Below, in pieces: positions 1 to 64,000 of a stretch of 64,000 bases of DNA. The notes beneath the pieces are model-generated. The model was not told the DNA's origin, searched no databases, and saw only the letters and a list, made by a program, of their open reading frames with translations. The position numbers were made by a program, and so were the translations under genes. Source of the stretch: Prevotella sp. GTDB taxonomy: Bacteria; Bacteroidota; Bacteroidia; Bacteroidales; Bacteroidaceae. The stretch covers positions 1 through 64,000 of the forward strand of contig JAFRYZ010000033.1 of assembly GCA_017442825.1 (NCBI GenBank), written 5' to 3'. Position 1 is the first letter of the stretch, and the number at the start of each line of letters is the position of its first letter.

Positions 1-36
1 ACTGCAATGCAATGCGGGAGAGTAGGAGGCTGCCTT
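1..36 (+). rRNA. rrf: 5S ribosomal RNA, 3' end (partial)
   Basis: The first bases contain GGGAGAGTAGG followed by CTGCC, the usual 3' end of a Bacteroidetes 5S rRNA, and a strong terminator follows directly. The rest of the gene and the rrn operon would lie to the left of the window. The exact 3' end is estimated by comparison with the usual closing stem. This is recognition by eye, not a covariance-model hit. Confidence 0.75.
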
Positions 37-49
37 CTTTGAACAGACG

Positions 50-90
50 GAGCCCTGTTGTCAGCTATGACGGCAGGGCTCTTTTCTTTT
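50..90 (+). terminator. Rho-independent terminator of the rRNA operon
   Basis: GAGCCCTG (50-57) and CAGGGCTC (74-81) form a perfect 8-bp stem followed by the T-rich tract CTTTTCTTTT. It lies about 15 bp past the 5S rRNA end and closes the rrn transcript. Confidence 0.88.
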
Positions 91-176
91 GTTGTCCTCG
101 GCGGCATGAATGAGTCGGGGATGCGGAACGGCTCCTTTCTTGTGTTGTGCAATAATTACAGGTATTTTCCGTTTAT

Positions 177-1346
177 ATGTTGATGCAATGGACAGATAGA
201 ATTCGTCAGGTAAAAATTTTACTGGTGGTCATGGCGGTATTCATCGCTGTGGCTTCGCTTGTCGTTTCCAATCTGTTGACACGTGACCTCTATGAAGAAG
301 AACACAAGAAGATGGAAATTTGGGCGGAGGCAATGCGTACATTGAATTATGAGGATGAGAATGCCGGCATGAATCTTGTGTTGAAGGTGATTGAGGGTAA
401 TACAACTATTCCGATTATAGTTTTGGATGCTCGTGGTGAAGTACAAATATTCCGTAACATTGATGTGACAGCTGCTAACTATCAGGACAGTATCAGTCAG
501 ATTGCCGTGATGGGAAAGGAGATGAAGGAAGCTGGACGTGACATCCGTATCAAGTTAGACGAACAGGGTGGTGATTATATTGATGTATGTTATGATGATT
601 CCTTGATGTTGAAGAGGTTGGCCACCTATCCATACGTACAGTTAGGTGTTGTCCTCATATTTGTTGTTATAGCTATCTTTGCTTTGTTGACTTCAAAGAA
701 AGCAGAACAGAACAAAGTGTGGGTAGGCCTTTCGAAGGAGACAGCACATCAGTTGGGTACTCCTATTTCTAGTTTGATGGCATGGACAGAGATTTTGAAA
801 GAAAGCTATCCTGATGACACGTTAATACCAGAGATGGATAAAGACGTGAAGCGTTTGCAGTTGATTGCCGACCGTTTCTCGAAGATTGGTTCGTTGCCTG
901 AACCCGTTCCGTCGAGTCTCAACGAGGTGATGAACCATGTCATAGACTATATGGACAGGCGTACGTCGAAGAAAGTGAGGATGGTAAAAGATTTTCCAGA
1001 CCATGATGTCATTGTCCGTATCAATGCTTCGTTGTTTGAATGGGTGATAGAAAATCTTTCGAAAAATGCTGTAGATGCCATGGGAGGAGAATCTGGAACG
1101 ATAACGTTGCATGTGGAAGAGACTGAAACAAAAGCGATTATCGAGGTCTCTGACACAGGGAAAGGCATTCCTAAGAAAGATATTTCCAATGTATTCCGCC
1201 CTGGTTTCACGACCAAGAAGCGTGGTTGGGGACTTGGATTGTCGCTTGCCAAGCGTATCGTGGAAGAATACCATCATGGTCATATCTTTGTAAAAAGTTC
1301 AGAGGTGGGTGTCGGTACGACGTTCCGCATTGAATTGCGCAAATAA
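177..1346 (+). CDS. Membrane sensor histidine kinase
   Basis: A 389-aa two-component sensor kinase of the inner membrane that autophosphorylates on histidine and passes phosphate to a partner response regulator. TM helices are near residues 13-33 and 155-172 and flank an extracytoplasmic sensor of about 120 residues. The H box ETAHQLGTP places the phospho-acceptor at His191. The ATPase domain has an N box (NLSKNAVDA, 293-301), a G1 box (DTGKG, 326-330) and a G2 box (GWGLGLS, 350-356). The atypical HQLGTP H box is common in Bacteroidetes kinases. No response regulator lies nearby, so it is an orphan here. Translation could start at ATG 177 or at ATG 183 (Met3). The signal sensed is unknown. 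Confidence 0.9.
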   Translation: MLMQWTDRIRQVKILLVVMAVFIAVASLVVSNLLTRDLYEEEHKKMEIWAEAMRTLNYEDENAGMNLVLKVIEGNTTIPIIVLDARGEVQIFRNIDVTAANYQDSISQIAVMGKEMKEAGRDIRIKLDEQGGDYIDVCYDDSLMLKRLATYPYVQLGVVLIFVVIAIFALLTSKKAEQNKVWVGLSKETAHQLGTPISSLMAWTEILKESYPDDTLIPEMDKDVKRLQLIADRFSKIGSLPEPVPSSLNEVMNHVIDYMDRRTSKKVRMVKDFPDHDVIVRINASLFEWVIENLSKNAVDAMGGESGTITLHVEETETKAIIEVSDTGKGIPKKDISNVFRPGFTTKKRGWGLGLSLAKRIVEEYHHGHIFVKSSEVGVGTTFRIELRK

Positions 1347-1480
1347 TGACTTTCGATTCTATTTGGTAAAAAATCGTTTCTTTACCCGTTTTAATCCCCA
1401 ATCAATGTTATTTCAGGCGCTTTTCTCTTTAAAAACTTTAAATTGTGTGCGCAAACAATGCGCATTTACGTGATGTTTCG

Positions 1481-1489
1481 TACCTTTGC
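1481..1489 (+). promoter_or_regulatory. Bacteroidetes -7 promoter box TACCTTTGC
   Basis: A perfect TAnnTTTGC box lies in the 209-bp gap after the histidine kinase and about 67 bp upstream of the transglycosylase-like gene. No clear TTTG -33 box was seen at the expected distance. The leader would contain a short open frame of 11 codons (1503-1538), which may be incidental. Confidence 0.65.
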
Positions 1490-1555
1490 ACCCGAATATA
1501 ATATGAATGAAGAATCTCTTTTTGTTTCAGAGTCTTGATTCAAACATAAGCATTA

Positions 1556-1981
1556 ATGATGAGAATACTGAAATTATTATTTTTACAGATGATGATGTTA
1601 GTCCCAATCTCGGCGAGTGCTGACGTTGCGGGCGATCAAGAGAAGTTTGACTGGAATCCAGTGATGGATGCCATTATTCAGGTTGAAAGTAAAGGCAATC
1701 CCCGTGCTGTTAGCGGCTGTTATGTAGGTGTTTTGCAGATTTCCCCGGTCCTTGTTAGAGAATGTAACAACATTTTGAAACGTCAGGGCATAAAGAAAAC
1801 CTATTCGTTGTCCGACCGTTATAACGAACAGAAGTCTCGTGAGATGTTTGTCATTATTCAGTCGTTCCACAATCCTTCGAATAATGTCGAGAAAGCTATA
1901 AGAATGTGGAATGGTGGACCAGGCTACAGTGTTGCAAGAACACAGCGTTATCTCAATAAGGTATATAAAAATATGAAGTAG
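1556..1981 (+). CDS. Small secreted lytic-transglycosylase-like (SLT) protein
   Basis: A 141-aa protein with an N-terminal signal peptide (hydrophobic residues 5-20, cleavage probably after ASA). The remainder resembles the goose-lysozyme/SLT fold. VESKGNP carries the likely catalytic Glu44. GVLQIS (58-63) matches the family GxxQI motif, and MWNGGPGYS with YLNKV resembles the C-terminal substrate groove. It would cleave peptidoglycan glycan strands in the periplasm, releasing anhydromuropeptides. It is shorter than typical SLT enzymes, so it is a minimal single-domain version. It precedes the SGNH hydrolase by 25 bp, so the two are probably co-transcribed. The function is inferred from motifs only. 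Confidence 0.75.
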   Translation: MMRILKLLFLQMMMLVPISASADVAGDQEKFDWNPVMDAIIQVESKGNPRAVSGCYVGVLQISPVLVRECNNILKRQGIKKTYSLSDRYNEQKSREMFVIIQSFHNPSNNVEKAIRMWNGGPGYSVARTQRYLNKVYKNMK

Positions 1982-2006
1982 TTGACGAATCGATGTCGAA
2001 TGTGAT

Positions 2007-2705
2007 ATGGGAAGACAACGGATTATACTTTTATTCTTGTGCAGTGTATGTGTTTTAGGCACCTTTGCCCAACGTGTCAAGCATCTGTCGGGCAAGCATT
2101 ATAATCACATGGTTGACTCATTTGCTACACTTCCGCCGATCACTTCGTCAGATATCGTCATGTTGGGTGATAGCCATACCGAGTTTGGCAATTGGAAGGA
2201 ACTTTTCCCGCAGTATTCCAACATTCAGGATCGCGGTATTATAGGCGATGATGCCGGCGGTATTATCAACCGTCTGTCACAGGTATGCTCCCATTGTCCG
2301 AAAGCCATATTCTTTGAGTGTGGTGCCAACGACCTCAGTCACGGGTTGTCTGCGCGCAAGGTAGCAGCTGATGTGCTTCGTGTGATAGACAAAATACGCA
2401 AAGCATGTCCACGTACAAAGTTGTATGTTCAAGGCGTTTTCCCCATTAACGAAGATTTCGGCAGGTGGAAGGCTCTGAAAGGAAAAACCAATGTAATTCC
2501 TGAAATCAACACCCTACTGAAGCGTGGATGCAAAGCCCGTGGAGTGGAGTATATTGACTTGTTCAGTTTGTTCAAGGAACCCCATACCAATAAGATGCGA
2601 AAAGAAATTTGTAAAGACGGTCTGCATCTTTTGCCTTCCGGTTATCAGATATGGGCAGAGGCGATAACGCCTTATATCGAGAAGCTTAACAAATGTAAGA
2701 AATAA
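2007..2705 (+). CDS. Secreted SGNH/GDSL-family hydrolase
   Basis: A 232-aa esterase-type hydrolase with a signal peptide (residues 5-21, ending FAQ). The SGNH blocks are in order: LGDSH with nucleophile Ser56, a Gly in DDAGG (83-84) for the oxyanion hole, CGAND with Asn108, and DGLHL with Asp204 and His207. Likely substrates are acetylated sugars or peptidoglycan O-acetyl groups, because related Bacteroidetes enzymes act as sialate- or carbohydrate-O-acetylesterases; the actual substrate cannot be read from sequence. Adjacency to the lytic-transglycosylase-like gene fits cell-wall or glycan work, since deacetylation can expose glycan to lytic enzymes. The bidirectional terminator at 2735-2773 follows. 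Confidence 0.88.
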   Translation: MGRQRIILLFLCSVCVLGTFAQRVKHLSGKHYNHMVDSFATLPPITSSDIVMLGDSHTEFGNWKELFPQYSNIQDRGIIGDDAGGIINRLSQVCSHCPKAIFFECGANDLSHGLSARKVAADVLRVIDKIRKACPRTKLYVQGVFPINEDFGRWKALKGKTNVIPEINTLLKRGCKARGVEYIDLFSLFKEPHTNKMRKEICKDGLHLLPSGYQIWAEAITPYIEKLNKCKK

Positions 2706-2734
2706 GCCTGGAAATACATGTTTGGGCAAATAAT

Positions 2735-2773
2735 AAAAGAAAGAGTCGGATGAAAAATCCGACTCTTTCTTTT
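2735..2773. terminator. Bidirectional terminator between SGNH hydrolase and tRNA-fMet
   Basis: A 17-bp perfect stem (2735-2751 pairing with 2757-2773) with loop GAAAA has a T run after it on + and an A run before it. It can therefore end the + transcript of the hydrolase operon and the - transcript of the initiator tRNA. Confidence 0.88.
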
Positions 2774-2848
2774 ATATTGGTGCATTATAATGAAACAAAC
2801 CCTAGCTTAGCGATACAAAAAAAAAGAACACCGAAGCGTTCTTTGTAG

Positions 2849-2921
2849 TTGCGGAGGCAGGACTCGAACATGCGACCTCCAGGTTATGAGCCTGGCGAGC
2901 TACCAACTGCTCCACTCCGCG
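2849..2921 (-). tRNA. Initiator tRNA-fMet (anticodon CAT)
   Basis: A 73-nt cloverleaf without an encoded CCA. The acceptor arm is CGCGGAG / CTCCGCA, giving the C1-A72 mismatch that marks bacterial initiator tRNAs. The D arm, the anticodon stem CCAGG/CCTGG with loop CTCATAA, and a TTCGAGT T loop are all present. The T stem contains one T-C mismatch (position 52 against 62), which is slightly unusual but does not disrupt the arm. It is a single-gene unit with its own promoter and terminator. Confidence 0.95.
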
Positions 2922-2937
2922 ATGTTGTTTTGCGGGT

Positions 2938-2970
2938 GCAAAGGTACTCCTTTTTTGTTATATAGCCAAA
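2938..2970 (-). promoter_or_regulatory. Promoter of tRNA-fMet
   Basis: On the minus strand, TACCTTTGC occupies 2938-2946 and a TTTG -33 box occupies 2967-2970, with 20 bp between them. This is an excellent match to the Bacteroidetes sigma-ABfr consensus and lies 17 bp upstream of the tRNA. Confidence 0.85.
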
Positions 2971-3029
2971 TAAAAACCCAATTATTTTATTGCACATTGT
3001 TGGTTCTTTGTGCAAAAGTTTGCAAAATA

Positions 3030-3062
3030 TTTGTTTATATCAAGGAAAAGGTTTACTTTTGC
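3030..3062 (+). promoter_or_regulatory. Promoter of the tetR-fabG unit
   Basis: TTTG (3030-3033) and TACTTTTGC (3054-3062) are spaced by 20 bp, a near-ideal Bacteroidetes promoter. The TetR ORF begins 47 bp downstream with a purine-rich stretch (GGAGGAAAAAGAG) as ribosome-binding site. Nearby TGCAAAA half-repeats at 3010-3028 might be regulator contacts, but no clear palindrome is visible. Confidence 0.8.
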
Positions 3063-3108
3063 ACACAATCTTAGCATTGTGCAATAGCGAAAGTAGGAGG
3101 AAAAAGAG

Positions 3109-3717
3109 ATGTCAATATCAAAAACAAGACAAACATTAGTAGATGTAGCCCGCCAGTTGTTTGCCAAGAATGGCATAGCCAATACGACGATGAACGACAT
3201 CGCATTGGCTTCTGGCAAAGGTCGTCGTACCCTTTACACCTATTTTAAGAGTAAGGACGACATCTACTATGCCGTTATCGAGTCGGAGTTGGAACGTCTT
3301 TCCGACAAGTTAGACGAGGTGGCAGCCAAGAAGATGCGTCCTCAGGACAAGATTATCGAGCTCATCTACACCCATCTGAGTCTGATTAAGGAAACCGTTG
3401 TTCGCAACGGTAATCTGCGTGCCGAGTTTTTCCGTAATATCTGGATGGTGGAGAAGGTTCGCAAGAACTTCGATGAAGACGAACTGGAGTTGTTCCGTAA
3501 GGTATATGAAGCCGGTAGGGAAGACGGAGAGTTCGATATAGACAACATCGACTTGGTGGCAGACATCACGCACTATTGTATCAAGGGACTTGAAGTGCCC
3601 TACATCTTCGGTCGTTTAGGTCACGGCTTGACCAACGAAACCTCACGGCCTTTAGTGGCTAAGGTCGTATATGGAGCTTTGGGTAAGTTGAGTTCCAAAT
3701 CAACAGCATTGAAATGA
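3109..3717 (+). CDS. TetR/AcrR-family transcriptional regulator
   Basis: A 202-aa one-component repressor. Residues about 8-55 form the TetR helix-turn-helix (VARQLFAKNG, TTMNDIALASGKGRRTLYTYF, FKSKDDIY). The C-terminal helical domain is ligand-binding and not assignable to a ligand. It lies 43 bp upstream of fabG in the same direction, a pairing widespread in Bacteroidetes, so control of fatty-acid synthesis genes is a reasonable inference. The intergenic gap carries AATTCACAATT-type repeat bases (3722-3751), like many other gaps in this window. Confidence 0.9.
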   Translation: MSISKTRQTLVDVARQLFAKNGIANTTMNDIALASGKGRRTLYTYFKSKDDIYYAVIESELERLSDKLDEVAAKKMRPQDKIIELIYTHLSLIKETVVRNGNLRAEFFRNIWMVEKVRKNFDEDELELFRKVYEAGREDGEFDIDNIDLVADITHYCIKGLEVPYIFGRLGHGLTNETSRPLVAKVVYGALGKLSSKSTALK

Positions 3718-3760
3718 GGGATTAATTAACAATTCACAATTATAATTCATAAAAAGAAAA

Positions 3761-4498
3761 ATGGGATTATTAGAAGGTAAGACTGCCCTTATTACAGGTG
3801 CAGCACGCGGTATCGGAAAAGCTATCGCGCTGAAGTTTGCCGAAGAAGGTGCAAACATTGCATTTACAGATCTTGAAATCAACGAAGAAACAGAGAAGGA
3901 GATTGCTGCCAAGGGCGTGAAAGCCAAGAGCTATGCCAGCAATGCTGCCGACTTTGCTCAGACCGAAGAGGTTGTTAAAGCTGTCAAGGAAGAATTTGGC
4001 GGCATTGACATCCTCGTCAACAATGCTGGTATCACCAAAGACGGTCTGATGCTTCGCATGACCGAGCAGCAGTGGGATGCTGTCATTGCCGTCAACCTGA
4101 AGTCGGCTTTCAACTTCATCCATGCCTGTGTGCCTGTGATGATGCGTCAGCGTGGTGGTTCTATCATCAATATGGCAAGTGTCGTCGGTGTTCACGGCAA
4201 TGCCGGCCAGGCCAATTATGCAGCATCTAAGGCAGGCCTCATCGCTCTTGCCAAGTCAATCGCTCAAGAGATGGGCCCGAAGGGAATCCGTGCCAACGCC
4301 ATCGCCCCAGGCTTCATCGAGACAGCCATGACTGCTCAGCTCTCCGACGAAATCCGTGAAGAGTGGAAGAAGAAGATTCCTCTCCGCCGTGGCGGTCAGG
4401 TGGACGACATCGCCAACACAGCCGTTTATCTGGCCAGCGACCTTTCCAGCTATGTCAGCGGTCAGGTTATCCAGGTCGATGGTGGTATGAACATGTAA
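3761..4498 (+). CDS. fabG: 3-oxoacyl-[acyl-carrier-protein] reductase FabG
   Basis: A 245-aa classical short-chain dehydrogenase, the usual FabG length. It reduces 3-oxoacyl-ACP to 3-hydroxyacyl-ACP with NADPH in type II fatty-acid elongation. Visible motifs are the TGAARGIG dinucleotide loop (12-19), NNAG (87-90), catalytic Ser140, and YAASK with Tyr153 and Lys157. The C terminus VSGQVIQVDGGMNM is the standard FabG ending. It is transcribed with the upstream tetR and closed by the terminator at 4545-4580. Confidence 0.96.
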   Translation: MGLLEGKTALITGAARGIGKAIALKFAEEGANIAFTDLEINEETEKEIAAKGVKAKSYASNAADFAQTEEVVKAVKEEFGGIDILVNNAGITKDGLMLRMTEQQWDAVIAVNLKSAFNFIHACVPVMMRQRGGSIINMASVVGVHGNAGQANYAASKAGLIALAKSIAQEMGPKGIRANAIAPGFIETAMTAQLSDEIREEWKKKIPLRRGGQVDDIANTAVYLASDLSSYVSGQVIQVDGGMNM

Positions 4499-4544
4499 TT
4501 CATCCATCGTCCAAAGAATCAGAATTAGCATACAGCTATTGATA

Positions 4545-4580
4545 AAAACTCCGCATTTTTCACCGAATGCGGAGTTTTTT
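4545..4580 (+). terminator. Rho-independent terminator after fabG
   Basis: AAAACTCCGCATT (4545-4557) pairs with AATGCGGAGTTTT (4566-4578), followed by a continuous T run to 4583. Confidence 0.9.
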
Positions 4581-4584
4581 TTTG

Positions 4585-4593
4585 TACTTTTGC
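4585..4593 (+). promoter_or_regulatory. -7 promoter box TACTTTTGC of the ECF sigma operon
   Basis: A perfect -7 box starts only a few bases past the fabG terminator and 53 bp upstream of the sigma-factor ATG. The -33 position would fall inside the terminator stem and shows no TTTG, so the housekeeping -33 contact is weak; autoregulation by the encoded ECF sigma is possible. Confidence 0.6.
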
Positions 4594-4645
4594 TTAGGAA
4601 AACGGAATGTTCGATTGTATATAGAGTAAAAAGACAACCGACAAG

Positions 4646-5137
4646 ATGATTGACAAACAAACGTTCGAACAGATTTTCAGGCATCATTACGACGGCATGT
4701 TCCGGCTGGCCAGACGGATGCTCGGCGACGATGCAGAAAGCAAGGATGTGGTGAGCGATGTCTTCGCCAGCCTGTTAGGCAAGGATGAAACAGAACTGAA
4801 GACCGACACCCTGCAAGGCTTTCTGCTGACAAGCGTCCGCAACCGCTGCGTCAATCTGCTGGTGCACAAGCAGAAAGAGCAGGCTGCCATTGTGAACCTG
4901 AAGGACAATGAGGATGACGGCATCGGTCAGGAAAAACTCAATGCTCTCCGCGATTACATAGACACGCGTCTGCCAGAACTCTCGCAGCAAATTCTCCGCC
5001 TGCGCTTCCAGCAAGGACTGAAATACCGCGAGATTGCCGATGCGCTTCAAGTCAGCGAGGTCACCGTTTACAATCATCTGTCGCAGTCGCTCAAACAAAT
5101 GAAAGAACATTTTAAAGCAAAAGGTTATGACATCTAA
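4646..5137 (+). CDS. ECF-type RNA polymerase sigma factor
   Basis: A 163-aa extracytoplasmic-function sigma factor. Region sigma-2 spans about residues 7-72 (FRHHYDGMFRLARRMLG, DVVSDVFASL) and region sigma-4 about 105-155, with a helix-turn-helix in YREIADALQVSEVTVYNHL. It overlaps the anti-sigma ORF by 11 bp and precedes a TonB receptor with an STN domain. This is the standard Bacteroidetes cell-surface signalling layout, in which the receptor senses its substrate and releases the sigma factor through the anti-sigma. Confidence 0.93.
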   Translation: MIDKQTFEQIFRHHYDGMFRLARRMLGDDAESKDVVSDVFASLLGKDETELKTDTLQGFLLTSVRNRCVNLLVHKQKEQAAIVNLKDNEDDGIGQEKLNALRDYIDTRLPELSQQILRLRFQQGLKYREIADALQVSEVTVYNHLSQSLKQMKEHFKAKGYDI

Positions 5138-5678
5138 CGACAAACTGGAAGACCTCCTCAAGCAACTGTACGCTCAGGAGGAAGAGACCATAGACACCTC
5201 GGAATTCATCGACGAAGAGTGGCAAAAGTTCGAGGCCAGGCACTTCGCCCCCAAGCGCAAGTCGTGGGGATGGATGCAGATAGCAGCAGCAATCGTCGGT
5301 GTGCTCATGCTCTCGGGTATTGCCTATGCAGCCATCAGCATTGTGCACAGAGGCCATGCCGACGAGGTGGAGGCACCGGTAGAGCAGACGATTGCCGCAA
5401 AACCGAGCCAGGAAATCCATGAAACTCCGATTGCCAGGCAGAAGGAGAGTGCCGACTCTATCCGCATTTTCACCGATATGCCGCTCGACGAGCTGGTGGG
5501 CGAACTCGCTACATATTATAATAAGGTGGCGGATATACATGACGCAAAAGCCCACGACGTGCGCCTCTATTACAAATGGAACCGTAACAGCCGCGCAGAA
5601 GACGTCATTGGCGAGCTGAACCACTTCGACCATGTGAACCTCTCCATAGAGAACGATAAACTGATTGTGAATCCCTGA
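5127..5678 (+). CDS. Short FecR-like anti-sigma protein with C-terminal DUF4974-like domain
   Basis: A 183-aa inner-membrane protein. The cytoplasmic N terminus (1-48) would bind the sigma factor. A single TM helix spans residues 49-71. The C-terminal part (about 114-183: MPLDELVGELATYY, YYKWNRNSRAEDVIGELNHF, LSIENDKLIVNP) matches the domain that ends FecR anti-sigma factors in Bacteroidetes and touches the receptor STN domain. The FecR beta-domain normally between TM and C terminus (100 or more residues) is missing and replaced by a charged linker (72-112). It is therefore a compact variant, translationally coupled to the sigma gene by an 11-bp overlap. Confidence 0.8.
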   Translation: MTSNDKLEDLLKQLYAQEEETIDTSEFIDEEWQKFEARHFAPKRKSWGWMQIAAAIVGVLMLSGIAYAAISIVHRGHADEVEAPVEQTIAAKPSQEIHETPIARQKESADSIRIFTDMPLDELVGELATYYNKVADIHDAKAHDVRLYYKWNRNSRAEDVIGELNHFDHVNLSIENDKLIVNP

Positions 5679-5693
5679 TAACGGCTGAGCACC

Positions 5694-8279
5694 ATGAAAA
5701 GAATCATCTATATCCTGTTGCTGCTCTGCGTGGCAGCCAGCAATGCCCAGTCGCAGAAATCGCAGACGGGCAGTCAGAATCAGCGGGCAAAGGTCAGCCG
5801 CAGCTATCACAACCGTTCGCTGAGCAGCGTGCTCGAAGATCTCAACGTCTTCACCGGCACCTACGATATTTCTTTTGTCTACAACGACTTGGAAGACTTC
5901 ACCGTGACCACGAGTTTCAAAGGCCTTGGCTTAGAAGATGCGCTCCGACAGGTGGTGGGCCTGTATCCCATCCGCATCACCAAGGAAGGGGAGAAGTATT
6001 TCGTGGAGTGTATCCACAAGACCGAACTCCATCTGACAGGCCTGGTCACCGATGAGCATGGGCAGCCCGTGCCCTTTGCCAACATCGCGGTCCTCAATCC
6101 TGCTGACTCCACTATTCTCTCGGGTGGAGTCAGCAATGAGGCCGGGCGCTTTGTGGTTCCCTACGAGCAGCAGAAGATTCTGGCCCGCATCACCTATATC
6201 GGCTACAAGACCTTCTACCGTCTCTGCACTCAGGAAGACATGGGAACCATCCGGCTGCAGCCCGAAGCCTATACGCTGGGGGGAGTTACGGTGAAGGGTT
6301 TGCGTCCGCAATTCAAGCAGACCATGGGCGGCATGGAAGTGAACGTGGAGGGCACGCTGCTGGCCAATATGGGCACGGCGCTTAACACTATCGGTGAACT
6401 GCCGCTGGTTAGCGTGAAGGGCGGAAAGATAGAAGTGATGGCCAAAGGCGAGCCCGAGGTCTACATCAACTCGAAGAAAGTGCGCGACATGAGCGAGCTG
6501 AGCGAACTGAAGTCGACCGACATCAAGAGCATCCAGGTTATCTCCAATCCCGGCGCACGCTACGACGCGACGGTGGAAGCCGTTATCCGCATCAAGACCA
6601 TCCGCCGCCTGAACGAAGGGCTCAGCTTCCGTTCCTCCACCATGGTCCGTTACAACACGAAGTGGATGGGAGAACAACAGGCGCAGCTGACCTATCGGCA
6701 GGGCGGACTCGAGACGTTTGCCCATCTTTCCTACGCAGACTATTGCCAGAAAGAGAAGGATGAGCTGGCTTATAGTATCATGAACGGACAAGAAAACGTC
6801 ATGGTACAGCAGGTGGGGAATTTGTTTGGCAGAAGCCGGGTTGCCACTGGAAAGGCAGGCTTCAGCTACGACGTGAACAGCCAGCATTCGGTAGGACTGA
6901 CTTATCAGTTGAACAAGATGTTCAATCCCCCCTTCAGTATGGATGGAATGCAAACCATCTGGCAGAACGGTCAGAAGAAAGGCAGCATTGATAACGACTG
7001 GACAATCAAGCCATCCAATGGACTCACTCATTCGGTGGACGCCTATTATGCAGGAACGGCAGGACAGTTGTCCATCAACTTCGACGGCACGTGCTTCTGG
7101 GACAAGGACGGACAAACCCAGGATGTTACGGAAATAGGAACCGACGTGGAAAGCCGCAAGGTGAAAACCGAGAGTAACAACCGCAAGCGCCTGTTGGCCG
7201 GAAAATTAGTTGTGGGCTATCCCATAGCTGGTGGACAACTGGAAATCGGTACGGAAGTCTCGCATACAAAGATTCATAGCCTCTACTACAGCAATTTCGA
7301 GCAGATACCGTCGGCCGACAACAGCGTGAGAGAGAGCCATCTCTCGTTCTTCTCAGAATACAGCAGACCATTGGGCAAGTCGTTCTTGTTCGGAGTGGGC
7401 TTGCGCTACGAGCATGTGGCCAACGACTATGAGTCGTTTGACCGTCACGTAGATGAGGTCAGCCGCAAATACGACCAGCTGTTCCCCAATGTCAGTTTGG
7501 CCTGGAAACAGCAGAAATGGGCCGTCGAGCTGAACTACAACCAGCGCGTGAAACGCCCCTCTTATCATGCGCTTACCCGCCATCTGCAATACGACAGCCG
7601 TTATCTCTACGAAGGAGGCAACATGTTCTTGCAGCCACAGTTCAACCACAACATTTCGCTCAATGCCGTGTATTCATGGCTTAATATCCATGCAGAGTAC
7701 TGCTATCAGGACAACCGCATCATGCAATTGACCACCTTGTATAACGGTCAGCCTATACAGTATACGAAATGGGAAAACGTCAGCCGATTACAATACCTGT
7801 TCGCCTCGCTCACGGCAGCCCCGAAATTCGGATGCTACCAGCCCCAATACACCTTGACTGTATACAAACAGTTATTTGATGCCGCATCATACGGTATCAG
7901 CCACAATCTGGAAAAGCCCAGAGTCTGGGCGCGTATGCAGAACCGCTTCACACTCGGCAAGACGTCGTTCGTCAGTCTCGACCTGACAGGCTTTACGCGA
8001 TACAGTTCCAATGTCACGGAATATAAGGCCACGGCTTTTGCCAACCTGAATTTCTATAAGGCCTTCTGCGCTGGGCGCTTGACACTGAACGTAAGCATCA
8101 ACGACCTCTTCTACAGCAACCGCGAGCGGTGGACCCAATTCGGTGAAGGCAATGTGTGCGTGAAAGAAGCATGGGCTAACTCGCGCAGCATCATGGCCAC
8201 GCTGACCTACAACTTCAACCAGAAGCGCTCGAAGTATCGCGGAACGGGTGCCGGTGAAGACGAAAAGAGCAGATTCTAA
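5694..8279 (+). CDS. STN-domain TonB-dependent outer-membrane receptor (OMP_b-brl_3 type)
   Basis: An 861-aa outer-membrane protein with a signal peptide (1-19). An STN signalling domain follows at about 40-107 (RSLSSVLEDL, LEDALRQVVG), then a carboxypeptidase-regulatory-like Ig domain at about 112-190 (GLVTDEHGQPVPFANIAVLN) and a plug at about 195-300 (GELPLVSVKGGKIEV, IKSIQVISNPGARYDA). A beta-barrel runs to the C terminus. No SusD-like lipoprotein follows, so it is not a SusC/SusD pair. The STN domain and its place 15 bp after the anti-sigma gene support a role in transmembrane signalling to the ECF sigma. Its ligand is unknown. Confidence 0.87.
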   Translation: MKRIIYILLLLCVAASNAQSQKSQTGSQNQRAKVSRSYHNRSLSSVLEDLNVFTGTYDISFVYNDLEDFTVTTSFKGLGLEDALRQVVGLYPIRITKEGEKYFVECIHKTELHLTGLVTDEHGQPVPFANIAVLNPADSTILSGGVSNEAGRFVVPYEQQKILARITYIGYKTFYRLCTQEDMGTIRLQPEAYTLGGVTVKGLRPQFKQTMGGMEVNVEGTLLANMGTALNTIGELPLVSVKGGKIEVMAKGEPEVYINSKKVRDMSELSELKSTDIKSIQVISNPGARYDATVEAVIRIKTIRRLNEGLSFRSSTMVRYNTKWMGEQQAQLTYRQGGLETFAHLSYADYCQKEKDELAYSIMNGQENVMVQQVGNLFGRSRVATGKAGFSYDVNSQHSVGLTYQLNKMFNPPFSMDGMQTIWQNGQKKGSIDNDWTIKPSNGLTHSVDAYYAGTAGQLSINFDGTCFWDKDGQTQDVTEIGTDVESRKVKTESNNRKRLLAGKLVVGYPIAGGQLEIGTEVSHTKIHSLYYSNFEQIPSADNSVRESHLSFFSEYSRPLGKSFLFGVGLRYEHVANDYESFDRHVDEVSRKYDQLFPNVSLAWKQQKWAVELNYNQRVKRPSYHALTRHLQYDSRYLYEGGNMFLQPQFNHNISLNAVYSWLNIHAEYCYQDNRIMQLTTLYNGQPIQYTKWENVSRLQYLFASLTAAPKFGCYQPQYTLTVYKQLFDAASYGISHNLEKPRVWARMQNRFTLGKTSFVSLDLTGFTRYSSNVTEYKATAFANLNFYKAFCAGRLTLNVSINDLFYSNRERWTQFGEGNVCVKEAWANSRSIMATLTYNFNQKRSKYRGTGAGEDEKSRF

Positions 8280-8298
8280 GACTATTCAAAGTTTATTT

Positions 8299-8331
8299 TC
8301 CCCGAATCCCCGGCTGATTCGGGGATTTTTT
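8299..8331 (+). terminator. Rho-independent terminator after the receptor
   Basis: TCCCCGAATC (8299-8308) pairs with GATTCGGGGA (8316-8325) and is followed by a T run. Confidence 0.9.
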
Positions 8332-8332
8332 G

Positions 8333-8341
8333 TATCTTTGC
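8333..8341 (+). promoter_or_regulatory. -7 promoter box TATCTTTGC
   Basis: A perfect -7 box lies immediately after the terminator and 23 bp upstream of the pseudouridine-synthase ATG. Terminator and next promoter are packed back to back, as at fabG/sigma. Confidence 0.7.
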
Positions 8342-8364
8342 AAATGATTAAATAGAAACAGAAC

Positions 8365-9105
8365 ATGCAAGTAGTTTACGAAGACAACCATATCATCATC
8401 GTTTACAAGGAGAGTGGGGAGATTGTACAGGGCGACAAGACCGGAGACAAGCCACTTTCTGAAACGGTGAAGGAATACATAAAGGAAAAATTCCAAAAGC
8501 CCGGGAATGTATTCCTTGGTGTTGTCCACCGTCTTGACCGTCCCGTGTCAGGTCTGGTTGTTTTTGCGAGGACCAGCAAGGCACTTACGCGACTCAACAA
8601 GATGTTTGCCAATGGTGAGGTTCACAAGACCTATTGGGCGATAGTAGAGCAAGAGAGTGGGAGAGTGAAAGAGCGAAGGAATGAAGGGCTGAACGAGGGT
8701 GAATCTTCTTCATCCAACCATGCAGCTGCACCTTGGCATGAACTCACCCATTGGCTCGTTCGCAACGAGAAGCAGAACAAGAGCTATGCCTACGACCATG
8801 AGGTTCCTAATGCCAAAAAAGCAGTTCTTCGCTATCGCGTGTTGAGCCGTGGCGAGCGTTACGACCTGTTGGAAGTCCGACTGTTGACGGGTCGCCACCA
8901 CCAGATACGTTGCCAGTTGGCAACTGTCGGCAGAGTCATCAAAGGCGATTTGAAGTATGGAGCCCGTCGTAGCAATCCCGATGGCAGCATCTCCTTGTTG
9001 TCGCGCCATGTGGAGTTTATTCATCCCGTTTCAAAAGAAAAAATCAGCCTAGACTCCCCGTTGCCTGAAGACCCTCTTTGGACGATTCTTGAAAGTGCGA
9101 AGTAA
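8365..9105 (+). CDS. RluA-family RNA pseudouridine synthase
   Basis: A 246-aa enzyme converting uridine to pseudouridine in rRNA or tRNA. The catalytic motif is HRLDRPVSGL with Asp58, and the downstream LLEVRLLTGRHHQIRCQL is typical of the RluA/RluC/RluD branch. No S4 domain is present. Between WAIVEQ and LTHWLVRNEK there is an extra, low-complexity stretch of about 25 residues (GRVKERRNEGLNEGESSSS) encoded by the GAGAGTG/GAGCGAAGG-rich DNA at about 8650-8710, absent from the family core as I know it. Similar insertions occur in the TamB tail and in the CCA-adding enzyme here. The exact RNA site cannot be assigned. Confidence 0.92.
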   Translation: MQVVYEDNHIIIVYKESGEIVQGDKTGDKPLSETVKEYIKEKFQKPGNVFLGVVHRLDRPVSGLVVFARTSKALTRLNKMFANGEVHKTYWAIVEQESGRVKERRNEGLNEGESSSSNHAAAPWHELTHWLVRNEKQNKSYAYDHEVPNAKKAVLRYRVLSRGERYDLLEVRLLTGRHHQIRCQLATVGRVIKGDLKYGARRSNPDGSISLLSRHVEFIHPVSKEKISLDSPLPEDPLWTILESAK

Positions 9106-9254
9106 TTTCCTGTATGGTATGGGTTTAGTGTGGTTTTTGCTCATGCTTGATAAAAATACAGGATAGGATTTCGTTTTTCCGTTTTTTTTCTTTTCCTTTG
9201 CAGGGATTTATGTCGTCTGTTGTTGCTGCAACAGATTTGTAAGGCCGAAAGGAT

Positions 9255-12200
9255 ATGAAACAAATCATGAAGTGGATAGCAGCCATCGTGCTGACGCCGA
9301 TACTGCTTTTTCTGCTGTTGACTGTATTACTTTACCTTCCTCCCGTTCAGAATTGGGTGGTAAAGAAAGTTGTTTCGTATGCTTCAGAGCAGACAGGTAT
9401 GTACATTTCCGTTGACAATGTGCGCCTTTCGTTCCCCCTTGATTTAGAAATCAATGGTTTCAAGATGATTAAACCGACGGTACCGCCCGACACCGTAGCC
9501 GATGTCCGGCAGTTGGTAGCCGACGTTTCGTTGCTTCCCCTGTTGAAAGGCGAAGTAGAAGTCAATGCGTTGGAACTGAACGAGGCGAAAGTCAATACTA
9601 CCGACTTCATTCCGTCTGCCCGCATCAAGGGTTATGTGGGCAAGCTCTATCTGCAAAGCCACGGCATCAACCTCGGTGCAGAGACGGTAAAGGTGAACGA
9701 TGCCCGTCTGGAGCGTTCACAACTCGACATCGCCCTCTGCGATACTGTTCCGGAAGATACTACTGAGAGTGAAGCCAACTGGAAGATAGACATCAGCGAC
9801 CTGGTTGTCAAGAAGACCGCCTTTACGCTCCACATGCCAGGCGACACCATGGCGGTGCATGCCCAGATGGACTATACCCTTGCCGAAGATGCCCATCTCG
9901 GATTGAAAGATGCCATCTATCAGGTAGGAAAACTCCGTTGGCAGGGTGGTCAGGTTGATTACGACGTGTGGACGGCAGACGAAATCCGCAAGGGAAAGAA
10001 CCACCGCGACTATCGGCAGCCCCACCATACCCAAGCCTTCGATGCCAGCCATCTGCGGTTCACCGACTTGCATCTCAGCGTCGATTCCTTTATTTTTGCC
10101 TCTCCGCGCATGGCAATGAACATCCGTTCGGCGCAGTTCCAAGAGCAGGGCGGACTTGAGGTCGATGCCCTCACCAGCCATTTCTCGATGGACGACAAAC
10201 GGCTCTCGCTGCCCGATATGAAGCTGAAGACACCCCATACCGACCTCGCTGCCCACTTCCAGATGGACATGAACACTTTCGATGATGTGAATCCCGGCAA
10301 ACTCTTTGCCGATGTCGATGGGTATGTGGGCAAGCACGACATACAAGTCTTTGCCCCGACGCTGCCCAAGAAGATGATGCAGAAGTGGCCCAACCGTCCG
10401 CTTGCGCTCAAAGGCCATGCCGAAGGCAACCTTCAGTATCTGTCGTTCCGCGACTTTCACGCTTCGCTGCCTACCGCCTTCGACCTGACGGCAACCGGAT
10501 GGGTTGCCAATCCCTCCGATGCCGAACGCCTGCGTGCCGATGTGAACATCAAAGGCAGAACCGACAACCTCGACTTTATCACGGCTATGTTGCCGCCTGA
10601 GACACAAAAGCAGATACGCATCCCTCGTGGCATAGGCCTCAACGGCAACGTGAAAGCCAATGGATCACTCTATAGTACCGACATGACCGTCACCGAAGGA
10701 GGCGGAACCGCCCATGTGAAAGGAATGTTCGACACCCGTACCGAAGCCTATCACGTGACGGCAGCAGCTACCCGTCTGCATCTGGAACATTTCGTTCCGG
10801 ACCTGGGCTTTAGCCTCTTCACAGGAACCATCACCGCCGAAGGACGCGGTACCGATTTCCTCAATCCCCGTTCAGGTGCGAAGATCCATGCCGACATCAA
10901 GGAATTCCGTTACGGCAATTACGATCTCAGCGGCTTGGGTGGCGACATCAGTCTGCAAGGAGGTATGCTCCATGCAAAGGTAACCAGCGGCAACAGCATG
11001 CTGGGCGGTCACTTCAACGTTGATGGCGTGCTCACCGACCATCGCATCGACCTGCATGTGAAAGGTCATGTGAAATATGCCGACCTGAAGCGTCTGGGCA
11101 TCATGGATCAGCACTATGTCGTTTCTGCATCCGATGCTGACCTCTATATCAAGTCCGACATGAAGCAAACGCACTCTGTCCATGGTCGTGTCGGCGACTT
11201 CTCACTCAGCGAACGGCAGGCGAACGGTGAGCTGGCATCCCATGTTGGTGGCGACTTCACCATCGACGGCAAGATGAGCGGTCGGCTGCTGACAGCCCAT
11301 TTCGACGGTATGATTTCGCGTGCCGACCTCTACCGGTTGGGAGTCACAGAGCATCCCGTTTCCACCTCGTTTGGTGCCAACCTCACGTTGCGTTCCGACC
11401 TGAAAGACTACTACGACGTTCAGGGCAACATCTGCAATTTCGGAGTTCAGGCCCAAGAGCGTTTCTATAGTGTCGGCGATGCCGATGTCGATATCCTGAC
11501 ACGCCGCGACACCGTCCATGCCGTCGTCAACAGCGGCGACTTCTATCTCAATGCCGATGCCAGCGGTGGCCACGAACGGCTGCTGAAGCAGATAGACCGT
11601 TTCACCAATAACGTACAACTGCAGCTGAAAAACAAGACTATCGACCAGAAAGCGTTGCGCGAGCAACTGCCCGAAGCCCGTCTGCGGCTCCGTTCAGGTG
11701 GCGACAACCTTTTCACCTATCTGCTCAGTCATCAGGGTTACACCTTCCGCAGCGCCAACATCGACCTTACCTCGTCATCCACGGAAGGCATCAACGGTAC
11801 CGCCCGCTTCGGCTCCCTGAAGTTACTTGAAGACAGTATCACCGTCGATTCCGTCGATTTGGCATTGACCCACGATGCCGAACGACTGAATTATGCGTTG
11901 CAGATTCTCAACAACCCCACCAATACCTATCCCTACAAAGGCACGTTGAAAGGCTTCCTCCACGAAAAAGGCCTTTCCGCCCATGCCACAGTCGTGGACA
12001 AGGATAACCAGACGGGACTCGACCTGGGCTTGATGGCACAGATGGAACAAGGCGGCATGCGCTTCAATATCACGTCGCCACGCTCCGTCTTGGGATACAA
12101 AGAGTTTGCCGTCAACGACGACAACTACCTCTTCCTGGGCAACGAGATGCGCCTCTCTGCCAATATGAAACTGAAGGCAGACGACGGAACAGGTGCCTTC

Positions 12201-14237
12201 CTCTATACCAACGACAGCAACACCGAAGCCCTGCAGGACATGACACTGACCATCAACAAACTGGAATTAGGAAAGATTTTCCAAGTCTTGCCCTTTGCAC
12301 CGTCTGTGAGCGGTGTGCTCGACGGCGACTTCCACCTTATCCAGACCCGTGATGACCTTACCATATCCAGCGACATGACCATCGGCAACCTCGTCTATGA
12401 ACATTCACCGATGGGTAATGTCGGTGTGCAACTCGTCTATATGCCGAAGGATGACGGTTCACATTATGTCGATGCCATCATCAGTCAGGACGGCAACGAG
12501 GTGGGTATGCTCACCGGTACCTATCAGTCGGAAGGCGAGGGCTATCTCGATGCCCGTTTCGTACTCAACAAGTTCCCGCTACACTATGTCAACGGCTTCG
12601 TTCCCGACCAAATTATCGGTTTGCGTGGTACCGGCGAGGGAGAACTCACGGTGGTAGGCCCGCTGAACAAACTCGATATCAATGGTGAGGTATATCTGGA
12701 TTCAAGCTATGTCTATAGCCTTCCTTATGGTGTAGAGATGCGCTTTGCCAACGACCCCGTTCGTGTCCAGCACAGCAAGATTCTGTTCGAAAACTTCGAA
12801 GTCTTTGCCAACAACGACAGTCCACTGAACATCCAAGGCTCATTCGACTTCTCCAATATGGACCGCATGATGCTCGATGTGCGCATGCGGGCACAGAACT
12901 TCCTGCTCATCGACGCCAAGGAGAACCCGCGTTCCGAAGCCTATGGCAAGGCTTACGTCAACTTCTTTGGCATGATGCGCGGACCGCTCGACGGACTGAC
13001 CATGCGCGGCAAACTCGATGTGCTGGGCAATACCGACATGACCTACGTGCTGAAGGAGTCGGCACTTGCCACCGACAACCAGTTGGATGAACTCGTAAAG
13101 TTTGTCGATTTCAGTGATTCCACCTCGACGGCTACCATCAACCGTCCGGAGATTGCCGGCCTGAACATGAACCTGAACATCAGCATTGATGAACAGGCAC
13201 ACATCGTCTGCGCCCTCAATGCCGACCATAGCAACTACATCGATCTGATTGGAGGAGGCAATCTGCGCATGAGCTACGACCCCAACAACGACCTCCGACT
13301 TACAGGTCGCTACACCCTCAGTCAAGGTGAGATGAAGTATGCACTGCCCGTCATCCCCTTGCGCACCTTCAACATCCAGCAAGGCAGCTATATCGAGTTT
13401 ACCGGTGAACCGATGAACCCAACGCTGAATATTACGGCAACAGAACGGTTGAAGTCCAGCGTCAGCTCCGAAGGGGAAGGCGACGGACGAATGGTTGATT
13501 TCGACTGCGGTGTCAAAATGACCAGCACGTTGTCGAAGCCCACGATAGAGTTCATCATCAATGCACCGGAAGACATGCAGATGCAGAGCGAGCTAAACAC
13601 CAAGAGTACGGAAGAGCGCGGCAAGCTGGCTGTGTCGATGTTGGCATCGGGTATGTATCTCGGCGATGGCAGCGGCACTACCAATGCAGCCATGAGCGGT
13701 GCTTTGGCAGCCTTCATGCAGAACGAAATCAACAATATCACCGGTAGCGCCCTCCGTTCGATGGGCTTAGACCTGTCTGCCAATCTCGCGACATCGACCG
13801 ATGCCACTGGCGGCCTCCATACCGACTACACGTTCAAGTTCTCCAAGCACTTGATGAACAACCGCCTGCGCATCATCATGGGAGGTCGTGTCTCGACAGG
13901 CAACAGTGCCTATATGCGCAACGGAGCCTTCTTCGACAATTTCTCCATGGAGTACCGTCTCAACAAGAATGAGACGCAGTATCTGAAACTATTCTACCAG
14001 CGCGACTCTTACGATTGGCTGGAAGGAGAATTGAGCGAATATGGTGCCGGTTTCCTGTGGCGGCGCAAGTTGGATCGCTTCTGGGACATTTTCAACTTCA
14101 AGACGAAGACACCACAATTGACACCTCCCAAACCGAAACGCGATACTCTCGTCAACTTCACCGCTCCTGTAAAGCGAGGAAACGAGGGCGCGGGAGAGCG
14201 AAGTGAGCATAAGTCCGATGGAACGAAGAAGGAATAA
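9255..14237 (+). CDS. tamB: TamB-like translocation/assembly protein (DUF490)
   Basis: A 1660-aa AsmA/TamB-family protein. An N-terminal signal-anchor helix (about 8-29) holds it in the inner membrane. A very long periplasmic beta-rich body follows, thought in the family to form a hydrophobic groove bridging to the outer membrane. The C-terminal TamB domain is recognisable (SKHLMNNRLRIIMGGRVS, EYRLNKNETQYLKLFYQR, YGAGFLWRRKLDRFWDIF). The last 25 residues are a charged tail made by GAGCGAAG-type repeat DNA (14175-14207). It lies directly upstream of the BamA/TamA-type tamL gene, the standard Bacteroidetes pair. The GTG-free ATG start is followed at once by the TM helix. A T-rich TTCCTTTGC near 9196-9204 may be its promoter. 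Confidence 0.93.
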   Translation: MKQIMKWIAAIVLTPILLFLLLTVLLYLPPVQNWVVKKVVSYASEQTGMYISVDNVRLSFPLDLEINGFKMIKPTVPPDTVADVRQLVADVSLLPLLKGEVEVNALELNEAKVNTTDFIPSARIKGYVGKLYLQSHGINLGAETVKVNDARLERSQLDIALCDTVPEDTTESEANWKIDISDLVVKKTAFTLHMPGDTMAVHAQMDYTLAEDAHLGLKDAIYQVGKLRWQGGQVDYDVWTADEIRKGKNHRDYRQPHHTQAFDASHLRFTDLHLSVDSFIFASPRMAMNIRSAQFQEQGGLEVDALTSHFSMDDKRLSLPDMKLKTPHTDLAAHFQMDMNTFDDVNPGKLFADVDGYVGKHDIQVFAPTLPKKMMQKWPNRPLALKGHAEGNLQYLSFRDFHASLPTAFDLTATGWVANPSDAERLRADVNIKGRTDNLDFITAMLPPETQKQIRIPRGIGLNGNVKANGSLYSTDMTVTEGGGTAHVKGMFDTRTEAYHVTAAATRLHLEHFVPDLGFSLFTGTITAEGRGTDFLNPRSGAKIHADIKEFRYGNYDLSGLGGDISLQGGMLHAKVTSGNSMLGGHFNVDGVLTDHRIDLHVKGHVKYADLKRLGIMDQHYVVSASDADLYIKSDMKQTHSVHGRVGDFSLSERQANGELASHVGGDFTIDGKMSGRLLTAHFDGMISRADLYRLGVTEHPVSTSFGANLTLRSDLKDYYDVQGNICNFGVQAQERFYSVGDADVDILTRRDTVHAVVNSGDFYLNADASGGHERLLKQIDRFTNNVQLQLKNKTIDQKALREQLPEARLRLRSGGDNLFTYLLSHQGYTFRSANIDLTSSSTEGINGTARFGSLKLLEDSITVDSVDLALTHDAERLNYALQILNNPTNTYPYKGTLKGFLHEKGLSAHATVVDKDNQTGLDLGLMAQMEQGGMRFNITSPRSVLGYKEFAVNDDNYLFLGNEMRLSANMKLKADDGTGAFLYTNDSNTEALQDMTLTINKLELGKIFQVLPFAPSVSGVLDGDFHLIQTRDDLTISSDMTIGNLVYEHSPMGNVGVQLVYMPKDDGSHYVDAIISQDGNEVGMLTGTYQSEGEGYLDARFVLNKFPLHYVNGFVPDQIIGLRGTGEGELTVVGPLNKLDINGEVYLDSSYVYSLPYGVEMRFANDPVRVQHSKILFENFEVFANNDSPLNIQGSFDFSNMDRMMLDVRMRAQNFLLIDAKENPRSEAYGKAYVNFFGMMRGPLDGLTMRGKLDVLGNTDMTYVLKESALATDNQLDELVKFVDFSDSTSTATINRPEIAGLNMNLNISIDEQAHIVCALNADHSNYIDLIGGGNLRMSYDPNNDLRLTGRYTLSQGEMKYALPVIPLRTFNIQQGSYIEFTGEPMNPTLNITATERLKSSVSSEGEGDGRMVDFDCGVKMTSTLSKPTIEFIINAPEDMQMQSELNTKSTEERGKLAVSMLASGMYLGDGSGTTNAAMSGALAAFMQNEINNITGSALRSMGLDLSANLATSTDATGGLHTDYTFKFSKHLMNNRLRIIMGGRVSTGNSAYMRNGAFFDNFSMEYRLNKNETQYLKLFYQRDSYDWLEGELSEYGAGFLWRRKLDRFWDIFNFKTKTPQLTPPKPKRDTLVNFTAPVKRGNEGAGERSEHKSDGTKKE

Positions 14238-14253
14238 GCATAAACAGAACTAT

Positions 14254-16671
14254 ATGATTCGCCAGATAATATCCATATTGAAAAAACATTCTCCCTTATG
14301 GGGAGCACGAGTAGGACTCTTCCTCCTTGCTGGAGGAGTTGTGGGTGTACTTTTCCTCGCATCCTGTTCCACCACGAGTGCCATCCCCGACGGTGAGCAA
14401 CTCTTCACGGGATTGAAGAGCACCGAATACTGCAACTACGAGCAGAACGACCATTTCGATGCAGTGAAAGAGGAGATGGAAATGGTGCTGGCAACACAGC
14501 CCAACGGTGCACTCTTCGGCAGTTCGTCAGTTCGTTCTCCTTTCCCTGTTGGTTTGTGGATATGGAATGCCTTCTCGCGCGGCAATACGGGATTTGCCCG
14601 CTGGATGACAAAATCATTCGGCAAACGCCCCGTCCTGATGAGTAATGCCAATCCTGCCCTGCACGCCTTAGTCGGCGAGAGTACCCTTCAGAAGCGCGGC
14701 TATTTCAACGGAAAAATCAGCTATGAGCAATTTCCCTATCAAGAGAATAAAAAGTCCAAGTTGCGCTATACTGTTGACATGGGGCATCTGTGGACGATAG
14801 ATACGCTGACCTACAACAACTTCCCGGCAGAGGCAGACAGTATGTTGATGATGACGCGACCCGATGCCGACATCCAATCGGGCGACCCCTTCGATGTGGC
14901 AACGATGGAGAGCGAGCGCCAGCGCGTTTCCGACTTGTTTCGCGACAATGGCTACTATTACTACCAGAAGAACAATGCGTCGTTCCTTGCCGACTCTGTC
15001 AGCGTTCCCGGAAAGGTGCAGTTGCGTTTGCAGATGGCCGACGGCATCAGCGACAGCATCATGCGCAAGTGGTATATCGGCAAGATAGCCGTCAACTATC
15101 GTAAAAACTTCCGTGACCAGCTCACCGACTCTCTGAAGATGCGCATGCTCAGCCTTCGTTTCAAGGGTAGCAACCCTCCTTTGCGCACCCGCGTGTTGCT
15201 CAACAACCTGCAGTTCCGTTCGCGTCAGCTCTACAGCCGCAGTAAGGTGGAGAAATCGCAGCAGAAGATGAATGCAACAGGACTTTTCACTTCCACAACG
15301 TTCAGGTTTACACCCCGTCCTGATGGTTCCGACACCCTGGACGTGACGCTCGACTGCATGCTCGACAAACCCTACGACTTCTATATCGAAGCCTACGGCA
15401 AGGGGAAAACCAGTGGCAGGTTTGGTCCGGAGGCCATCATCGGTATCACCCGTCGCAACCTCCTGCGCGGTGGCGAGTTGCTGAACGTGAACCTGCACGG
15501 CTCCTATGAGTGGCAGACGGGTCATATTGCTGAAGGAACCGATTCAAAGCTCAACTCCTATGAGTATGGTGTTGAAGCTTCGCTGACATTCCCGCGCATT
15601 GTCAATCCTTTCCAAGTGCCTTTCCGCAAACGAATAGAACGCATGAGAAAGCGTGGCGAAACGTTCAGACCGTCGGGTCGCAGACGCTTCCGTAGCTATT
15701 ATGACACACCCACGACAACACTGAAAGCTGCTGCCAGCATCATCAACAGGGCAGAATATTTCAAACGCCATACCGTGTCGGGCGAGATTACCTACAAGTG
15801 GATGCCGTCACCTATGTCTTCTTTTGAGTTCAGTCCGCTGAAGATCGTTTACGATTATACCACCAGTCGCACGCTGAAATACATCGAAATGTTGGCGAAA
15901 CATCCCTACCTGATTGTCGCCATGAACGATCAGTTCATTCCCAAGATGCAATTCTCCTATTCCTATCACAGTCCGGCAGAGTATCAGAACCCCATCTCTT
16001 GGTGGACAACGGTGAGCGAATCTGCCAACCTCTTGTCGTTAGGCTACCTGATAGGGGGGAAGAAGTGGACGGAAGAGAAGACCATGTTCAAGAATCCCTA
16101 TGCACAGTTTGTGAAACTGGAGACCAACTTCACCAAAGTGTGGCGCCTTGGCGATAAGTCTTCCTTGGCAGCTCATGCCAATGCAGGCGTTATCTGGACC
16201 TACGGCAATTCCGAGTGGGCACCCTATTCGGAGATGTTCTATGTGGGTGGTGCCAACAGCATCCGCGCCTTCAACACCCGTGCCATCGGCCCTGGTCCTT
16301 ACAAATCGGAAAGTCGTCAATGGTCCTATGTGGAACAGGTGGGCGACATCAAGTTCCAAGCCAACCTTGAATACCGTCCGCACCTCTTCGGAAAACTCTA
16401 TGGCGCCCTCTTCCTCGATGCCGGCAACGTCTGGTTGCTGAGAAGATACGATGGCGGTCAAGACGTGCAGTTCCGCATGAACACCTTCTTCAAGCAGATG
16501 GCTGTAGGTACCGGCATCGGACTGCGCTACGACTTCGGTCTCATCATCCTGCGCCTCGACTGGGGTATTGGTCTGCATGTACCTTACGAAACCACAAAGT
16601 CAGGTTTCTACAACATCGACAACTTCAAGGATGCACAGACCTTCCACCTCGCCATTGGCTTGCCGTTCTAA
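14254..16671 (+). CDS. tamL: TamL: BamA/TamA-like outer-membrane beta-barrel lipoprotein
   Basis: An 805-aa BamA-superfamily protein. I chose ATG 14254 (MIRQII) because the longer frame from 14203 overlaps tamB. The N terminus is a lipoprotein signal with lipobox LASC (Cys38), which marks the Bacteroidetes TamL subgroup rather than BamA. POTRA-like domains occupy about residues 140-330 (LWTIDTLTYNNFP; WYIGKIAVNYRKNF). The C-terminal 16-strand barrel includes GGANSIRAFNTRAIGPG (VRGF-like loop) and ends LAIGLPF. It works with TamB in moving lipids or proteins to the outer membrane. It starts 16 bp after the tamB stop. Confidence 0.9.
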   Translation: MIRQIISILKKHSPLWGARVGLFLLAGGVVGVLFLASCSTTSAIPDGEQLFTGLKSTEYCNYEQNDHFDAVKEEMEMVLATQPNGALFGSSSVRSPFPVGLWIWNAFSRGNTGFARWMTKSFGKRPVLMSNANPALHALVGESTLQKRGYFNGKISYEQFPYQENKKSKLRYTVDMGHLWTIDTLTYNNFPAEADSMLMMTRPDADIQSGDPFDVATMESERQRVSDLFRDNGYYYYQKNNASFLADSVSVPGKVQLRLQMADGISDSIMRKWYIGKIAVNYRKNFRDQLTDSLKMRMLSLRFKGSNPPLRTRVLLNNLQFRSRQLYSRSKVEKSQQKMNATGLFTSTTFRFTPRPDGSDTLDVTLDCMLDKPYDFYIEAYGKGKTSGRFGPEAIIGITRRNLLRGGELLNVNLHGSYEWQTGHIAEGTDSKLNSYEYGVEASLTFPRIVNPFQVPFRKRIERMRKRGETFRPSGRRRFRSYYDTPTTTLKAAASIINRAEYFKRHTVSGEITYKWMPSPMSSFEFSPLKIVYDYTTSRTLKYIEMLAKHPYLIVAMNDQFIPKMQFSYSYHSPAEYQNPISWWTTVSESANLLSLGYLIGGKKWTEEKTMFKNPYAQFVKLETNFTKVWRLGDKSSLAAHANAGVIWTYGNSEWAPYSEMFYVGGANSIRAFNTRAIGPGPYKSESRQWSYVEQVGDIKFQANLEYRPHLFGKLYGALFLDAGNVWLLRRYDGGQDVQFRMNTFFKQMAVGTGIGLRYDFGLIILRLDWGIGLHVPYETTKSGFYNIDNFKDAQTFHLAIGLPF

Positions 16672-16715
16672 TGTCGTCAATATACATTTATCCATCAAGT
16701 GTGCTTCTTTCGTAA

Positions 16716-16780
16716 AGTAAAACATTACTTTTTACTAAGTAAAACATTACTTTTTACCGAGTAAAACATTACTTTTTACT
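16716..16780. repeat. 22-bp-period dyad array, three units
   Basis: Three near-identical units start at 16716, 16738 and 16760, exactly 22 bp apart. Each has AGTAAAA, a 6-bp core CATTAC, then TTTTTACT (last base C in unit 2), so each is itself a dyad. The junction between units (TTTTTACT/AAGTAAAA) is a second dyad. It lies 45 bp past the tamL stop, between convergent tamL and the AAA+ gene. The remainder of this gap (16781-16879) shows only a 25-codon frame of doubtful value. Confidence 0.93.
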
Positions 16781-16879
16781 TCAAGAAACAACTATGGAAC
16801 ATGTATCAATTACTATGGATATACGTTCAAATCTGCTACAGGAAGTTGGTTGTTATCTATGTATAGCATGACGATATCG

Positions 16880-18649
16880 TTATGCGGAGGCAACTTGTAT
16901 GTCTTGAATCTCCAATACAGACAACATATCTTTGGTCAGATTAGGAATGTATGCCAATCGGTTGGCTTGTGCTTCGATGGCTTTTTCAAAGATGTTCCTG
17001 ATATATCGCGCATTGCCAAAGTCTTTCTGCTTATTTGTAACTGCTGTTGCTATTTGCTGTTTCAGATAGTTGCTGGCATCTTCTGTCATTGTGTATTCAT
17101 TTTGCGACATTAGCAGGCAGAAGATTTCATACAATTCGGGTGCTGTATAATCTTCAAAATGAACGTATCTGTTGAAGCGTGAACGAAGACCAGGATTAGA
17201 ATTGACAAAGAGTTCTATTTCTTTAGTATATCCTGCAAGAATGACAACTAAACAATCACGGTCGTCCTCCATGCGTTTTAGCAAGGTGGCAATGGCTTCT
17301 TTGCCATAGTCCTCGCTTCCACCACTAACTAATGTGTAAGCCTCGTCTATAAATAAGACTCCATCTATAGCCTTGTCTATGATTTTGTTTGTCTTAACAG
17401 CGGTTTGTCCAACATACTCGGCAACTAATCCAGAACGATCTGTTTCCACCAGGTGTCCTTTCTTTAAAACACCCAGTTCTTTGTAAATGCCGGCAAGAAT
17501 GCGAGCAACAGTAGTCTTTCCTGTTCCTGGATTTCCCGTAAATACGCAATGGTATGAGATGTTGGGCGTTTTCATTCCCATTTCCTCTCGTTGCTTGCGC
17601 ACTGTAATAAAGTTGGTGAGTGTTTCTACATCTTTTTTTACCTGCTCCAATCCTACCAACTTTTCCAAGTCCGCTTTTGTATATCCTCTGTTGGTAATTT
17701 CCTCTTTATCTTTGTCTTTCTTTGCGTTTGTGGCTTCCAGTTTTCCTCCATTCATGATGTCTTTCAGCCATTCGCTTTCGTTGGGCGATATATTGTCGTC
17801 AATCTTGGCAACTAATGATGCTATACGATACATCATGACCCTGTATTTCTGTTCATATTCCCTGTTATAGTTGTGGAGTGCTATGCAGAACTGGAAGTCT
17901 ATCAGTCCATTACTTGCCGTTGCACTTACGTCAGCGTTAGCGTATGTGTTCAGTATCTGTTGAGTGAGAGAACGAACTTTCTGACTATACTTGTCAGAGC
18001 CTTCAATATGAAGCAAATAATCTTCATATAAAAAACACTGCTCGTCTTTAAATGAGAATATAAGATTGGTTATTTCATAAAGATAGTGACCTTCCAAGGT
18101 GTTGAGATCTATGGTGTATTCTTTCTGTCCTGTATGAATATTGTCGAACGGTGATAGGTGGTTGAGTTGTTCATAGCACCATACTATATCTTTAAAAACA
18201 AGGAAAACTAAAGATTCGTATAATTCTTTATTATTATCGGGTCTTTCATTTCCGATATTCGCACCCAAAATAAAGTCATGAAAAGATGATTCTTTGCATA
18301 TCGTTTGTAAAAAAAGCAGTATCTGATGAACGGCATCCTGCATCATGTCAAACTTTTCTTCCGTGAGGAGCCCTTTTGAATACAGGTTACTATTGGCATT
18401 TTCATCTATTGTATCCTTTTCGGTATCGATATTACTTTCTTCAGTTTTATCTTCATGTGGTGTCATCATGCGTTCCGTTATCACTGACATGAATAAGCAG
18501 CCGATGACAACACATACACCAACATATATCAGTGCAGTTCCTAAACCTGAAGTCGTAATGCCTATAATGAAGGCTATTACCATCGAAAATAGGGTGAAGA
18601 AACAACCACTATTGGTAGCGTTCTCAAAATATTTATCGTTTTGGCTCAT
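16880..18649 (-). CDS. Membrane-anchored AAA+ ATPase (CbbX/SpoVK-like)
   Basis: 589 aa from ATG 18649; a longer frame uses TTG 18676 and is less likely. Two hydrophobic segments at about 15-55 anchor it to the membrane. A helical middle region (about 85-320) contains IDDNISPNESEWLKDI, weakly reminiscent of TerB-type domains. The C-terminal AAA+ domain resembles CbbX/SpoVK: GLEQVKKDVETL, Walker A GNPGTGKT (372-379), Walker B VLFIDEA (431-437), and NPGLRSRF with the Arg491 region as a possible arginine finger. It begins 27 bp after the MmeI-like RM gene on the same strand and is probably co-transcribed. It may remodel or license a partner protein; whether it joins the RM enzyme in defence is inference. 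Confidence 0.82.
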   Translation of the reverse strand: MSQNDKYFENATNSGCFFTLFSMVIAFIIGITTSGLGTALIYVGVCVVIGCLFMSVITERMMTPHEDKTEESNIDTEKDTIDENANSNLYSKGLLTEEKFDMMQDAVHQILLFLQTICKESSFHDFILGANIGNERPDNNKELYESLVFLVFKDIVWCYEQLNHLSPFDNIHTGQKEYTIDLNTLEGHYLYEITNLIFSFKDEQCFLYEDYLLHIEGSDKYSQKVRSLTQQILNTYANADVSATASNGLIDFQFCIALHNYNREYEQKYRVMMYRIASLVAKIDDNISPNESEWLKDIMNGGKLEATNAKKDKDKEEITNRGYTKADLEKLVGLEQVKKDVETLTNFITVRKQREEMGMKTPNISYHCVFTGNPGTGKTTVARILAGIYKELGVLKKGHLVETDRSGLVAEYVGQTAVKTNKIIDKAIDGVLFIDEAYTLVSGGSEDYGKEAIATLLKRMEDDRDCLVVILAGYTKEIELFVNSNPGLRSRFNRYVHFEDYTAPELYEIFCLLMSQNEYTMTEDASNYLKQQIATAVTNKQKDFGNARYIRNIFEKAIEAQANRLAYIPNLTKDMLSVLEIQDIQVASA

Positions 18650-18676
18650 CTTTCGTGCTAGTGATATCTGCAACAA

Positions 18677-21580
18677 TTACTTCGTCAGTTTTTCATACAG
18701 CTTGAACAACTCTGCCACGCAACGGCTTTCGGTCGTGCTTTTAATATCAAATCCGTAGGCTTGCATCACGGCTCGGTCGTTGTCCTGATGGGCTTTGCGC
18801 AGTTCCGTCGGCATAGTCAGTTCGTCGTAAAGGTCTGCCAAGGAAGAGTCGGGGTAGAGAGCACGCGCATCAAGGATGGCTTGTGCCGTCTGTTCTATCT
18901 TCGTTTCCTGCGCTTCCGTTGGGGTGGGCCAGGGGAAGTTGTTATAGACAATTGTGTTAGAGTAACTATAGTCGCTCTTCAATCTTCCACATACAGCTCG
19001 CATCCAAGCCATGTGGACATTGGAGGTAAGAACTCCGAAATGGTAGAGGTTGGCCTCTTGCATACAAAAGAGTTTGTCGCCTGGAATGACATCCGAAGAG
19101 AGATAATCAATAGGTATGTATTTCCGATTCTCAGACGACACCTTTGGAAGAGCGATATAATTGGTTTGGCACTCGAAAGGTGCGCCAAACAAAGTTGGCG
19201 TTTCTGCAGCTTTCAACGTACTTGTACGATTGCTGGACTTACGGAAGTCTTTTACCCTTTGCACCCGTTCCAATACATGGTGGCAGGTACGGAGCAATGC
19301 AGGATCGGCTCCATGCAACCATAAGCAATATCGTGGTTGACGATTGATAAAGTCCTTGCCCATCATGAAAGGTCTGATGAACGGATTTGCTTGCGGCTCT
19401 ACGCGGAGTAGCTCGTCTTTTTCCTCTTCTGTAAGAGTGAGGTTTCCGTCATCTATTGGCTGACCGCCCAAACAAATCTGTGGAACGTTGCATAATGGTT
19501 TCATCCTTTTCTCAATGAAAATATTCGGAGCATTTAGGAGATAGCCATTGATGTTGCTGGCATCTATCTTTTGTTGTTCGTTAACAAAAATGGTCTTTTG
19601 TCTGACGGTTTCGCTCATGGAGAATCCCACGATAACACAATGAACATGTGCTTTTAAAGTGGCTTCGCTATCCCATCGGAAAGTACGCCATGCAAAATCA
19701 ATATGTACGCCTTCCTCTATAAGAGGCTTCCAAAGATTCGCGACGGCACCACCTTGTGTAATAGAGTTCGTGGAAACAAGAGCTGCACGCACATGATTAT
19801 ATTTCATCAGGTTGGCAGCCTTCTTATACCAACAAGCTACATAATCAAGGTCGCCAACTCCAGCCCATTTGTTGCCGAAGATGTTCAAGACATCAGCTTT
19901 TTGTTCCTTGCTCATCCAACGAGCACCCACAAATGGTGGATTGCCTATGATATAGTCGTAATCAACATGATAGCGTTTAGTCTTTGGCGTTACATTTCCA
20001 TCGAAATGTGTTGTAACCACGTTCAATTCCTCAATAGCTTCGCTTGCCATCATCGGTTCCGGCTCGACAATCAGGTGGACATTCTTGGCATATATAGTAG
20101 GAATATCCGACTTTACTTCTATCACGTCCCAATCCATCCTCAGGGCATTGCCCTCGCGGATATTGGTATAAGACTTCAAGGGGAGGAAATCGATGTCCTG
20201 ATGGATAATGCGTTCTGTCTCTGCAAGCATCTGCGCTTCGCTAATCCAAAGGGCGGTAGTGGCAACGGTAACGGCAAAGTCGTTGATTTCTATGCCGTAG
20301 AATTGTTGGATGCTCACCTTGATGGGATTAACAAAGGCTCCCATCATGGTTTGTCCGTGATAACGTTCGCGGATGACCTCGTTTTCCAAACGGCGAAGTG
20401 AAAGGTATGTCTCTGTCAGGAAGTTGCCCGAACCGCAGGCAGGATCGAGGAAGGTCAGCGAGGCCAGTCTGTCTTGGTATTGGTCGAGCTTGGTTTGGCG
20501 GCGCTTTTCTACCTTCTCTTCCAGGATGTCGTCGAGTTCTCTACGCAGGTCGTTGAGAAACAGCGGGTCGATAACCTTGTGTATGTTTTCTATTGAAGTA
20601 TAGTGCATGCCACCCGAACGGCGCGTCTCTGGGTTGAGCGTGCTTTCGAATACAGCTCCAAATATGGTAGGTGATATTTCACTCCAATCGAAATCGAGGC
20701 TGGCGTTTTGAAGGAGTACTTGTTTCAGCTCTTCTGTGAATTGTGGAATTTCTATTTCTTCTTCGAACAGTCCGCCATTGGTGTATGGGAATGCTTTTAG
20801 CTCATCTTTCAAGTATTTGCTTCGCTTGTCTGTTGGTGTGTTGAGTACTTCAAACAAGCGAAATAGGGCGTTGCGCAAGTCCTCTGCGTCATATCTTACA
20901 AGGTAATCATGGAATTGATCATGATTGAAAATTCCGGCATCTTCGGCATATAGGCAGAATACTATTCTGACGCATAGGATGTTGAGCCAGCGCAGGGCTT
21001 CGGGTGAATCGTCATCATACTGTTTGAGTAAAGCCTCGTATATTCTGCCGACAATCTCGCCAGCCTGCATCGACACCTCCATCTCTTTGCTCAGATGCTG
21101 GCTCTTTTCGTCAACAAGGAACAACAGCCGATAGTATTCTTTGCCTAAGTTTTCCAGCAGAATCTGTTCCGGTTCACCATTGGGCTGTTCCATGTCATAG
21201 ACGAGGAATTCTTTGAAATTGCAGGTTACAATCCATCGGGGACGCTCGGAATAGGACATCTCGGCAGCATAGCGCTTGGCTTGCTGAAACGGATTGAGTA
21301 CAGATCCGTCGCTCTGTACGATGCCCTTGCGCAGATCCTTGTCAATGGATTTCTGTTCTATAAGCACCTTGGTAGAGGGTATGTGACCGTCGATAAAGTT
21401 GGTCTTGTCCACTTTCACCTGTTCCTCATATCGGATGAATGTGGAGGGATTCTCCACGCCGAACACTTCGGAGAGCAACTCTGTCCAGAAAACTTGTGAG
21501 TCTCCTTTCTCATATCCTCTTCCTTGCCACCTGGCTGCAAATGCCGCTGCTGCAGCTGATATTTTGGTTTCTGACTTCAT
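18677..21580 (-). CDS. MmeI-like single-chain restriction-modification enzyme (type IIL/IIG)
   Basis: A 967-aa fused endonuclease and N6-adenine methyltransferase. The N-terminal nuclease has the PD-(D/E)xK signature: Asp64 in NFIDGHIP and Glu75-x-Lys77 in IEQKS. A helical spacer follows. SAM-binding motif I DPACGSGNF is at 379-387 and catalytic motif IV NPPF at 547-550. The C-terminal third (about 680-960) would be the target-recognition domain. Length and order match MmeI (about 920 aa), in which one polypeptide methylates one strand and cuts about 20 bp away. The recognition sequence cannot be predicted. Its promoter is at 21618-21626 and the AAA+ gene follows. It interrupts an otherwise housekeeping region, suggesting acquisition. 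Confidence 0.92.
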   Translation of the reverse strand: MKSETKISAAAAAFAARWQGRGYEKGDSQVFWTELLSEVFGVENPSTFIRYEEQVKVDKTNFIDGHIPSTKVLIEQKSIDKDLRKGIVQSDGSVLNPFQQAKRYAAEMSYSERPRWIVTCNFKEFLVYDMEQPNGEPEQILLENLGKEYYRLLFLVDEKSQHLSKEMEVSMQAGEIVGRIYEALLKQYDDDSPEALRWLNILCVRIVFCLYAEDAGIFNHDQFHDYLVRYDAEDLRNALFRLFEVLNTPTDKRSKYLKDELKAFPYTNGGLFEEEIEIPQFTEELKQVLLQNASLDFDWSEISPTIFGAVFESTLNPETRRSGGMHYTSIENIHKVIDPLFLNDLRRELDDILEEKVEKRRQTKLDQYQDRLASLTFLDPACGSGNFLTETYLSLRRLENEVIRERYHGQTMMGAFVNPIKVSIQQFYGIEINDFAVTVATTALWISEAQMLAETERIIHQDIDFLPLKSYTNIREGNALRMDWDVIEVKSDIPTIYAKNVHLIVEPEPMMASEAIEELNVVTTHFDGNVTPKTKRYHVDYDYIIGNPPFVGARWMSKEQKADVLNIFGNKWAGVGDLDYVACWYKKAANLMKYNHVRAALVSTNSITQGGAVANLWKPLIEEGVHIDFAWRTFRWDSEATLKAHVHCVIVGFSMSETVRQKTIFVNEQQKIDASNINGYLLNAPNIFIEKRMKPLCNVPQICLGGQPIDDGNLTLTEEEKDELLRVEPQANPFIRPFMMGKDFINRQPRYCLWLHGADPALLRTCHHVLERVQRVKDFRKSSNRTSTLKAAETPTLFGAPFECQTNYIALPKVSSENRKYIPIDYLSSDVIPGDKLFCMQEANLYHFGVLTSNVHMAWMRAVCGRLKSDYSYSNTIVYNNFPWPTPTEAQETKIEQTAQAILDARALYPDSSLADLYDELTMPTELRKAHQDNDRAVMQAYGFDIKSTTESRCVAELFKLYEKLTK

Positions 21581-21617
21581 ACACTGTTTAAGGTTGCAAA
21601 AAAAACTATTTCTGTTT

Positions 21618-21626
21618 GCAAATGTA
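21618..21626 (-). promoter_or_regulatory. -7 promoter box of the RM/AAA+ operon
   Basis: TACATTTGC on the minus strand, 38 bp upstream of the RM start codon. No convincing TTTG -33 box was found. Confidence 0.65.
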
Positions 21627-21678
21627 CGAAATAATCTTCGAATCTTGTATCAATTACCTTTTTTAACGCAGTATAGTT

Positions 21679-21708
21679 TTTGCATCGAGTGAAAAGTACT
21701 ACCTTTGC
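21679..21708 (+). promoter_or_regulatory. Promoter of the nucleotidyltransferase gene
   Basis: TTTG (21679-21682) and TACCTTTGC (21700-21708) are spaced by 17 bp. The 70-bp leader contains a GAGCGAAGAGCGCTTCGC module like other intergenic repeats here, then an AAAAGTGAAAAATGAAAA stretch. Confidence 0.8.
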
Positions 21709-21777
21709 AAGGCTTTTGAGCGAAGAGCGCTTCGCTAACGAAGACTGAAAAGTGAAAAATGAAAATTGATAAGTAAT

Positions 21778-22698
21778 ATGAAACCGACATTATTTTTGCT
21801 TGCTGCCGGCATGGGCAGCCGTTATGGTGGACTGAAACAACTTGACGGGGTAGGCCCGAATGGTGAAACCATTATGGACTATTCTATCTATGATGCTATC
21901 CAAGCTGGCTTTGGAAAGGTGGTCTGGGTAATCCGAAAGGATTTCGAGGAGCAGTTCCGTAAGCAGATTCTTTCAAAATACGAGGATAAGATTCAGTGTG
22001 AACTGTGCTTTCAGGAACTGGATGCACTGCCCGAAGGCTTTTCCTGTCCGAAGGATAGGGTGAAACCTTGGGGTACCAATCATGCTGTGCTGATGGGTAA
22101 GGACGTTATCAAGGAACCGTTCTTGGTCATCAACTGCGACGATTTCTACAACCGCGATGCCTTTATGGTTATCGGAAAGTTCCTGAGCGAGCTGCCTGAA
22201 GGCGCCCGCAACCAATATGCTATGGTAGGTTTCCGTGTCGGCAACACCCTGAGCGAGAACGGTACCGTTTCGCGTGGCGTATGCTCAACAGACGCTGAAG
22301 GTCATCTGTCCACCGTTGTTGAACGCACTTCTATCCAGCGCATCGACGGTAATGTCTGCTACAAAGATGGCGACGACTGGGTTTCTATAGCCGACGAAAC
22401 ACCCGTTTCCATGAATATGTGGGGCTTCACACCCGATTATTTCGAATACAGTGAGGATTATTTCAAGGAGTTCCTCTCCGATCCGAAGAACATGGAGAAC
22501 CTGAAGTCGGAGTATTTCATCCCGTTGATGGTCAACAAACTCATCAACGACGGTACGGCAAAGGTGAAAGTCCTTGATACCACGTCGAAATGGTTTGGCG
22601 TAACTTATTCTGCCGACCGCGAAGATACCGTGAAGCGTATCCAGCAACTCGTTGACGACGGCGTTTATCCTAGTCCGCTGAAATGGTCAAAGGACTAA
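21778..22698 (+). CDS. Sugar-phosphate nucleotidyltransferase family protein
   Basis: 306 aa from ATG 21778 (MKPTLF); an upstream TTG at 21766 is less likely. It is a GT-A-type nucleotidyltransferase. LLAAGMGSRYGGLKQLDGVGP is the NTP-binding loop (Gly-rich with Arg and the Lys of GLKQ), and NCDDFYNRDAF provides the metal-binding aspartates. The family includes UTP-glucose-1-phosphate uridylyltransferase-like enzymes; a widespread uncharacterised Bacteroidetes member has this length. It would activate a sugar-1-phosphate or similar phosphoester with an NTP, but the substrate is not evident. It is followed by a repeat-rich gap and an NrnA-like gene. Confidence 0.85.
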   Translation: MKPTLFLLAAGMGSRYGGLKQLDGVGPNGETIMDYSIYDAIQAGFGKVVWVIRKDFEEQFRKQILSKYEDKIQCELCFQELDALPEGFSCPKDRVKPWGTNHAVLMGKDVIKEPFLVINCDDFYNRDAFMVIGKFLSELPEGARNQYAMVGFRVGNTLSENGTVSRGVCSTDAEGHLSTVVERTSIQRIDGNVCYKDGDDWVSIADETPVSMNMWGFTPDYFEYSEDYFKEFLSDPKNMENLKSEYFIPLMVNKLINDGTAKVKVLDTTSKWFGVTYSADREDTVKRIQQLVDDGVYPSPLKWSKD

Positions 22699-22858
22699 GA
22701 ACTAAGGTCTAAGGTCAAAGGTCGTAATCGCAAAGCGCTTGCAGAACGATGCGGCCCAAGTAACCGCGAAGCGCTTTCTTCGACTAGCGAAGCGACAGAG
22801 CCGGTTACACAAAGCAAAGCGACTGAAAGAATTCTGAATTGTGAATTGTGAATTAAAT
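22699..22858. repeat. Intergenic repeat mosaic overlapping the nrnA start
   Basis: It contains tandem AAGGTCTAAGGTCAAAGG words, AAAGCGCTT and GCGAAGCGCTTTC palindromic modules, a CTTCGACTAGCGAAGCGAC inverted motif and finally GAATTGTGAATTGTGAATT. The last element supplies the GTG start codon and the first codons of the next gene. Confidence 0.7.
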
Positions 22859-23902
22859 ATCAATCTGCTGACAGATGCCGAGGTCTCACAGTTGAAAGAA
22901 ATCTTGGCATCGGCACAACATATTGTCATTTGTTGTCATAAGTCGCCCGACGGCGATGCCGTCGGCTCAACATTGGCATGGGCTGATTTCTTGAAGGTCG
23001 AGGGAGACTCTCCCCCCTCCATCACCGTCATCCTTCCCGATGCTGCTCCCGATTTCCTGCATTGGATGCCGGGTTTCAATACGCTTGTCATGCGCTATGA
23101 CAAGAAACCGGAGGAGGTGAAGCAGAAATTTGCTGAGGCAGACTTGGTCTGCTGTCTGGACTTCAATACCAGTTCGCGTACTGATGATATGCAGGAAGTC
23201 TTAGATGCTTGTCAGGCCCCCAAGTTACTGATAGACCACCATCTGAAGCCCGATATCAAGACGGTGATGTCTATTTCGCGTCCTGAGATGTCAAGTACCA
23301 GTGAGATGGTCTTTGATCTCATCTGGCAGTTGGGTGGTTATGAGCAGATGTCCTTGGCTTGTGCCCAATGTCTATATGCGGGAATGATGACCGATACGGG
23401 TGCTTTTACGTATAATTCCAATCGCCCTGAGATCTTCTATGTCGTCAGTCTGCTGTTGGCAAAAGGAGTAGATAAAGACCGCATTTACAATCGGGTGTTC
23501 CATAATTTCAGTATGTCGTGCCTTCGTTTGCGCGCATACGTCATCTATCGTAAGATGCGCGTGGTGCGCGAACTCCATGCCGCCTATTTCTCCATTACGA
23601 AAGAAGAGATGGAGCGGTTCCGCTTCCAGAAGGGCGATGCAGAAGGATTGGTCAACGAACCGTTGAAGATGAAAGGTCTGAAGTTGTCAATCTCTTTGCG
23701 CGAAGACACCGAGCGTCCCAACCTGGTACTGGTCAGTCTGCGCTCGTCGTGTGGTTTCCATTGTGAGAAGATGGCACGCGAATTCTTCAATGGCGGCGGA
23801 CATGAGGATGCCGCAGGCGGCAAGCTCCATTGCTCTGTAGAAGAGGCTGAGCAGATTACCTTGCGTGCCATCATGGCATACCAGCAACAGTTGGGTAGGT
23901 GA
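22841..23902 (+). CDS. nrnA: DHH/DHHA1 phosphoesterase, NrnA-like (oligoribonuclease/pAp phosphatase)
   Basis: A 353-aa bifunctional oligoribonuclease and 3'-phosphoadenosine-5'-phosphate phosphatase of the NrnA type. Motifs are CHKSPDGDAVGS (first metal-binding block), the DFNTSSRTD aspartate, the DHH signature in LIDHHLKPD, GMMTDTGAF, and the DHHA1 loop GGGHEDAAGG near the C terminus. It degrades short RNAs and clears pAp. The start is a GTG at 22841 within a GAATTGTG repeat; no in-frame ATG exists near the expected N terminus, so the repeat supplies MNCELNIN. Confidence 0.92.
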   Translation: MNCELNINLLTDAEVSQLKEILASAQHIVICCHKSPDGDAVGSTLAWADFLKVEGDSPPSITVILPDAAPDFLHWMPGFNTLVMRYDKKPEEVKQKFAEADLVCCLDFNTSSRTDDMQEVLDACQAPKLLIDHHLKPDIKTVMSISRPEMSSTSEMVFDLIWQLGGYEQMSLACAQCLYAGMMTDTGAFTYNSNRPEIFYVVSLLLAKGVDKDRIYNRVFHNFSMSCLRLRAYVIYRKMRVVRELHAAYFSITKEEMERFRFQKGDAEGLVNEPLKMKGLKLSISLREDTERPNLVLVSLRSSCGFHCEKMAREFFNGGGHEDAAGGKLHCSVEEAEQITLRAIMAYQQQLGR

Positions 23903-24010
23903 CATAGAAAGAGTCTTGCCTGGCAAGCGCTTCGCGATGAGAAAGATTGAAAGAATGCTAACAACGCAAAAAAACTCTCGTCTCTCAACTTTCGTCTCTC
24001 AACTTTTTTA

Positions 24011-24019
24011 TACCTTTGC
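24011..24019 (+). promoter_or_regulatory. -7 promoter box TACCTTTGC before the DUF4827 lipoprotein gene
   Basis: The box lies directly after two copies of CGTCTCTCAACTTT repeat DNA (23979-24008), so the -33 region is made of repeat sequence. The probable transcription start is near 24024. Confidence 0.7.
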
Positions 24020-24045
24020 AGTTGATTATGAAGATAGGAATGTAT

Positions 24046-24684
24046 ATGAATAAGTTATCTTACTTGTTTCTCTTGTTGGCAGGTTGGCTTTTTGTGACGT
24101 CATGTAATAAAACCGAGACCTATGCCGAGCAGAAACAGCGTGAGCGTAATGCCATCAATGCCTTTATCGTGAAGCAGGGCATCAACGTTATCAGCGAGAG
24201 CGACTTTGAGAATCAGAATTACACGACCGACCTGTCGAAAAACCAATATGTCCTTTTCGAGAAGTCGGGTGTCTATATGCAGATAGTAGAAGAAGGGTGT
24301 GGTGAGAAGATGGCATCGGGCGAGAGTACGACCGTGCTCTGCCGGTTCTCTGAAACCAACCTGCTTACGGACAGTATGCAGTTGACGAACAACAATCTTT
24401 ATTGGAATGCCGTCGTCGATAAGATGTATGTCACCAAGAATGGTATTACCTACACGGCCTCCTTCGACTCCTCGTCCAGCGTCATGTATAAGGCGTATGG
24501 CAGCACCTCTGTTCCTGCAGGATGGTTGGTACCCCTTACCTACATCAATTTGGGACGTCCTTCAACGGAAGAGGACAAGATAGCCGAGGTTCATTTGATT
24601 GTTCCTCACTCTCAGGGACAGACCAACGCCACTTCTTCCGTCTATCCGTGTTATTACGAAATTACTTATAAACGAGGAAGGTAA
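24046..24684 (+). CDS. DUF4827-family lipoprotein (FKBP-like)
   Basis: 212 aa from ATG 24046 (MNKLSYLFLL), chosen because the promoter box ends at 24019 and upstream starts would lie at or before the likely transcription start; an AGATAGGA ribosome-binding site precedes it. It has a lipoprotein signal with lipobox VTSC. The body has a family-typical N-terminal helix (YAEQKQRERNAINAFIVKQGI) and a C-terminal beta domain (VPAGWLVPLTYINLGR) resembling FKBP prolyl isomerases; active-site residues are not evident. It is commonly found beside glmM in Bacteroidetes, as here. The role is unknown. Confidence 0.8.
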   Translation: MNKLSYLFLLLAGWLFVTSCNKTETYAEQKQRERNAINAFIVKQGINVISESDFENQNYTTDLSKNQYVLFEKSGVYMQIVEEGCGEKMASGESTTVLCRFSETNLLTDSMQLTNNNLYWNAVVDKMYVTKNGITYTASFDSSSSVMYKAYGSTSVPAGWLVPLTYINLGRPSTEEDKIAEVHLIVPHSQGQTNATSSVYPCYYEITYKRGR

Positions 24685-24688
24685 AACC

Positions 24689-24736
24689 AGGAACTTGAAA
24701 CTTGGAACCAGGAACTTGAAACCTGGAACCTGAAAC
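24689..24736. repeat. 21-bp tandem repeat before glmM
   Basis: AGGAACTTGAAAC followed by TTGGAACC (24689-24709) is repeated as AGGAACTTGAAAC plus CTGGAACC (24710-24730), with a truncated third copy (TGAAACC). It fills most of the 77-bp gap between two genes. Confidence 0.85.
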
Positions 24737-24761
24737 CTTTGACCTCAAAACCCTCAAGAAT

Positions 24762-26180
24762 ATGACACTTATTAAATCTATATCCGGCATCCGTGGTACC
24801 GTAGGCGGTCGTACGGGTGACACGTTAAATCCACTTGACATCGTGAAGTTTACTTCCGCCTATGCTACGTTTATCCGTCGCAATGGCGGTCATGGTCAGC
24901 AGGCTGCTTTTAACAACCATCGTCCTACGATTGTCGTGGGGCGCGACGCCCGCATCTCTGGTGTGATGGTCGATAATGTGGTCTGCGGCACACTCATGGG
25001 AATGGGTTACGATGTCGTCAACATCGGATTGGCTTCTACGCCGACGACTGAGTTGACGGTAAGCACGTTGGGTGCCGATGGCGGCATCATCATAACGGCA
25101 AGTCACAATCCGCGTCAGTGGAATGCGTTGAAACTGTTGAACAGCGAAGGAGAGTTTCTGACTGCTGCCGATGGTGCGCAGGTGTTGGACATCGCCGAAA
25201 AGGCAGACTTTGAATATGCCGACGTCGATGCACTTGGTCATTACATCAACTGCGATGAGGCTGACGACTGGCATGTCGAAGATGTCCTTGGTTTGGAGTT
25301 GGTAGATGTCGAAGCCGTCAAGAATGCCCATTTTAAGGTTTGTGTCGATGCTATCAATTCTGTCGGTGGCATCATTCTGCCGAAATTGCTGGATGCCCTC
25401 GGTGTAGAATACAAGGTGTTGAACGGAGAGCCGACAGGCGATTTCGCTCATAATCCGGAACCCTTAGAGAAGAATCTCACGGGTATCATGGACGAGATGA
25501 AGACAGGTCAATACGATTTGGGTATTGTGGTTGACCCCGATGTTGACCGTTTGGCATTCATCTGCGAGGATGGAAAGATGTTCGGTGAAGAGTATACGCT
25601 GGTCAGCGTGGCTGACTACGTACTCTCAAAGACTGTTGGCAATACGGTCAGCAACCTCAGTTCAACCCGTGCTCTCCGTGATGTGACGGAGAAGTTTGGC
25701 GGCACATATACAGCTGCAGCCGTCGGTGAGGTCAATGTGACTACGAAGATGAAAGAGGTGGGTGCCGTCATCGGTGGCGAAGGCAACGGTGGTGTCATCT
25801 ATCCGGAGAGCCATTATGGCCGTGATGCCTTAGTGGGCATCGCCTTGTTCCTGTCGAATCTGGCTCACAAAGGTAAGAAAGTCAGTGAGCTCCGTGCCGA
25901 ATATCCCGACTATCAGATTGCCAAGAACCGTATCGACCTGACACCGAGTACCGATGTTGATGCCATCCTTGTGAAGGTAAAGGAGATGTTTGCTAAGGAC
26001 GCTACGGCTCAGGTCAACGACATTGACGGTGTGAAGATAGACTTCCCCGACCAGTGGGTGCACCTGCGTAAGTCGAATACCGAGCCTATTATCCGCGTCT
26101 ATAGTGAGGCGGCAACGATGGAGGCAGCCGATGCCTTGGGAAAGAAACTCATGCAGGTGGTCTATGACATGCAGGGATAA
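24762..26180 (+). CDS. glmM: Phosphoglucosamine mutase / phosphohexomutase
   Basis: A 472-aa alpha-D-phosphohexomutase, most like Bacteroidetes GlmM, converting glucosamine-6-phosphate to glucosamine-1-phosphate for peptidoglycan and LPS precursors. It has all four signatures: active-site loop TASHNP with phosphoserine Ser114, metal-binding DPDVDRL (about 258-264), sugar-binding loop GEGNGGVIYP, and phosphate-binding RKSNTEPIIRVYSE at the C terminus. The active-site flank (GGIIITASHNPRQWNALK) is GlmM-like, but a dual phosphoglucomutase/phosphomannomutase role cannot be excluded. It closes the + strand run and ends at a convergent terminator. Confidence 0.93.
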   Translation: MTLIKSISGIRGTVGGRTGDTLNPLDIVKFTSAYATFIRRNGGHGQQAAFNNHRPTIVVGRDARISGVMVDNVVCGTLMGMGYDVVNIGLASTPTTELTVSTLGADGGIIITASHNPRQWNALKLLNSEGEFLTAADGAQVLDIAEKADFEYADVDALGHYINCDEADDWHVEDVLGLELVDVEAVKNAHFKVCVDAINSVGGIILPKLLDALGVEYKVLNGEPTGDFAHNPEPLEKNLTGIMDEMKTGQYDLGIVVDPDVDRLAFICEDGKMFGEEYTLVSVADYVLSKTVGNTVSNLSSTRALRDVTEKFGGTYTAAAVGEVNVTTKMKEVGAVIGGEGNGGVIYPESHYGRDALVGIALFLSNLAHKGKKVSELRAEYPDYQIAKNRIDLTPSTDVDAILVKVKEMFAKDATAQVNDIDGVKIDFPDQWVHLRKSNTEPIIRVYSEAATMEAADALGKKLMQVVYDMQG

Positions 26181-26230
26181 TCAGTTTCTTACTTCTTGAG
26201 ACGATAAAAAGAAGTTAGTAAGAGATATCT

Positions 26231-26262
26231 AAAGAAAGGTAGGCAATCGCCTACCTTTCTTT
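26231..26262. terminator. Bidirectional terminator between convergent glmM and deacetylase genes
   Basis: A 14-bp perfect stem, AAAGAAAGGTAGGC (26231-26244) with GCCTACCTTTCTTT (26249-26262), and a 4-base loop. A/T tracts on both sides suit both strands. Confidence 0.9.
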
Positions 26263-26894
26263 TATATGGTTTCTTCGAAATCTTGTTCAAAGACTTTGAA
26301 TTCGTAGCCTTGCTCTTTCAGCCATTTCAGTGCTTCGGGAAGGGCGTAATGCAGTTTGTCGATACTCTTGAGTGAGTCGTGGAAGGTGATGATGGAACCG
26401 TTGCGGGTATATTCTTTCACGTTGTTCAGCACGTCGTCGGCAGTCAGCCATTTCGAGTAGTCGCGTGTGACAACATCCCACATCACAATCTTATACATGT
26501 GTTTCATCCACCAATACACCGACGGACGCATCCATCCGTGAGGCGGGCGGAACAAGTTGGTGTTGATAAGCCGTGCCGACTTATGGGTGTTGACGGCATA
26601 CGTCATCGTCCAGTGTTTGAAGGCTCCCAAGTGGTTGTAGGTGTGATTGCCTACCTGATGGCCTTCATCGACGATTCGTTGGTAGAGGTCAGGATGTTTC
26701 CTGACGTTGTCGCCCACCATGAAGAAGGTAGCTTTTACACCATGTTCGCGCAACGTGTCCAAGATAAACGGCGTACTCTGCGGAATAGGACCGTCGTCGA
26801 AGGTCAGATACACCGCTCTGACATTCGGATCCATTCGCCAGATAGCTTTCGGATAAAGCCATCGTAGCCATCTTGCAGGTTGCTCTATAAACAC
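26262..26894 (-). CDS. Polysaccharide deacetylase (NodB-homology) family protein
   Basis: A 210-aa carbohydrate esterase 4-like protein. NodB motifs are in order: TFDDGP (31-36, catalytic base and metal Asp), HTYNH (84-88, metal histidines), RPPHGW, and ITFHDS near the C terminus. No signal peptide is evident, but an N-terminal amphipathic or hydrophobic stretch (ARWLRWLYPKAIW) may bind membrane. It would N-deacetylate GlcNAc-containing polymers such as peptidoglycan. It lies 56 bp downstream of the GT117 gene; the gap consists of AATTATCAATT/AATTGTCAATT repeats. Confidence 0.9.
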   Translation of the reverse strand: MFIEQPARWLRWLYPKAIWRMDPNVRAVYLTFDDGPIPQSTPFILDTLREHGVKATFFMVGDNVRKHPDLYQRIVDEGHQVGNHTYNHLGAFKHWTMTYAVNTHKSARLINTNLFRPPHGWMRPSVYWWMKHMYKIVMWDVVTRDYSKWLTADDVLNNVKEYTRNGSIITFHDSLKSIDKLHYALPEALKWLKEQGYEFKVFEQDFEETI

Positions 26895-26950
26895 AGTTTA
26901 ATTGTTAATTATCAATTATGAATTATCAATTGTCAATTGTCAATTATGAA
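26895..26950. repeat. AATTGTCAATT-type tandem palindromes
   Basis: The 56-bp gap between two co-directional minus-strand genes is almost entirely built of 10-11-bp AATTATCAATT, AATTGTCAATT and AATTATGAATT units. The same family occurs at 39716-39745, 56371-56402, 57651-57681 and 59656-59723. Confidence 0.85.
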
Positions 26951-29900
26951 TTACTCCGGCATCTGTCCGCCTTTAGCTCGGTACTGGTCTAGGAGGGCAG
27001 CAATCTGACTTTCGTGTTTCTGTGCCCATTCCGGACTGATGCCCTCGCTCGCCTGGAGCAGTGCCATCATAATCTGGAAGTGCATAAAGCAGTCACTTTG
27101 CGACATGTTGAAGTGGTTGCCGTCTAGCGACAGGTACCAGTTGGCATATTGGGCAGACTTCAGCCACAGAGCATCAAGTATGCGAACAGCCTCTTGCTTC
27201 TTGCCGATTATGGCGTAGGCTTGTGCCATGTCGGCAGCACCACTCATGTAGTTGATTGGAACATTGTATGTCGGCAGTTCCTTTTCAGCTTTCTGCAGCA
27301 CCTTCAGCGCCTTGTCCTTTTTGCCTTCCTGTGCCAGTTCGAGAGCCAACTGCGCCATGAGGCGGCGGTGGGTATAGCACATACGCGTTACCGTCTCGTC
27401 CAGATAGATACCTTTCTTCGATACCCCGCCGAACTTAAATCGGTTCATGACAGCGTCATAGGTTTTCTCCGTGTCGAAGCGTTTCATTCCTTCGGCTTTC
27501 GTCGTGAACGGTGTAATGCGGTTCACCAGTCCTTCTTGTATGAAATTGTCGCCGAGGTTCATGTAGTTCTCCGAGCCTACGGTTGTCGCCACGTAGATAG
27601 GACGTGTCCAGTTGGCATTGGCAATCATCTCCAACATCATCAGGTCGCCCTTGTACAGTGCTCGCTTTCCTTTGAGGGAGATAACCATCCGGTCGGGAAT
27701 GTCTTCGCTTGCCATGAGCATACCACTCTTTCGTACCGCCTCTTTATCAATCGTCAGGTAAAGGGTGTCAGTAGGAATGACATGCGTGTTCTCGTCCTTC
27801 GAACGCACCCAGTATTTCAGGATGTTCTTCAGTTCAAACGGTTCGTCACCATACTGTGCCTTTGCCGCTTCAGGATTTTCGGCATAGAACTCCAGTACCT
27901 CCGCCTTGGCTTCCGGATCGACGGCAACATATTCGTTGGTGCCGCTCACATAGTCCAGACGCGGCCAGCTGATAGGCAGGGCAGGGGAGTCGTAGGCAGG
28001 ACGAGTCATCTGGTCGATATACCAGTCGGTCTGTAGGTAACTCAGGTTGCAGACGCGCGCATCGGTGCGCACACCCTCCACGTCTTGGTTGTACCACAAT
28101 GGGAAGGTGTCGTTGTCACCGTTGGTATAGATAATCGGGTTGCCCGTCTGCTGGAGCGACATCAGGTAGTTCTGTCCGAAGTCACGACAGGTGAAGCGTC
28201 CGCTGCGGTCGTGATCGTCCCATGTCTGCGATGCCATCTGTATCGGCACAATCAGTGCCAACAGCGATACGACAGCCGCTGCCAGCGTCTCGTTTATCTT
28301 GCATCGGCGCAGCCAGTCAACGAGGGCTGCAACACCCATTCCGCACCAGATAGCAAACGCATAGAACGAGCCGGCGTAAGCATAGTCACGCTCACGTGGC
28401 TGACTCGGTGTCTGGTTCAGATAGACCACGATGGCAAGACCTGTCATGAAGAACAGGAAGAAGACCACCCAGAACTGTTGTATGCCGATAGGTTCTACCT
28501 CCGTCACCTCCTTGCCGTCTTTCATCACCTTGCGCTTGCGGGTATAGAAAGCCTGCCACAGCATACCGATGATACCGAGCAGCAACGGCAGACAATAGAA
28601 CACGTTGTGTCCCTTGTTCTCTTTCAGCTCGTCGGGCAGTTTGTCTTGGTCGCCATACATCGCATTGTCGATGAAGGAGAAACCGGTAATCCAGTTGCCG
28701 TGTTCCAACTCGCCGTTGCCCTGAATGTCATTCTGTCTGCCGGCAAAGTTCCACATGAAGTAGCGCCAGTACATGAAGTTACACTGGTAGGAGAAGAAGA
28801 ATCGCAGGTTCTCAAACTGCGTTGGCATCTTCACCCCGTCAACATCATGTCCATCGACACCACCCATCCATGACTCGTATTGTCCGGCATGGACAGCACT
28901 GTGCATACGGGGGAACAACATATTCTGTGCATAGACATAGTCCGACTTATGTCGTACGAGGAAATAACTGTCTTTCTCGTCCTTGTTGGCTTTCTCCTTG
29001 CGCTGGTAGATGGGTGCACCCTCTTTCATCTTGTAGTGCATGCCGTCATCTGCAACGGCGGGTTCCGAGGTATAGGCATGACCATAGAACAGCGGACTGT
29101 CGCCATACTGGTCGCGGCTCAGGTAGTTTCCCAGTGTGAAGATGTCTTCTGGTGAGTTCTGGTCCATCGGCGGGTTGGCAGACGAGCGGATGACGATGAC
29201 GGCATACGTGCTGTAGCCAATCATCAGCATCAGCATGCAGAGTAGGGCAGTGTTCTTGACGCGAGCTGTAATCCACGTCAGACTCTTGTGCTTGAAGCTG
29301 ATGGCCACCCAGAGAATCGTGAGCACCACAAGGCCGATGAGGAATGCACTCCAACCGTAGCCGATGAAAGGAATACCCAACAAACCTACCGATGCCAGGA
29401 ATGCGATGTTCTGTCGTGCGGGACTCTTGTCAGTCTGTGTCTCGTAGATAGCCCAGATCACCGTAGCTATCAGCAGTGCAATATAGATGATGACACCCGT
29501 ATTGAACGGCATGCCGAGTGTGTTGACAAAGAACAGTTCAAACCATCCGCCAACGGTGATGATGCCGGGGACGACACCATAGAGAACAGCTGCAACGAGG
29601 ATAAACGATACCGTCAGAGCCAGCAGCGAACCTTTCAGGTTGGCATTGGGCACCTTCTTATAGTAATACACCAGTACGATGGCGGGAATACAGAGCAGGT
29701 TCAGCAGGTGGACACCGATGCTCAGACCTGTCATATAGGTAATCAGCACCAGCCAACGGTCGCTGTGCGGCTCATCGGCATGGTCTTCCCACTTCAGTAT
29801 CAACCAGAACACCACAGCGGTAAACGCTGACGAATAGGCATAGACTTCACCTTCTACGGCAGAGTACCAGAATGTATCACTGAAGGTGTAGATGAGAGCA

Positions 29901-30280
29901 CCTACCAAGCCCGAACCTTCTATGGCAATCAGCTTACCCAACGACAGTTCGCTCCATTCCTTGATGAGCAGCCTGCGCGTCAGGTGTGTGATAGACCAGA
30001 ACAGGAACATGATACAGGTGGCACTCAACAGAGCACTCATCATGTTGACCATCCTTGCTACCTGTGTAGGGTCGCTGGTAAACTGCGAGAACAAGTTTGC
30101 GGTAAGCATGAAGAAGGGTGCCCCCGGCGGGTGACCCACTTCGAGTTTGTAGCCTGTAGTGATAAACTCAGGACAGTCCCAGAACGAGGCTGTCGGTTCA
30201 ATTGTAGAACAATACACGAAGGCTGCAATGGCAAAAGCCAGCCATCCGAGGATATTGTCCACCAGTCTAAACTGTTTCAT
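26951..30280 (-). CDS. GT117/DUF2723 membrane glycosyltransferase
   Basis: 1109 aa from ATG 30280 (MKQFRLVDN); the promoter at 30309-30341 lies inside the longer 30340 frame and rules it out. The N terminus carries the family signature SFWDCPEFI (33-41) in the first periplasmic loop, expected to hold the catalytic Asp35/Glu39 as in GT-C enzymes. About a dozen TM helices follow. The C-terminal third is soluble with TPR-like helices (KKDKALKVLQKAEKELPTY). The family is thought to use polyprenol-linked sugars to glycosylate extracytoplasmic proteins or glycans; the acceptor is unknown. Co-transcribed with the downstream deacetylase. Confidence 0.9.
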   Translation of the reverse strand: MKQFRLVDNILGWLAFAIAAFVYCSTIEPTASFWDCPEFITTGYKLEVGHPPGAPFFMLTANLFSQFTSDPTQVARMVNMMSALLSATCIMFLFWSITHLTRRLLIKEWSELSLGKLIAIEGSGLVGALIYTFSDTFWYSAVEGEVYAYSSAFTAVVFWLILKWEDHADEPHSDRWLVLITYMTGLSIGVHLLNLLCIPAIVLVYYYKKVPNANLKGSLLALTVSFILVAAVLYGVVPGIITVGGWFELFFVNTLGMPFNTGVIIYIALLIATVIWAIYETQTDKSPARQNIAFLASVGLLGIPFIGYGWSAFLIGLVVLTILWVAISFKHKSLTWITARVKNTALLCMLMLMIGYSTYAVIVIRSSANPPMDQNSPEDIFTLGNYLSRDQYGDSPLFYGHAYTSEPAVADDGMHYKMKEGAPIYQRKEKANKDEKDSYFLVRHKSDYVYAQNMLFPRMHSAVHAGQYESWMGGVDGHDVDGVKMPTQFENLRFFFSYQCNFMYWRYFMWNFAGRQNDIQGNGELEHGNWITGFSFIDNAMYGDQDKLPDELKENKGHNVFYCLPLLLGIIGMLWQAFYTRKRKVMKDGKEVTEVEPIGIQQFWVVFFLFFMTGLAIVVYLNQTPSQPRERDYAYAGSFYAFAIWCGMGVAALVDWLRRCKINETLAAAVVSLLALIVPIQMASQTWDDHDRSGRFTCRDFGQNYLMSLQQTGNPIIYTNGDNDTFPLWYNQDVEGVRTDARVCNLSYLQTDWYIDQMTRPAYDSPALPISWPRLDYVSGTNEYVAVDPEAKAEVLEFYAENPEAAKAQYGDEPFELKNILKYWVRSKDENTHVIPTDTLYLTIDKEAVRKSGMLMASEDIPDRMVISLKGKRALYKGDLMMLEMIANANWTRPIYVATTVGSENYMNLGDNFIQEGLVNRITPFTTKAEGMKRFDTEKTYDAVMNRFKFGGVSKKGIYLDETVTRMCYTHRRLMAQLALELAQEGKKDKALKVLQKAEKELPTYNVPINYMSGAADMAQAYAIIGKKQEAVRILDALWLKSAQYANWYLSLDGNHFNMSQSDCFMHFQIMMALLQASEGISPEWAQKHESQIAALLDQYRAKGGQMPE

Positions 30281-30308
30281 TTGTAATACTATAATCTTAA
30301 TATTGGGT

Positions 30309-30341
30309 GCAAAGGTACGAGTAAACAAGCGAAAAGCCAAA
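30309..30341 (-). promoter_or_regulatory. Promoter of the GT117 gene
   Basis: Minus-strand TACCTTTGC (30309-30317) with TTTG at 30338-30341, spacing 20 bp. It sets the start codon at 30280. Confidence 0.85.
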
Positions 30342-30403
30342 TTTATTTATGCTTTTCCGAGAGGGAGCTCCTTCGCGGCATGGCAGTAAAGGCAGTGCAA
30401 ATC

Positions 30404-30856
30404 TCATATCAACAACCCTGCGCTATAGACCAGCACCACATAGCGCAGAAACTTACCCAGGGTGATACTTGCAAGCGAGATGGGAATGTTGGCACGTGTC
30501 AGGCCGAGAACGATGGTGATGGCAGAGCCCAGCAGGGGGATAAAAGCAAAGAACCCCATCCAAGCCCCATGTCCGCGCATAAAGAGGCGCGCCTTGACCA
30601 GACTCTTGTGGTCAACGTGCAGGTATTTCTCTATCCATTCCAGGTTTCCCAACCTGCCGACACCATAGTTGAAGAATCCGCCGGCAACATTACCGATGGT
30701 GCCATAGACAATGAGCAGCCACGGGTTCAGTCCTGCAGCCTGCAGGCTCACCATGACCACCTCACTGCTGAAGGGGAAGAAACTGCCGGCAAGAAAGGCA
30801 GCCAGCATCATTCCCCAATAGCCCCACGTTATCAGAAGTTCAATGATGGATTCCAT
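30404..30856 (-). CDS. VTT-domain (YqaA/DedA-like) inner-membrane protein
   Basis: 150 aa with four or five hydrophobic segments. Features of the YqaA/SNARE-associated (VTT) family are FLAGSFFPFSSEVVMVSL, the re-entrant GTIGNVAGGFFNYGVGR, and FFAFIPLLGSAITIVLGL. Relatives act as lipid flippases/scramblases or small-solute transporters, but this short YqaA branch is uncharacterised. It overlaps the upstream membrane gene by 25 bp, indicating translational coupling. Confidence 0.88.
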   Translation of the reverse strand: MESIIELLITWGYWGMMLAAFLAGSFFPFSSEVVMVSLQAAGLNPWLLIVYGTIGNVAGGFFNYGVGRLGNLEWIEKYLHVDHKSLVKARLFMRGHGAWMGFFAFIPLLGSAITIVLGLTRANIPISLASITLGKFLRYVVLVYSAGLLI

Positions 30857-31803
30857 AGGTTAAAGACCGTGATGGCGACTGTCAGCAACAGCAATCCGAT
30901 GGTGATGTAGTTGGTCCATCTCGTTCTTGTAAGAGCGATGAAATGGGCTATCAGCGGTGCCGTGTTGACGATGATGATGCCGAGTAGTGGCGCATAGTGT
31001 TGCGGTTGCAAGACAAGAAAGAGGATGGCAGCATAGTCGCAGATGCAGAAAAACTCATACAACATCTGTGTTCGGATGCTGTCCATGTGTCGGGTGCCTA
31101 AATAGTGAATCGTACCGATGCAGGCACAGAGGACGATGAAGCCGCCCGTTACCATTTGCGGCAGACTCAGGATGGAGAAGTCGCACAGCTGTTCAAAGGT
31201 GCCCAACGCAGCGAAGTGGTTGACGAGGACGTCCGTCTGTCCCTTGTAAAAGGAATATCCCGTCCAAAACCAATAAGGTGTGATCAGACCGATGAGCGAA
31301 GCACAGAACGACTTGAACGTCAGCGTGTATAGTTTCGTTGAAAGCAACAGCCACAGCAGGGGTAGGAAGAACAACACCTGAACGAAGAAAAGACTGGCAA
31401 TGCTAAGACAAAGCGAGGCGTAATACACCCGTCCCATCGAATGTCCGTCCTGGTAGCAACTGAATGCCAGTCTGTAGAACATTGCCATGCAGAGTGCCAC
31501 CACCGCACTGCCGATAGACGTATATTGGAACGTGGCCATCGTCATCATGACCAGGAAGGCACACGACACCATACGACTATAGATACGTATCAGCGTATTG
31601 GCATTGTTCAGTTCCGCCATTATGTAGGTAGCCAAAGCCACACAGGGCAGGGTAACCAGCAGCGGATTGGCATGTATCGACAGTGGATTCGCCTGTACAC
31701 TCTCCATATTCCATCCACCCGATGTCGTAGCCAGTCCCGCAACAATCCATACCACCAAGCACGGCAGCGAGGTTATCGTCAAGGCAAACCTGCTGCCAGC
31801 CAT
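30832..31803 (-). CDS. Multi-pass inner-membrane protein of unknown function
   Basis: 323 aa from ATG 31803 (MAGSRFALTI); an upstream frame to 31836 adds 11 residues coded in the purD-adjacent leader. It contains about 9-10 hydrophobic helices and no soluble domain or catalytic motif that I recognise. It resembles uncharacterised Bacteroidales membrane proteins usually found near purD. The 3' end overlaps the YqaA-like gene. The 5' leader begins with the pyrimidine-rich array at 31861-31963, which on this strand reads as repeated GGGAGGTAAA, each resembling a ribosome-binding site. Confidence 0.75.
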   Translation of the reverse strand: MAGSRFALTITSLPCLVVWIVAGLATTSGGWNMESVQANPLSIHANPLLVTLPCVALATYIMAELNNANTLIRIYSRMVSCAFLVMMTMATFQYTSIGSAVVALCMAMFYRLAFSCYQDGHSMGRVYYASLCLSIASLFFVQVLFFLPLLWLLLSTKLYTLTFKSFCASLIGLITPYWFWTGYSFYKGQTDVLVNHFAALGTFEQLCDFSILSLPQMVTGGFIVLCACIGTIHYLGTRHMDSIRTQMLYEFFCICDYAAILFLVLQPQHYAPLLGIIIVNTAPLIAHFIALTRTRWTNYITIGLLLLTVAITVFNLWNPSLNF

Positions 31804-31860
31804 CTTGTTCTGAAATCTAATCTTCTTCTCTCGCACCTACCTTTTTATCAAGTAACGTCC

Positions 31861-31963
31861 TTTTACCTCCCTTTTTCCTCCCCTTTACCTCCCTTTTACC
31901 TCCCCTTTACCTCCCTTTTACCTCCCCTTTAACTCCCCTTTAACTCCCTTTTAACTCCCCTTC
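31861..31963. repeat. Pyrimidine-rich tandem array beside purD, 22-bp higher-order period
   Basis: Nine or so alternating 10-12-bp units of the form TTTTACCTCCC(C). Two consecutive 22-bp super-units (31884-31905 and 31906-31927) are identical, each a 10-bp plus a 12-bp unit. Later units change ACC to AAC. It directly abuts the purD stop codon (31966). On the transcribed minus strand it is purine-rich with GGGG/GGG runs every 10-12 bases, so G-quadruplex formation is possible. Confidence 0.9.
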
Positions 31964-31965
31964 CT

Positions 31966-33234
31966 CTACAAATCCTTCCCTATATCTCTTCTGAAGTATT
32001 TGTCAGTAAAGTTAATTTTCTGAGCTTCTTTAAACGATTTGGCAAGCGCTTCCTCCTTATCCTTACCATAGGAAGAAACGGCAATGACGCGTCCGCCGTT
32101 GGTGACGACAGCTCCGTCTTTCATTGCTGTCCCACTGTGGAAGACAATGCTCCCCTCAACCTGGTCAATGCCGCTGATGGCATAACCCTTTTGGTAGGCT
32201 TCCGGATAACCGCCGCTGACCAACATCACGCAGACGGCAGCGCGCTCGTCAAACACGACGTTTCGTTTGTCGAGGTCGCCGTTGGCAACACCCTCAAACA
32301 AATCCACGATGTCGCTCTTCAGGCGCAACATCACGCTCTCTGTCTCTGGGTCGCCCATTCTGCAGTTATATTCAATCACCATCGGTTCGCCCTTCACGTT
32401 GATGAGTCCGAAGAAAATGAAGCCTTTGTAGTCGATACCTTCCGCTGCCAGACCTTCCACCGTCGGACGTATGATGCGGTCTTCCACCTTCTGCATCCAC
32501 TCCTTGGTGGCAAAAGGTACAGGAGTCACACTACCCATGCCGCCCGTGTTCAGTCCGGTGTCGCCTTCGCCAATACGCTTGTAGTCCTTGGCTTCCGGCA
32601 GAATCTGATAGTGCTTGCCGTCCGTCAGCACGAACACCGAACACTCGATACCGCTGAGGAACTCCTCGATGACCACCTGCGAACTGGCATTGCCGAACAT
32701 GCCGCCCAGCATCTCGCGCAGTTCTTTTTTAGCCTCGTCGAGGGTAGGCAGGATGAGCACGCCCTTGCCGGCACATAGTCCGTCAGCTTTCAGTACGTAA
32801 GGAGGCTGCAGGGTTTCCAGAAAGGCAATACCGTCCTCCACATGCTCACCGTCGAATGTCTGGTAGCGGGCAGTGGGGATGTCGTGACGCTGCATGAAAG
32901 CCTTGGCAAAGTCCTTGCTGCCTTCCAGCACGGCACCGGCTTTCGACGGACCGATGACGGGGATGTCCTTTGTCCGTTCGTCGCTCTTGAAGTCGTCGTA
33001 GATACCTTTCACCAGTGGGTCTTCCGGTCCTACCACCACCATGTCAATGCCTTTGTCTGCGGCAAACGCCTTCAGCGCGTCGAAGTCGTCAGCCTTTATC
33101 GCCACGTTCTCGCCGCATGCCGACGTACCGGCATTACCTGGTGCAATGTACAATTTCTCTACCTTTTCACTTTGTGCAATCTTCCAAGCCAGCGCATGTT
33201 CTCTGCCACCGCTTCCTAACAATAGAATCTTCAT
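31966..33234 (-). CDS. purD: Phosphoribosylamine-glycine ligase PurD
   Basis: 422 aa from ATG 33234 ([14 protein letters not shown], the usual family start); ATG 33246 would add four residues. It catalyses the second step of purine biosynthesis, joining glycine to 5-phosphoribosylamine with ATP. The N domain has [12 protein letters not shown], the ATP-grasp part has [11 protein letters not shown], and the C-terminal signature [12 protein letters not shown] gives metal and phosphate ligands. Full length. A TAATTTTGC box (33262-33270) is its probable promoter. The gene is followed directly by the tandem array at 31861-31963. Confidence 0.96.
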
Positions 33235-33261
33235 TCCTTTTATCATTTTCTTTTTTCAGCT

Positions 33262-33270
33262 GCAAAATTA
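33262..33270 (-). promoter_or_regulatory. -7 promoter box of purD
   Basis: TAATTTTGC on the minus strand, 27 bp upstream of the chosen purD start. The -33 region is AT-rich with no clear TTTG. Confidence 0.65.
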
Positions 33271-33336
33271 CAATTATCCATTCTTAATGATGCATGAAGC
33301 ATGATGAATTATAAATTTTTAATTATGCACTCCGCT

Positions 33337-35658
33337 CTACATCCTCACCTTCACGCCCGCTACAACCCACGCTCCAGCCTGCGGCACGTTGCCGTAATCC
33401 ACATACCGCCGTCCGAACAGGTTGTTCACGTCGCCATGCACCTCCAGCATGTGTCCTTTCCATGCCAGCCGGCAATCTACGATGCCGTAGCCGCCGTAGT
33501 GTTCCACCGTTCCGTCGGTTGCCGTATAGCTGCCCATGCGCTCTTGCAGTCGCCAGCTCATGTCGAAAAACAGTTGTTTCCAAATTTTTGTCTGTAGCCG
33601 TGCCACCAGTTTGTGGCGCAGGTATTCCAGCGCATACTTACTCTGTATGCCCTCTTTCTCCTGTTGTCGTTGGCTGATATAGCAGTAGCTGAGGCTCAGC
33701 CGTCGCAATAGACTTTGGTGGGGGAGCAGTCGTAGCAGGTTCAGCTGTGCCGAAGTCTCTATGCCTACAGCGTCGATGCTGCCGAAGTTCACCGACTCCC
33801 ACGGTGCGTCAGCCCCCTTGTCGGTGTGTCTTATCCAGTCTATCAGGTTCTTGTGGTGGTTGTAGAAGATGCTCACCTGTGCCGTCATGCCATAGTTCTG
33901 CACCTTCACGCCCCCCTCTATGGCAGTCAGTTCCTCCGGTTTCAGGTGCTTGTCCGCCTTGTACCCCTCCACGCTGTAGTAGAGTTCCGTTGCCGACGGC
34001 ATGCGTAGCGACGTGTTGTACGATGCAAACACCTTCCAGTCGTTGCCGATGCGGTATGCCATGTCTATACCAGGATAGACCCGCACCCCCATGTCAGCCC
34101 AGCTGTTCTTCACGGCAACGAGTCCTGCCGAGAGCGTAAACCGTTGCAGCAGGATGTTGTGTTCAAGGTTCAGGCTGATGTTCGTGCGGTTCAGTCCGTA
34201 CAGGTAGTCGCGGTATGTGCCGTGTATGTGTTTCGGATGGTCCAGCGGTTCCCCCAGGTTACCGCTCACCAGGTCTTCGTTTCTCATCTCCATGCCCAAT
34301 GCCGTCCTTCCGCCTTTCCAGTCGAAATAGCTGTTCAGGTTCAGTCCATAGACATCCGTGCGGTGGTAGTTGAAGGGAACGGCATCACTCCTGCCACGAA
34401 AATACTCAAACCGGTCGTAGTGGTGGTTCCAGTACAGTGCCGGTCGCAGGTGAAAACGACCAGCCTGCGCTTCCGCCTGTACGGCAGCAAACGATTTGAA
34501 GGTATGTTCAAACTGGTCGTCCGACTTCACACCATAGAACGTGTTCGACCCGAAGTTCTTTGCCGACAAGCCCGCGTGCCATCTCACGCGCACCGACTCC
34601 GTGCCGTAGCCGCCTTCGTAGAAAGCCTTCGCGCAGTTATAGTCCGCATTCAGTCTGCCCGCCTTGTTGCGGCTGAAGCCGTCGCTGCGGGTGTAGGAAA
34701 CGGAAAGGGAATGAAAAGCCTCACCCCCGACCCCTCTCCCGGCAGCCTCACCCCCGACCCCTCCATCCCGAGCAGAGCTCGCCCCCCCGTAGCCTTCCCA
34801 ACGGGAGAGGGGAGTGGATACATTTTTCTGCTTGACTTTATTCATTTGCCATCCTATCCTTCCTCCCACAGACATATACCCGTAACTTCCCCCTTCAGCA
34901 TGTACTTCACCTGCTATTCCGTAATTACTCCCCTCTCCAGTGGGGAAGGCTACGGGGGGGCGAGCTCTGCTCGGGATGGAGGGGGCGGGGGTGAGGCTGT
35001 TAGTAGTGAGGCTGTTGGTCGTGAGGCTGTTCCCCCCTCCCTCAACAGGGAGGGCAGGGGAGGGTCTTCTCGTCACAATATTCACAGCCCCCAGCAACGA
35101 CGACGTACCATAGGCACGTCCTGCCGGACCTTCAAGGATTTCAATGCGTTCGATGTCGCTGATATCAACAGGCAGGTCGAAAGAGTTATGCCCCGTCTGC
35201 GGGTCGCAGATGTTGATACCGTTCAGTAGGATAGTGATTTGTTCGTAGTTACTGCCGCGGATGCTCACGTCGGTCTGTGCTCCCAGGGCACCGCGTTGCC
35301 GCACATCAATGCCGGCGGCATACTTCAGGAGGTCGTTGACACTTTGTACCGGCGCCGCCTGAACATCCTCACGGCTCAGTACAGTTACCATTCTCGCTTG
35401 CTGACGTTGTGTCAGCGGCGCTCGCGTACCCGTCACGCTCACCTCGTCGAGCATCACCTGCCGGCTGCTCAGCGTCGAGTCGGTGGTCACCTTGTCGGTT
35501 TCATCGCTCAAACTCGTTGCCGTAGCTGTCTCTAACGTGGCAACACTGAGCACACCGATGATGACTTCCCTTCCCAGACAGGCAAAAAGGGCATAGCCCT
35601 TCCTCGTGAAGTGAGTGAACTTCAGCACGTTGCGCGGGTTGAAAACTGGTTTGTACAT
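33337..35658 (-). CDS. BtuB-like TonB-dependent outer-membrane receptor with repeat-derived inserts
   Basis: 773 aa from ATG 35658 (MYKPVFNPRN). The leader KGYALFACLGREVIIGVLSV is typical of Bacteroidetes receptors. The plug spans about residues 70-200 (EVSVTGTR, SIRGSNYEQITILLNGI, IEILEGPAGRAYGTSSLLGAVNIV) and a 22-strand barrel follows. Two segments look foreign: residues about 199-244 and 280-314. They are encoded by REP-type elements at 35035-35068, 34929-34999 and 34743-34813, and read in frame as Pro/Ser/Arg-rich and Gly-rich linkers. They lie in early barrel loops. The ligand may be a corrinoid or other large nutrient by family resemblance; no linked transport genes are seen. The short barrel C terminus ends in VAGVKVRM. 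Confidence 0.88.
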   Translation of the reverse strand: MYKPVFNPRNVLKFTHFTRKGYALFACLGREVIIGVLSVATLETATATSLSDETDKVTTDSTLSSRQVMLDEVSVTGTRAPLTQRQQARMVTVLSREDVQAAPVQSVNDLLKYAAGIDVRQRGALGAQTDVSIRGSNYEQITILLNGINICDPQTGHNSFDLPVDISDIERIEILEGPAGRAYGTSSLLGAVNIVTRRPSPALPVEGGGNSLTTNSLTTNSLTPAPSIPSRARPPVAFPTGEGSNYGIAGEVHAEGGSYGYMSVGGRIGWQMNKVKQKNVSTPLSRWEGYGGASSARDGGVGGEAAGRGVGGEAFHSLSVSYTRSDGFSRNKAGRLNADYNCAKAFYEGGYGTESVRVRWHAGLSAKNFGSNTFYGVKSDDQFEHTFKSFAAVQAEAQAGRFHLRPALYWNHHYDRFEYFRGRSDAVPFNYHRTDVYGLNLNSYFDWKGGRTALGMEMRNEDLVSGNLGEPLDHPKHIHGTYRDYLYGLNRTNISLNLEHNILLQRFTLSAGLVAVKNSWADMGVRVYPGIDMAYRIGNDWKVFASYNTSLRMPSATELYYSVEGYKADKHLKPEELTAIEGGVKVQNYGMTAQVSIFYNHHKNLIDWIRHTDKGADAPWESVNFGSIDAVGIETSAQLNLLRLLPHQSLLRRLSLSYCYISQRQQEKEGIQSKYALEYLRHKLVARLQTKIWKQLFFDMSWRLQERMGSYTATDGTVEHYGGYGIVDCRLAWKGHMLEVHGDVNNLFGRRYVDYGNVPQAGAWVVAGVKVRM
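34718..34813 (-). repeat. REP element A inside the TonB receptor
   Basis: The 71-bp element at 34743-34813 reads on the minus strand TCCCCTCTCCCG..., GAGCTCTGCTCGGG and GGTCGGGGGTGAGGCTG. It matches element B (34929-34999) in opposite orientation at 68 of 71 positions. A partial second copy of its tail at 34718-34736 gives a 27-bp (9-codon) repetition coding GVGGEA twice. Confidence 0.92.
34929..35068 (+). repeat. REP element B, 15-bp tandem repeat and REP element C inside the TonB receptor
   Basis: Element B is at 34929-34999. It is followed by three 15-bp units beginning GTGAGGCTGTT at 34991, 35006 and 35021, which read NSLTT on the coding strand. Then comes a separate REP hairpin, CCCTCCCT-CAAC-AGGGAGGG, with tail GGGGAGGGTCTTC (35035-35068). 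The same hairpin plus tail recurs at 40394-40429. Confidence 0.92.
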
Positions 35659-35732
35659 CTCTTTTTTCGTAAAAAACACCGCGAAGGTACAAAAAACTTT
35701 CTTTTCTTGCAGCGTAACTTCCAACTTTTTGC

Positions 35733-35740
35733 TACTTTTG
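35733..35740 (+). promoter_or_regulatory. -7 promoter box of the endonuclease I gene
   Basis: TACTTTTG lies 50 bp upstream of the start. A related minus-strand TACCTTCGC near 35680-35688 may serve the divergent TonB receptor, so this 130-bp gap is likely a divergent promoter region. Confidence 0.65.
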
Positions 35741-35790
35741 TCCCCAGCAAACCAAGCCGAAGGCAATAACCATAACACACCATGATAACC

Positions 35791-37338
35791 ATGAAAAAAC
35801 TAACATTACTCCTTTTGACCATCATCCTTGTTACCGCAACATGGGCTCAGGGACCTAACGGTTCAGGCGATTACTATGGACCAGCCGACAAGAAGAAAGG
35901 TGCAGAACTGAAGACAGCCCTCCGCAACATCATCTACAAGCATGTCAAGCGCGATTACGACCAGCTGTGGGAGGACTTCAAGAGCACCGATAAATTCGAC
36001 GACGGCACCGCCGACGGCAGAGTGTGGGACATGTACTCCGTGCAGCAATACACCTTCGGCGCACCCTATCAGGGCAACGGCGGACTGGAGGGGGCGGGCT
36101 ACAACCGTGAGCACTCCTTCCCCAAGAGCTGGTTTTTCGAGGGAGCACCCATGTACACCGACCTCTTCCATCTCTATCCCACCGACTGCTGGGTGAACAG
36201 TCTGCGCAACAACCACCCCTACGGCGAGATTGAGCGCGATGCGTCTAAGCCCATTGACCAGGATCCCAACACCACCAACCATTCGCAAGACTATTTCAGT
36301 CGTCTGGGTTATGCGGCGTCACACCTCGGCTACGACGGGGGCAGCGAACAGGTGTTCGAGCCGAACGACGAATACAAGGGCGACCTCGCACGTACCTATT
36401 TCTATATGGTGACCTGCTACGAGAACGAAGTGCCGACATGGGACTCGCCCATGACGACGAAAGGCGAGAGCTACAATGTCCTGCGCCCGTGGGCGCTGAA
36501 GATGCTCATGCGATGGTCAAAGAACGACCCCGTCAGCCAGAAGGAAATCGACCGCAATAATGCCGTATATGAGATACAGGAAAACCGCAACCCCTTCATC
36601 GACTATCCCGGACTGGAGGACTATATTTGGGGCGACCTCAAAGAGACCGCCTTCGACTGCGGCTTCGACTACACCCCTCCTGTTGAAGACGGACAACGAC
36701 AGTTTGTCAAGGTGACCTCTGCCGACGACCTGGAACTGGGCAAGTCCTACCTCTTCGTCTATGAGAAGAGCGGGAAGGCTATGGCAGGACGCACCGACAC
36801 TAAGAACTACCTCGATCCCGTCGATGTAGGCACCATCTATACCACAGGCTTGGCTACACAGGTCAATGTGGCAGGCAAACCCCACACCTTCCTCCTCGGA
36901 GGCACCAAGAATGCCTACACCTTCCTCGACGAGGCTGACAACACCTATCTCGCCCTGCAACGCGACGACCAAAACCAGCTGATTACCAGCGCCACCGCCA
37001 CCAGCGACAAAGAGAAATGGACCGTCACCACCTTCGAAAGCAGCCCCGACGTGCTGCAAGTGCAAAACAACGCCTATACCGAGCGCTATATCTGGTACAA
37101 CGAGCAGAACACGCGCTTTGCATCCTATAAGTCGTCGTCGCTGAACGGCAGAATCCACTACATCAGCCTCTTCAAGGATGTCACCCCCGACACCCCGACT
37201 GGCATCATCTCCATCAACACTAATCTCTCATCTCTCAACTCTAGTCTCTCAACTCTCTACAACCTCGCCGGTCAGCGCGTCAGCGACAGCTATCGGGGCA
37301 TCGTCATCAAGAACGGAAGAAAGATCATCAAAAAATAA
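35791..37338 (+). CDS. Secreted endonuclease I (EndA/NucM family) with C-terminal sorting-type tail
   Basis: 515 aa from ATG 35791 (MKKLTLLLL); ATG 35782 would add three residues. A signal peptide ends near TWAQ. The nuclease domain covers about residues 25-290 and contains the beta-beta-alpha-metal motif NREHSFPKSW (His near position 108 from this start), and DLFHLYPTD with NNHPYGE for metal coordination. It would cleave DNA or RNA nonspecifically outside the cell. A second beta domain (about 300-480) is unassigned. A linker NLSSLNSSLST, coded by CTCTCAACTCT repeats (37213-37258), precedes the tail LYNLAGQRV...KNGRKIIKK, resembling T9SS sorting tails in Prevotella. Possible roles are scavenging nucleotides or degrading extracellular DNA. 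Confidence 0.9.
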   Translation: MKKLTLLLLTIILVTATWAQGPNGSGDYYGPADKKKGAELKTALRNIIYKHVKRDYDQLWEDFKSTDKFDDGTADGRVWDMYSVQQYTFGAPYQGNGGLEGAGYNREHSFPKSWFFEGAPMYTDLFHLYPTDCWVNSLRNNHPYGEIERDASKPIDQDPNTTNHSQDYFSRLGYAASHLGYDGGSEQVFEPNDEYKGDLARTYFYMVTCYENEVPTWDSPMTTKGESYNVLRPWALKMLMRWSKNDPVSQKEIDRNNAVYEIQENRNPFIDYPGLEDYIWGDLKETAFDCGFDYTPPVEDGQRQFVKVTSADDLELGKSYLFVYEKSGKAMAGRTDTKNYLDPVDVGTIYTTGLATQVNVAGKPHTFLLGGTKNAYTFLDEADNTYLALQRDDQNQLITSATATSDKEKWTVTTFESSPDVLQVQNNAYTERYIWYNEQNTRFASYKSSSLNGRIHYISLFKDVTPDTPTGIISINTNLSSLNSSLSTLYNLAGQRVSDSYRGIVIKNGRKIIKK

Positions 37339-37345
37339 GAATCTT

Positions 37346-37377
37346 TTTGGAATATAAGGGAAAATGCGTATTTTTGC
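37346..37377 (+). promoter_or_regulatory. Promoter abutting the start of the 152-aa membrane protein
   Basis: TTTG (37346-37349) and TATTTTTGC (37369-37377) with 19-bp spacing match the consensus well. The ATG at 37381 is only 4 bp beyond the box, implying a leaderless transcript if this promoter is used. Confidence 0.65.
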
Positions 37378-37380
37378 ACC

Positions 37381-37839
37381 ATGAACAAACCAGATATAAA
37401 AGACATCAAGTCGAAAATAGAGAAGAAAGTAGATCCGCAACATCAAGGATTCTTCCATACCCGCACGTTCCACATCCTGCTCTGTGTGGGCATTGTACTC
37501 ATCATCCTCATCCTCTACAACTGCGTGATACGTACCGACAAGGTTGCCGTCACGCCCGAACAGGAAGAACTCAACCAGCAACACGAGTCCATGTACCTCG
37601 ATACCTTCGATGTTGTCGGCGACTATCTCTTCCCACCGCTCAAGACCAGCAAGGAAGACCAGACGACGGAAGCCGAAAAAACCGACAAACAACAGGACAA
37701 GAGCGAGGCGAAAGTCTCTAAGCCAGCCGATTCAGAGGAAGACATCATCGAGTCGGCAGACATCAGCTCCGACCCTACACCCGCTCCGCCGCCACCCCCA
37801 GTAGCACCGGCACCAACAGTTGAAACCATCGAACAATAA
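37381..37839 (+). CDS. Small single-pass membrane protein, unknown function
   Basis: 152 aa: a charged cytoplasmic N terminus (1-26), one TM helix at about 29-47 (HILLCVGIVLIILILYNCVI), then an acidic, low-complexity extracytoplasmic region rich in Lys, Glu and Asp, ending in a proline stretch (PTPAPPPPPVAPAP). No domain is recognised. The shape resembles a periplasm-spanning linker, but there is no TonB or peptidoglycan-binding motif. It lies 42 bp after the nuclease gene and is closed by a strong terminator. Confidence 0.7.
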   Translation: MNKPDIKDIKSKIEKKVDPQHQGFFHTRTFHILLCVGIVLIILILYNCVIRTDKVAVTPEQEELNQQHESMYLDTFDVVGDYLFPPLKTSKEDQTTEAEKTDKQQDKSEAKVSKPADSEEDIIESADISSDPTPAPPPPPVAPAPTVETIEQ

Positions 37840-37842
37840 TAA

Positions 37843-37874
37843 AACTCTGCGGCTTGCCGCAGAGTTCTTTTTTT
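37843..37874 (+). terminator. Rho-independent terminator
   Basis: AACTCTGCGGC (37843-37853) pairs with GCCGCAGAGTT (37856-37866), followed by CTTTTTTTT. It ends the nuclease/152-aa transcript just before the dyad array. Confidence 0.92.
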
Positions 37875-37887
37875 TGTCGAAGCTGGT

Positions 37888-38055
37888 ACCACGTCGTGGT
37901 CGGGGCATGACCATTTTTTGGTCGGTGTGCGACCATGTTTTGGAATTCCGGAGACCACACTTTGGTCGGGAGGCTACCAACGCATGGTATGAGGACTACC
38001 AACGCTTGGTATGAGGAATACCAAGTATTTGGTACGAGGGCTACCAAGCGTTGGT
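37888..38055. repeat. 22-bp-period dyad array, eight units
   Basis: Eight 13-14-bp imperfect palindromes of the form ACCAnnnnnTGGT begin at 37888, 37910, 37932, 37954, 37976, 37998, 38020 and 38043. They are therefore spaced exactly 22 bp (once 23). Examples are ACCACGTCGTGGT and ACCAACGCTTGGT. The 9-bp spacers vary but several match ATGAGGACT or ACGAGGGCT. A half site TTTTGGT follows at 38060-38066. No ORF, repeat-associated gene or cas gene accompanies it. Confidence 0.95.
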
Positions 38056-38239
38056 CAGATTTTGGTACGAACAGAAATGATTCAGAAATGATTCCAATTA
38101 TGCCCATTTTTTTCGGTAAAAGGCAGGAAAGTAAGAATTATCTGCCATATCTGCCACCCATCTGCCACCCGTAACCACCTGAAAATCAACGAGTGTTGCA
38201 GATACGGCAGATATTTAAGCAAATAAAAAAAACAGGAGG

Positions 38240-38660
38240 TTGTGCTCACACGGATAATTCCGTCCAATCGTTTAAATCGCCCGCAGGGCTTGTTAGCTGA
38301 AGGTCTAAAGTCTAAGGTCTAAGGTATTGTTGTTCTATTTCTAAGGAGTCAAGGAGTCGAGGAGTTCTCCTCGCTTCGCTTGTCGAAGTAATCGACGAAG
38401 TCGCTTCGCTCGTCGAAGAAATCATCCAAATCTATCCAAATCTTTCAAATTTACTGTTATGATTTGTAGAATTTGTAGTGATTTGTAAGATTTCTCGCCC
38501 AGGGCGACTGAATTATTTTCCGTGCTTTTCGTGTTTTCCGTTGTTATTCTATGGAGTCAAGGAGTTCTCCTCGCTTCGCTTGTCGAAGTAACCGCGCAGC
38601 GCTTTGCTTGCAAAGAATTGTCAATTAAATCAGTGTCTATCTGTGGTTTGAAAAAGTCCG
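38240..38660. repeat. Gene-free intergenic repeat mosaic
   Basis: No gene is seen between the array and 38664. Recognisable modules are the TCCGTCCAATCGTTT/ATCGCCCGCAGGGC pair (also 45246-45278), AAGGTCTAAGGTCTAAGG, GGAGTTCTCCTCGCTTCGCTTGTCGAAG (two copies here, also 39655-39682 and reversed near 56660-56755), and the TCTCGCCCAGGGCGACTGAA block with TTTGTAAGATT (reversed near 56580 and 57840). CTGCCACCC also repeats near 38150-38170. Confidence 0.75.
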
Positions 38661-38663
38661 TGT

Positions 38664-38900
38664 CTAAACGACTTTAGCTGTTTTTATTTCATTCTGTAAA
38701 AAGGAATATACATAACCGGCACTTTGATAATATAGACCTGTGGCATCATCTTGCAGTCGGGTGAAAGTGTCGGAGGTGTATAAAACGTCCAATGCTTCTT
38801 GTGGGGAATAATGAAAATCATCAACGAGTGCTTCTGTGAGTTCAATGCACAAGTCGTCTTTCATAAGTTGGATTTGTTCGGTTGTTAGTTTCTTTTTCAT
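38664..38900 (-). CDS. Small protein, third gene of a DUF3791/DUF3990-type cassette
   Basis: 78 aa, acidic and helical (LTTEQIQLMKDDLCIELTEALVDDF, SPQEALDVLYTSDTFTRLQD), ending with AGYVYSFLQNEI. It resembles the small helical proteins that accompany DUF3990 proteins in Bacteroidetes and Firmicutes. Its ATG overlaps the stop of the upstream DUF3990 remnant (TGA/ATG), so it is translationally coupled. An antitoxin-like role is inferred only from the cassette layout. Confidence 0.7.
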   Translation of the reverse strand: MKKKLTTEQIQLMKDDLCIELTEALVDDFHYSPQEALDVLYTSDTFTRLQDDATGLYYQSAGYVYSFLQNEIKTAKVV

Positions 38901-39115
38901 AATCGTTTCAATAACTGTAGTGCCTGATCTGAACCAAAATAGTATTGGAATGTTATGCCTTTTGCATATTTTAATTCCTCTACAAGACGAGACAGAGAGA
39001 TTACCCCGCCTTCATAACGTCGCAACTGATCGCATCCAAAGTCCTTAAAGGGTTTAGAATGTACTAAATCTGGGACTTCTATTTTGGTATTTGAACCATG
39101 ATACAATTTCATCAT
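38897..39115 (-). pseudogene. DUF3990 (ADP-ribosyltransferase-like) gene with internal deletion
   Basis: 72 aa. The start KLYHGSNTKIEVPDLVHSKPFKDFG is the canonical DUF3990 N terminus and the end LVEELKYAKGITFQYYFGSDQALQLLKRL matches its C terminus, but the normal protein is roughly 150-170 aa. About 80-100 central residues, including the region after DFG that would complete the ADP-ribosyltransferase-like fold, are missing without a frame break. It is presumably inactive. It is coupled by 4-bp overlaps to genes on both sides. Confidence 0.7.
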
Positions 39116-39339
39116 CGTAGTGCACCTCCATGATTTGCACAGACTTGGGCCAAAGTTTCAACAGTATCGGGGAAAGACTGAGTGTGTAAAACGGCATAGT
39201 GGTTGCGAAGATGGTCAAGCCCCTTGAACCGTTTCAAATAGGCATAGGCCTGGCGGGGACAAACTCCAAAAAATTTGGAGAATTCGCTAATGAGTGCTAT
39301 CGTGAATCCTATTATATTTTTATCTTCTCTTGACATCAT
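39112..39339 (-). CDS. DUF3791-family small protein
   Basis: 75 aa from ATG 39339, preceded by AAAAGGAAAA; a longer TTG frame is unlikely. The pattern ISEFSKFFGVCPRQAYAYLKRFKGLDHLRNHYAVLHTQ matches DUF3791, a helical protein encoded next to DUF3990 proteins. Stop and next start overlap (ATGA). It is the probable partner or antitoxin of the DUF3990 protein, now truncated. Confidence 0.8.
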   Translation of the reverse strand: MMSREDKNIIGFTIALISEFSKFFGVCPRQAYAYLKRFKGLDHLRNHYAVLHTQSFPDTVETLAQVCANHGGALR

Positions 39340-39353
39340 TTTTCCTTTTAAGT

Positions 39354-39455
39354 TCAAATCTTTGTATAGAAAGTTTCTTTGGTCATCAGCGCTTCGTCAT
39401 CAGCGCTTACTCCCACGGCACGGTAGAGTTCAGTGTTCAATTGTGTTGCTGTCAT
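39354..39455 (-). CDS. Leader small ORF of the DUF3791/DUF3990 cassette
   Basis: A 33-aa frame, MTATQLNTELYRAVGVSADDEA followed by LMTKETFYTKI. It resembles the N and C termini of a short conserved Bacteroidales protein that opens such cassettes, with its middle lost; a GCGCTTCGTCATCAGCGC duplication sits at the join. It has a promoter box (39483-39491) and ends 15 bp before the DUF3791 gene. Either a functional micro-protein or a remnant. Confidence 0.5.
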   Translation of the reverse strand: MTATQLNTELYRAVGVSADDEALMTKETFYTKI

Positions 39456-39482
39456 TGTTCTCAACGGTTTTAGTTCTCGGTT

Positions 39483-39491
39483 GCAAATATA
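39483..39491 (-). promoter_or_regulatory. -7 promoter box of the DUF3791/DUF3990 cassette
   Basis: TATATTTGC on the minus strand, 28 bp upstream of the 33-aa ORF. It would drive all four cassette genes. Confidence 0.7.
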
Positions 39492-39539
39492 AGGAGAAAT
39501 ATGGGAGAATGCAAATTTTGTGTATAAAAAAGGAGATTA

Positions 39540-39945
39540 CTATGCAAGCGAAGAGCTACGCGGTTAGTGAGTTGAGAGTCTAGAGTCTAGAGTTTAGAGA
39601 CTATAGTTCTTCGCGATTACCGTTGTTCTAAATTCTAAGGAGTTAAGGAGTCGAGGAGTTCTCCTCGCTTCGCTTGTCGAAGTAACCGACGAAGTCGCTT
39701 CGCTCGTCGAAGAATTGTCAATTGTCAATTATCAATTGTCAATTAAATCAGTGTCTTACCGTGATTTCTGTGTGACATAATCCATATCCGTGTATATCCG
39801 AGCAATCCGTGTTCAAAGTTTTAATTGTCAATTGTCTCATCGCGCAGCGCTTGCAGAGACCTCCGCGAAGCGCCTGAGCACCCGCTCGAACTTGTTCGCT
39901 TGCCAAAGCAAGAACGGAGCGCAAGAAAGCGGCGCAAGAATTATG
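39540..39945. repeat. Gene-free intergenic repeat mosaic
   Basis: It contains tandem GAGTCTAGAGTCTAGAG words, TTCGCGATTACCG, the GGAGTTCTCCTCGCTTCGCTTG module, AATTGTCAATT tandem palindromes, GTGTATATCCGAGCAATCCG (again at 46331-46350), GCGCAGCGCTTGC and CGCTCGAACTTGTTCGC. No gene is seen. Confidence 0.75.
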
Positions 39946-39951
39946 AATTAT

Positions 39952-40149
39952 TCACTCCCACAGCGACTTGTGTTTCACCGTGAACAGCGGGATTTCCTCG
40001 TAGTCCTCCTCCTCTTCCTCGAAGAAGTGGCTCTGCATACGGGCATCAAATTGCCCTGGGTCAGTAATGGGTGTATCGCTATTGGAAATGGTTTCCAACA
40101 ATTGCATGTCCGCCTTGACGACCTCTATCGTCGGTTGTATATATTCCAT
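39952..40149 (-). CDS. Small acidic YIxP-type peptide, tryptophan near C terminus
   Basis: 65 aa, no signal peptide. MEYIQPTIEVVKADMQ is followed by ISNSDTPIT, FDARMQ, an acidic run (EEEEEDYEE) and a C terminus ending SLWE. It is clearly paralogous to the 57-aa ORF 30 bp upstream (40180-40353), with a more distant relative at 46524-46730. Shared pattern: Y-I-x-P, about 25-30 variable residues, F/A-D-A-R-x-Q, acidic stretch, Trp near the end. It lies downstream of the GH105-containing secreted protein. Function unknown. Confidence 0.7.
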   Translation of the reverse strand: MEYIQPTIEVVKADMQLLETISNSDTPITDPGQFDARMQSHFFEEEEEDYEEIPLFTVKHKSLWE

Positions 40150-40179
40150 AGTTTCGTCTTGAGTTATGTGTTGATATAT

Positions 40180-40353
40180 TTACCAAGGATTATTGTCCTC
40201 CATGTCCATCTCCTCTTCTTCAATTTGTTGCTGGCGAGCATCAAACTCATTTTCATCAGAAATGACATGATCGTCGTTGGGCAGCGATTCCGCAATCATG
40301 GATTGCGGTTCCATCGCTGCCAACTTGATGATGGGTTGAATATATCTTTTCAT
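40180..40353 (-). CDS. Small acidic YIxP-type peptide, C-terminal tryptophan
   Basis: 57 aa read directly from the sequence: MKRYIQPIIKLAAMEPQSM, then IAESLPNDDHVISDENE, FDARQQQIEEEEMDMED, NNPW and stop. Its ISDENEFDARQQ region aligns with ITDPGQFDARMQ of the 65-aa neighbour. The strict order (basic start with YIQP, FDAR box, acidic run, terminal Trp) argues for a real gene. It starts 82 bp after the stop of the secreted GH105 protein, with a REP hairpin in between. Confidence 0.7.
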   Translation of the reverse strand: MKRYIQPIIKLAAMEPQSMIAESLPNDDHVISDENEFDARQQQIEEEEMDMEDNNPW

Positions 40354-40393
40354 CGTCTTTCTAAGTTATGTCTTAACATTTTCTCCTTCCTCT

Positions 40394-40429
40394 CTCCCTC
40401 CCTAAACAGGGAGGGGCGGGGAGGGTCTT
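40394..40429. repeat. REP hairpin between GH105 gene and small peptides
   Basis: CCCTCCCT-AAAC-AGGGAGGG (40396-40415) is followed by GCGGGGAGGGTCTTC. It is the same element as 35035-35068 with one or two changes and is related to 46778-46811. On the minus-strand transcript it forms a strong GC hairpin just after the stop codon of the secreted gene. Confidence 0.9.
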
Positions 40430-40435
40430 CTATTC

Positions 40436-43400
40436 TTATTTTCTCAATACTTTCTTTCCATTGATGATAACTATGCCTTTGTAGCTCTTGCTGACACGCT
40501 GACCAGAGAGGTTATACAGCGGAGTATTGTCATCGATGACGATGAATCCGTTGTCGGTAGCAAAGCCGTCGATACCAGTAGCAATGTTTTCCTCTTCTTC
40601 AAAGTTGAGGAATGACTTTGCGGTTTGGTCTGTAATGATGACGTAAGACGTTGGTATCGTCAGTCCGTTTTGTACGCGGTGGAAGCCTTGAACACCATTG
40701 ACTGTTCCCAATGCGTAGTACATGTTGTCAGCTGCAACGGTACTGTTGGAAATTATCAGTTGGTTGTCTGAAACACTTTCGGTTGCCTTCTTAGTCTCAT
40801 AAAGGGTATAGGTATCGGGAGCACCCTTGATGATGAGGGCGGTGTTAGCCGGAACAACCGTCACTTCTCTGAGATGGACAGAACTCTTCGTTGCGATATC
40901 AACAACAAATGCTTGCAGCCCATCCGTCTCATCAAAGTCAATATCCATTGTGGTATTGAATGTCGCATACTGCTTACCTGCTTTGATAGTGGCAGTAGTG
41001 GTGCGCATTGCAGCAGGACTGAGGTCAGTAACTACTAAACTGTCAAGCATAAACTCATGTTGTTTACCACTACTTACATTGTTTCCGATATAAATGTTCT
41101 GCAAGTCTTTAGAAGCTGTTGTTGCTGCTTGATTGGTTACGACCTTAGTATAAGTGCTATTAGCACCCGCTTTAGTCTTTAACCATATATCATAACAATC
41201 ATTGTTCAGAGTTGTTGTTCCTGAACCTGTAGGATTATCATATGTCAATGCTTCACCCGTGTTATTGATTACCCAAGTTATAGACAACCATGTTTGTTCT
41301 GTAATAGCTGTATCATATATGGCCTTAGAACTATTGTATTGGGCAAGTTTTGGCGAGGAATTATCTATAATGCAGAAACCGGAATGGACATTGGATGCAT
41401 TTTGTGGTGAACTATCATTTAGTCCATCAGTAAAATCATCTCCAATAGCAAAGTTAACACCAGGAACGGTACCTGAGTTGGTGTTATCAAACCAGAAATC
41501 CATAGCAACCTTTATAGCTGTTGGTGCTGTTGTCGCAAAATCTTCAGTTCTACAGATAGACCAATATGCAGAATTTCCTTTTTTGATAACTTGGAAAATA
41601 CCTGTCGCATTTCTGTTATTGCCACCAGTAGATGAGTTAATGGCGACACCAGAAGCTGATTGTGAAACAGATGTAATAGAAGTAAACAGGTCTTTACCGC
41701 TACCAACGCAATTTCCAAGCGTGTTAGTTGTATTGTATGCCCTTGCTGTTGATGTTGCATACGCTACTGCCGTTGCATCATTAAAGTCTTGTGAGAACAG
41801 GACGGTGCCAGAGCCACCTCCTCCACCGCCGCTCTTCGTGAATGTTGCACTTGCTACCTCACTATCGGTCATACCACTCTTAATGGCAATAGCCTTGACG
41901 GTGGTAGTAGCAGAGATGGCAATAGGAGAAGAATATGTAGTTGAAGAAGCAGTCGGTGCAGTGCCGTCGGTAGTGTAATGTATCGTTGCACCAGTGGTGG
42001 CACAAGTAATAGTTGCCGTTGTATTGTCAGTAAATGGTGTTGTACCTGTGATGCTTGGCGTTGCAACCTGTTCTACAACAGGGGTGTTCTCTGTCCACTG
42101 TGCATAGTATGTCGTGTTGGCAGCAGGCATTGTGCCTGTGGGAGCTGTGCCTGAACCGTTTTGTTCAGAGTTCCATCCGTTGAAGGTGTAGCCGTCGCGT
42201 GTCGGGTTGTTCGGTGCTGTGATGGCTGTACCGAAGTCTACTGTGCCAGAGGTGTAGTCGCCTGTCAACTCACTACCGCCATTGCTGTTCCAAGCCAGCG
42301 TGTATTCTTTAGCTGTGCGGGTGAAGTTAGCCGTTACCGTGGCATTAGCCGTTACTGTTGCAGGCAGTCCGCTCCAACCGCTGAAGGCGTAATTATATTC
42401 TGCTGTAGCATCCGTTGCCGTTGCCGTCACCGTCGTACCATTAACGGTGTAGGTGTTCGAACTGCTCGATGTTGTCGTTCCCGATGGGATGTTGGCAACA
42501 GTTGTCGGACTCACCGTACCATAACCCGATGTATTCACCGTATTGGTGAGGGTAAATGTGGTTGGGGTGGAACCAGTAGAGCCATAAACATTCAGATTGT
42601 TAACCCATGTTTCTTTTCCGTCCCTTTCTATTCTGATATATCGGTAATAATCTTCAAATTCAACAGTAACAGTTGTAGCCCCATCATATCCAGAAATATA
42701 AATGCCAGCTGTGCTTGTGGAGGATGTTCCTGTACCTCCTGACACGGTAACGCCAGATGAAAGAGTTTCGTAAGTACTTCCGTCAGTTGAAACAGAAACT
42801 TTACATGTCTTTGCTACCGATGTACCTGATGAATTATTACATGCAGTGAAAGAAATCTTATTGATATTAGCAGTTGTTGATGTTATGTTGATTGGATTTG
42901 ATGAGTCAATTTTGTAAACAGCAGTACCTGAAGTGCCATTAAAAGTCTTTGATGCAATATTATTTCCGCTACTGACAGTTACATTATTCTGAGTATCAGA
43001 GTTCGAAGAAGGACTTGTAACTGTAAACAAACATTCTTGCGCACTTGCTTCCTTTGTCGTAAACTCAATATTGATAGCACTGGCATAGTTGTTGCCAGCA
43101 AGGTCTGCAACGGAGTTGGCAGGAAGGTTAAAGGTATAGCTTGTGCTATTCGACAGTCCAGAGTAGCTGTAAGTAACTGTCGAACCACTGACGGTAGGAG
43201 TCAGGTTGACGGCACTACCGCCGCCTGCTGGTGTCAATGTAGCGTTGGTGGTGCAAGTCACCTCCTCGCTGAATGTCAGCACGATGTTGCCACTTGTTGC
43301 AATATTCGGTGCATTATTAGCAATTGACTGGTTGCTGAGTGTCGGGGCTGTAACATCAGGTGCATTAACGGTTATGGTATAGCTTGGATTTGTACCGCTC

Positions 43401-45076
43401 CATGTATAGGTTGATCCTGTTTTCAGTGAGGCAGTGATGGTTGCTGTGCCAATGCCCACTGGGGTTACGGTTCCGTCAGCAGCTACGGTGGCTACGGATG
43501 TATTGTCGCTTTCAAAGTCAATGGCATCACTGTTCGTCAGCGGTGTGTCGTTGCCGTAAGATCGTGCTGTGAATGTAGGAGAAGTATAGCTGCCACCTTG
43601 TGTGATTTCATCGGAAGCCTTAGACCAAGCAAAAGAAACTATGGTGTTAGCATCTATGGGGTCGAACGAGTTTGTTGCCATGTTATATCCAATCTTTTCT
43701 GCTTCAAGAGATGCCCAGATAAACGGGCCGACACCCTTCGAGTCGTTTACTACGATAGGTTCGCTCATGTAATAGGCAAATGTTCCATCACGTCCGCTAT
43801 CATCAAGACCACCAACTTTCATGCAGTTGTTGAGTGAGATGTTGTCACCGTCTGTCGTGATGAAGTTGGAGACGACACTTCTATAAGCATTCTTCGCATC
43901 GTCAAGATAAGATGCAGGAAGATAGCCCTTTGCCACACCATGCAACAGACAGTATGCAAACATCGATGAACAGGTTGCTTCCAAATAATTGTTTCTGGAG
44001 CCTATTCCATAATAGGGTGATGAGGAAGAAGAGTTGTCGCCTACGTCCATGACACAATACCATACACCGGAAGTAGCATCCTTGTAGCTGAGTACGGCAT
44101 CCATCACTTTCTTGAACAGGGCTTTCATGTCGTTCAGTTTTGCATAGTTAGCATCAACTGCAGTAATGTTGTCCATGGTTTCCATAATAGCCATCGCATA
44201 CCAACCGAGGGCACGTCCCCATGTGTGCAAACTCCTACCTGTATTATTACCGCTGGGAGTTTCTTCTGCTGTTATGTGTGCTTTTTGAGGGGCAAGGCTT
44301 GAACAGTCTGCCCATGTTTTTGTTTTTGTATAGTCCCAAGCATGACACCACAGTCCTGTTACAGAGTTAAATGTTGTAGAGTCAGTAACATTCATTTGTC
44401 GTACAGCATCGTCAAAGAACTTTGTTGCATTGGTTCCCCAACTGCTTTTCCGTGAAGAACCGAGATGAGGACCTGCCAATGTCCAGAATGGAATTCCCAT
44501 GAAGATACCGTCGAGCCATACCTGTTGTGTGTAAGAGGCTTTATGTTGCCATGGGAAGTCAGTATGTCCATCCGAATAACCAACTCGGTATGAGTCTTGG
44601 AAAGCCTGCGCGTCTATTACTGATTTGCAGGCAGCTTTGTAAATATCAATCTTTGCGTTCTCGCTATGGTCATAAGTATAGCAATATTTATAGACCAAGC
44701 GTCCAGGGCGCATATCATCCAATTCCTTTTCTCCATTTTTACCTGTAAAGTTGGTTATAGTTGGACTTTCTGCTGTACCAGTAATGGAATAGTTCAAATA
44801 TCTTTCCACACCACTTAATAGGTCTGCACCATGAACTCCTCCGCGAGTCTTGTAATACTCGTAGGTATCAAGGATAGATTCGTACATTAGACCGTCATCA
44901 TAGCGCCACCAGTCAGCTCCACTAGTACCAGAGGTGTAACTAGAACCGTTGTACACCATATTTCTTCTGGCATACGCCATCCACTCACTATAGTGGGTCC
45001 ATGTTTGAGCTTGCGCAGGGGTGAATCCCGTCAGGGCTATAGCCATGACCATGAGCAATTGTTTTAGTTGTTTCAT
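40436..45076 (-). CDS. Large secreted GH105/GH88-like unsaturated uronyl hydrolase with Ig-type repeats
   Basis: 1546 aa from ATG 45076 (MKQLKQLLMVMAIALTG, signal peptide ending AQAQ); the promoter at 45134-45166 excludes the longer frame. The N-terminal (alpha/alpha)6 domain of about 470 residues fits GH105/GH88: QVWLDGIFMGIPF (probable catalytic Asp), GLWCHAWD, HTWGRALGWYAMAI. It would hydrolyse unsaturated uronic-acid disaccharides from pectin or similar polymers. Next come Big_2-like, SbsA Ig-like (APTLSNQSIANNAPN), a repeat of the AWNSNGG...TAPNNPTRDGYTFNGW type, and chitobiase-C-terminal-like (TTGATIHYTTDGTAPT) domains, then a jelly-roll-like part. The tail LYNLSGQRV...INGKKVLRK resembles a T9SS sorting signal. 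Confidence 0.85.
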   Translation of the reverse strand: MKQLKQLLMVMAIALTGFTPAQAQTWTHYSEWMAYARRNMVYNGSSYTSGTSGADWWRYDDGLMYESILDTYEYYKTRGGVHGADLLSGVERYLNYSITGTAESPTITNFTGKNGEKELDDMRPGRLVYKYCYTYDHSENAKIDIYKAACKSVIDAQAFQDSYRVGYSDGHTDFPWQHKASYTQQVWLDGIFMGIPFWTLAGPHLGSSRKSSWGTNATKFFDDAVRQMNVTDSTTFNSVTGLWCHAWDYTKTKTWADCSSLAPQKAHITAEETPSGNNTGRSLHTWGRALGWYAMAIMETMDNITAVDANYAKLNDMKALFKKVMDAVLSYKDATSGVWYCVMDVGDNSSSSSPYYGIGSRNNYLEATCSSMFAYCLLHGVAKGYLPASYLDDAKNAYRSVVSNFITTDGDNISLNNCMKVGGLDDSGRDGTFAYYMSEPIVVNDSKGVGPFIWASLEAEKIGYNMATNSFDPIDANTIVSFAWSKASDEITQGGSYTSPTFTARSYGNDTPLTNSDAIDFESDNTSVATVAADGTVTPVGIGTATITASLKTGSTYTWSGTNPSYTITVNAPDVTAPTLSNQSIANNAPNIATSGNIVLTFSEEVTCTTNATLTPAGGGSAVNLTPTVSGSTVTYSYSGLSNSTSYTFNLPANSVADLAGNNYASAINIEFTTKEASAQECLFTVTSPSSNSDTQNNVTVSSGNNIASKTFNGTSGTAVYKIDSSNPINITSTTANINKISFTACNNSSGTSVAKTCKVSVSTDGSTYETLSSGVTVSGGTGTSSTSTAGIYISGYDGATTVTVEFEDYYRYIRIERDGKETWVNNLNVYGSTGSTPTTFTLTNTVNTSGYGTVSPTTVANIPSGTTTSSSSNTYTVNGTTVTATATDATAEYNYAFSGWSGLPATVTANATVTANFTRTAKEYTLAWNSNGGSELTGDYTSGTVDFGTAITAPNNPTRDGYTFNGWNSEQNGSGTAPTGTMPAANTTYYAQWTENTPVVEQVATPSITGTTPFTDNTTATITCATTGATIHYTTDGTAPTASSTTYSSPIAISATTTVKAIAIKSGMTDSEVASATFTKSGGGGGGSGTVLFSQDFNDATAVAYATSTARAYNTTNTLGNCVGSGKDLFTSITSVSQSASGVAINSSTGGNNRNATGIFQVIKKGNSAYWSICRTEDFATTAPTAIKVAMDFWFDNTNSGTVPGVNFAIGDDFTDGLNDSSPQNASNVHSGFCIIDNSSPKLAQYNSSKAIYDTAITEQTWLSITWVINNTGEALTYDNPTGSGTTTLNNDCYDIWLKTKAGANSTYTKVVTNQAATTASKDLQNIYIGNNVSSGKQHEFMLDSLVVTDLSPAAMRTTTATIKAGKQYATFNTTMDIDFDETDGLQAFVVDIATKSSVHLREVTVVPANTALIIKGAPDTYTLYETKKATESVSDNQLIISNSTVAADNMYYALGTVNGVQGFHRVQNGLTIPTSYVIITDQTAKSFLNFEEEENIATGIDGFATDNGFIVIDDNTPLYNLSGQRVSKSYKGIVIINGKKVLRK

Positions 45077-45133
45077 ATAGAATTTTGTTTTAGTTTTCCT
45101 TGATATTTTTGTCTTTTGTAAGGCATTGAGCAC

Positions 45134-45166
45134 GCAAAAGTACACAAAACCAATAGTTTACACAAA
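45134..45166 (-). promoter_or_regulatory. Promoter of the GH105 gene
   Basis: Minus-strand TACTTTTGC (45134-45142) and TTTG (45163-45166) with 20-bp spacing. The leader is about 50 nt. Confidence 0.85.
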
Positions 45167-45239
45167 CAATCTGCACATTTTTTTTGTTATCCTTCGCGCA
45201 ATAACACCCAAAATCAACCACATATTATTACAATTTGTA

Positions 45240-45545
45240 TTAAATCCGTCCAATCGTTTCAATCGCCCGCAGGCTTGTTTTATTTTGGTCAAAGGTCAAA
45301 GGCTTTTCTTTTAGTCGGCTGTCGCCTTCGTAAAAGCGCTTCGCGATTACCGTGCTTTCTTTTAGTCGGCTGTCGCCTTCTTAAGACTCGCTTTGCTCAT
45401 ATAAGCGAACAAGTTCGAGCCGTAAAAGCGCTTCGCGATTACCGTGTTTTCTGTGTGACATAATCCATATCCGTGTAATTTGTAATTCGTAGTCCTGAAG
45501 TCTTTCGCGGTTACGTGAGATTTGTGTTCAAAAATCTTTTCGGTG
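45240..45545. repeat. Gene-free intergenic repeat mosaic
   Basis: Modules present are CCGTCCAATCGTTTCAATCG, AAGGTCAAAGG, two copies of TTTTAGTCGGCTGTCGCCTT, CTTAAGACTCGCTTTGCTC and AAAAGCGCTTCGCGATTACC. The block 45355-45443 is the reverse of about 100-bp blocks at 57691-57790 and 57987-58086. No gene is seen. Confidence 0.8.
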
Positions 45546-45586
45546 ATTATTATTTGGAAGATTGCAGGAAAGTAGTTACTTTTGCA
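45546..45586 (+). promoter_or_regulatory. Promoter of mntA-hepT, shared with the DUF6169 operon
   Basis: TTTG (45553-45556) and TACTTTTGC (45577-45585), spacing 20 bp. The whole 41-bp block matches 57588-57628 (minus strand) at 37 of 41 positions, including ATTGCAGGA and GTAGTTACTTTTGCA. Confidence 0.88.
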
Positions 45587-45618
45587 ATCGATGAAAGGAA
45601 AAGAAGAAAGGAAATAGT

Positions 45619-45912
45619 ATGTCACGAAATGATTATATTGCCATTCTTAAGACTTGCCGCAAGACGCTGCAAGAGAAATATGGAATCAAATCGCTTCGCT
45701 TGTTTGGTTCTATAGCGCGTGACGAACAACGAGACTCAAGTGATGTGGATGTCTTTGTTGAAACACAGACTCCCAACCCCTTCTTGTTAATGGAAGCCAA
45801 AGAGTATTTGGAGGCATCAACAGGACGAGCAGTTGACATTATCCGTAATCATCGTAATCTGAATCCTCGATTGAGAACACGCATTGAAAGAGATGGAATC
45901 ACTATCTTCTGA
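45619..45912 (+). CDS. mntA: MntA-type minimal nucleotidyltransferase antitoxin
   Basis: 97 aa. The MNT signature GSX10DXD is exact: Gly30-Ser31 and Asp42-Val-Asp44 (RLFGSIARDEQRDSSDVDV). In characterised systems MntA AMPylates a tyrosine of HepT and so neutralises the toxin. Its 3' end overlaps hepT by 20 bp. The length is normal for the family. Confidence 0.93.
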   Translation: MSRNDYIAILKTCRKTLQEKYGIKSLRLFGSIARDEQRDSSDVDVFVETQTPNPFLLMEAKEYLEASTGRAVDIIRNHRNLNPRLRTRIERDGITIF

Positions 45913-46285
45913 AAGTAAGAGCCTTGCGTTGGATATCCTTTTAGATATTCAATCTGCAATAGAGAGGTTACGTGAACGTACAAAAAATGTTCACGACATT
46001 GACGACTTCTTGGGTTCAACAAATGGTATGATTTTATTAGATGCAACATGTATGTTGCTCATAGCTATTGGCGAGGGTTTAAAGAATCTCGACAAAGTAA
46101 CAGAAGGGAAATTGTTGCCCACTTATCCTTCAATTCCTTGGAAGCAAGTAAAAGGTTTACGCGATATCATATCTCACCATTATTTTGATGTAGATCCGGC
46201 GCAAGTAATGTGGATAGTCAGCAAAGAAATTTCCCCACTAGAAGCAGCTATTAAGTATTTCATAGCACAACTGAACGAACAATAG
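45893..46285 (+). CDS. hepT: HepT-like HEPN RNase toxin
   Basis: 130 aa from ATG 45893 (MESLSSESK); an upstream TTG is less likely. An all-helical HEPN protein with the catalytic RX4HXY motif Arg90-DIIS-His95-His-Tyr97 (GLRDIISHHYF). It would act as an RNase unless modified by MntA. The 20-bp overlap with mntA and shared promoter complete a type VII-like toxin-antitoxin unit. Both motifs are intact, so the module looks functional. Confidence 0.92.
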   Translation: MESLSSESKSLALDILLDIQSAIERLRERTKNVHDIDDFLGSTNGMILLDATCMLLIAIGEGLKNLDKVTEGKLLPTYPSIPWKQVKGLRDIISHHYFDVDPAQVMWIVSKEISPLEAAIKYFIAQLNEQ

Positions 46286-46523
46286 CTCTTCCCACCTTTT
46301 TTTCGTATTATTACTTCTCTGGGGGCGGTGGGTATCCGTGTATATCCGAGCAATCCGTGTTCAAAGTGTTAATTGTCAATTATGTAATCGCGAAGCGCTT
46401 GCCAGAGCAAGAATTAAATCCGTTTTAAGCAGGGCTTGTTAGTTTAATACAACAGCAGCTACAATCACTATGGACTGTAGCTGCTGTTACTATGGTATTT
46501 TTGCGTCAGTTTCTGATCAATTC
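46286..46523. other. Intergenic region with strong hairpin
   Basis: No gene is seen. It includes GTGTATATCCGAGCAATCCG and TCGCGAAGCGCTTGCC mosaic modules and a 13-bp perfect stem, AACAGCAGCTACA (46451-46463) with TGTAGCTGCTGTT (46476-46488). The stem lies 36 bp past the stop of the minus-strand small peptide and may end its transcript, though the T tract is weak. Confidence 0.65.
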
Positions 46524-46730
46524 TTAGAACCCATCCTCCATCGTGTCCCACATCCAGTTGTTGTGCTGGCGGGCGTCAGCCCCTCCTTCTTGGCCCATTT
46601 CAGGACCACCTTCGTTTCCTTGGTTTCCTGTTTCATTGTTACCCGTAACATTTGCCGTTCCAGCACACAGGGGCTGTTCTTTGAGGAACACAATCAATTC
46701 TGTTTCTGGTGCAATATATATCTTTCTCAT
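46524..46730 (-). CDS. Small YIxP-type peptide related to the two near 40 kb
   Basis: 68 aa: MRKIYIAPETELIVFLKEQ, then PLCAGTANVTGNNETGNQ, acidic/Gly-rich GNEGGPEMGQEGG, ADARQHNNWMWDTMEDGF. It shares the basic start with YIxP, the ADARQ box and Trp residues near an acidic C terminus with 39952-40149 and 40180-40353. Like those it lies just downstream of a giant secreted-protein gene with a REP hairpin between them. Function unknown. Confidence 0.68.
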   Translation of the reverse strand: MRKIYIAPETELIVFLKEQPLCAGTANVTGNNETGNQGNEGGPEMGQEGGADARQHNNWMWDTMEDGF

Positions 46731-46777
46731 GATTGTAAATGCTTTTGTTGAATTTCTTGTTTTTTGTTTCTCCTTTG

Positions 46778-46811
46778 CCTCCCCCCGTGATGGGGGGAGG
46801 TTGGGAGAGTC
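46778..46811. repeat. REP hairpin after the 3019-aa gene
   Basis: CCTCCCCCC (46778-46786) pairs with GGGGGGAGG (46792-46800), with tail TTGGGAGAGTCC. It is related to the REP elements at 35035 and 40394 and in the same orientation relative to the upstream secreted gene. Confidence 0.85.
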
Positions 46812-46910
46812 CTTCTCTTACTTAATTGCAATTTTGAGCTATGCTCGAACTTGCTTCCGTTCGGAAGAGTCTGAGCAAGCTCAACTCTTCTCTTACTTAA
46901 TTGCAATTTT
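46812..46910. repeat. 24-bp direct repeat flanking a 51-bp hairpin insert at a gene 3' end
   Basis: Positions 46812-46835 and 46887-46910 are identical (core TTACTTAATTGCAATTTT). The second copy is the last codons and stop of the 3019-aa gene. Between them is a 51-bp GAGCTATGCTCG...GAGCAAGCTCAA sequence that folds back on itself. The layout resembles an insertion with target duplication. Confidence 0.85.
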
Positions 46911-49900
46911 CTTACCGTTCACGATATAGATACCCTTGCTCAGGCCTTCGAGAGAGGTAGCATCCTTGCGAATCAGCTGACCGTTGATGGTATAGATGCC
47001 TGTCGGTCCGTCGAAGATGTTGCTGATGATTCCGTCTTCCTGAACACCGTTGATGTAGGTGACAACAGTCTCGTCGGAAGCTACGAACGGCTGCGGGTTA
47101 CCAGCAACGTTCCAGTCCTCTATGCCGTAGGCATCGCCAGTGAACATACCCAGGTCGGAACGTGCACTACCTGTAGTCTTCGGTGTGAGCCATGAGCGGC
47201 AAGCGTTTGTGCTGATGGCTGCACTCTTACGGTAAGCGAGGTTTCCGCCGCTGATATAGTAGTCGCCAGTATTGATGGTTCCCGGCGTGAAGGTACCGGT
47301 CATCTTATAGTCACCAGTTGAAGGTTCCACTTCCGTCACAGTCTCAGCCTCGATGCGTACACCTTCGAAGGTTACGCCGGTTGCTTTGGCTGGCATGTCT
47401 TTCGACGGCTTGATGAGAACCGGTGTGCCGGCAACAATCATCGGGTACCAGTGGCGCTTGAAGTTGATCTTCGTTCCGCTGACGCCGTCGAAGTGGATAA
47501 TGTCAACAGCATCGCCGAAGACCTTCTTCATCTGTGCTACGCTGACGCTGAACGGGAAGACTACGCCTGCCCATGTGCCGTTGGTGAATCCGCGCTGATA
47601 GGTTACGTTGCAAATCTCGTCGTCGCTGATCGTGCCGCCGGTGGTTCCAGCCTTGATGTCTGTCACCATGTTGGTCGTTGCGTCAGCCACTGTCACGCTC
47701 TTGGCGATGGTTTCTGTTCCTGTTGTCGGCTTGAAGCGGAAGCCGCGGACGCCGAGCTTCGTGCGGTAGCCGAAGAGGTAGTAGCTCTTGCCACCCTTCA
47801 CGTCGAAGGTGTAGCGTACGAATCCGCCTGACGGCATCACGTAGCCGTGACCGTTGGTGATATGCAGCGTTCCATCCAAGAAGGTCTTCACGTTACCTGC
47901 AGGAACCTCGAACGGTGCTATCGGGTCGCCGGCACTGATGGCATCGCCATCGTTGCCTGTAGCCAAATAGTTGCTATACATGGTGTAGAGCTGGTTCGAC
48001 TGCTCTACGGTGTAGTACTTGTTGGTAACACCATTCTGCGTTTTGTTGATATCCGTCCAGTTGCCTGTACCAGCCAGCTCATCCCAGTTGCTGCTCAGGC
48101 GGGCTGCCGAGCGGATGCCGTTGGTTGCGGATACAGCGATACTGTTGCCGCGCTCGTCGAACAGATAGACTGGTCGCAGACGCATGAAGGCATTGCAGAA
48201 CTCAGCATCGTCGTTGTAGTGCAGACCACCCTGCTGGAGCAGCCAGACGGTCAGTCGTCCGTCGCGTTCCGGCTCGAAGCGTACCATGTCGCCCTGTGCC
48301 GGCAGCTTGAAGGTGTTCTCATGAACAGCAGAGCCGTTGTTGGTTATCTCGTTGCCCTGTTCGTCCATAGCGTCGTTGTTGTTGCGGATGCTGTAGGTTC
48401 CCACACCGTCGAGCGGTGTACCCTGGGTCTTCTCGCCGATAGTGGTATTGCTCCATCCAGCTGCATCCATGCCGCCGAATGTTGCCGTCATGTACTTCAC
48501 AGCCTTGGTGCTGACCGTACCATCGGTCTTGCCATAGACCACGTAGCGGTCGTTGCTTGCCATCTTGCCGCTCGGAGTTGTCTCGGCATCAGCCTCCCAC
48601 AGGTCTTCATTGTCTCCAGACAGCTCGAAGGTTACTGTGGTGATGGGGCTGGAAGCGTCGTCCTTCACAGCGATGGCCTTACCGGTGGTATTCTTCACGA
48701 TGACGAAGGTCGTCTCGTAGTGCTTCGCCTCGCTGCTGGTCGGCGTAGAGCCGTCGAGGGTATAGTAGATGTCTCCACCGTCGGGGCTGGTAATGCTGAT
48801 GACGCTTTCCTCGTCAACCGTTACCGTTCCGCTGGTATAGGTGCCTGCACCTGTTCCCGTTACGACGAATTGCGGCTGTGCGATATTACCCGTGTAGATA
48901 TAGACTACTGAGGTGACAGGGCTGATACGTCCTGTTGCCGGGTCGTAGGCGATAGCCTTCACGGTGGTAGAAGCAGCCGTGATGGTAATCTTCTCAGAAC
49001 CGTTATACTTCTCGCCTGTGGTCGGCGTCGGGTCGGTACCGTCGGTGGTATAGTAAACCTCCAGACCGGAGATAGCATCCTTCAGTGTTGCAATGACCGT
49101 CAGCGACTTCGTGGTACGCACGTGCGGGTCACCGTTCGGTGAGAGCACCGGAGCCTGCAGCGCAGCAAGCTTGGTGTAGGTTTCATAAACCTCCTTACTT
49201 GCAGTAGTCTTGTCGCCTATGGTGTATGATGAAGCATTACCATCGAACGCGAAGGCACGCACTCTGCTGGTATTTGTCAGGGTAACCATGGCGAATGCGC
49301 CTGGCTCCAACAGGTAGCAGTTCTTGTTTTCGCCAGATGATACATAGGTTGCCGTAGTGGCATCGTAGTTTGGATCGCCTGGCTCTACCACCATGTACAG
49401 CGTCTTCCATGTGTCTGGAGCCTGTACGCGTACCGTCTGCTCATCCACGAAGTTGCGTGAAGCCGGCGTGATGTTCGGAATCTGCTCGTTCGGGTTGGTG
49501 AGGTAGATGGTATAGGTAGCCTTTGACGGAGCGGTAACGCCCGTACGCTTGTTCACCGTCTTCTCGTAGTCGCCGCCAGGATAGGTGAAGGTGACGACGA
49601 TAGTACCTGAGTTCTGACCGATGGTGAGCACGTCGCCGGAGAGTGACGAACCATTTGTGCCGTCGGCACTGTTGCGGAACTCAGCACTATAGGTGACAGT
49701 CTCTTTCTGCGTAGCCGGAGAACCCGACTTCGTGGCAGCGGTCGTAATGTCCACATCAGCCTTGCTGTCCTTGTTATAATAGGTGATAGACTTGATGAGC
49801 TCGCTCAGGTCGATGGTCTGCTGAGGATCAGAGCCTTCCGGATCATATACATTCGTATAGAGCGTGTTGCTCGTCAGGTCCAGTTCCGTAGCGAAGGTGT

Positions 49901-52900
49901 AGGTATAGGTCAGCGTGGTCTGGTTGCCGATGTAGTAGTAGCCGTCGGTATTCTGTGCAACCTGTACGGCACTGATCTTACGCTTGGCTACCTCGGTAGA
50001 GAACACAGCCACAGAGGTCTGACCGCCGTTGATACCAGCCTCGTTGATGAGGTTCGGGGTGGTATAGCTGGTGCTGCTGCCGCTGAACTTACCATAGACG
50101 TAGGCACCTTCCGAGCCGCTCACACCCACCGTCTCGGCTGTACTCAGCGGGTTGGTGGCTGTTGCCGGGTCAAGGGTGACATCTGCCGGGCGCTTCGAGT
50201 TGTCGTTGGCAATGGTGAAGGTTGCCTTGACGTTTGAACCTTCCGGGTCGCCAGAAGCATTATACGGTGCCAAGCTCAGGTAGAAGGTCTTTTCAGTTTC
50301 ACCACTTTCCCACTCAGAATCTTCAATCAACAGTGCGATACCATTGTAGTCGATTGGAGCATCAGGATATGCATCTTCTGCAGTGTTGTAGGTGTACTTA
50401 TAGTAGTTCACACCGCTCTTCTTGCTGTTGCTGCTAACCTTGCTGGCGGTAGGATGGGTGCTGCCGATACCTGCAGCCACATAGATGGTGTAACCAGGAT
50501 CTGGCTTCACGTAAATCATACGACCGTTTTCAATCGTTCCGTTGAATACACTGACGGAACCGTCCAGTGTGTAGTCGGCAGAAGTGACTTCGTTCTGATA
50601 CAGTGGATCCCAGTAGAACTTCATGTGAGTGCCTGAAGACTTGGCGGTAACGGTGACGGTGACGGTACTTGTAAACGGACCGCTACCGTTGAACGGCCAT
50701 TCACCGTCAGTAGCATCGTTCCATGTGCTCTTCTTGCTTGCACTAATCTGGATGGTCTCCACCGTTCCGACGGGAGCCTCATTAGAATCCACCTTCGTGT
50801 TGACTTCACCAGTACTGCCGTCAACAGTGACGTATGCAGAAACGCTTGTGGTCTTCGTGAACGTGAAGTCGAAGAAGTCGCTCAAGGTCTTGTTGTCATA
50901 CTCCGACGGGTCGAAGACCGTACCGTCGCTGAAGGTGATGGTCGGTTCGATGGTGCGGCGGTCGCCCTGCTGGATATTCAGGTTGGTAGCGGTGACACTT
51001 GGGGTCTGTACACCCGTGTAGGGATAGGTGGCTGTAACCACCTCGCTGTAGTAGGTGTTGCCGCCAATGACATACTGCGTTACCGCACTCAGCACAATTT
51101 CCTTTTCAGCAACAGTAGCCTTTGTAACCGTAGCTGCCGCAGCCGTGTTGTTGGCGGCAACGAGGGCGGCACGTGTCATGGAACTGGTTCCATAGCCCCA
51201 GTAGGTGGTCACCGAAGTACCGTCGCCTAATGCCTGGTTGGTGGTCACCGTTACAGACAGTGGGTCTGTACTTCCGTCGTAGCCGTCGCCGTCAGCCTTG
51301 CTGAAGGTAGGCTCTGCTACATCGACCGTTGCACCCTTGACAATCTTGTAGATCTTGAAGCCGGAAGACTCGGTGGTAATCATCACGTCACCAGCAGCAG
51401 TTACCGTAATCTCGGTCTCGATGTTTGTACCTGTTACCTTGGTAGCGCCGCCGTCGGTCACGGTAGCATTGGTCAGGGTGAAGCCTTTGCTGCTGCTACC
51501 GCTTGCGTAGATGGTCAGCTTGTCGCCGGCAGCCAGATCCGTCAGCTTGATGGCGAGGTTGCTGGCATCGAGTGACAGGTAACCGTCGGTAGCCGATGCA
51601 GATGTAGGCTTGTAAATCTTATAGTTGTTGGAACTCATAGAGCCGCCGCTGACGCGCTGGAACTTCATACCATAGATTTGCTCAATGGCAGTGGTGGTAT
51701 AAGTAGCATCGGTAGCCTTGGAAGCCGAGAAGGCATTGGAATAGATAGCTCTGCTGTTACTGGTGGATGAGTTCCAGTTAGCATCGCTCGTATAAGCAGC
51801 GTCGTCGGAAGAGTTCATCGTGGTGAAGTTCCAACGGTCACCGGCAGATACCTGCGACTGTACGAACGTAGCCGTGACGGTGACATTGCTGCTCGGCATG
51901 GTGAACTGGTTGCTCGTCACGGTGACAGCATCGTCGTTGCCGTCGGTAACGGTGATGGCAGACAGGGCGTAGCCGCTATTCGGTGTAGCGGTGATGGTCA
52001 CCGTCGCACCTTCCTCTGCATAGGAAGCAGGACTGGTGGTTACCGTACCGTTAGAAGGAGCGGTAATCGTGATGGTAGGCAGGGCTGCGAATACTGCAGA
52101 TACGGTAACAGCCGTTGCCGGCATCTTGAACGTACGGGTGTTGCCCGAACCGCTGACGGAGATATTGTTGCTGCCGTCGGTGACGGTGATGTAGCTCAGT
52201 CGGTAGCCGGCAGCAGGCGTAGCGGTGATGGTCACCGTGCTACCTTCCTGTGCCGTAGCGGAACTGGCTGCCAGACTACCGTTGGTAATGCCGCCGTCGA
52301 TGGTTACGTTGCTGGTTGGCAGAGCCACGAAGGTTGCCGTTACGTAGACATTCTCTGCCGGCATGGTGAACGTGCGGCTGTTGCCCGTACCGCTGGTGGC
52401 GATGTTGTCGCCGCTGGTAGCACCGGTAACGGTTACCGTACCCAGTTTGTAGCCGCTGTCAGGAGTACCGGTAATGGTTACTGTAGCATCCTCGGCAGCC
52501 GTTGCCGGACTTGCCGAGATAGTACCGTTAGACAGACCTGTAGCGCAGGTAACACTATAGGTGGTAGCAGCACTCTTCGTGAAGCGAATCTGATAGAACT
52601 CAGCATTGTCGTCAGTAGAGGCGTTGACAGTTACCTTATAGAACTTGGCAGCATCAAGCGTAGAACCATGTTCCAGTTTCGCAACTTTGTTCTGACCATC
52701 TGTTGCAGTGCTACCTACAGCTGTAAGTGTACCATCAGAAGCTACCTCTTGAACTGAGAGTTGGGCTAACTTCGTACTGCTGGCGCCCTTAATCAAAACG
52801 GCAACACCACTGGTTCCAGTGACATAGAAATCCAGTTGCTTGCTACTTCTTGCTTTTACCAAACCATAACCAGTAGTTACAGAAGAAGCGCTACCTACAG

Positions 52901-55900
52901 CAAGGAAACCTTCCTTGGCAGCGTTAGAATATGAGTAACTTGAAGAACTCTCTCCTTGTTTATTATCATTCAGCCATGCTGGTTTCAGTGTATGTGTCAG
53001 ATAGTATGCACCATAGCTCAAGAAGTCGATACTACCGTCTTCCAGTTCTGCATTTGATGTCGTGTTGGCAACGTCCAAGAACGTTTTGTTGCCGTAGGTG
53101 CTGGTTCCGCTCTTATCAACGACAGCCGGATTTGCAGCAGTATTACCTGAAGAAGCTGCATTCACGGTGACAGCTACGATGTTAGAGGTAACTGATGCAC
53201 TGGCATTATCGGTGACTACACAATAATAATAGGTAGTACCTTCAGTAGCTGTTGACGGTGTGTAGCTTGCGTTTGTAGCACTACCGATAGCCGTAGCACC
53301 TGATGTGCTGTTACTACTGTTGCTATACCACTGGTAGGTATATGGGCTTGTTCCGCCCGTAGCGGCTACAGAGAGTGCTGTTGCCGTAGCATCCTTCGTA
53401 TAGGTGGTACCTGTCGGCTGTGTGCTGATGGCAAGGGCAGGAGCTGCCTCTTCTGTGAATGTTACGTTCACGGTCGTTGCCTCTGCCGGCATGGTGAAGG
53501 TGTAGCTGCTATTTGCAGTTACGGTGGTAACGGTAGTCGAAGGTGTCGTCGTTACCGAGCTTACCTCATAGCCGCTTGCAGGTGTTGTCGTAACGGTCAC
53601 CGTCTCACCAGCAGCAGCACGAACAGATGGACTGAGTGTAAATGTACCATTAGTCTCGCTACCCTTCGTGAGGGCATAGGTAGGTTCTACCGTGATAGAG
53701 TAGAGGGTGATGTTACCATTACCAGTAGATTCATATACATAGATATCTGTTTCGGTATCTCCATTATAATATGCACTGAAATTAGTTCTAGAAGAACTTG
53801 TGGCTGCCGTACTCAGGAGGGCGGTACCATTACCGAAAGAACCGCTTTCAATTTTGATGTTACGGTTTGAGCCTCCAACAGCATTAACAGTAATCTTAGT
53901 GTGACCAGCTACCTTGAAGTGAACGGATTCTTGTGTGGCACTCACGCTGGAACTACTGCTGGTATTATTTCCACTCAACATCAATCGCTGAGGCTTACCG
54001 GAACTGCCAGTAGTCTCCTTCTTTAAAAGGGTATTGTAACCGATACCGATATTATCGCTTACCGTATATGAGCTAAATGTATAGTCGGCGGATGAAGCTT
54101 GTGCGAATTGCGAACTGCTGGTGAAGTCCCAAGTTTTGCTGCTTTCAGCCGTAAGTGCAGCCGCTGCCGCCGGGGTGGTATAGGTCTTCGTGACTACGGC
54201 ACTGGGGTTGGCATTGTTTTTGTCGTAGGAGATAGCCTTAATGGTATAGGTGGTGTTGTCTGCCGTGAACAGGTTGAGAGCACCCTCATACAGGGTGCTG
54301 CTCGTTGTCGGGTCGGCAGGTGTAGTGCCGTCTGTAGTGTAGGTATAGTAAATCTTGTCCTCATTGTAGCCCGGTGTCAGGGTGAGCGAGGTGTTCTTGG
54401 CTACACTTCCTTCTGCAACCGAGAAGGTCGGGTCTTGTGGCGTTACACCTGTGAACGTCAGCAGGGCAAGGTCGCTGGATGCGCCTGTACCATCGCTGTT
54501 GACACCGGCAACAGCATAAAGCACGCGAGTACCACCAGAAGTGATGGTAGCCTGATAGGTAGTCTGTGCCCTGCTCTTACCATTGGTAAAGGCATAAGAC
54601 TTGTCGTGGCTGTCGCTGCTGCTCCAGTCGGCATAGATGTACTTGTCTGTCTCTACATTAATAGTGACCACGTCACCGGTATGCACACCCGATGAGATGG
54701 TAGAACCGGCAGCCTGTGCCGAGCCGCCATACGTGAAGGTCGGGTCGGTAGGATTGGCAGCGGCGGCGGCAGTCGTGAAGGCAATGTCGCTCAGTGCGGC
54801 ATTGGTATTGCCAGCGGCATCCTGTACGGCACCGGCAGCAGTGCTGAGAGTGTACTGTGTGCTGTTAGAAAGTCCGGAGTACGGAATAGTAACGGTTGCA
54901 CCGCTTGCGGTTATTGTACCGAGCGTTCCGCCACTCAGCGTGAACTTAGAAGCATCCGCAATCGTTACGTTCTCGCTAAACGTCAGCGTAATGTTACCGC
55001 TGGCAGCAACATCCGTAGCATTGTTAGCAGGAGTAGAACTGCTCAATGTAGGAGCAGTGCCGTCGATGGTGTATGCCTGGTTGCTTACCGTGCTGGCTTC
55101 ACCGTCTTTATAAGCTACAGCATTCAGATAGTAGGTGCCTTCAGCATTGGGAGCCGTAGCTGTAGCGGCATCAGCTGTACCTGCCGTCCATCCGTCTGTA
55201 CTATATGAAGCGTAGGTAAAGGTCTCTGCCGTAGAACTGCTCGACCATTTATAATAAACCGTTGAACCCGTAGTCGTGCTCGTTGCAGTTACCGTTCCAG
55301 TATTCTGCTTCAAAGTACCACTCGCAGGCGAGAAGGTGGGAGCAGAGACGGAGGTAGGTCGGGTAATAGTAAGACTATGGAGATATGTATTACCTCCTCC
55401 TTTCCATAAATAGATTTCTGTAGCACCAATTAAATCTTTTCCTGTTGCGTCCGTGTTTCCTATTACAAGTGCAGTGTTTGTGCTTTGATTAATAGGTTTA
55501 ATCTGAATAGTCGTAACGCGTGTGTTACCTTTAGTTGCTGCGACATATTGGTTTGTAAGAGCAGTACTAGTAATGATATCACCAGCTTGCAGTCCTTTGC
55601 TTAATGTAATTTTTACATAAACATTATTTGATGCACTTAAATTGATACACCCTTTATAGTCTGTAGTCCCTTGGGTTTGCAACATTGTTCTATTGGAACC
55701 ATCAGCATATAAAGTAATACTTCCTGTTAAGTTGTCAAGGTGATCTGTGGTATTAAGTTCTAAATAGCTATTAGCATTGACTGTAGTGCTACTAATAGTA
55801 TTTTTAACTGTCATACTAAATAGCGTTTCGTCTGCCCATCCCGCGCTTGCGGATGCGAGCATACAAACCAAAAGAAGGAGCCGTAGGAATACGCTCCGAC

Positions 55901-55952
55901 GGTGCTTCCCGCCTTGCGGGAAAGCATCCCATAATGATAGGATTTGTTTCAT
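46893..55952 (-). CDS. Giant secreted multidomain Ig/FN3-type surface protein
   Basis: 3019 aa. An N-terminal signal (hydrophobic residues 22-38, ending SAGWADE) follows an unusual charged leader coded partly by a TTCCCGC-CTTG-GCGGGAA hairpin. Domains seen include SbsA Ig-like (APTLSSSTPANNATDV), several chitobiase-C-terminal-like units (YYTTDGTDPTPT; YYTLDGSTPTSS) and four tandem 75-80-residue beta repeats of the form GTVTTSP...ATVTITATPNSGYALS...FTMPSSNVTVTATF. Most of the rest is Ser/Thr-rich beta structure. No catalytic domain was recognised, so an adhesin or glycan-binding surface role is inferred. The C terminus YTINGQLI...GIYIVNGKKIAIK resembles a T9SS sorting tail. Related to the GH105 protein in its Ig segment. 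Confidence 0.82.
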   Translation of the reverse strand: MKQILSLWDAFPQGGKHRRSVFLRLLLLVCMLASASAGWADETLFSMTVKNTISSTTVNANSYLELNTTDHLDNLTGSITLYADGSNRTMLQTQGTTDYKGCINLSASNNVYVKITLSKGLQAGDIITSTALTNQYVAATKGNTRVTTIQIKPINQSTNTALVIGNTDATGKDLIGATEIYLWKGGGNTYLHSLTITRPTSVSAPTFSPASGTLKQNTGTVTATSTTTGSTVYYKWSSSSTAETFTYASYSTDGWTAGTADAATATAPNAEGTYYLNAVAYKDGEASTVSNQAYTIDGTAPTLSSSTPANNATDVAASGNITLTFSENVTIADASKFTLSGGTLGTITASGATVTIPYSGLSNSTQYTLSTAAGAVQDAAGNTNAALSDIAFTTAAAAANPTDPTFTYGGSAQAAGSTISSGVHTGDVVTINVETDKYIYADWSSSDSHDKSYAFTNGKSRAQTTYQATITSGGTRVLYAVAGVNSDGTGASSDLALLTFTGVTPQDPTFSVAEGSVAKNTSLTLTPGYNEDKIYYTYTTDGTTPADPTTSSTLYEGALNLFTADNTTYTIKAISYDKNNANPSAVVTKTYTTPAAAAALTAESSKTWDFTSSSQFAQASSADYTFSSYTVSDNIGIGYNTLLKKETTGSSGKPQRLMLSGNNTSSSSSVSATQESVHFKVAGHTKITVNAVGGSNRNIKIESGSFGNGTALLSTAATSSSRTNFSAYYNGDTETDIYVYESTGNGNITLYSITVEPTYALTKGSETNGTFTLSPSVRAAAGETVTVTTTPASGYEVSSVTTTPSTTVTTVTANSSYTFTMPAEATTVNVTFTEEAAPALAISTQPTGTTYTKDATATALSVAATGGTSPYTYQWYSNSSNSTSGATAIGSATNASYTPSTATEGTTYYYCVVTDNASASVTSNIVAVTVNAASSGNTAANPAVVDKSGTSTYGNKTFLDVANTTSNAELEDGSIDFLSYGAYYLTHTLKPAWLNDNKQGESSSSYSYSNAAKEGFLAVGSASSVTTGYGLVKARSSKQLDFYVTGTSGVAVLIKGASSTKLAQLSVQEVASDGTLTAVGSTATDGQNKVAKLEHGSTLDAAKFYKVTVNASTDDNAEFYQIRFTKSAATTYSVTCATGLSNGTISASPATAAEDATVTITGTPDSGYKLGTVTVTGATSGDNIATSGTGNSRTFTMPAENVYVTATFVALPTSNVTIDGGITNGSLAASSATAQEGSTVTITATPAAGYRLSYITVTDGSNNISVSGSGNTRTFKMPATAVTVSAVFAALPTITITAPSNGTVTTSPASYAEEGATVTITATPNSGYALSAITVTDGNDDAVTVTSNQFTMPSSNVTVTATFVQSQVSAGDRWNFTTMNSSDDAAYTSDANWNSSTSNSRAIYSNAFSASKATDATYTTTAIEQIYGMKFQRVSGGSMSSNNYKIYKPTSASATDGYLSLDASNLAIKLTDLAAGDKLTIYASGSSSKGFTLTNATVTDGGATKVTGTNIETEITVTAAGDVMITTESSGFKIYKIVKGATVDVAEPTFSKADGDGYDGSTDPLSVTVTTNQALGDGTSVTTYWGYGTSSMTRAALVAANNTAAAATVTKATVAEKEIVLSAVTQYVIGGNTYYSEVVTATYPYTGVQTPSVTATNLNIQQGDRRTIEPTITFSDGTVFDPSEYDNKTLSDFFDFTFTKTTSVSAYVTVDGSTGEVNTKVDSNEAPVGTVETIQISASKKSTWNDATDGEWPFNGSGPFTSTVTVTVTAKSSGTHMKFYWDPLYQNEVTSADYTLDGSVSVFNGTIENGRMIYVKPDPGYTIYVAAGIGSTHPTASKVSSNSKKSGVNYYKYTYNTAEDAYPDAPIDYNGIALLIEDSEWESGETEKTFYLSLAPYNASGDPEGSNVKATFTIANDNSKRPADVTLDPATATNPLSTAETVGVSGSEGAYVYGKFSGSSTSYTTPNLINEAGINGGQTSVAVFSTEVAKRKISAVQVAQNTDGYYYIGNQTTLTYTYTFATELDLTSNTLYTNVYDPEGSDPQQTIDLSELIKSITYYNKDSKADVDITTAATKSGSPATQKETVTYSAEFRNSADGTNGSSLSGDVLTIGQNSGTIVVTFTYPGGDYEKTVNKRTGVTAPSKATYTIYLTNPNEQIPNITPASRNFVDEQTVRVQAPDTWKTLYMVVEPGDPNYDATTATYVSSGENKNCYLLEPGAFAMVTLTNTSRVRAFAFDGNASSYTIGDKTTASKEVYETYTKLAALQAPVLSPNGDPHVRTTKSLTVIATLKDAISGLEVYYTTDGTDPTPTTGEKYNGSEKITITAASTTVKAIAYDPATGRISPVTSVVYIYTGNIAQPQFVVTGTGAGTYTSGTVTVDEESVISITSPDGGDIYYTLDGSTPTSSEAKHYETTFVIVKNTTGKAIAVKDDASSPITTVTFELSGDNEDLWEADAETTPSGKMASNDRYVVYGKTDGTVSTKAVKYMTATFGGMDAAGWSNTTIGEKTQGTPLDGVGTYSIRNNNDAMDEQGNEITNNGSAVHENTFKLPAQGDMVRFEPERDGRLTVWLLQQGGLHYNDDAEFCNAFMRLRPVYLFDERGNSIAVSATNGIRSAARLSSNWDELAGTGNWTDINKTQNGVTNKYYTVEQSNQLYTMYSNYLATGNDGDAISAGDPIAPFEVPAGNVKTFLDGTLHITNGHGYVMPSGGFVRYTFDVKGGKSYYLFGYRTKLGVRGFRFKPTTGTETIAKSVTVADATTNMVTDIKAGTTGGTISDDEICNVTYQRGFTNGTWAGVVFPFSVSVAQMKKVFGDAVDIIHFDGVSGTKINFKRHWYPMIVAGTPVLIKPSKDMPAKATGVTFEGVRIEAETVTEVEPSTGDYKMTGTFTPGTINTGDYYISGGNLAYRKSAAISTNACRSWLTPKTTGSARSDLGMFTGDAYGIEDWNVAGNPQPFVASDETVVTYINGVQEDGIISNIFDGPTGIYTINGQLIRKDATSLEGLSKGIYIVNGKKIAIK

Positions 55953-56110
55953 TTTTGTAATATTTATATTATATTCGAGTTTTCTTTTTTGAACACGGAT
56001 CGCACGAATCTTTATCCCTTTGTCCCTGTCCTGTCTAAGGAGTTAAGGAGTCAAGGAGTTTTTATCCGTGCACATCTGTGGTTGTAAGATTCTCCGTATG
56101 TACATCATAT

Positions 56111-56237
56111 TATATTTGAGTTCCTGTCACTGCCGCCTGTGTGCGAAAACGCTGTAGGTCAGCAGATTATATGATACCTAAGACGGCGGAATCATTGCGA
56201 TTTCCGCCTTTTTCAGGTATATTCAGGTGCAAAATTA
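56111..56237. promoter_or_regulatory. Candidate structured RNA region upstream of the giant gene
   Basis: Minus-strand box TAATTTTGC (56229-56237) would start a leader of about 270 nt for the 3019-aa gene. Its first 110 nt fold into stems: GGCGGAA/TTCCGCC (56185-56191 with 56202-56208), TAGGT/ACCTA (56155-56159 with 56176-56180), GCG/CGC, and an alternative GGCGG with CCGCC at 56133-56137. On the + strand the same DNA has TATATTTG (56111-56118) and the first stem followed by TTTTT, so a short + strand RNA is also possible. No known riboswitch was recognised. Confidence 0.45.
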
Positions 56238-56291
56238 CAATATTCATTACAAAATACAAGCTTTTGTCTCAAAAATTATAGTATTTTTTTT

Positions 56292-56303
56292 GTAAACGTT
56301 TAC
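56292..56303. promoter_or_regulatory. LacI-type operator-like palindrome GTAAACGTTTAC
   Basis: A perfect 12-bp palindrome, typical in form of LacI/PurR-family operators. It is about 55 bp upstream of the minus-strand box at 56229-56237 that would drive the giant surface-protein gene. No LacI-family regulator is encoded in the window. Confidence 0.5.
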
Positions 56304-56339
56304 GAACAACGAAGGATTTACCCAAAACAACGAATTACA

Positions 56340-56920
56340 CAAATAACACGGAAACATAGCCTGACGGCTAATTGACAATTGACAATTGATAATTGACAAT
56401 TCTTCGACAAGCGAAGCGACTTCGTCGATTACTTGCGCCGCTTCGCTCTGCAAGCGCTGCACAAAAAATCTGTGGGATTAGCGAGATCAGCGTGAGATAA
56501 TAAAGGCTCGCAGATTCCACGGATAGCGCAGATGGAGGAAAAAGATAATCTGTGTATATCTTTGTACATCTGTGGGCAGTCGCCCTAGGGCGAGAAATCT
56601 TACAAATCAGTACAAATCCAACAAATCAGTGTGGATATACAGGTTGATAGATTTGGATGATTTCTTCGACAAGCGAAGCGACTTCGTCGGTTACTTTGCA
56701 AGCAAAGCGCTGCGCGGTTACTTCGACGAGCGAAGCGAGGAGAACTCCTTGACTCCTTGGAAATAGAACAACGGTAACCGCGAAGCGCTTTTACCAAGCG
56801 AAGCGACTAAAAGAAAACACGGTAATCGCGTAGCGCTTTTACGAAGGCGACAGCCGACTAAAAGAAAGCACGGAAAAGCCTTTGTCTTTAGACCAACGAG
56901 CCCTGTGGGCAAAAAAGAGG
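56340..56920. repeat. Gene-free intergenic repeat mosaic
   Basis: Modules present are GGAAACATAGCCTGACGGCT (also at 57632 and 59750), AATTGACAATTGATAATTG tandem palindromes, the GTCGCCCTAGGGCGAGAAAT block with CAAATCAGTGTGGATATAC, GACAAGCGAAGCGACTTCG, and ACCGCGAAGCGCTTTTA followed by GGCGACAGCCGACTAAAAG. Most are reverse copies of blocks at 38.3-39.7 kb and 45.3 kb. No gene is seen. Confidence 0.8.
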
Positions 56921-56924
56921 GTGG

Positions 56925-57425
56925 TTAGTGGGGCTTGGCATCAAAGAAACCAATGAAGTTTTCGAAGTCTTGCACAATACTTTCTAAATGGGGATTGGAC
57001 TTTTGAACTAAGAGTGCCGCATAATTTGTCTGCCCCTCTACAATGATAGTGGATACCTTGAAGAAATAACGTTCCCGAAACTTGTATTCATTAAACCACC
57101 TGATAAACAAACGATCACGCAAAGCCTGGCGATTATCTCCTGTTTCACACTGGTAAAGTAAAATGTCGGGATTGAGACGGAAGAATTCTTCGATAATGCA
57201 AAGCACCGTCTCTTTAACATTTGGGTCGTTTGGGGATGGTCTGCTATTTTCATTTAAGATACAGAACTCATAGGCTCCTTCTTCCCAAATGGTTGCGTCA
57301 TCAGTAAAACTTAAACGATAAAGGACGTCATAGTCTGTCTTAAAGCCATAGCATTGGGCAGAAATCTGCCATACGGAATATGGCGAGCGGATGTTCAAAC
57401 GGTCTAAGTTAAGGGGCTTCATCAC
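56925..57425 (-). CDS. DUF6169-family protein
   Basis: 166 aa, soluble, no signal peptide. The N terminus YGFKTDYDVLYRLSFTDDATIW and later ETVLCIIEEFFRLNPDILLYQCETGDNRQALRDRLFIRWF match a Bacteroidetes family I recognise as DUF6169. It begins 8 bp after the stop of a 43-aa protein on the same strand. Because the pair uses the same promoter sequence as mntA-hepT and sits in mosaic DNA, a toxin-antitoxin or defence role is plausible but unproven. Confidence 0.78.
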   Translation of the reverse strand: MMKPLNLDRLNIRSPYSVWQISAQCYGFKTDYDVLYRLSFTDDATIWEEGAYEFCILNENSRPSPNDPNVKETVLCIIEEFFRLNPDILLYQCETGDNRQALRDRLFIRWFNEYKFRERYFFKVSTIIVEGQTNYAALLVQKSNPHLESIVQDFENFIGFFDAKPH

Positions 57426-57433
57426 TGTCTTTG

Positions 57434-57565
57434 TTATAAAGCAATCTGTCTTAACTTGACCAGTTCCTGTTCCGTCTCTTTAATCCATAAACGCTTGCGC
57501 TCTTGCATCTTTCGAAAAGCGGCTTGCGCCTCCTCACGGCTTTTGTATTTCACTGCTGTTGACAT
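57434..57565 (-). CDS. 43-aa basic helical protein upstream of DUF6169
   Basis: Read directly: MSTAVKYKSREEAQAAFRKM, QERKRLWIKETEQELVKLRQ, IAL. A single amphipathic, highly charged helix. It has a good promoter at 57588-57628 with about 23 bp to the start, and DUF6169 follows within 8 bp, so the two form an operon. The size and arrangement recall a small antitoxin or partner protein; function unknown. Confidence 0.7.
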   Translation of the reverse strand: MSTAVKYKSREEAQAAFRKMQERKRLWIKETEQELVKLRQIAL

Positions 57566-57587
57566 ATTTATCTTTTTCCTTTGTCGC

Positions 57588-57628
57588 TGCAAAAGTAACT
57601 ACATTCCTGCAATTATCCAAATAATAAC
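57588..57628 (-). promoter_or_regulatory. Promoter of the 43-aa/DUF6169 operon
   Basis: Minus-strand TACTTTTGC at 57589-57597 and a TTTGG in the -33 region. It matches 45546-45586 at 37 of 41 positions. Confidence 0.88.
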
Positions 57629-58140
57629 CACGGAAACATAGCCTGACGGCTAATTGACAATTGATAATTGACAATTGACAATAAAACAACGGTAACCGCG
57701 TAGCGCTTTTATCGCTCGAACTTGTTCGCTTATATGAGCAAAGCGAGTCTTAAGAAGGCGACAGCCGACTAAAAGAAAACACGGAAAAGCCTTTGACTAA
57801 CAAAACAACGGAACGCACGGAACGCACGGAAAATAATTCAGTCGCCCTAGGGCGAGAAATCTTACAAATCTGTACAAATCCAACAAATCAGTGTGGATAT
57901 ACAGGTTGATAGATTTGGATGATGTCTTCGACGAGCGAAGCGAGGAGAACTCCTTAACTCCTTGGAAATAAAACAACGGAAATCACGGTAACCGCGCAGC
58001 GCTTTTATCGCTCGAACTTGTTCGCTTATATGAGCAAAGCGAGTCTTAAGAAAGGCGACAGCCGACTAAAAGAAAGCACGGAAAAGAGTCAACAGAAAGT
58101 ATAACTAAGTATTAACCAAAGTCAACCACAACTACAAATA
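57629..58140. repeat. Gene-free intergenic repeat mosaic with two near-identical 100-bp blocks
   Basis: 57691-57790 and 57987-58086 are almost the same: GGTAACCGCG(T/C)AGCGCTTTTA, CGCTCGAACTTGTTCGCTTA, TGAGCAAAGCGAGTCTTAAG, GCGACAGCCGACTAAAAGAA. Between them is the GTCGCCCTAGGGCGAGAAAT block and a GCGAAGCGAGGAGAACTCC copy. No gene is seen. Confidence 0.85.
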
Positions 58141-58191
58141 AGACTCAAAATAGTCAACTAAAATCGTTAAACTACAGCCGAAGTTTGATTG

Positions 58192-58323
58192 CGAAAATAT
58201 CGGAAAACCCTTGCGGAGGCGTCGGAGAAAGATAACGAAGCCTCCGGAAGAAGTTTACGAAGCCTCCGGAGAAAGTGTCCGAAGCCTCTGGAGAAAGTTT
58301 ACGAAGCCTCCGGAAGGAGTTCA
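58192..58323. repeat. 22-bp-period array, six units
   Basis: Units start at 58192, 58214, 58236, 58258, 58280 and 58302, exactly 22 bp apart. The last four share CGAAGCCTCCGGA plus AGAAGTTTA-like ends; the core CTCCGGAG is an 8-bp palindrome in the best unit. The first two are diverged (CGAAAATATCGGAAAA, CGGAGGCGTCGGAGAAAG), suggesting growth or decay from one end. It ends 17 bp before the xth stop codon (58341) and lies 3' of that gene. Confidence 0.93.
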
Positions 58324-58340
58324 CAATGGCAAAAGGGAGG

Positions 58341-59089
58341 CTATTTGAGGATGAGTTCGACGGGACAGTGATCGCTGCCGAGGATGTCGGTATGGATGCG
58401 GGCATCGGCAAGGCGGGGACGCAGGCGCTCGGAGATGAGGAAGTAGTCGATGCGCCAGCCGGCATTCTTCTGGCGTGCCTGGAAGCGGTAGGACCACCAC
58501 GAGTAGGTGACCTGGTCGGGGTAGAGGGTGCGGAAGGTGTCTAGGAAGCCCCCCTTATATAATAAGGTGGAAAACTTCTCGCGCTCTTCGTCGGTGAAGC
58601 CGGCATTGCGGCGGTTGGTCTTCGGGTTCTTCAGGTCTATCTCCTCATGGGCTACATTGAGGTCGCCGCAGACGATGACGGGCTTCCTGCTGTCGAGCTG
58701 CTGGAGGTAGCGGAGGAAGTCGTCCTCCCACTGCATGCGGTAGTCGAGGCGTCGCAGTCCGTCCTGGCTGTTGGGCGTGTAGACGGTGACGAGGTAGAAG
58801 TCCGGCATCTCCAAGGTGATGACGCGTCCTTCGTGGTCGTGCTCGTCGATGCCGATGCCGTAGGTGACGGCAAGGGGTTCGTGACGTGTGAAGATGGCGG
58901 TACCGGAGTATCCCTTCTTGTCGGCGTAGTTCCAATAGGACTGGTAGCCGGGGAAGGTGAGGTCTAACTGTCCTGCCTGCATCTTCGTTTCTTGCAGGCA
59001 GAAGAAATCGGCATCGAGGGCGGCAAAGGTATCGGCAAAGCCTTTGCCAGCACAGGCTCTTAAGCCATTTACGTTCCAGCTTATCAGGT

Positions 59090-59093
<4 letters not shown>
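58341..59093 (-). CDS. xth: Exodeoxyribonuclease III (Xth/ExoA family AP endonuclease)
   Basis: 250 aa of the EEP superfamily. It hydrolyses the backbone 5' of abasic sites and has 3'-5' exonuclease activity in base-excision repair. Motifs are [10 protein letters not shown] (Asn), LQETK with the metal Glu at about 35, [13 protein letters not shown] (catalytic Asp/Asn), [20 protein letters not shown], and [10 protein letters not shown] with the catalytic His. Full length. Its start overlaps the folE stop by 4 bp (ATGA). Confidence 0.95.
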
Positions 59094-59656
<563 letters not shown>

Positions 59657-59905
59657 AATTTTTTAATTCACAATTCACAATTTACAATTCACAATTCACA
59701 ATTCACAATTCACAATTCACAATTTAACAACGGAAAGCACGGAAAGCACGGAAACATAGCCTGACGGCTAATTGACAATTGATAATTCTCCAGACTCGCT
59801 GACGCTCGAAGGAGCGGCAAAGCCGAAAGATAATTGATAATTCTCCAGACTCGCTGACGCTCGAAGGAGCGGCAAAGCCGAAAGACAATTGACAATAAAA
59901 CAACG
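59657..59905. repeat. AATTCACA tandem tract and 55-bp tandem duplication
   Basis: 59656-59723 consists of about seven ACAATTCACA-type 9-10-bp units. 59777-59831 and 59832-59886 are two nearly identical 55-bp copies (AATTGATAATTCTCCAGACT, CGCTGACGCTCGAAGGAGCG, GCAAAGCCGAAAGA). A GGAAACATAGCCTGACGGCT module starts at 59751. No gene lies in this 264-bp gap between the SPOR protein and folE. Confidence 0.9.
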
Positions 59906-59920
59906 GTAATCGCGAAGTGC

Positions 59921-60679
59921 TTACCTCAGTGCATTGCGGACAGTGACCATAGTCTGGATGACATTGGCATTGCCGAAGCCTTCGTTCTTGGCTTTGCGCA
60001 TGAAGGTGTTGGCATCTTCCTTCCTGGTGAAGTTGCCGACGAGGCACATCCAGCGCGGAGAGTAGAAGTGGACATAGACGGGCATATCGGGGAAGGCGGT
60101 CTTGATTTTTGCTCCTGCACGCTCTGCCTGCAGTCGGTCTTCGCGTGTGTTGCCGCCTGAGAAAATCTGGACGCGGAAGCCACGCGTCTTCTTCATACCC
60201 TTGTACATCTTCGTGTGCGTGACCTTGCGGGTGGCATAGGTGCCGTCGGCACGCTTGACACGACGGCGCACCACCTTGGTGATGGTACGGGGGCGGTCGG
60301 AAGAGGGTTCCTCGACTTTCGGTGCCGGCTTCGGCTCGACGGGTTTCTGTATGACAGGCTCGGCGGGCTTAACGGGCTCGACAGGCTTCTGCACGACAGG
60401 GGCAGGGTTCTTGGCAGCCTTCTCAGCTTCTTTCTTAGCTTTCTTCTCTGCCTCTTTCTTTGCCTTCTTAGCTTCTTTTTCGGCTTTCTTGGCGGCTTTC
60501 TCGGCTTCTTTCTTAGCTTTCTTCTCTGCCTTGAGCTGTTCCTTGGTCTTTGCGGCAGGCTGTTTCTTGCCGAAGACGAGGTTATTGATTTCCGCACTCT
60601 GCTTGACGGAAACATTGCCCTGTGCCATGACGGTGAGAGAGAGGGCGAGGAGGGCGGTTAGAACGATGGCTTTTCTCAT
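59921..60679 (-). CDS. SPOR-domain periplasmic protein with Lys/Ala/Glu repeats
   Basis: 252 aa. A signal peptide (1-19, ending VMAQ) is followed by a KKAEKEAKKAKKEAEK-type coiled or extended region at about 45-90, a Pro/Val-rich PVQKPVEP linker, then a basic stretch. A C-terminal SPOR domain (about 168-252: TRGFRVQIFSGGNTREDRLQAERAG, YSPRWMCLVGNFTRKEDANTFM) should bind denuded peptidoglycan glycans. It lies between tpiA and folE, a conserved Bacteroidales order. It ends in mosaic DNA. Confidence 0.9.
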   Translation of the reverse strand: MRKAIVLTALLALSLTVMAQGNVSVKQSAEINNLVFGKKQPAAKTKEQLKAEKKAKKEAEKAAKKAEKEAKKAKKEAEKKAKKEAEKAAKNPAPVVQKPVEPVKPAEPVIQKPVEPKPAPKVEEPSSDRPRTITKVVRRRVKRADGTYATRKVTHTKMYKGMKKTRGFRVQIFSGGNTREDRLQAERAGAKIKTAFPDMPVYVHFYSPRWMCLVGNFTRKEDANTFMRKAKNEGFGNANVIQTMVTVRNALR

Positions 60680-60691
60680 ATTTTTCTTTAA

Positions 60692-61450
60692 TTATTTCCA
60701 GGCGTCGATGATACCTTTGAAGTCGGGGGCTTTCAGGGAAGCACCACCGATGAGTCCGCCGTCGATGTCGGGCTTGGCGAAGAGTTCGGGAGCATTGCTT
60801 GCCTTGCAGCTGCCACCGTAGAGGATGCTGGTGTCGTCGGCAACAGCCTGTCCGTACTTCTCGGCGATGATGCTACGGATGTAGGCATGGATTTCTTCTG
60901 CCTGCTCGGCGGTTGCGGTCTTTCCGGTGCCTATAGCCCAGATGGGTTCGTAGGCGATGATGATCTTGCGGAAGTCTTCTTCGCTGAGGTTGAAGACGCT
61001 ACCTTCGAGTTCAGCCTTGACGACCTCGTTCTGCTTCTCTGCTTCGCGCTCGGCGAGGGTCTCGCCGATACAGAAGATGACCTTCAGGTTGTTCTTCAGG
61101 GCGAGGAGAACCTTCTCCTTGAGAATTTCGGGTGTCTCGTTATAGTATTCGCGGCGCTCAGAGTGACCGAGGATGACGTATTGTGCACCCGTGGATTTCA
61201 CCATCTCGGCACTGACCTCGCCCGTGAAGGCTCCTTTCTCCTTGTCGGCACAGTTCTCGGCACCGAGACCGATGATGTCTTGGTTGAGGAACTGGGCGAT
61301 GGAAGCCAGATGGATGAACGGGGTACAGATGACTACATCGCAGTTAGGACGCTCTGCGGTGAGGGTGTCGTTGAGTTCTTTGGCGAGTGCCACGCCGTCT
61401 TGCAGGTTCATGTTCATTTTCCAGTTGCCTGCTACGATTTTCTTTCTCAT
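60692..61450 (-). CDS. tpiA: Triosephosphate isomerase
   Basis: 252 aa TIM barrel interconverting dihydroxyacetone phosphate and glyceraldehyde-3-phosphate. The N-terminal GNWKMN carries the catalytic Lys, LGHSERR the catalytic His, [11 protein letters not shown] the catalytic Glu and loop 6, and ILYGGSCK the phosphate site. It starts 113 bp after the DoxX gene stop, across the CTATAG repeat tract. Confidence 0.97.
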
Positions 61451-61510
61451 GATGGTTTTTGTTTTTATTGTTATTTTTGGTTTCTGCTTTTCTGCTTTTC
61501 TTTTTATTGA

Positions 61511-61562
61511 TAGAAGCTATAGAAGCTATAGGAACTATAGGAAACTATAGGGATGCTATAGG
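61511..61562. repeat. CTATAG palindrome tract abutting the DoxX gene stop
   Basis: Five CTATAG palindromes start at 61517, 61526, 61535, 61545 and 61556 (spacings 9, 9, 10, 11) separated by GAA-like spacers. The tract ends 1 bp before the stop codon of the DoxX/BT_3928-like gene, within the operon. Confidence 0.88.
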
Positions 61563-61563
61563 C

Positions 61564-62688
61564 TTATGGGGCTTGTGCCGGAGCTTCCATATACTGTTGG
61601 GGCAGGGCGTTGTGGCTCCATTTGCCGATGACGATGCCGCCTTTGAGGAGGACGAGGCCTGGGTTGCTGCGGATGATGGTCTTCAGTGTGGTGGCATCGG
61701 TGGTGCAGAAGGGGTATTCTGCTCCGGTGATGTCGCGCCAGTGGCTGATGGCTTCCCGTCCGCTTGCCGTGAGGCAGTAGAAGTGGTGGCCGTTGTCTTC
61801 AGCATACTCATGTATGCTGTTGATTTCACTGAAGTTGGTGTCGTCGGCTTTCTCCAGATAGGGTGCTACGAGCAAGAAGGTGAGACCTTTGTCGTTGAGC
61901 ACCGAGTCGGTGATGTCTTCGTCCGTTTCGTTCAGCGTGATGCTGAAGTCGTGGATGGGCGGTTCGTAGCCCGCCTGGGTTTGTATGGTCTTCGAATCGA
62001 CGAACGTCCACGTGGAGTCGGGGTAGTTGTCGAGTGTGAATTCTTTCTGTACGCCATCTTTCTCAAGGATGAACGTTGTTTCGAACTGTGGTTTTGCAGC
62101 TCCTGCAGGTATCTCCATGCCCTTGCGGATGTCGGCTCCGACATGGTAGGGACGGAAGTCGATGACGGGCAGGTAGTAGAGGCTGTAGGCAGCGAGGACG
62201 ACGATGCTTAGCAGGGCGGTATTGATGATGACCCACTGCCACTTCTTCGGGATGAAGCGCCGCATCTGCAACGGTTTGCGTGCAACGATGACGGCAGCGG
62301 CGAGGAGGAGTACGTTCTTGAAGAACGTCTGCCAGTTGGTCAGCGTGATGGCATCGCCGAAACAGCCACAGTCGCTGATGGGGTTGGTGATGGCGAGCCA
62401 GAGCGTGAGGGGTGTCATTACTACCATAAATGCCAAGACGAGGCGTGAGGTGACACGCCGCTGAATGGCAAACAACAGGAATATGCCTGCGCAGAACTCG
62501 AATGCTGCCAAAGCTATGGCTGCAGCGAGTGTCAGCCAGTCGGGTACGACCTCTGTCATGCCCCATGCTGCGAGGTAGTCCTGCAGCTTGTATTGTGTTC
62601 CCAACGGGTCGATGGCTTTCAGTAAGCCCGACGCGATGAAGGTGACGGCAAGGAGCAGACGGCAGATGATGAGGAGTACGTTGAACAT
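61564..62688 (-). CDS. DoxX/MauE-type membrane protein with thioredoxin-like C terminus (BT_3928 family)
   Basis: 374 aa. The N-terminal half has four TM helices (LLIICRLLLAVTFIASGLLK first) and the DCGCFGD cysteine motif at about 110 found in MauE/DoxX-type proteins. A further TM helix near 155-175 precedes a periplasmic domain of about 200 residues with a thioredoxin-like arrangement but no clear CxxC. The family is conserved in Bacteroidales next to DUF1599 and tpiA. It may shuttle electrons for periplasmic disulfide chemistry; not demonstrated. Confidence 0.85.
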   Translation of the reverse strand: MFNVLLIICRLLLAVTFIASGLLKAIDPLGTQYKLQDYLAAWGMTEVVPDWLTLAAAIALAAFEFCAGIFLLFAIQRRVTSRLVLAFMVVMTPLTLWLAITNPISDCGCFGDAITLTNWQTFFKNVLLLAAAVIVARKPLQMRRFIPKKWQWVIINTALLSIVVLAAYSLYYLPVIDFRPYHVGADIRKGMEIPAGAAKPQFETTFILEKDGVQKEFTLDNYPDSTWTFVDSKTIQTQAGYEPPIHDFSITLNETDEDITDSVLNDKGLTFLLVAPYLEKADDTNFSEINSIHEYAEDNGHHFYCLTASGREAISHWRDITGAEYPFCTTDATTLKTIIRSNPGLVLLKGGIVIGKWSHNALPQQYMEAPAQAP

Positions 62689-62706
62689 GATTTCCTAATT
62701 GGTTCT

Positions 62707-63267
62707 TCATTCGGCTGCCTCGGCTTCCTCTGTGAGCCTGATGGCTCCGAAGACGGCATAGTTGATGATGTCCATATAGTTGGCATCGATGCCCTCGGAG
62801 ACGAGCGTCTGACCTTGCAGGTCTTCAATCTCCTTGATGCGCTGTAGCTTGGTGAGGATGAAGTCGGTGTAGCTGCTGACGCGCATGGTGCGCCACGCCT
62901 CATCGTAATCGTGGTTCTTGCGGAGCATCAGCGCGAGCGCCTCTGCCGCATGGCGGTCGTAGAGGGCGAGTGCTTCTTGTGGCGTACAGTCCACTTCATC
63001 GACAAATCCCCGTTCTATCTGTATCAGTCCGACGATGCCGTAGTTGATGAGGGCGATGAATTCGGGGCGGATGCCCTCGTTGACCTGCGCTTCCTTCTTG
63101 ATTTCCAGTGAGCGAATGCGCTTTGCCTTGATGTACAGCTGGTCGGTGAGTGACGATGGGCGCAGGATGCGCCATGATGCACCGTAGTCGTGCAGCTTGT
63201 TGGCGAAGAGTGCGCGGCATTCAGCCATGACGGTCTTGAATTGTTGCTCTGTATTCTGTTGTGGCAT
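62707..63267 (-). CDS. DUF1599 tandem-domain protein
   Basis: 186 aa made of two similar halves: LFANKLHDYGASWRILR...TDQLYIKAKRIRSLE and LMLRKNHDYDEAWRTMR...TDFILTKLQRIKEIE. Each half has the K-x2-DY-x3-W pattern of this nucleotide-modification-associated family. Cytoplasmic; function unknown, perhaps a nucleotide-binding or nucleotidohydrolase-like role. First gene of the operon running to xth; promoter at 63287-63295. Confidence 0.9.
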   Translation of the reverse strand: MPQQNTEQQFKTVMAECRALFANKLHDYGASWRILRPSSLTDQLYIKAKRIRSLEIKKEAQVNEGIRPEFIALINYGIVGLIQIERGFVDEVDCTPQEALALYDRHAAEALALMLRKNHDYDEAWRTMRVSSYTDFILTKLQRIKEIEDLQGQTLVSEGIDANYMDIINYAVFGAIRLTEEAEAAE

Positions 63268-63286
63268 GTGCTTTGTTTTTCTGGCT

Positions 63287-63295
63287 GCAAAGATA
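63287..63295 (-). promoter_or_regulatory. -7 promoter box of the DUF1599-xth operon
   Basis: TATCTTTGC on the minus strand, 20 bp upstream of the DUF1599 start. Confidence 0.78.
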
Positions 63296-63369
63296 GTAAA
63301 AAGTTGGGAGTTAGGGCTTAGGAGAGGGAGTTTTTTTCATGAAAAGATAGAAAGGTAGTGTTTTTTTTG

Positions 63370-63378
63370 TACTTTTGC
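63370..63378 (+). promoter_or_regulatory. -7 promoter box of the CCA-adding enzyme gene
   Basis: TACTTTTGC follows a run of T bases; the ATG is 24 bp downstream. Confidence 0.72.
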
Positions 63379-63401
63379 AGTCGCAAAAAGAAAATGATAC
63401 C

Positions 63402-64000
63402 ATGCGTGACCTTACCAATACCGAACTGGCAAAGCTCTTAGACCAGGAGATTTTTCATCAGATTTCAGCTGTTGCCGACCAAATGGGGGTGGAATGCTAC
63501 GTTGTCGGCGGATATGTCAGGGACTTGTTCCTGGAACGTCCGTCGAAGGATATTGACGTGGTCGTGGTGGGGAGTGGCATTGACGTAGCGAAGGAGTTGA
63601 AAAAGCGGATAGGGAGGCGTGCACACCTGACTGTCTTCAAGAACTTCGGAACAGCGCAGGTGAAGGTGAGAGGGAGCGAAGGAACGGGAGAGCGAGAGAG
63701 CGAAGGGACGGAGGAGCTGGAGGTAGAGTTTGTGGGGGCTCGCAAGGAGAGTTACAGTCACGATTCACGAAAGCCCCATGTGGAGGACGGGACGTTGGAA
63801 GACGACCAGAACCGCAGAGATTTTACGATCAATGCTTTGGCGGTATGTCTGAATAAGGCTCGCTTTGGTGAATTGGTGGACCCCTTTGGCGGTGTCGATG
63901 ATTTGTTTGACGGCATCATAGCCACGCCCCTGGATCCTGATGTGACGTTCAGTGACGACCCGTTGCGCATGATGAGGTGCGTGAGGTTTGCCACACAGTT
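63402..64000 (+). CDS. CCA tRNA nucleotidyltransferase / poly(A) polymerase family (5' part)
   Basis: The frame from ATG 63402 stays open to the window end, giving about 199 residues of a protein normally near 470. The class II nucleotidyltransferase motifs are GGYVRDLFLERPSKDIDVVVVG, with DxD metal ligands, RRDFTINALA, DPFGGVDDL, and DPLRMMRCVRFA. It adds or repairs the CCA end of tRNAs. Between FGTAQVKVRG and LEVEFVGARKESY is an extra 8-residue repeat (SEGTGERE, SEGTEELE) from purine-rich DNA at 63669-63720, like the insert in the pseudouridine synthase. The C-terminal part lies outside the window. Confidence 0.93.
   Translation, partial: MRDLTNTELAKLLDQEIFHQISAVADQMGVECYVVGGYVRDLFLERPSKDIDVVVVGSGIDVAKELKKRIGRRAHLTVFKNFGTAQVKVRGSEGTGERESEGTEELEVEFVGARKESYSHDSRKPHVEDGTLEDDQNRRDFTINALAVCLNKARFGELVDPFGGVDDLFDGIIATPLDPDVTFSDDPLRMMRCVRFATQ

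Follow-up and report, generated by a model that had tools for sequence, protein, structure and literature searches.

The window analyzed here is a 64,000-nt stretch of Prevotella DNA, and the array under study lies in an 824-bp gap of this stretch (37840-38663) that separates two convergent ORFs. The ORF on the left (37381-37839, + strand) has no Pfam or NCBIfam match, and the stop end of the ORF on the right (38664-38900, - strand) is at position 38664. Farther to the right, at 38897-39357 on the minus strand, the neighbouring small ORFs match DUF3990 (first part only) and DUF3791. A hairpin resembling an intrinsic terminator, followed by a T run, is present directly upstream of the array (37843-37875, + strand; stem at 37843-37866), in agreement with an earlier note on this DNA, which placed the array right after a terminator.

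The array, to which no strand is assigned, extends from 37887 to 38056 and is composed of eight dyads of the pattern [T/G]ACCA-N5-TGGT[A/C]. Counted from the first base of TACCA or GACCA, these units are TACCACGTCGTGGTC (37887-37901), GACCATTTTTTGGTC (37909-37923), GACCATGTTTTGGAA (37931-37945), GACCACACTTTGGTC (37953-37967), TACCAACGCATGGTA (37975-37989), TACCAACGCTTGGTA (37997-38011), TACCAAGTATTTGGTA (38019-38034) and TACCAAGCGTTGGTC (38042-38056). The step from one start to the next is 22 bp in six cases and 23 bp in one, the latter because the loop of unit 7 is 6 nt long. Six of the eight units contain ACCA-N5-TGGT, the right arm of unit 3 is imperfect and ends in TGGA, and the dyad extends one base further on each side, giving TACCA..TGGTA or GACCA..TGGTC. 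These positions bear out the description of eight imperfect palindromes at a spacing of 22 bp (once 23 bp) that had been given before. A pattern made of two units, allowing up to two mismatches, matched the window seven times (matches may overlap); dinucleotide shuffles gave 0.05 matches each on average.

Four bases past the last unit a border half-site, TTTTGGTAC (38060-38068, no strand assigned), was recognized by eye, and the homologous arrays L011, L012, L013 and L015 have at their border the reverse complement of this half-site, GTACCAAAA, or a near variant (also by eye). A second dispersed element, in which ATCTGCCACCC repeats lie about 11 bp apart together with an inverted GGCAGAT, is located at 38139-38216 (no strand assigned); it has seven matches in the genome of the window, in both orientations, five of which adjoin TACCA arrays (of 12). 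Elsewhere in the window, at 31859-31959, about nine copies of an 11-bp repeat, CCTTTTACCTC, are present past the stop end of the ORF 31966-33246, and the similar repeat GGGGAGTTAAA follows the TACCA array of L013.

Judged by sequence matches, the TACCA array is a repeat family in its own genome and in many Bacteroidota. The two-unit pattern with at most one mismatch detected 12 arrays in the 2.31-Mb genome of the window, in which a reversed control pattern had no matches. A stricter 20-base pattern, again with at most one mismatch, matched three of 40 genomes, own included, and the exact 20-base pattern was found in at least 117 stretches of species genomes, where about 0.2 would be expected by chance (257 Gb / 4^20). 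All matches listed are Bacteroidota by record title, and they include Prevotella, other Prevotellaceae, Bacteroides, Parabacteroides, Xylanibacter, Hoylesella, a Tannerellaceae MAG and Flavobacterium caseinilyticum. Four viral contigs also match the TACCA-array pattern; a blastn search with the array against plasmid and phage collections gave no match. We scanned 132 loci, some of them near-duplicates, and obtained 129 arrays of at least three units, in which 466 of 476 steps are 22 bp and ten are of other lengths; in this count the seed forces one 22-bp step per match, and the permitted step lengths were 21-23 and 43-45. Among the 564 distinct units, near-invariance is confined to the ten arm bases, plus a weak extension.

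The 22-bp spacing was then surveyed independently of any motif, over periods 16-40, with a 66-base window, a threshold of 56% self-match and short periods removed. Two samples of 400 kb were used: one from contigs C1, C20 and C65 of the own genome, which were already known to hold arrays, and one consisting of the first 400 kb of the one-contig genome G016, which belongs to the same genus and was selected without regard to arrays. In both samples, period 22 accounts for more regions than any other period. In the own sample it occurs in 18 regions, with eight regions at 21 and none at 23; in G016 it occurs in 20, with two at 21 and one at 23. The corresponding densities are 45 and 50 regions per Mb. 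Block-shuffled own sequence yielded no region at any period from 16 to 40, and so 22-bp arrays are commoner than in shuffled sequence, which is the comparison by which the earlier note had wanted its idea to be judged. These numbers count period only, and some of the regions may thus not be true dyad arrays: three of the 18 own regions are 11-bp repeats (L228_11109, L236_10458 and L241_2905), several others are weak, and a strict automatic dyad filter (at least 75% paired) passes only two of 18 own and one of 20 G016 regions. This filter was dropped as too strict for degenerate arms, and the dyads in many regions were read by eye. Smaller samples gave four regions at 22 in G132 (100 kb), two at 22 and two at 21 in G010 (100 kb), and, for relatives at the level of the order, two at 22 in G029 (62 kb) and none at 22 with two at 21 in G031 (100 kb).

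The dyads at this period are of several kinds. The arrays of G016 share another motif, ATTTG-N3-CAAAT with TAC-N3-GTA 11 bp away, and eight aligned arrays of that genome are each part of a dispersed element, about 430 bp long, that has a leader and a tail and whose long matches are 65-72% identical. Within the window, a third family, AGTAA-AACA-TTACT, forms the three-unit array AGTAAAACATTACT at 16715-16780 (22-bp array, no strand assigned), similar units of which are found again in the own stretches L229 and L238, and a further family of the CCGAAGCCTCCGG type forms a 22-bp array at 58223-58314 (no strand assigned) that adjoins an IS end. These comparisons show that unrelated dyad families keep the same 22-bp pitch.

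We also examined whether variation is spread evenly over the units. Two orthologous array loci of Bacteroides clarus and B. propionicigenes, the flanks of which are 89-94% identical, differ at two of 100 arm positions and at 34 of 120 positions in loops and spacers (Fisher p 2e-8); for this count one loop base per pair was set aside to hold the register, and the longer array of the second pair was also shortened by one complete unit, picked by eye. Both flanks were homologous in 11 pair rows, of which two were used to count arm differences and one to compare the number of units; the unused rows comprise two of L086/L122, which are out of register, and six of the coding locus in viral contigs. 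In paralogous array pairs of the own genome the arms likewise differ least. Together with the near-invariant arm bases of the 564 units, these data support the proposal that conservation lies in the arms and the pitch and not in the whole unit. Array length varies as well: at a locus whose flanks are 99-100% identical, Xylanibacter brevis has four units and the MAG RUI122 has six. This one locus pair shows array units that were gained or lost in whole steps.

Such whole-unit gain or loss is what a neutral minisatellite would display, that is, a dyad that arose by chance, was copied by slippage and was then carried along by insertion sequences, having no function and no reader. The many unrelated dyad families, and the many other simple repeats in these intergenic regions, agree with this possibility. 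Against it are the arms, which differ far less than the loops and spacers in the two orthologous pairs, and the excess of period 22 over 21 and 23 in the two 400-kb samples, and we regard it as doubtful.

The earlier note had offered two readings of the array, namely dyads phased on one face of the DNA and stacked RNA hairpins. Several observations bear on the latter, according to which the transcribed array would fold into a row of hairpins that stabilizes or terminates transcripts. Both strands of the array stretch, terminator included, fold far below shuffles (z -5.6 and -9.1), as any palindrome does on both strands, and the array comes after a terminator. In the co-variation analysis, the z-values of which are only indicative because the units are related by descent, the outer arm pair co-changes (z 9), as does the pair just outside it (z 14), and the two sides of the innermost arm pair change singly (z -2.2). 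In the loop, weak co-variation is seen for two pairs (z 4.5 and 3.6); this pairing slightly above expectation would suit an RNA element and is left unexplained by a pure half-site model. If pairing were constrained in the transcript, G-U should be favoured over A-C on the sense strand. In the 28 tandem-gene arrays with deviations, the sense strand has 21 G-U, 25 A-C and 22 other mismatches, with more G-U in eight arrays, more A-C in 15 and a tie in five, and hence no bias. When all arrays are taken together, wobble-type deviations of one and the same array share a strand in 33 cases and are on opposite strands in 30. A search of the window with Rfam yielded only tRNA, with no structured-RNA family reaching the gathering score for the array.

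The position of the arrays relative to transcription gives a mixed picture. Among the 97 pattern-captured arrays with ORFs on both sides, 32 lie in convergent, 16 in divergent and 49 in tandem gaps, and the excess of convergent over divergent gaps would be in line with an RNA role. In the period survey, convergent gaps account for three of 13 classed own regions and for only one of 19 in G016, and a convergent preference is therefore not general. Taken with the absence of a wobble bias, this makes the RNA element quite unlikely, and phased dyads on one DNA face are the better of the two readings.

Most arrays are located outside genes. Of the 129 arrays, 16 are mostly inside an ORF of at least 100 aa and 113 are not, and among the surveyed period-22 regions two of 18 in the own genome and none of 20 in G016 lie inside ORFs. 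The units could in principle be a degraded protein-coding repeat, as the note itself had considered, and three related viral contigs and one genome locus do have the dyads within a short ORF. Given that placement, and given that 22 is not a multiple of 3, this explanation is largely refuted and hardly tenable. The short-ORF loci in question (L139:894-1166, L142 at about 744-802, L140 at about 918-976 and L107 at about 5544-5602) are from viral contigs and one Prevotella MAG; each has three TACCA dyads at 22-bp pitch, and the arms are kept between copies with flanks that are 70-81% identical.

Dyads spaced by two helical turns look operator-like, and the array might thus serve one transcription factor that controls the neighbouring genes. 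The neighbours inspected, which are a small part of all, belong to unrelated families (ClpC-like, pectinesterase, DUF6078, YhcG nuclease, DNA methylase, C_GCAxxG_C_C, GH77, histidine kinase and AAA_28), so that a shared regulon was rejected. Gene orientation is moreover mixed and convergent gaps are common, and an operator array is very unlikely.

A sequence that ends in AGTCAACTAAAATCGTTAAACTACA, or nearly so, adjoins four of the 12 own TACCA arrays, and it also occurs at five loci of other genomes; the TACCA array of the window and seven of the 11 other own TACCA arrays are without it. We assign this sequence to the right end of an IS3-family element because of the rve_3 neighbour at L018 and the full element L177 (genome G103), which has an orfA with an HTH, an orfB with an rve core and TG..CA ends, and whose transposase matches the NCBIfam IS3 family with 204 bits (cut-off 160). 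The same two loci ruled out that the leader is an independent promoter or the end of a MITE. In L177, the full element and its right-hand array are, as seen by eye, enclosed by a long inverted repeat, each arm of which measures about 100 bp (75-173 and 1690-1800). The window contains a truncated right end at 58079-58176 (+ strand), beside the CCGAAGCCTCCGG-type array, and the assembled own contigs keep the transposase only as a C-terminal fragment. The right end is present in 15 of 120 same-genus genomes, own included, and relatives of the transposase, mostly distant, in 24 of the 120, 20 of them with one match.

The dyads that follow the right end differ from genome to genome, and a 22-bp array is the usual neighbour. 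Copies were collected by the end alone, which leaves out L067, L075, L078 and L087, found through their arrays; of the 40 loci obtained, 39 were examined, as L159 has a damaged end and was dropped. An array was called when period 22 was the best lag with at least 53% self-match, a test passed by 14 of 600 background windows. By this definition a 22-bp array follows 30 of the 39 right ends (12 of 12 in the own genome and 18 of 27 in other genomes), a 23-bp array follows those of L186 (G102) and L200 (G095), and seven are followed by neither. The register is also largely constant: in 25 of the 30 cases, where about seven are expected, the distance between the IS end and the best dyad axis is 8-10 bp (mod 11), the misses being L176, L177, L180, L185 and L198. 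The own genome contributes twelve of these 30 ends, and likewise 12 of the 25 in-register copies, which are therefore not independent. These counts show that the IS3-family right end adjoins 22-bp arrays in a mostly fixed register despite unrelated dyads.

This association could arise if the element inserts next to arrays or if it makes them. In the latter case the right end would seed or carry the 22-bp units, and the left part would be lost later. The mostly fixed register with unrelated dyads is compatible with such an origin, and so are the truncated copies: of the 13 right ends of the own genome, eight have lost their far side and retain less than 200 bp, in the extreme case about 19 bp, with the array junction kept (by eye). 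The left ends can be read in the same way, since twelve distinct left-end junctions have, by eye, no clear multi-unit array; about one unit is present at two of them in G084, and perhaps two weak units at L284.

We then rejoined left and right flanks in 39 combinations from two genomes (12 from G084 and 27 from the own genome). One G084 combination, built on a presumed pairing of two contigs, combines a 3-bp match with a lag-22 score of 17 of 22 across the joint, the top score of the 39. The next scores are 14 of 22 (one combination) and 13 of 22 (three), all without the 3-bp match, and the two own combinations that do have a 3-bp match score 9/22 and 7/22; 3-bp matches thus occur in three of the 39 combinations, with about 0.6 expected by chance. 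Furthermore, L012, L013, L015 and the window contain homologous TACCA arrays with the same border and no IS. The restored register of the rejoined G084 junction and these IS-free borders both speak against arrays appended by the IS, an origin that we consider rather unlikely. The single rejoined case, with its presumed contig pairing, is suggestive of, although not proof for, insertion of the IS3 element into, or close to, the border of an array that was already there. At L210 and L212, distant relatives of the IS lie inside genes, and a preference for arrays is therefore not common to the whole IS group; at L204, L215 and L216 a 22-bp array is present at the left end.

The explanation that we favour, and to which we give about an even chance of being right, is that the array is a dispersed non-coding element similar to REP/BIME or BrickBuilt that acts both as a phased docking array for a protein and as a landing site for an IS. 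Palindromic sites set 22 bp, or two helical turns, apart would all be presented on the same side of the DNA. Each 22-bp unit would be bound as double-stranded DNA by a putative dimeric protein, and the bound proteins would line up along one face. The resulting protein assembly, or the phased DNA shape that it makes, may then be the address for the IS3 transposition complex.

Some points count against docking. Five of the 30 axes are off register and seven of the 39 ends have neither a 22- nor a 23-bp array. A genome with more than one dyad family would require either more than one protein or a protein that recognizes shape, and the conservation of the arms could come from conversion between arms instead of from a protein. 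A wider version of the docking explanation, which we put forward only tentatively, would have DNA addresses across the phylum that are set by geometry (dyads every 22 bp), served by rapidly evolving, lineage-specific proteins aligned on one face of the DNA, with new dyad sequences being swapped in by each lineage at constant pitch, and an IS3 element that reads this geometry in selecting the site and register of its insertion. If this is right, much of the intergenic repeat content of Prevotella and its relatives in gut and rumen would form one geometric class, missed by sequence searches because the letters differ from species to species. The arrays would then offer natural experiments on transposase site choice by DNA geometry and a route to a new DNA-binding protein in Bacteroidota. 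If the arrays are bound, a density of 45 and 50 period-22 regions per Mb, as in the two samples, would be sufficient to influence chromosome structure or the insulation of genes.

Finally, we compared the arrays with known systems. The iteron arrays of plasmid origins contain repeats about two helical turns apart, a spacing that the present arrays share. They differ from iterons in that there are many copies per genome, the units are dyads and not oriented iterons, and blastn found none in the plasmid collection. CRISPR arrays have near-identical repeats and unique spacers, whereas here only the arm bases are near-invariant, and both the loops and the 7-bp spacers vary.

The nearest relative in kind that we found is BrickBuilt of Porphyromonas gingivalis, a dispersed intergenic minisatellite MITE with 23-nt imperfect repeats, a leader and a tail, present in 19 copies in ATCC 33277 and with a repeat number that varies between strains (PMC4596501). 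It is reported from P. gingivalis and P. gulae, has IS5-like terminal repeats and a leader and tail that are lost from their far ends, and no element was bisected by a full-length transposable element (PMC4596501). The arrays resemble BrickBuilt in being dispersed intergenic imperfect short tandem repeats of Bacteroidota with varying repeat number and with loss of leader and tail from the far end, and the G016 elements also have a leader, an array and a tail; at L186 and L200 even the array period, 23 bp, is that of the BrickBuilt unit. They differ from it by the 22-bp unit, by the large number of dyad families, which are spread over several Bacteroidota families, and by an IS3-family end that abuts the arrays in register. 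No leader or tail with terminal inverted repeats was recognized for the window array. Among the open-licence papers listed, titles and abstract openings contained no description of 22-bp dyad arrays in Prevotella; the earlier statement that no element of this form has been named in Bacteroidetes is to be qualified by BrickBuilt (PMC4596501).

REP/BIME palindromes are reported to be targets of IS, including the IS3-family elements IS1397, ISKpn1 and ISPsy8 (PMC1525189), to carry in most cases a GTAG or CGTC tag (PMC3733652) and to alternate in orientation within BIMEs (PMC2817692). The arrays are likewise clustered intergenic palindromic repeats in many copies with an IS3-family element adjoining. 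They are unlike REP/BIME in that their dyads are short and follow each other at a 22-bp pitch, and in that a single type of IS adjoins arrays of several unrelated sequences. The column profile of the TACCA family has no fixed tag of the GTAG/CGTC type, the base after TGGTA being G in 20% of the 564 units. Because the 23-nt unit and, in the TACCA family, this tag are missing, the arrays are neither plain REP/BIME nor plain BrickBuilt; they resemble both, yet fail one feature of each, and are a variant of that general kind.
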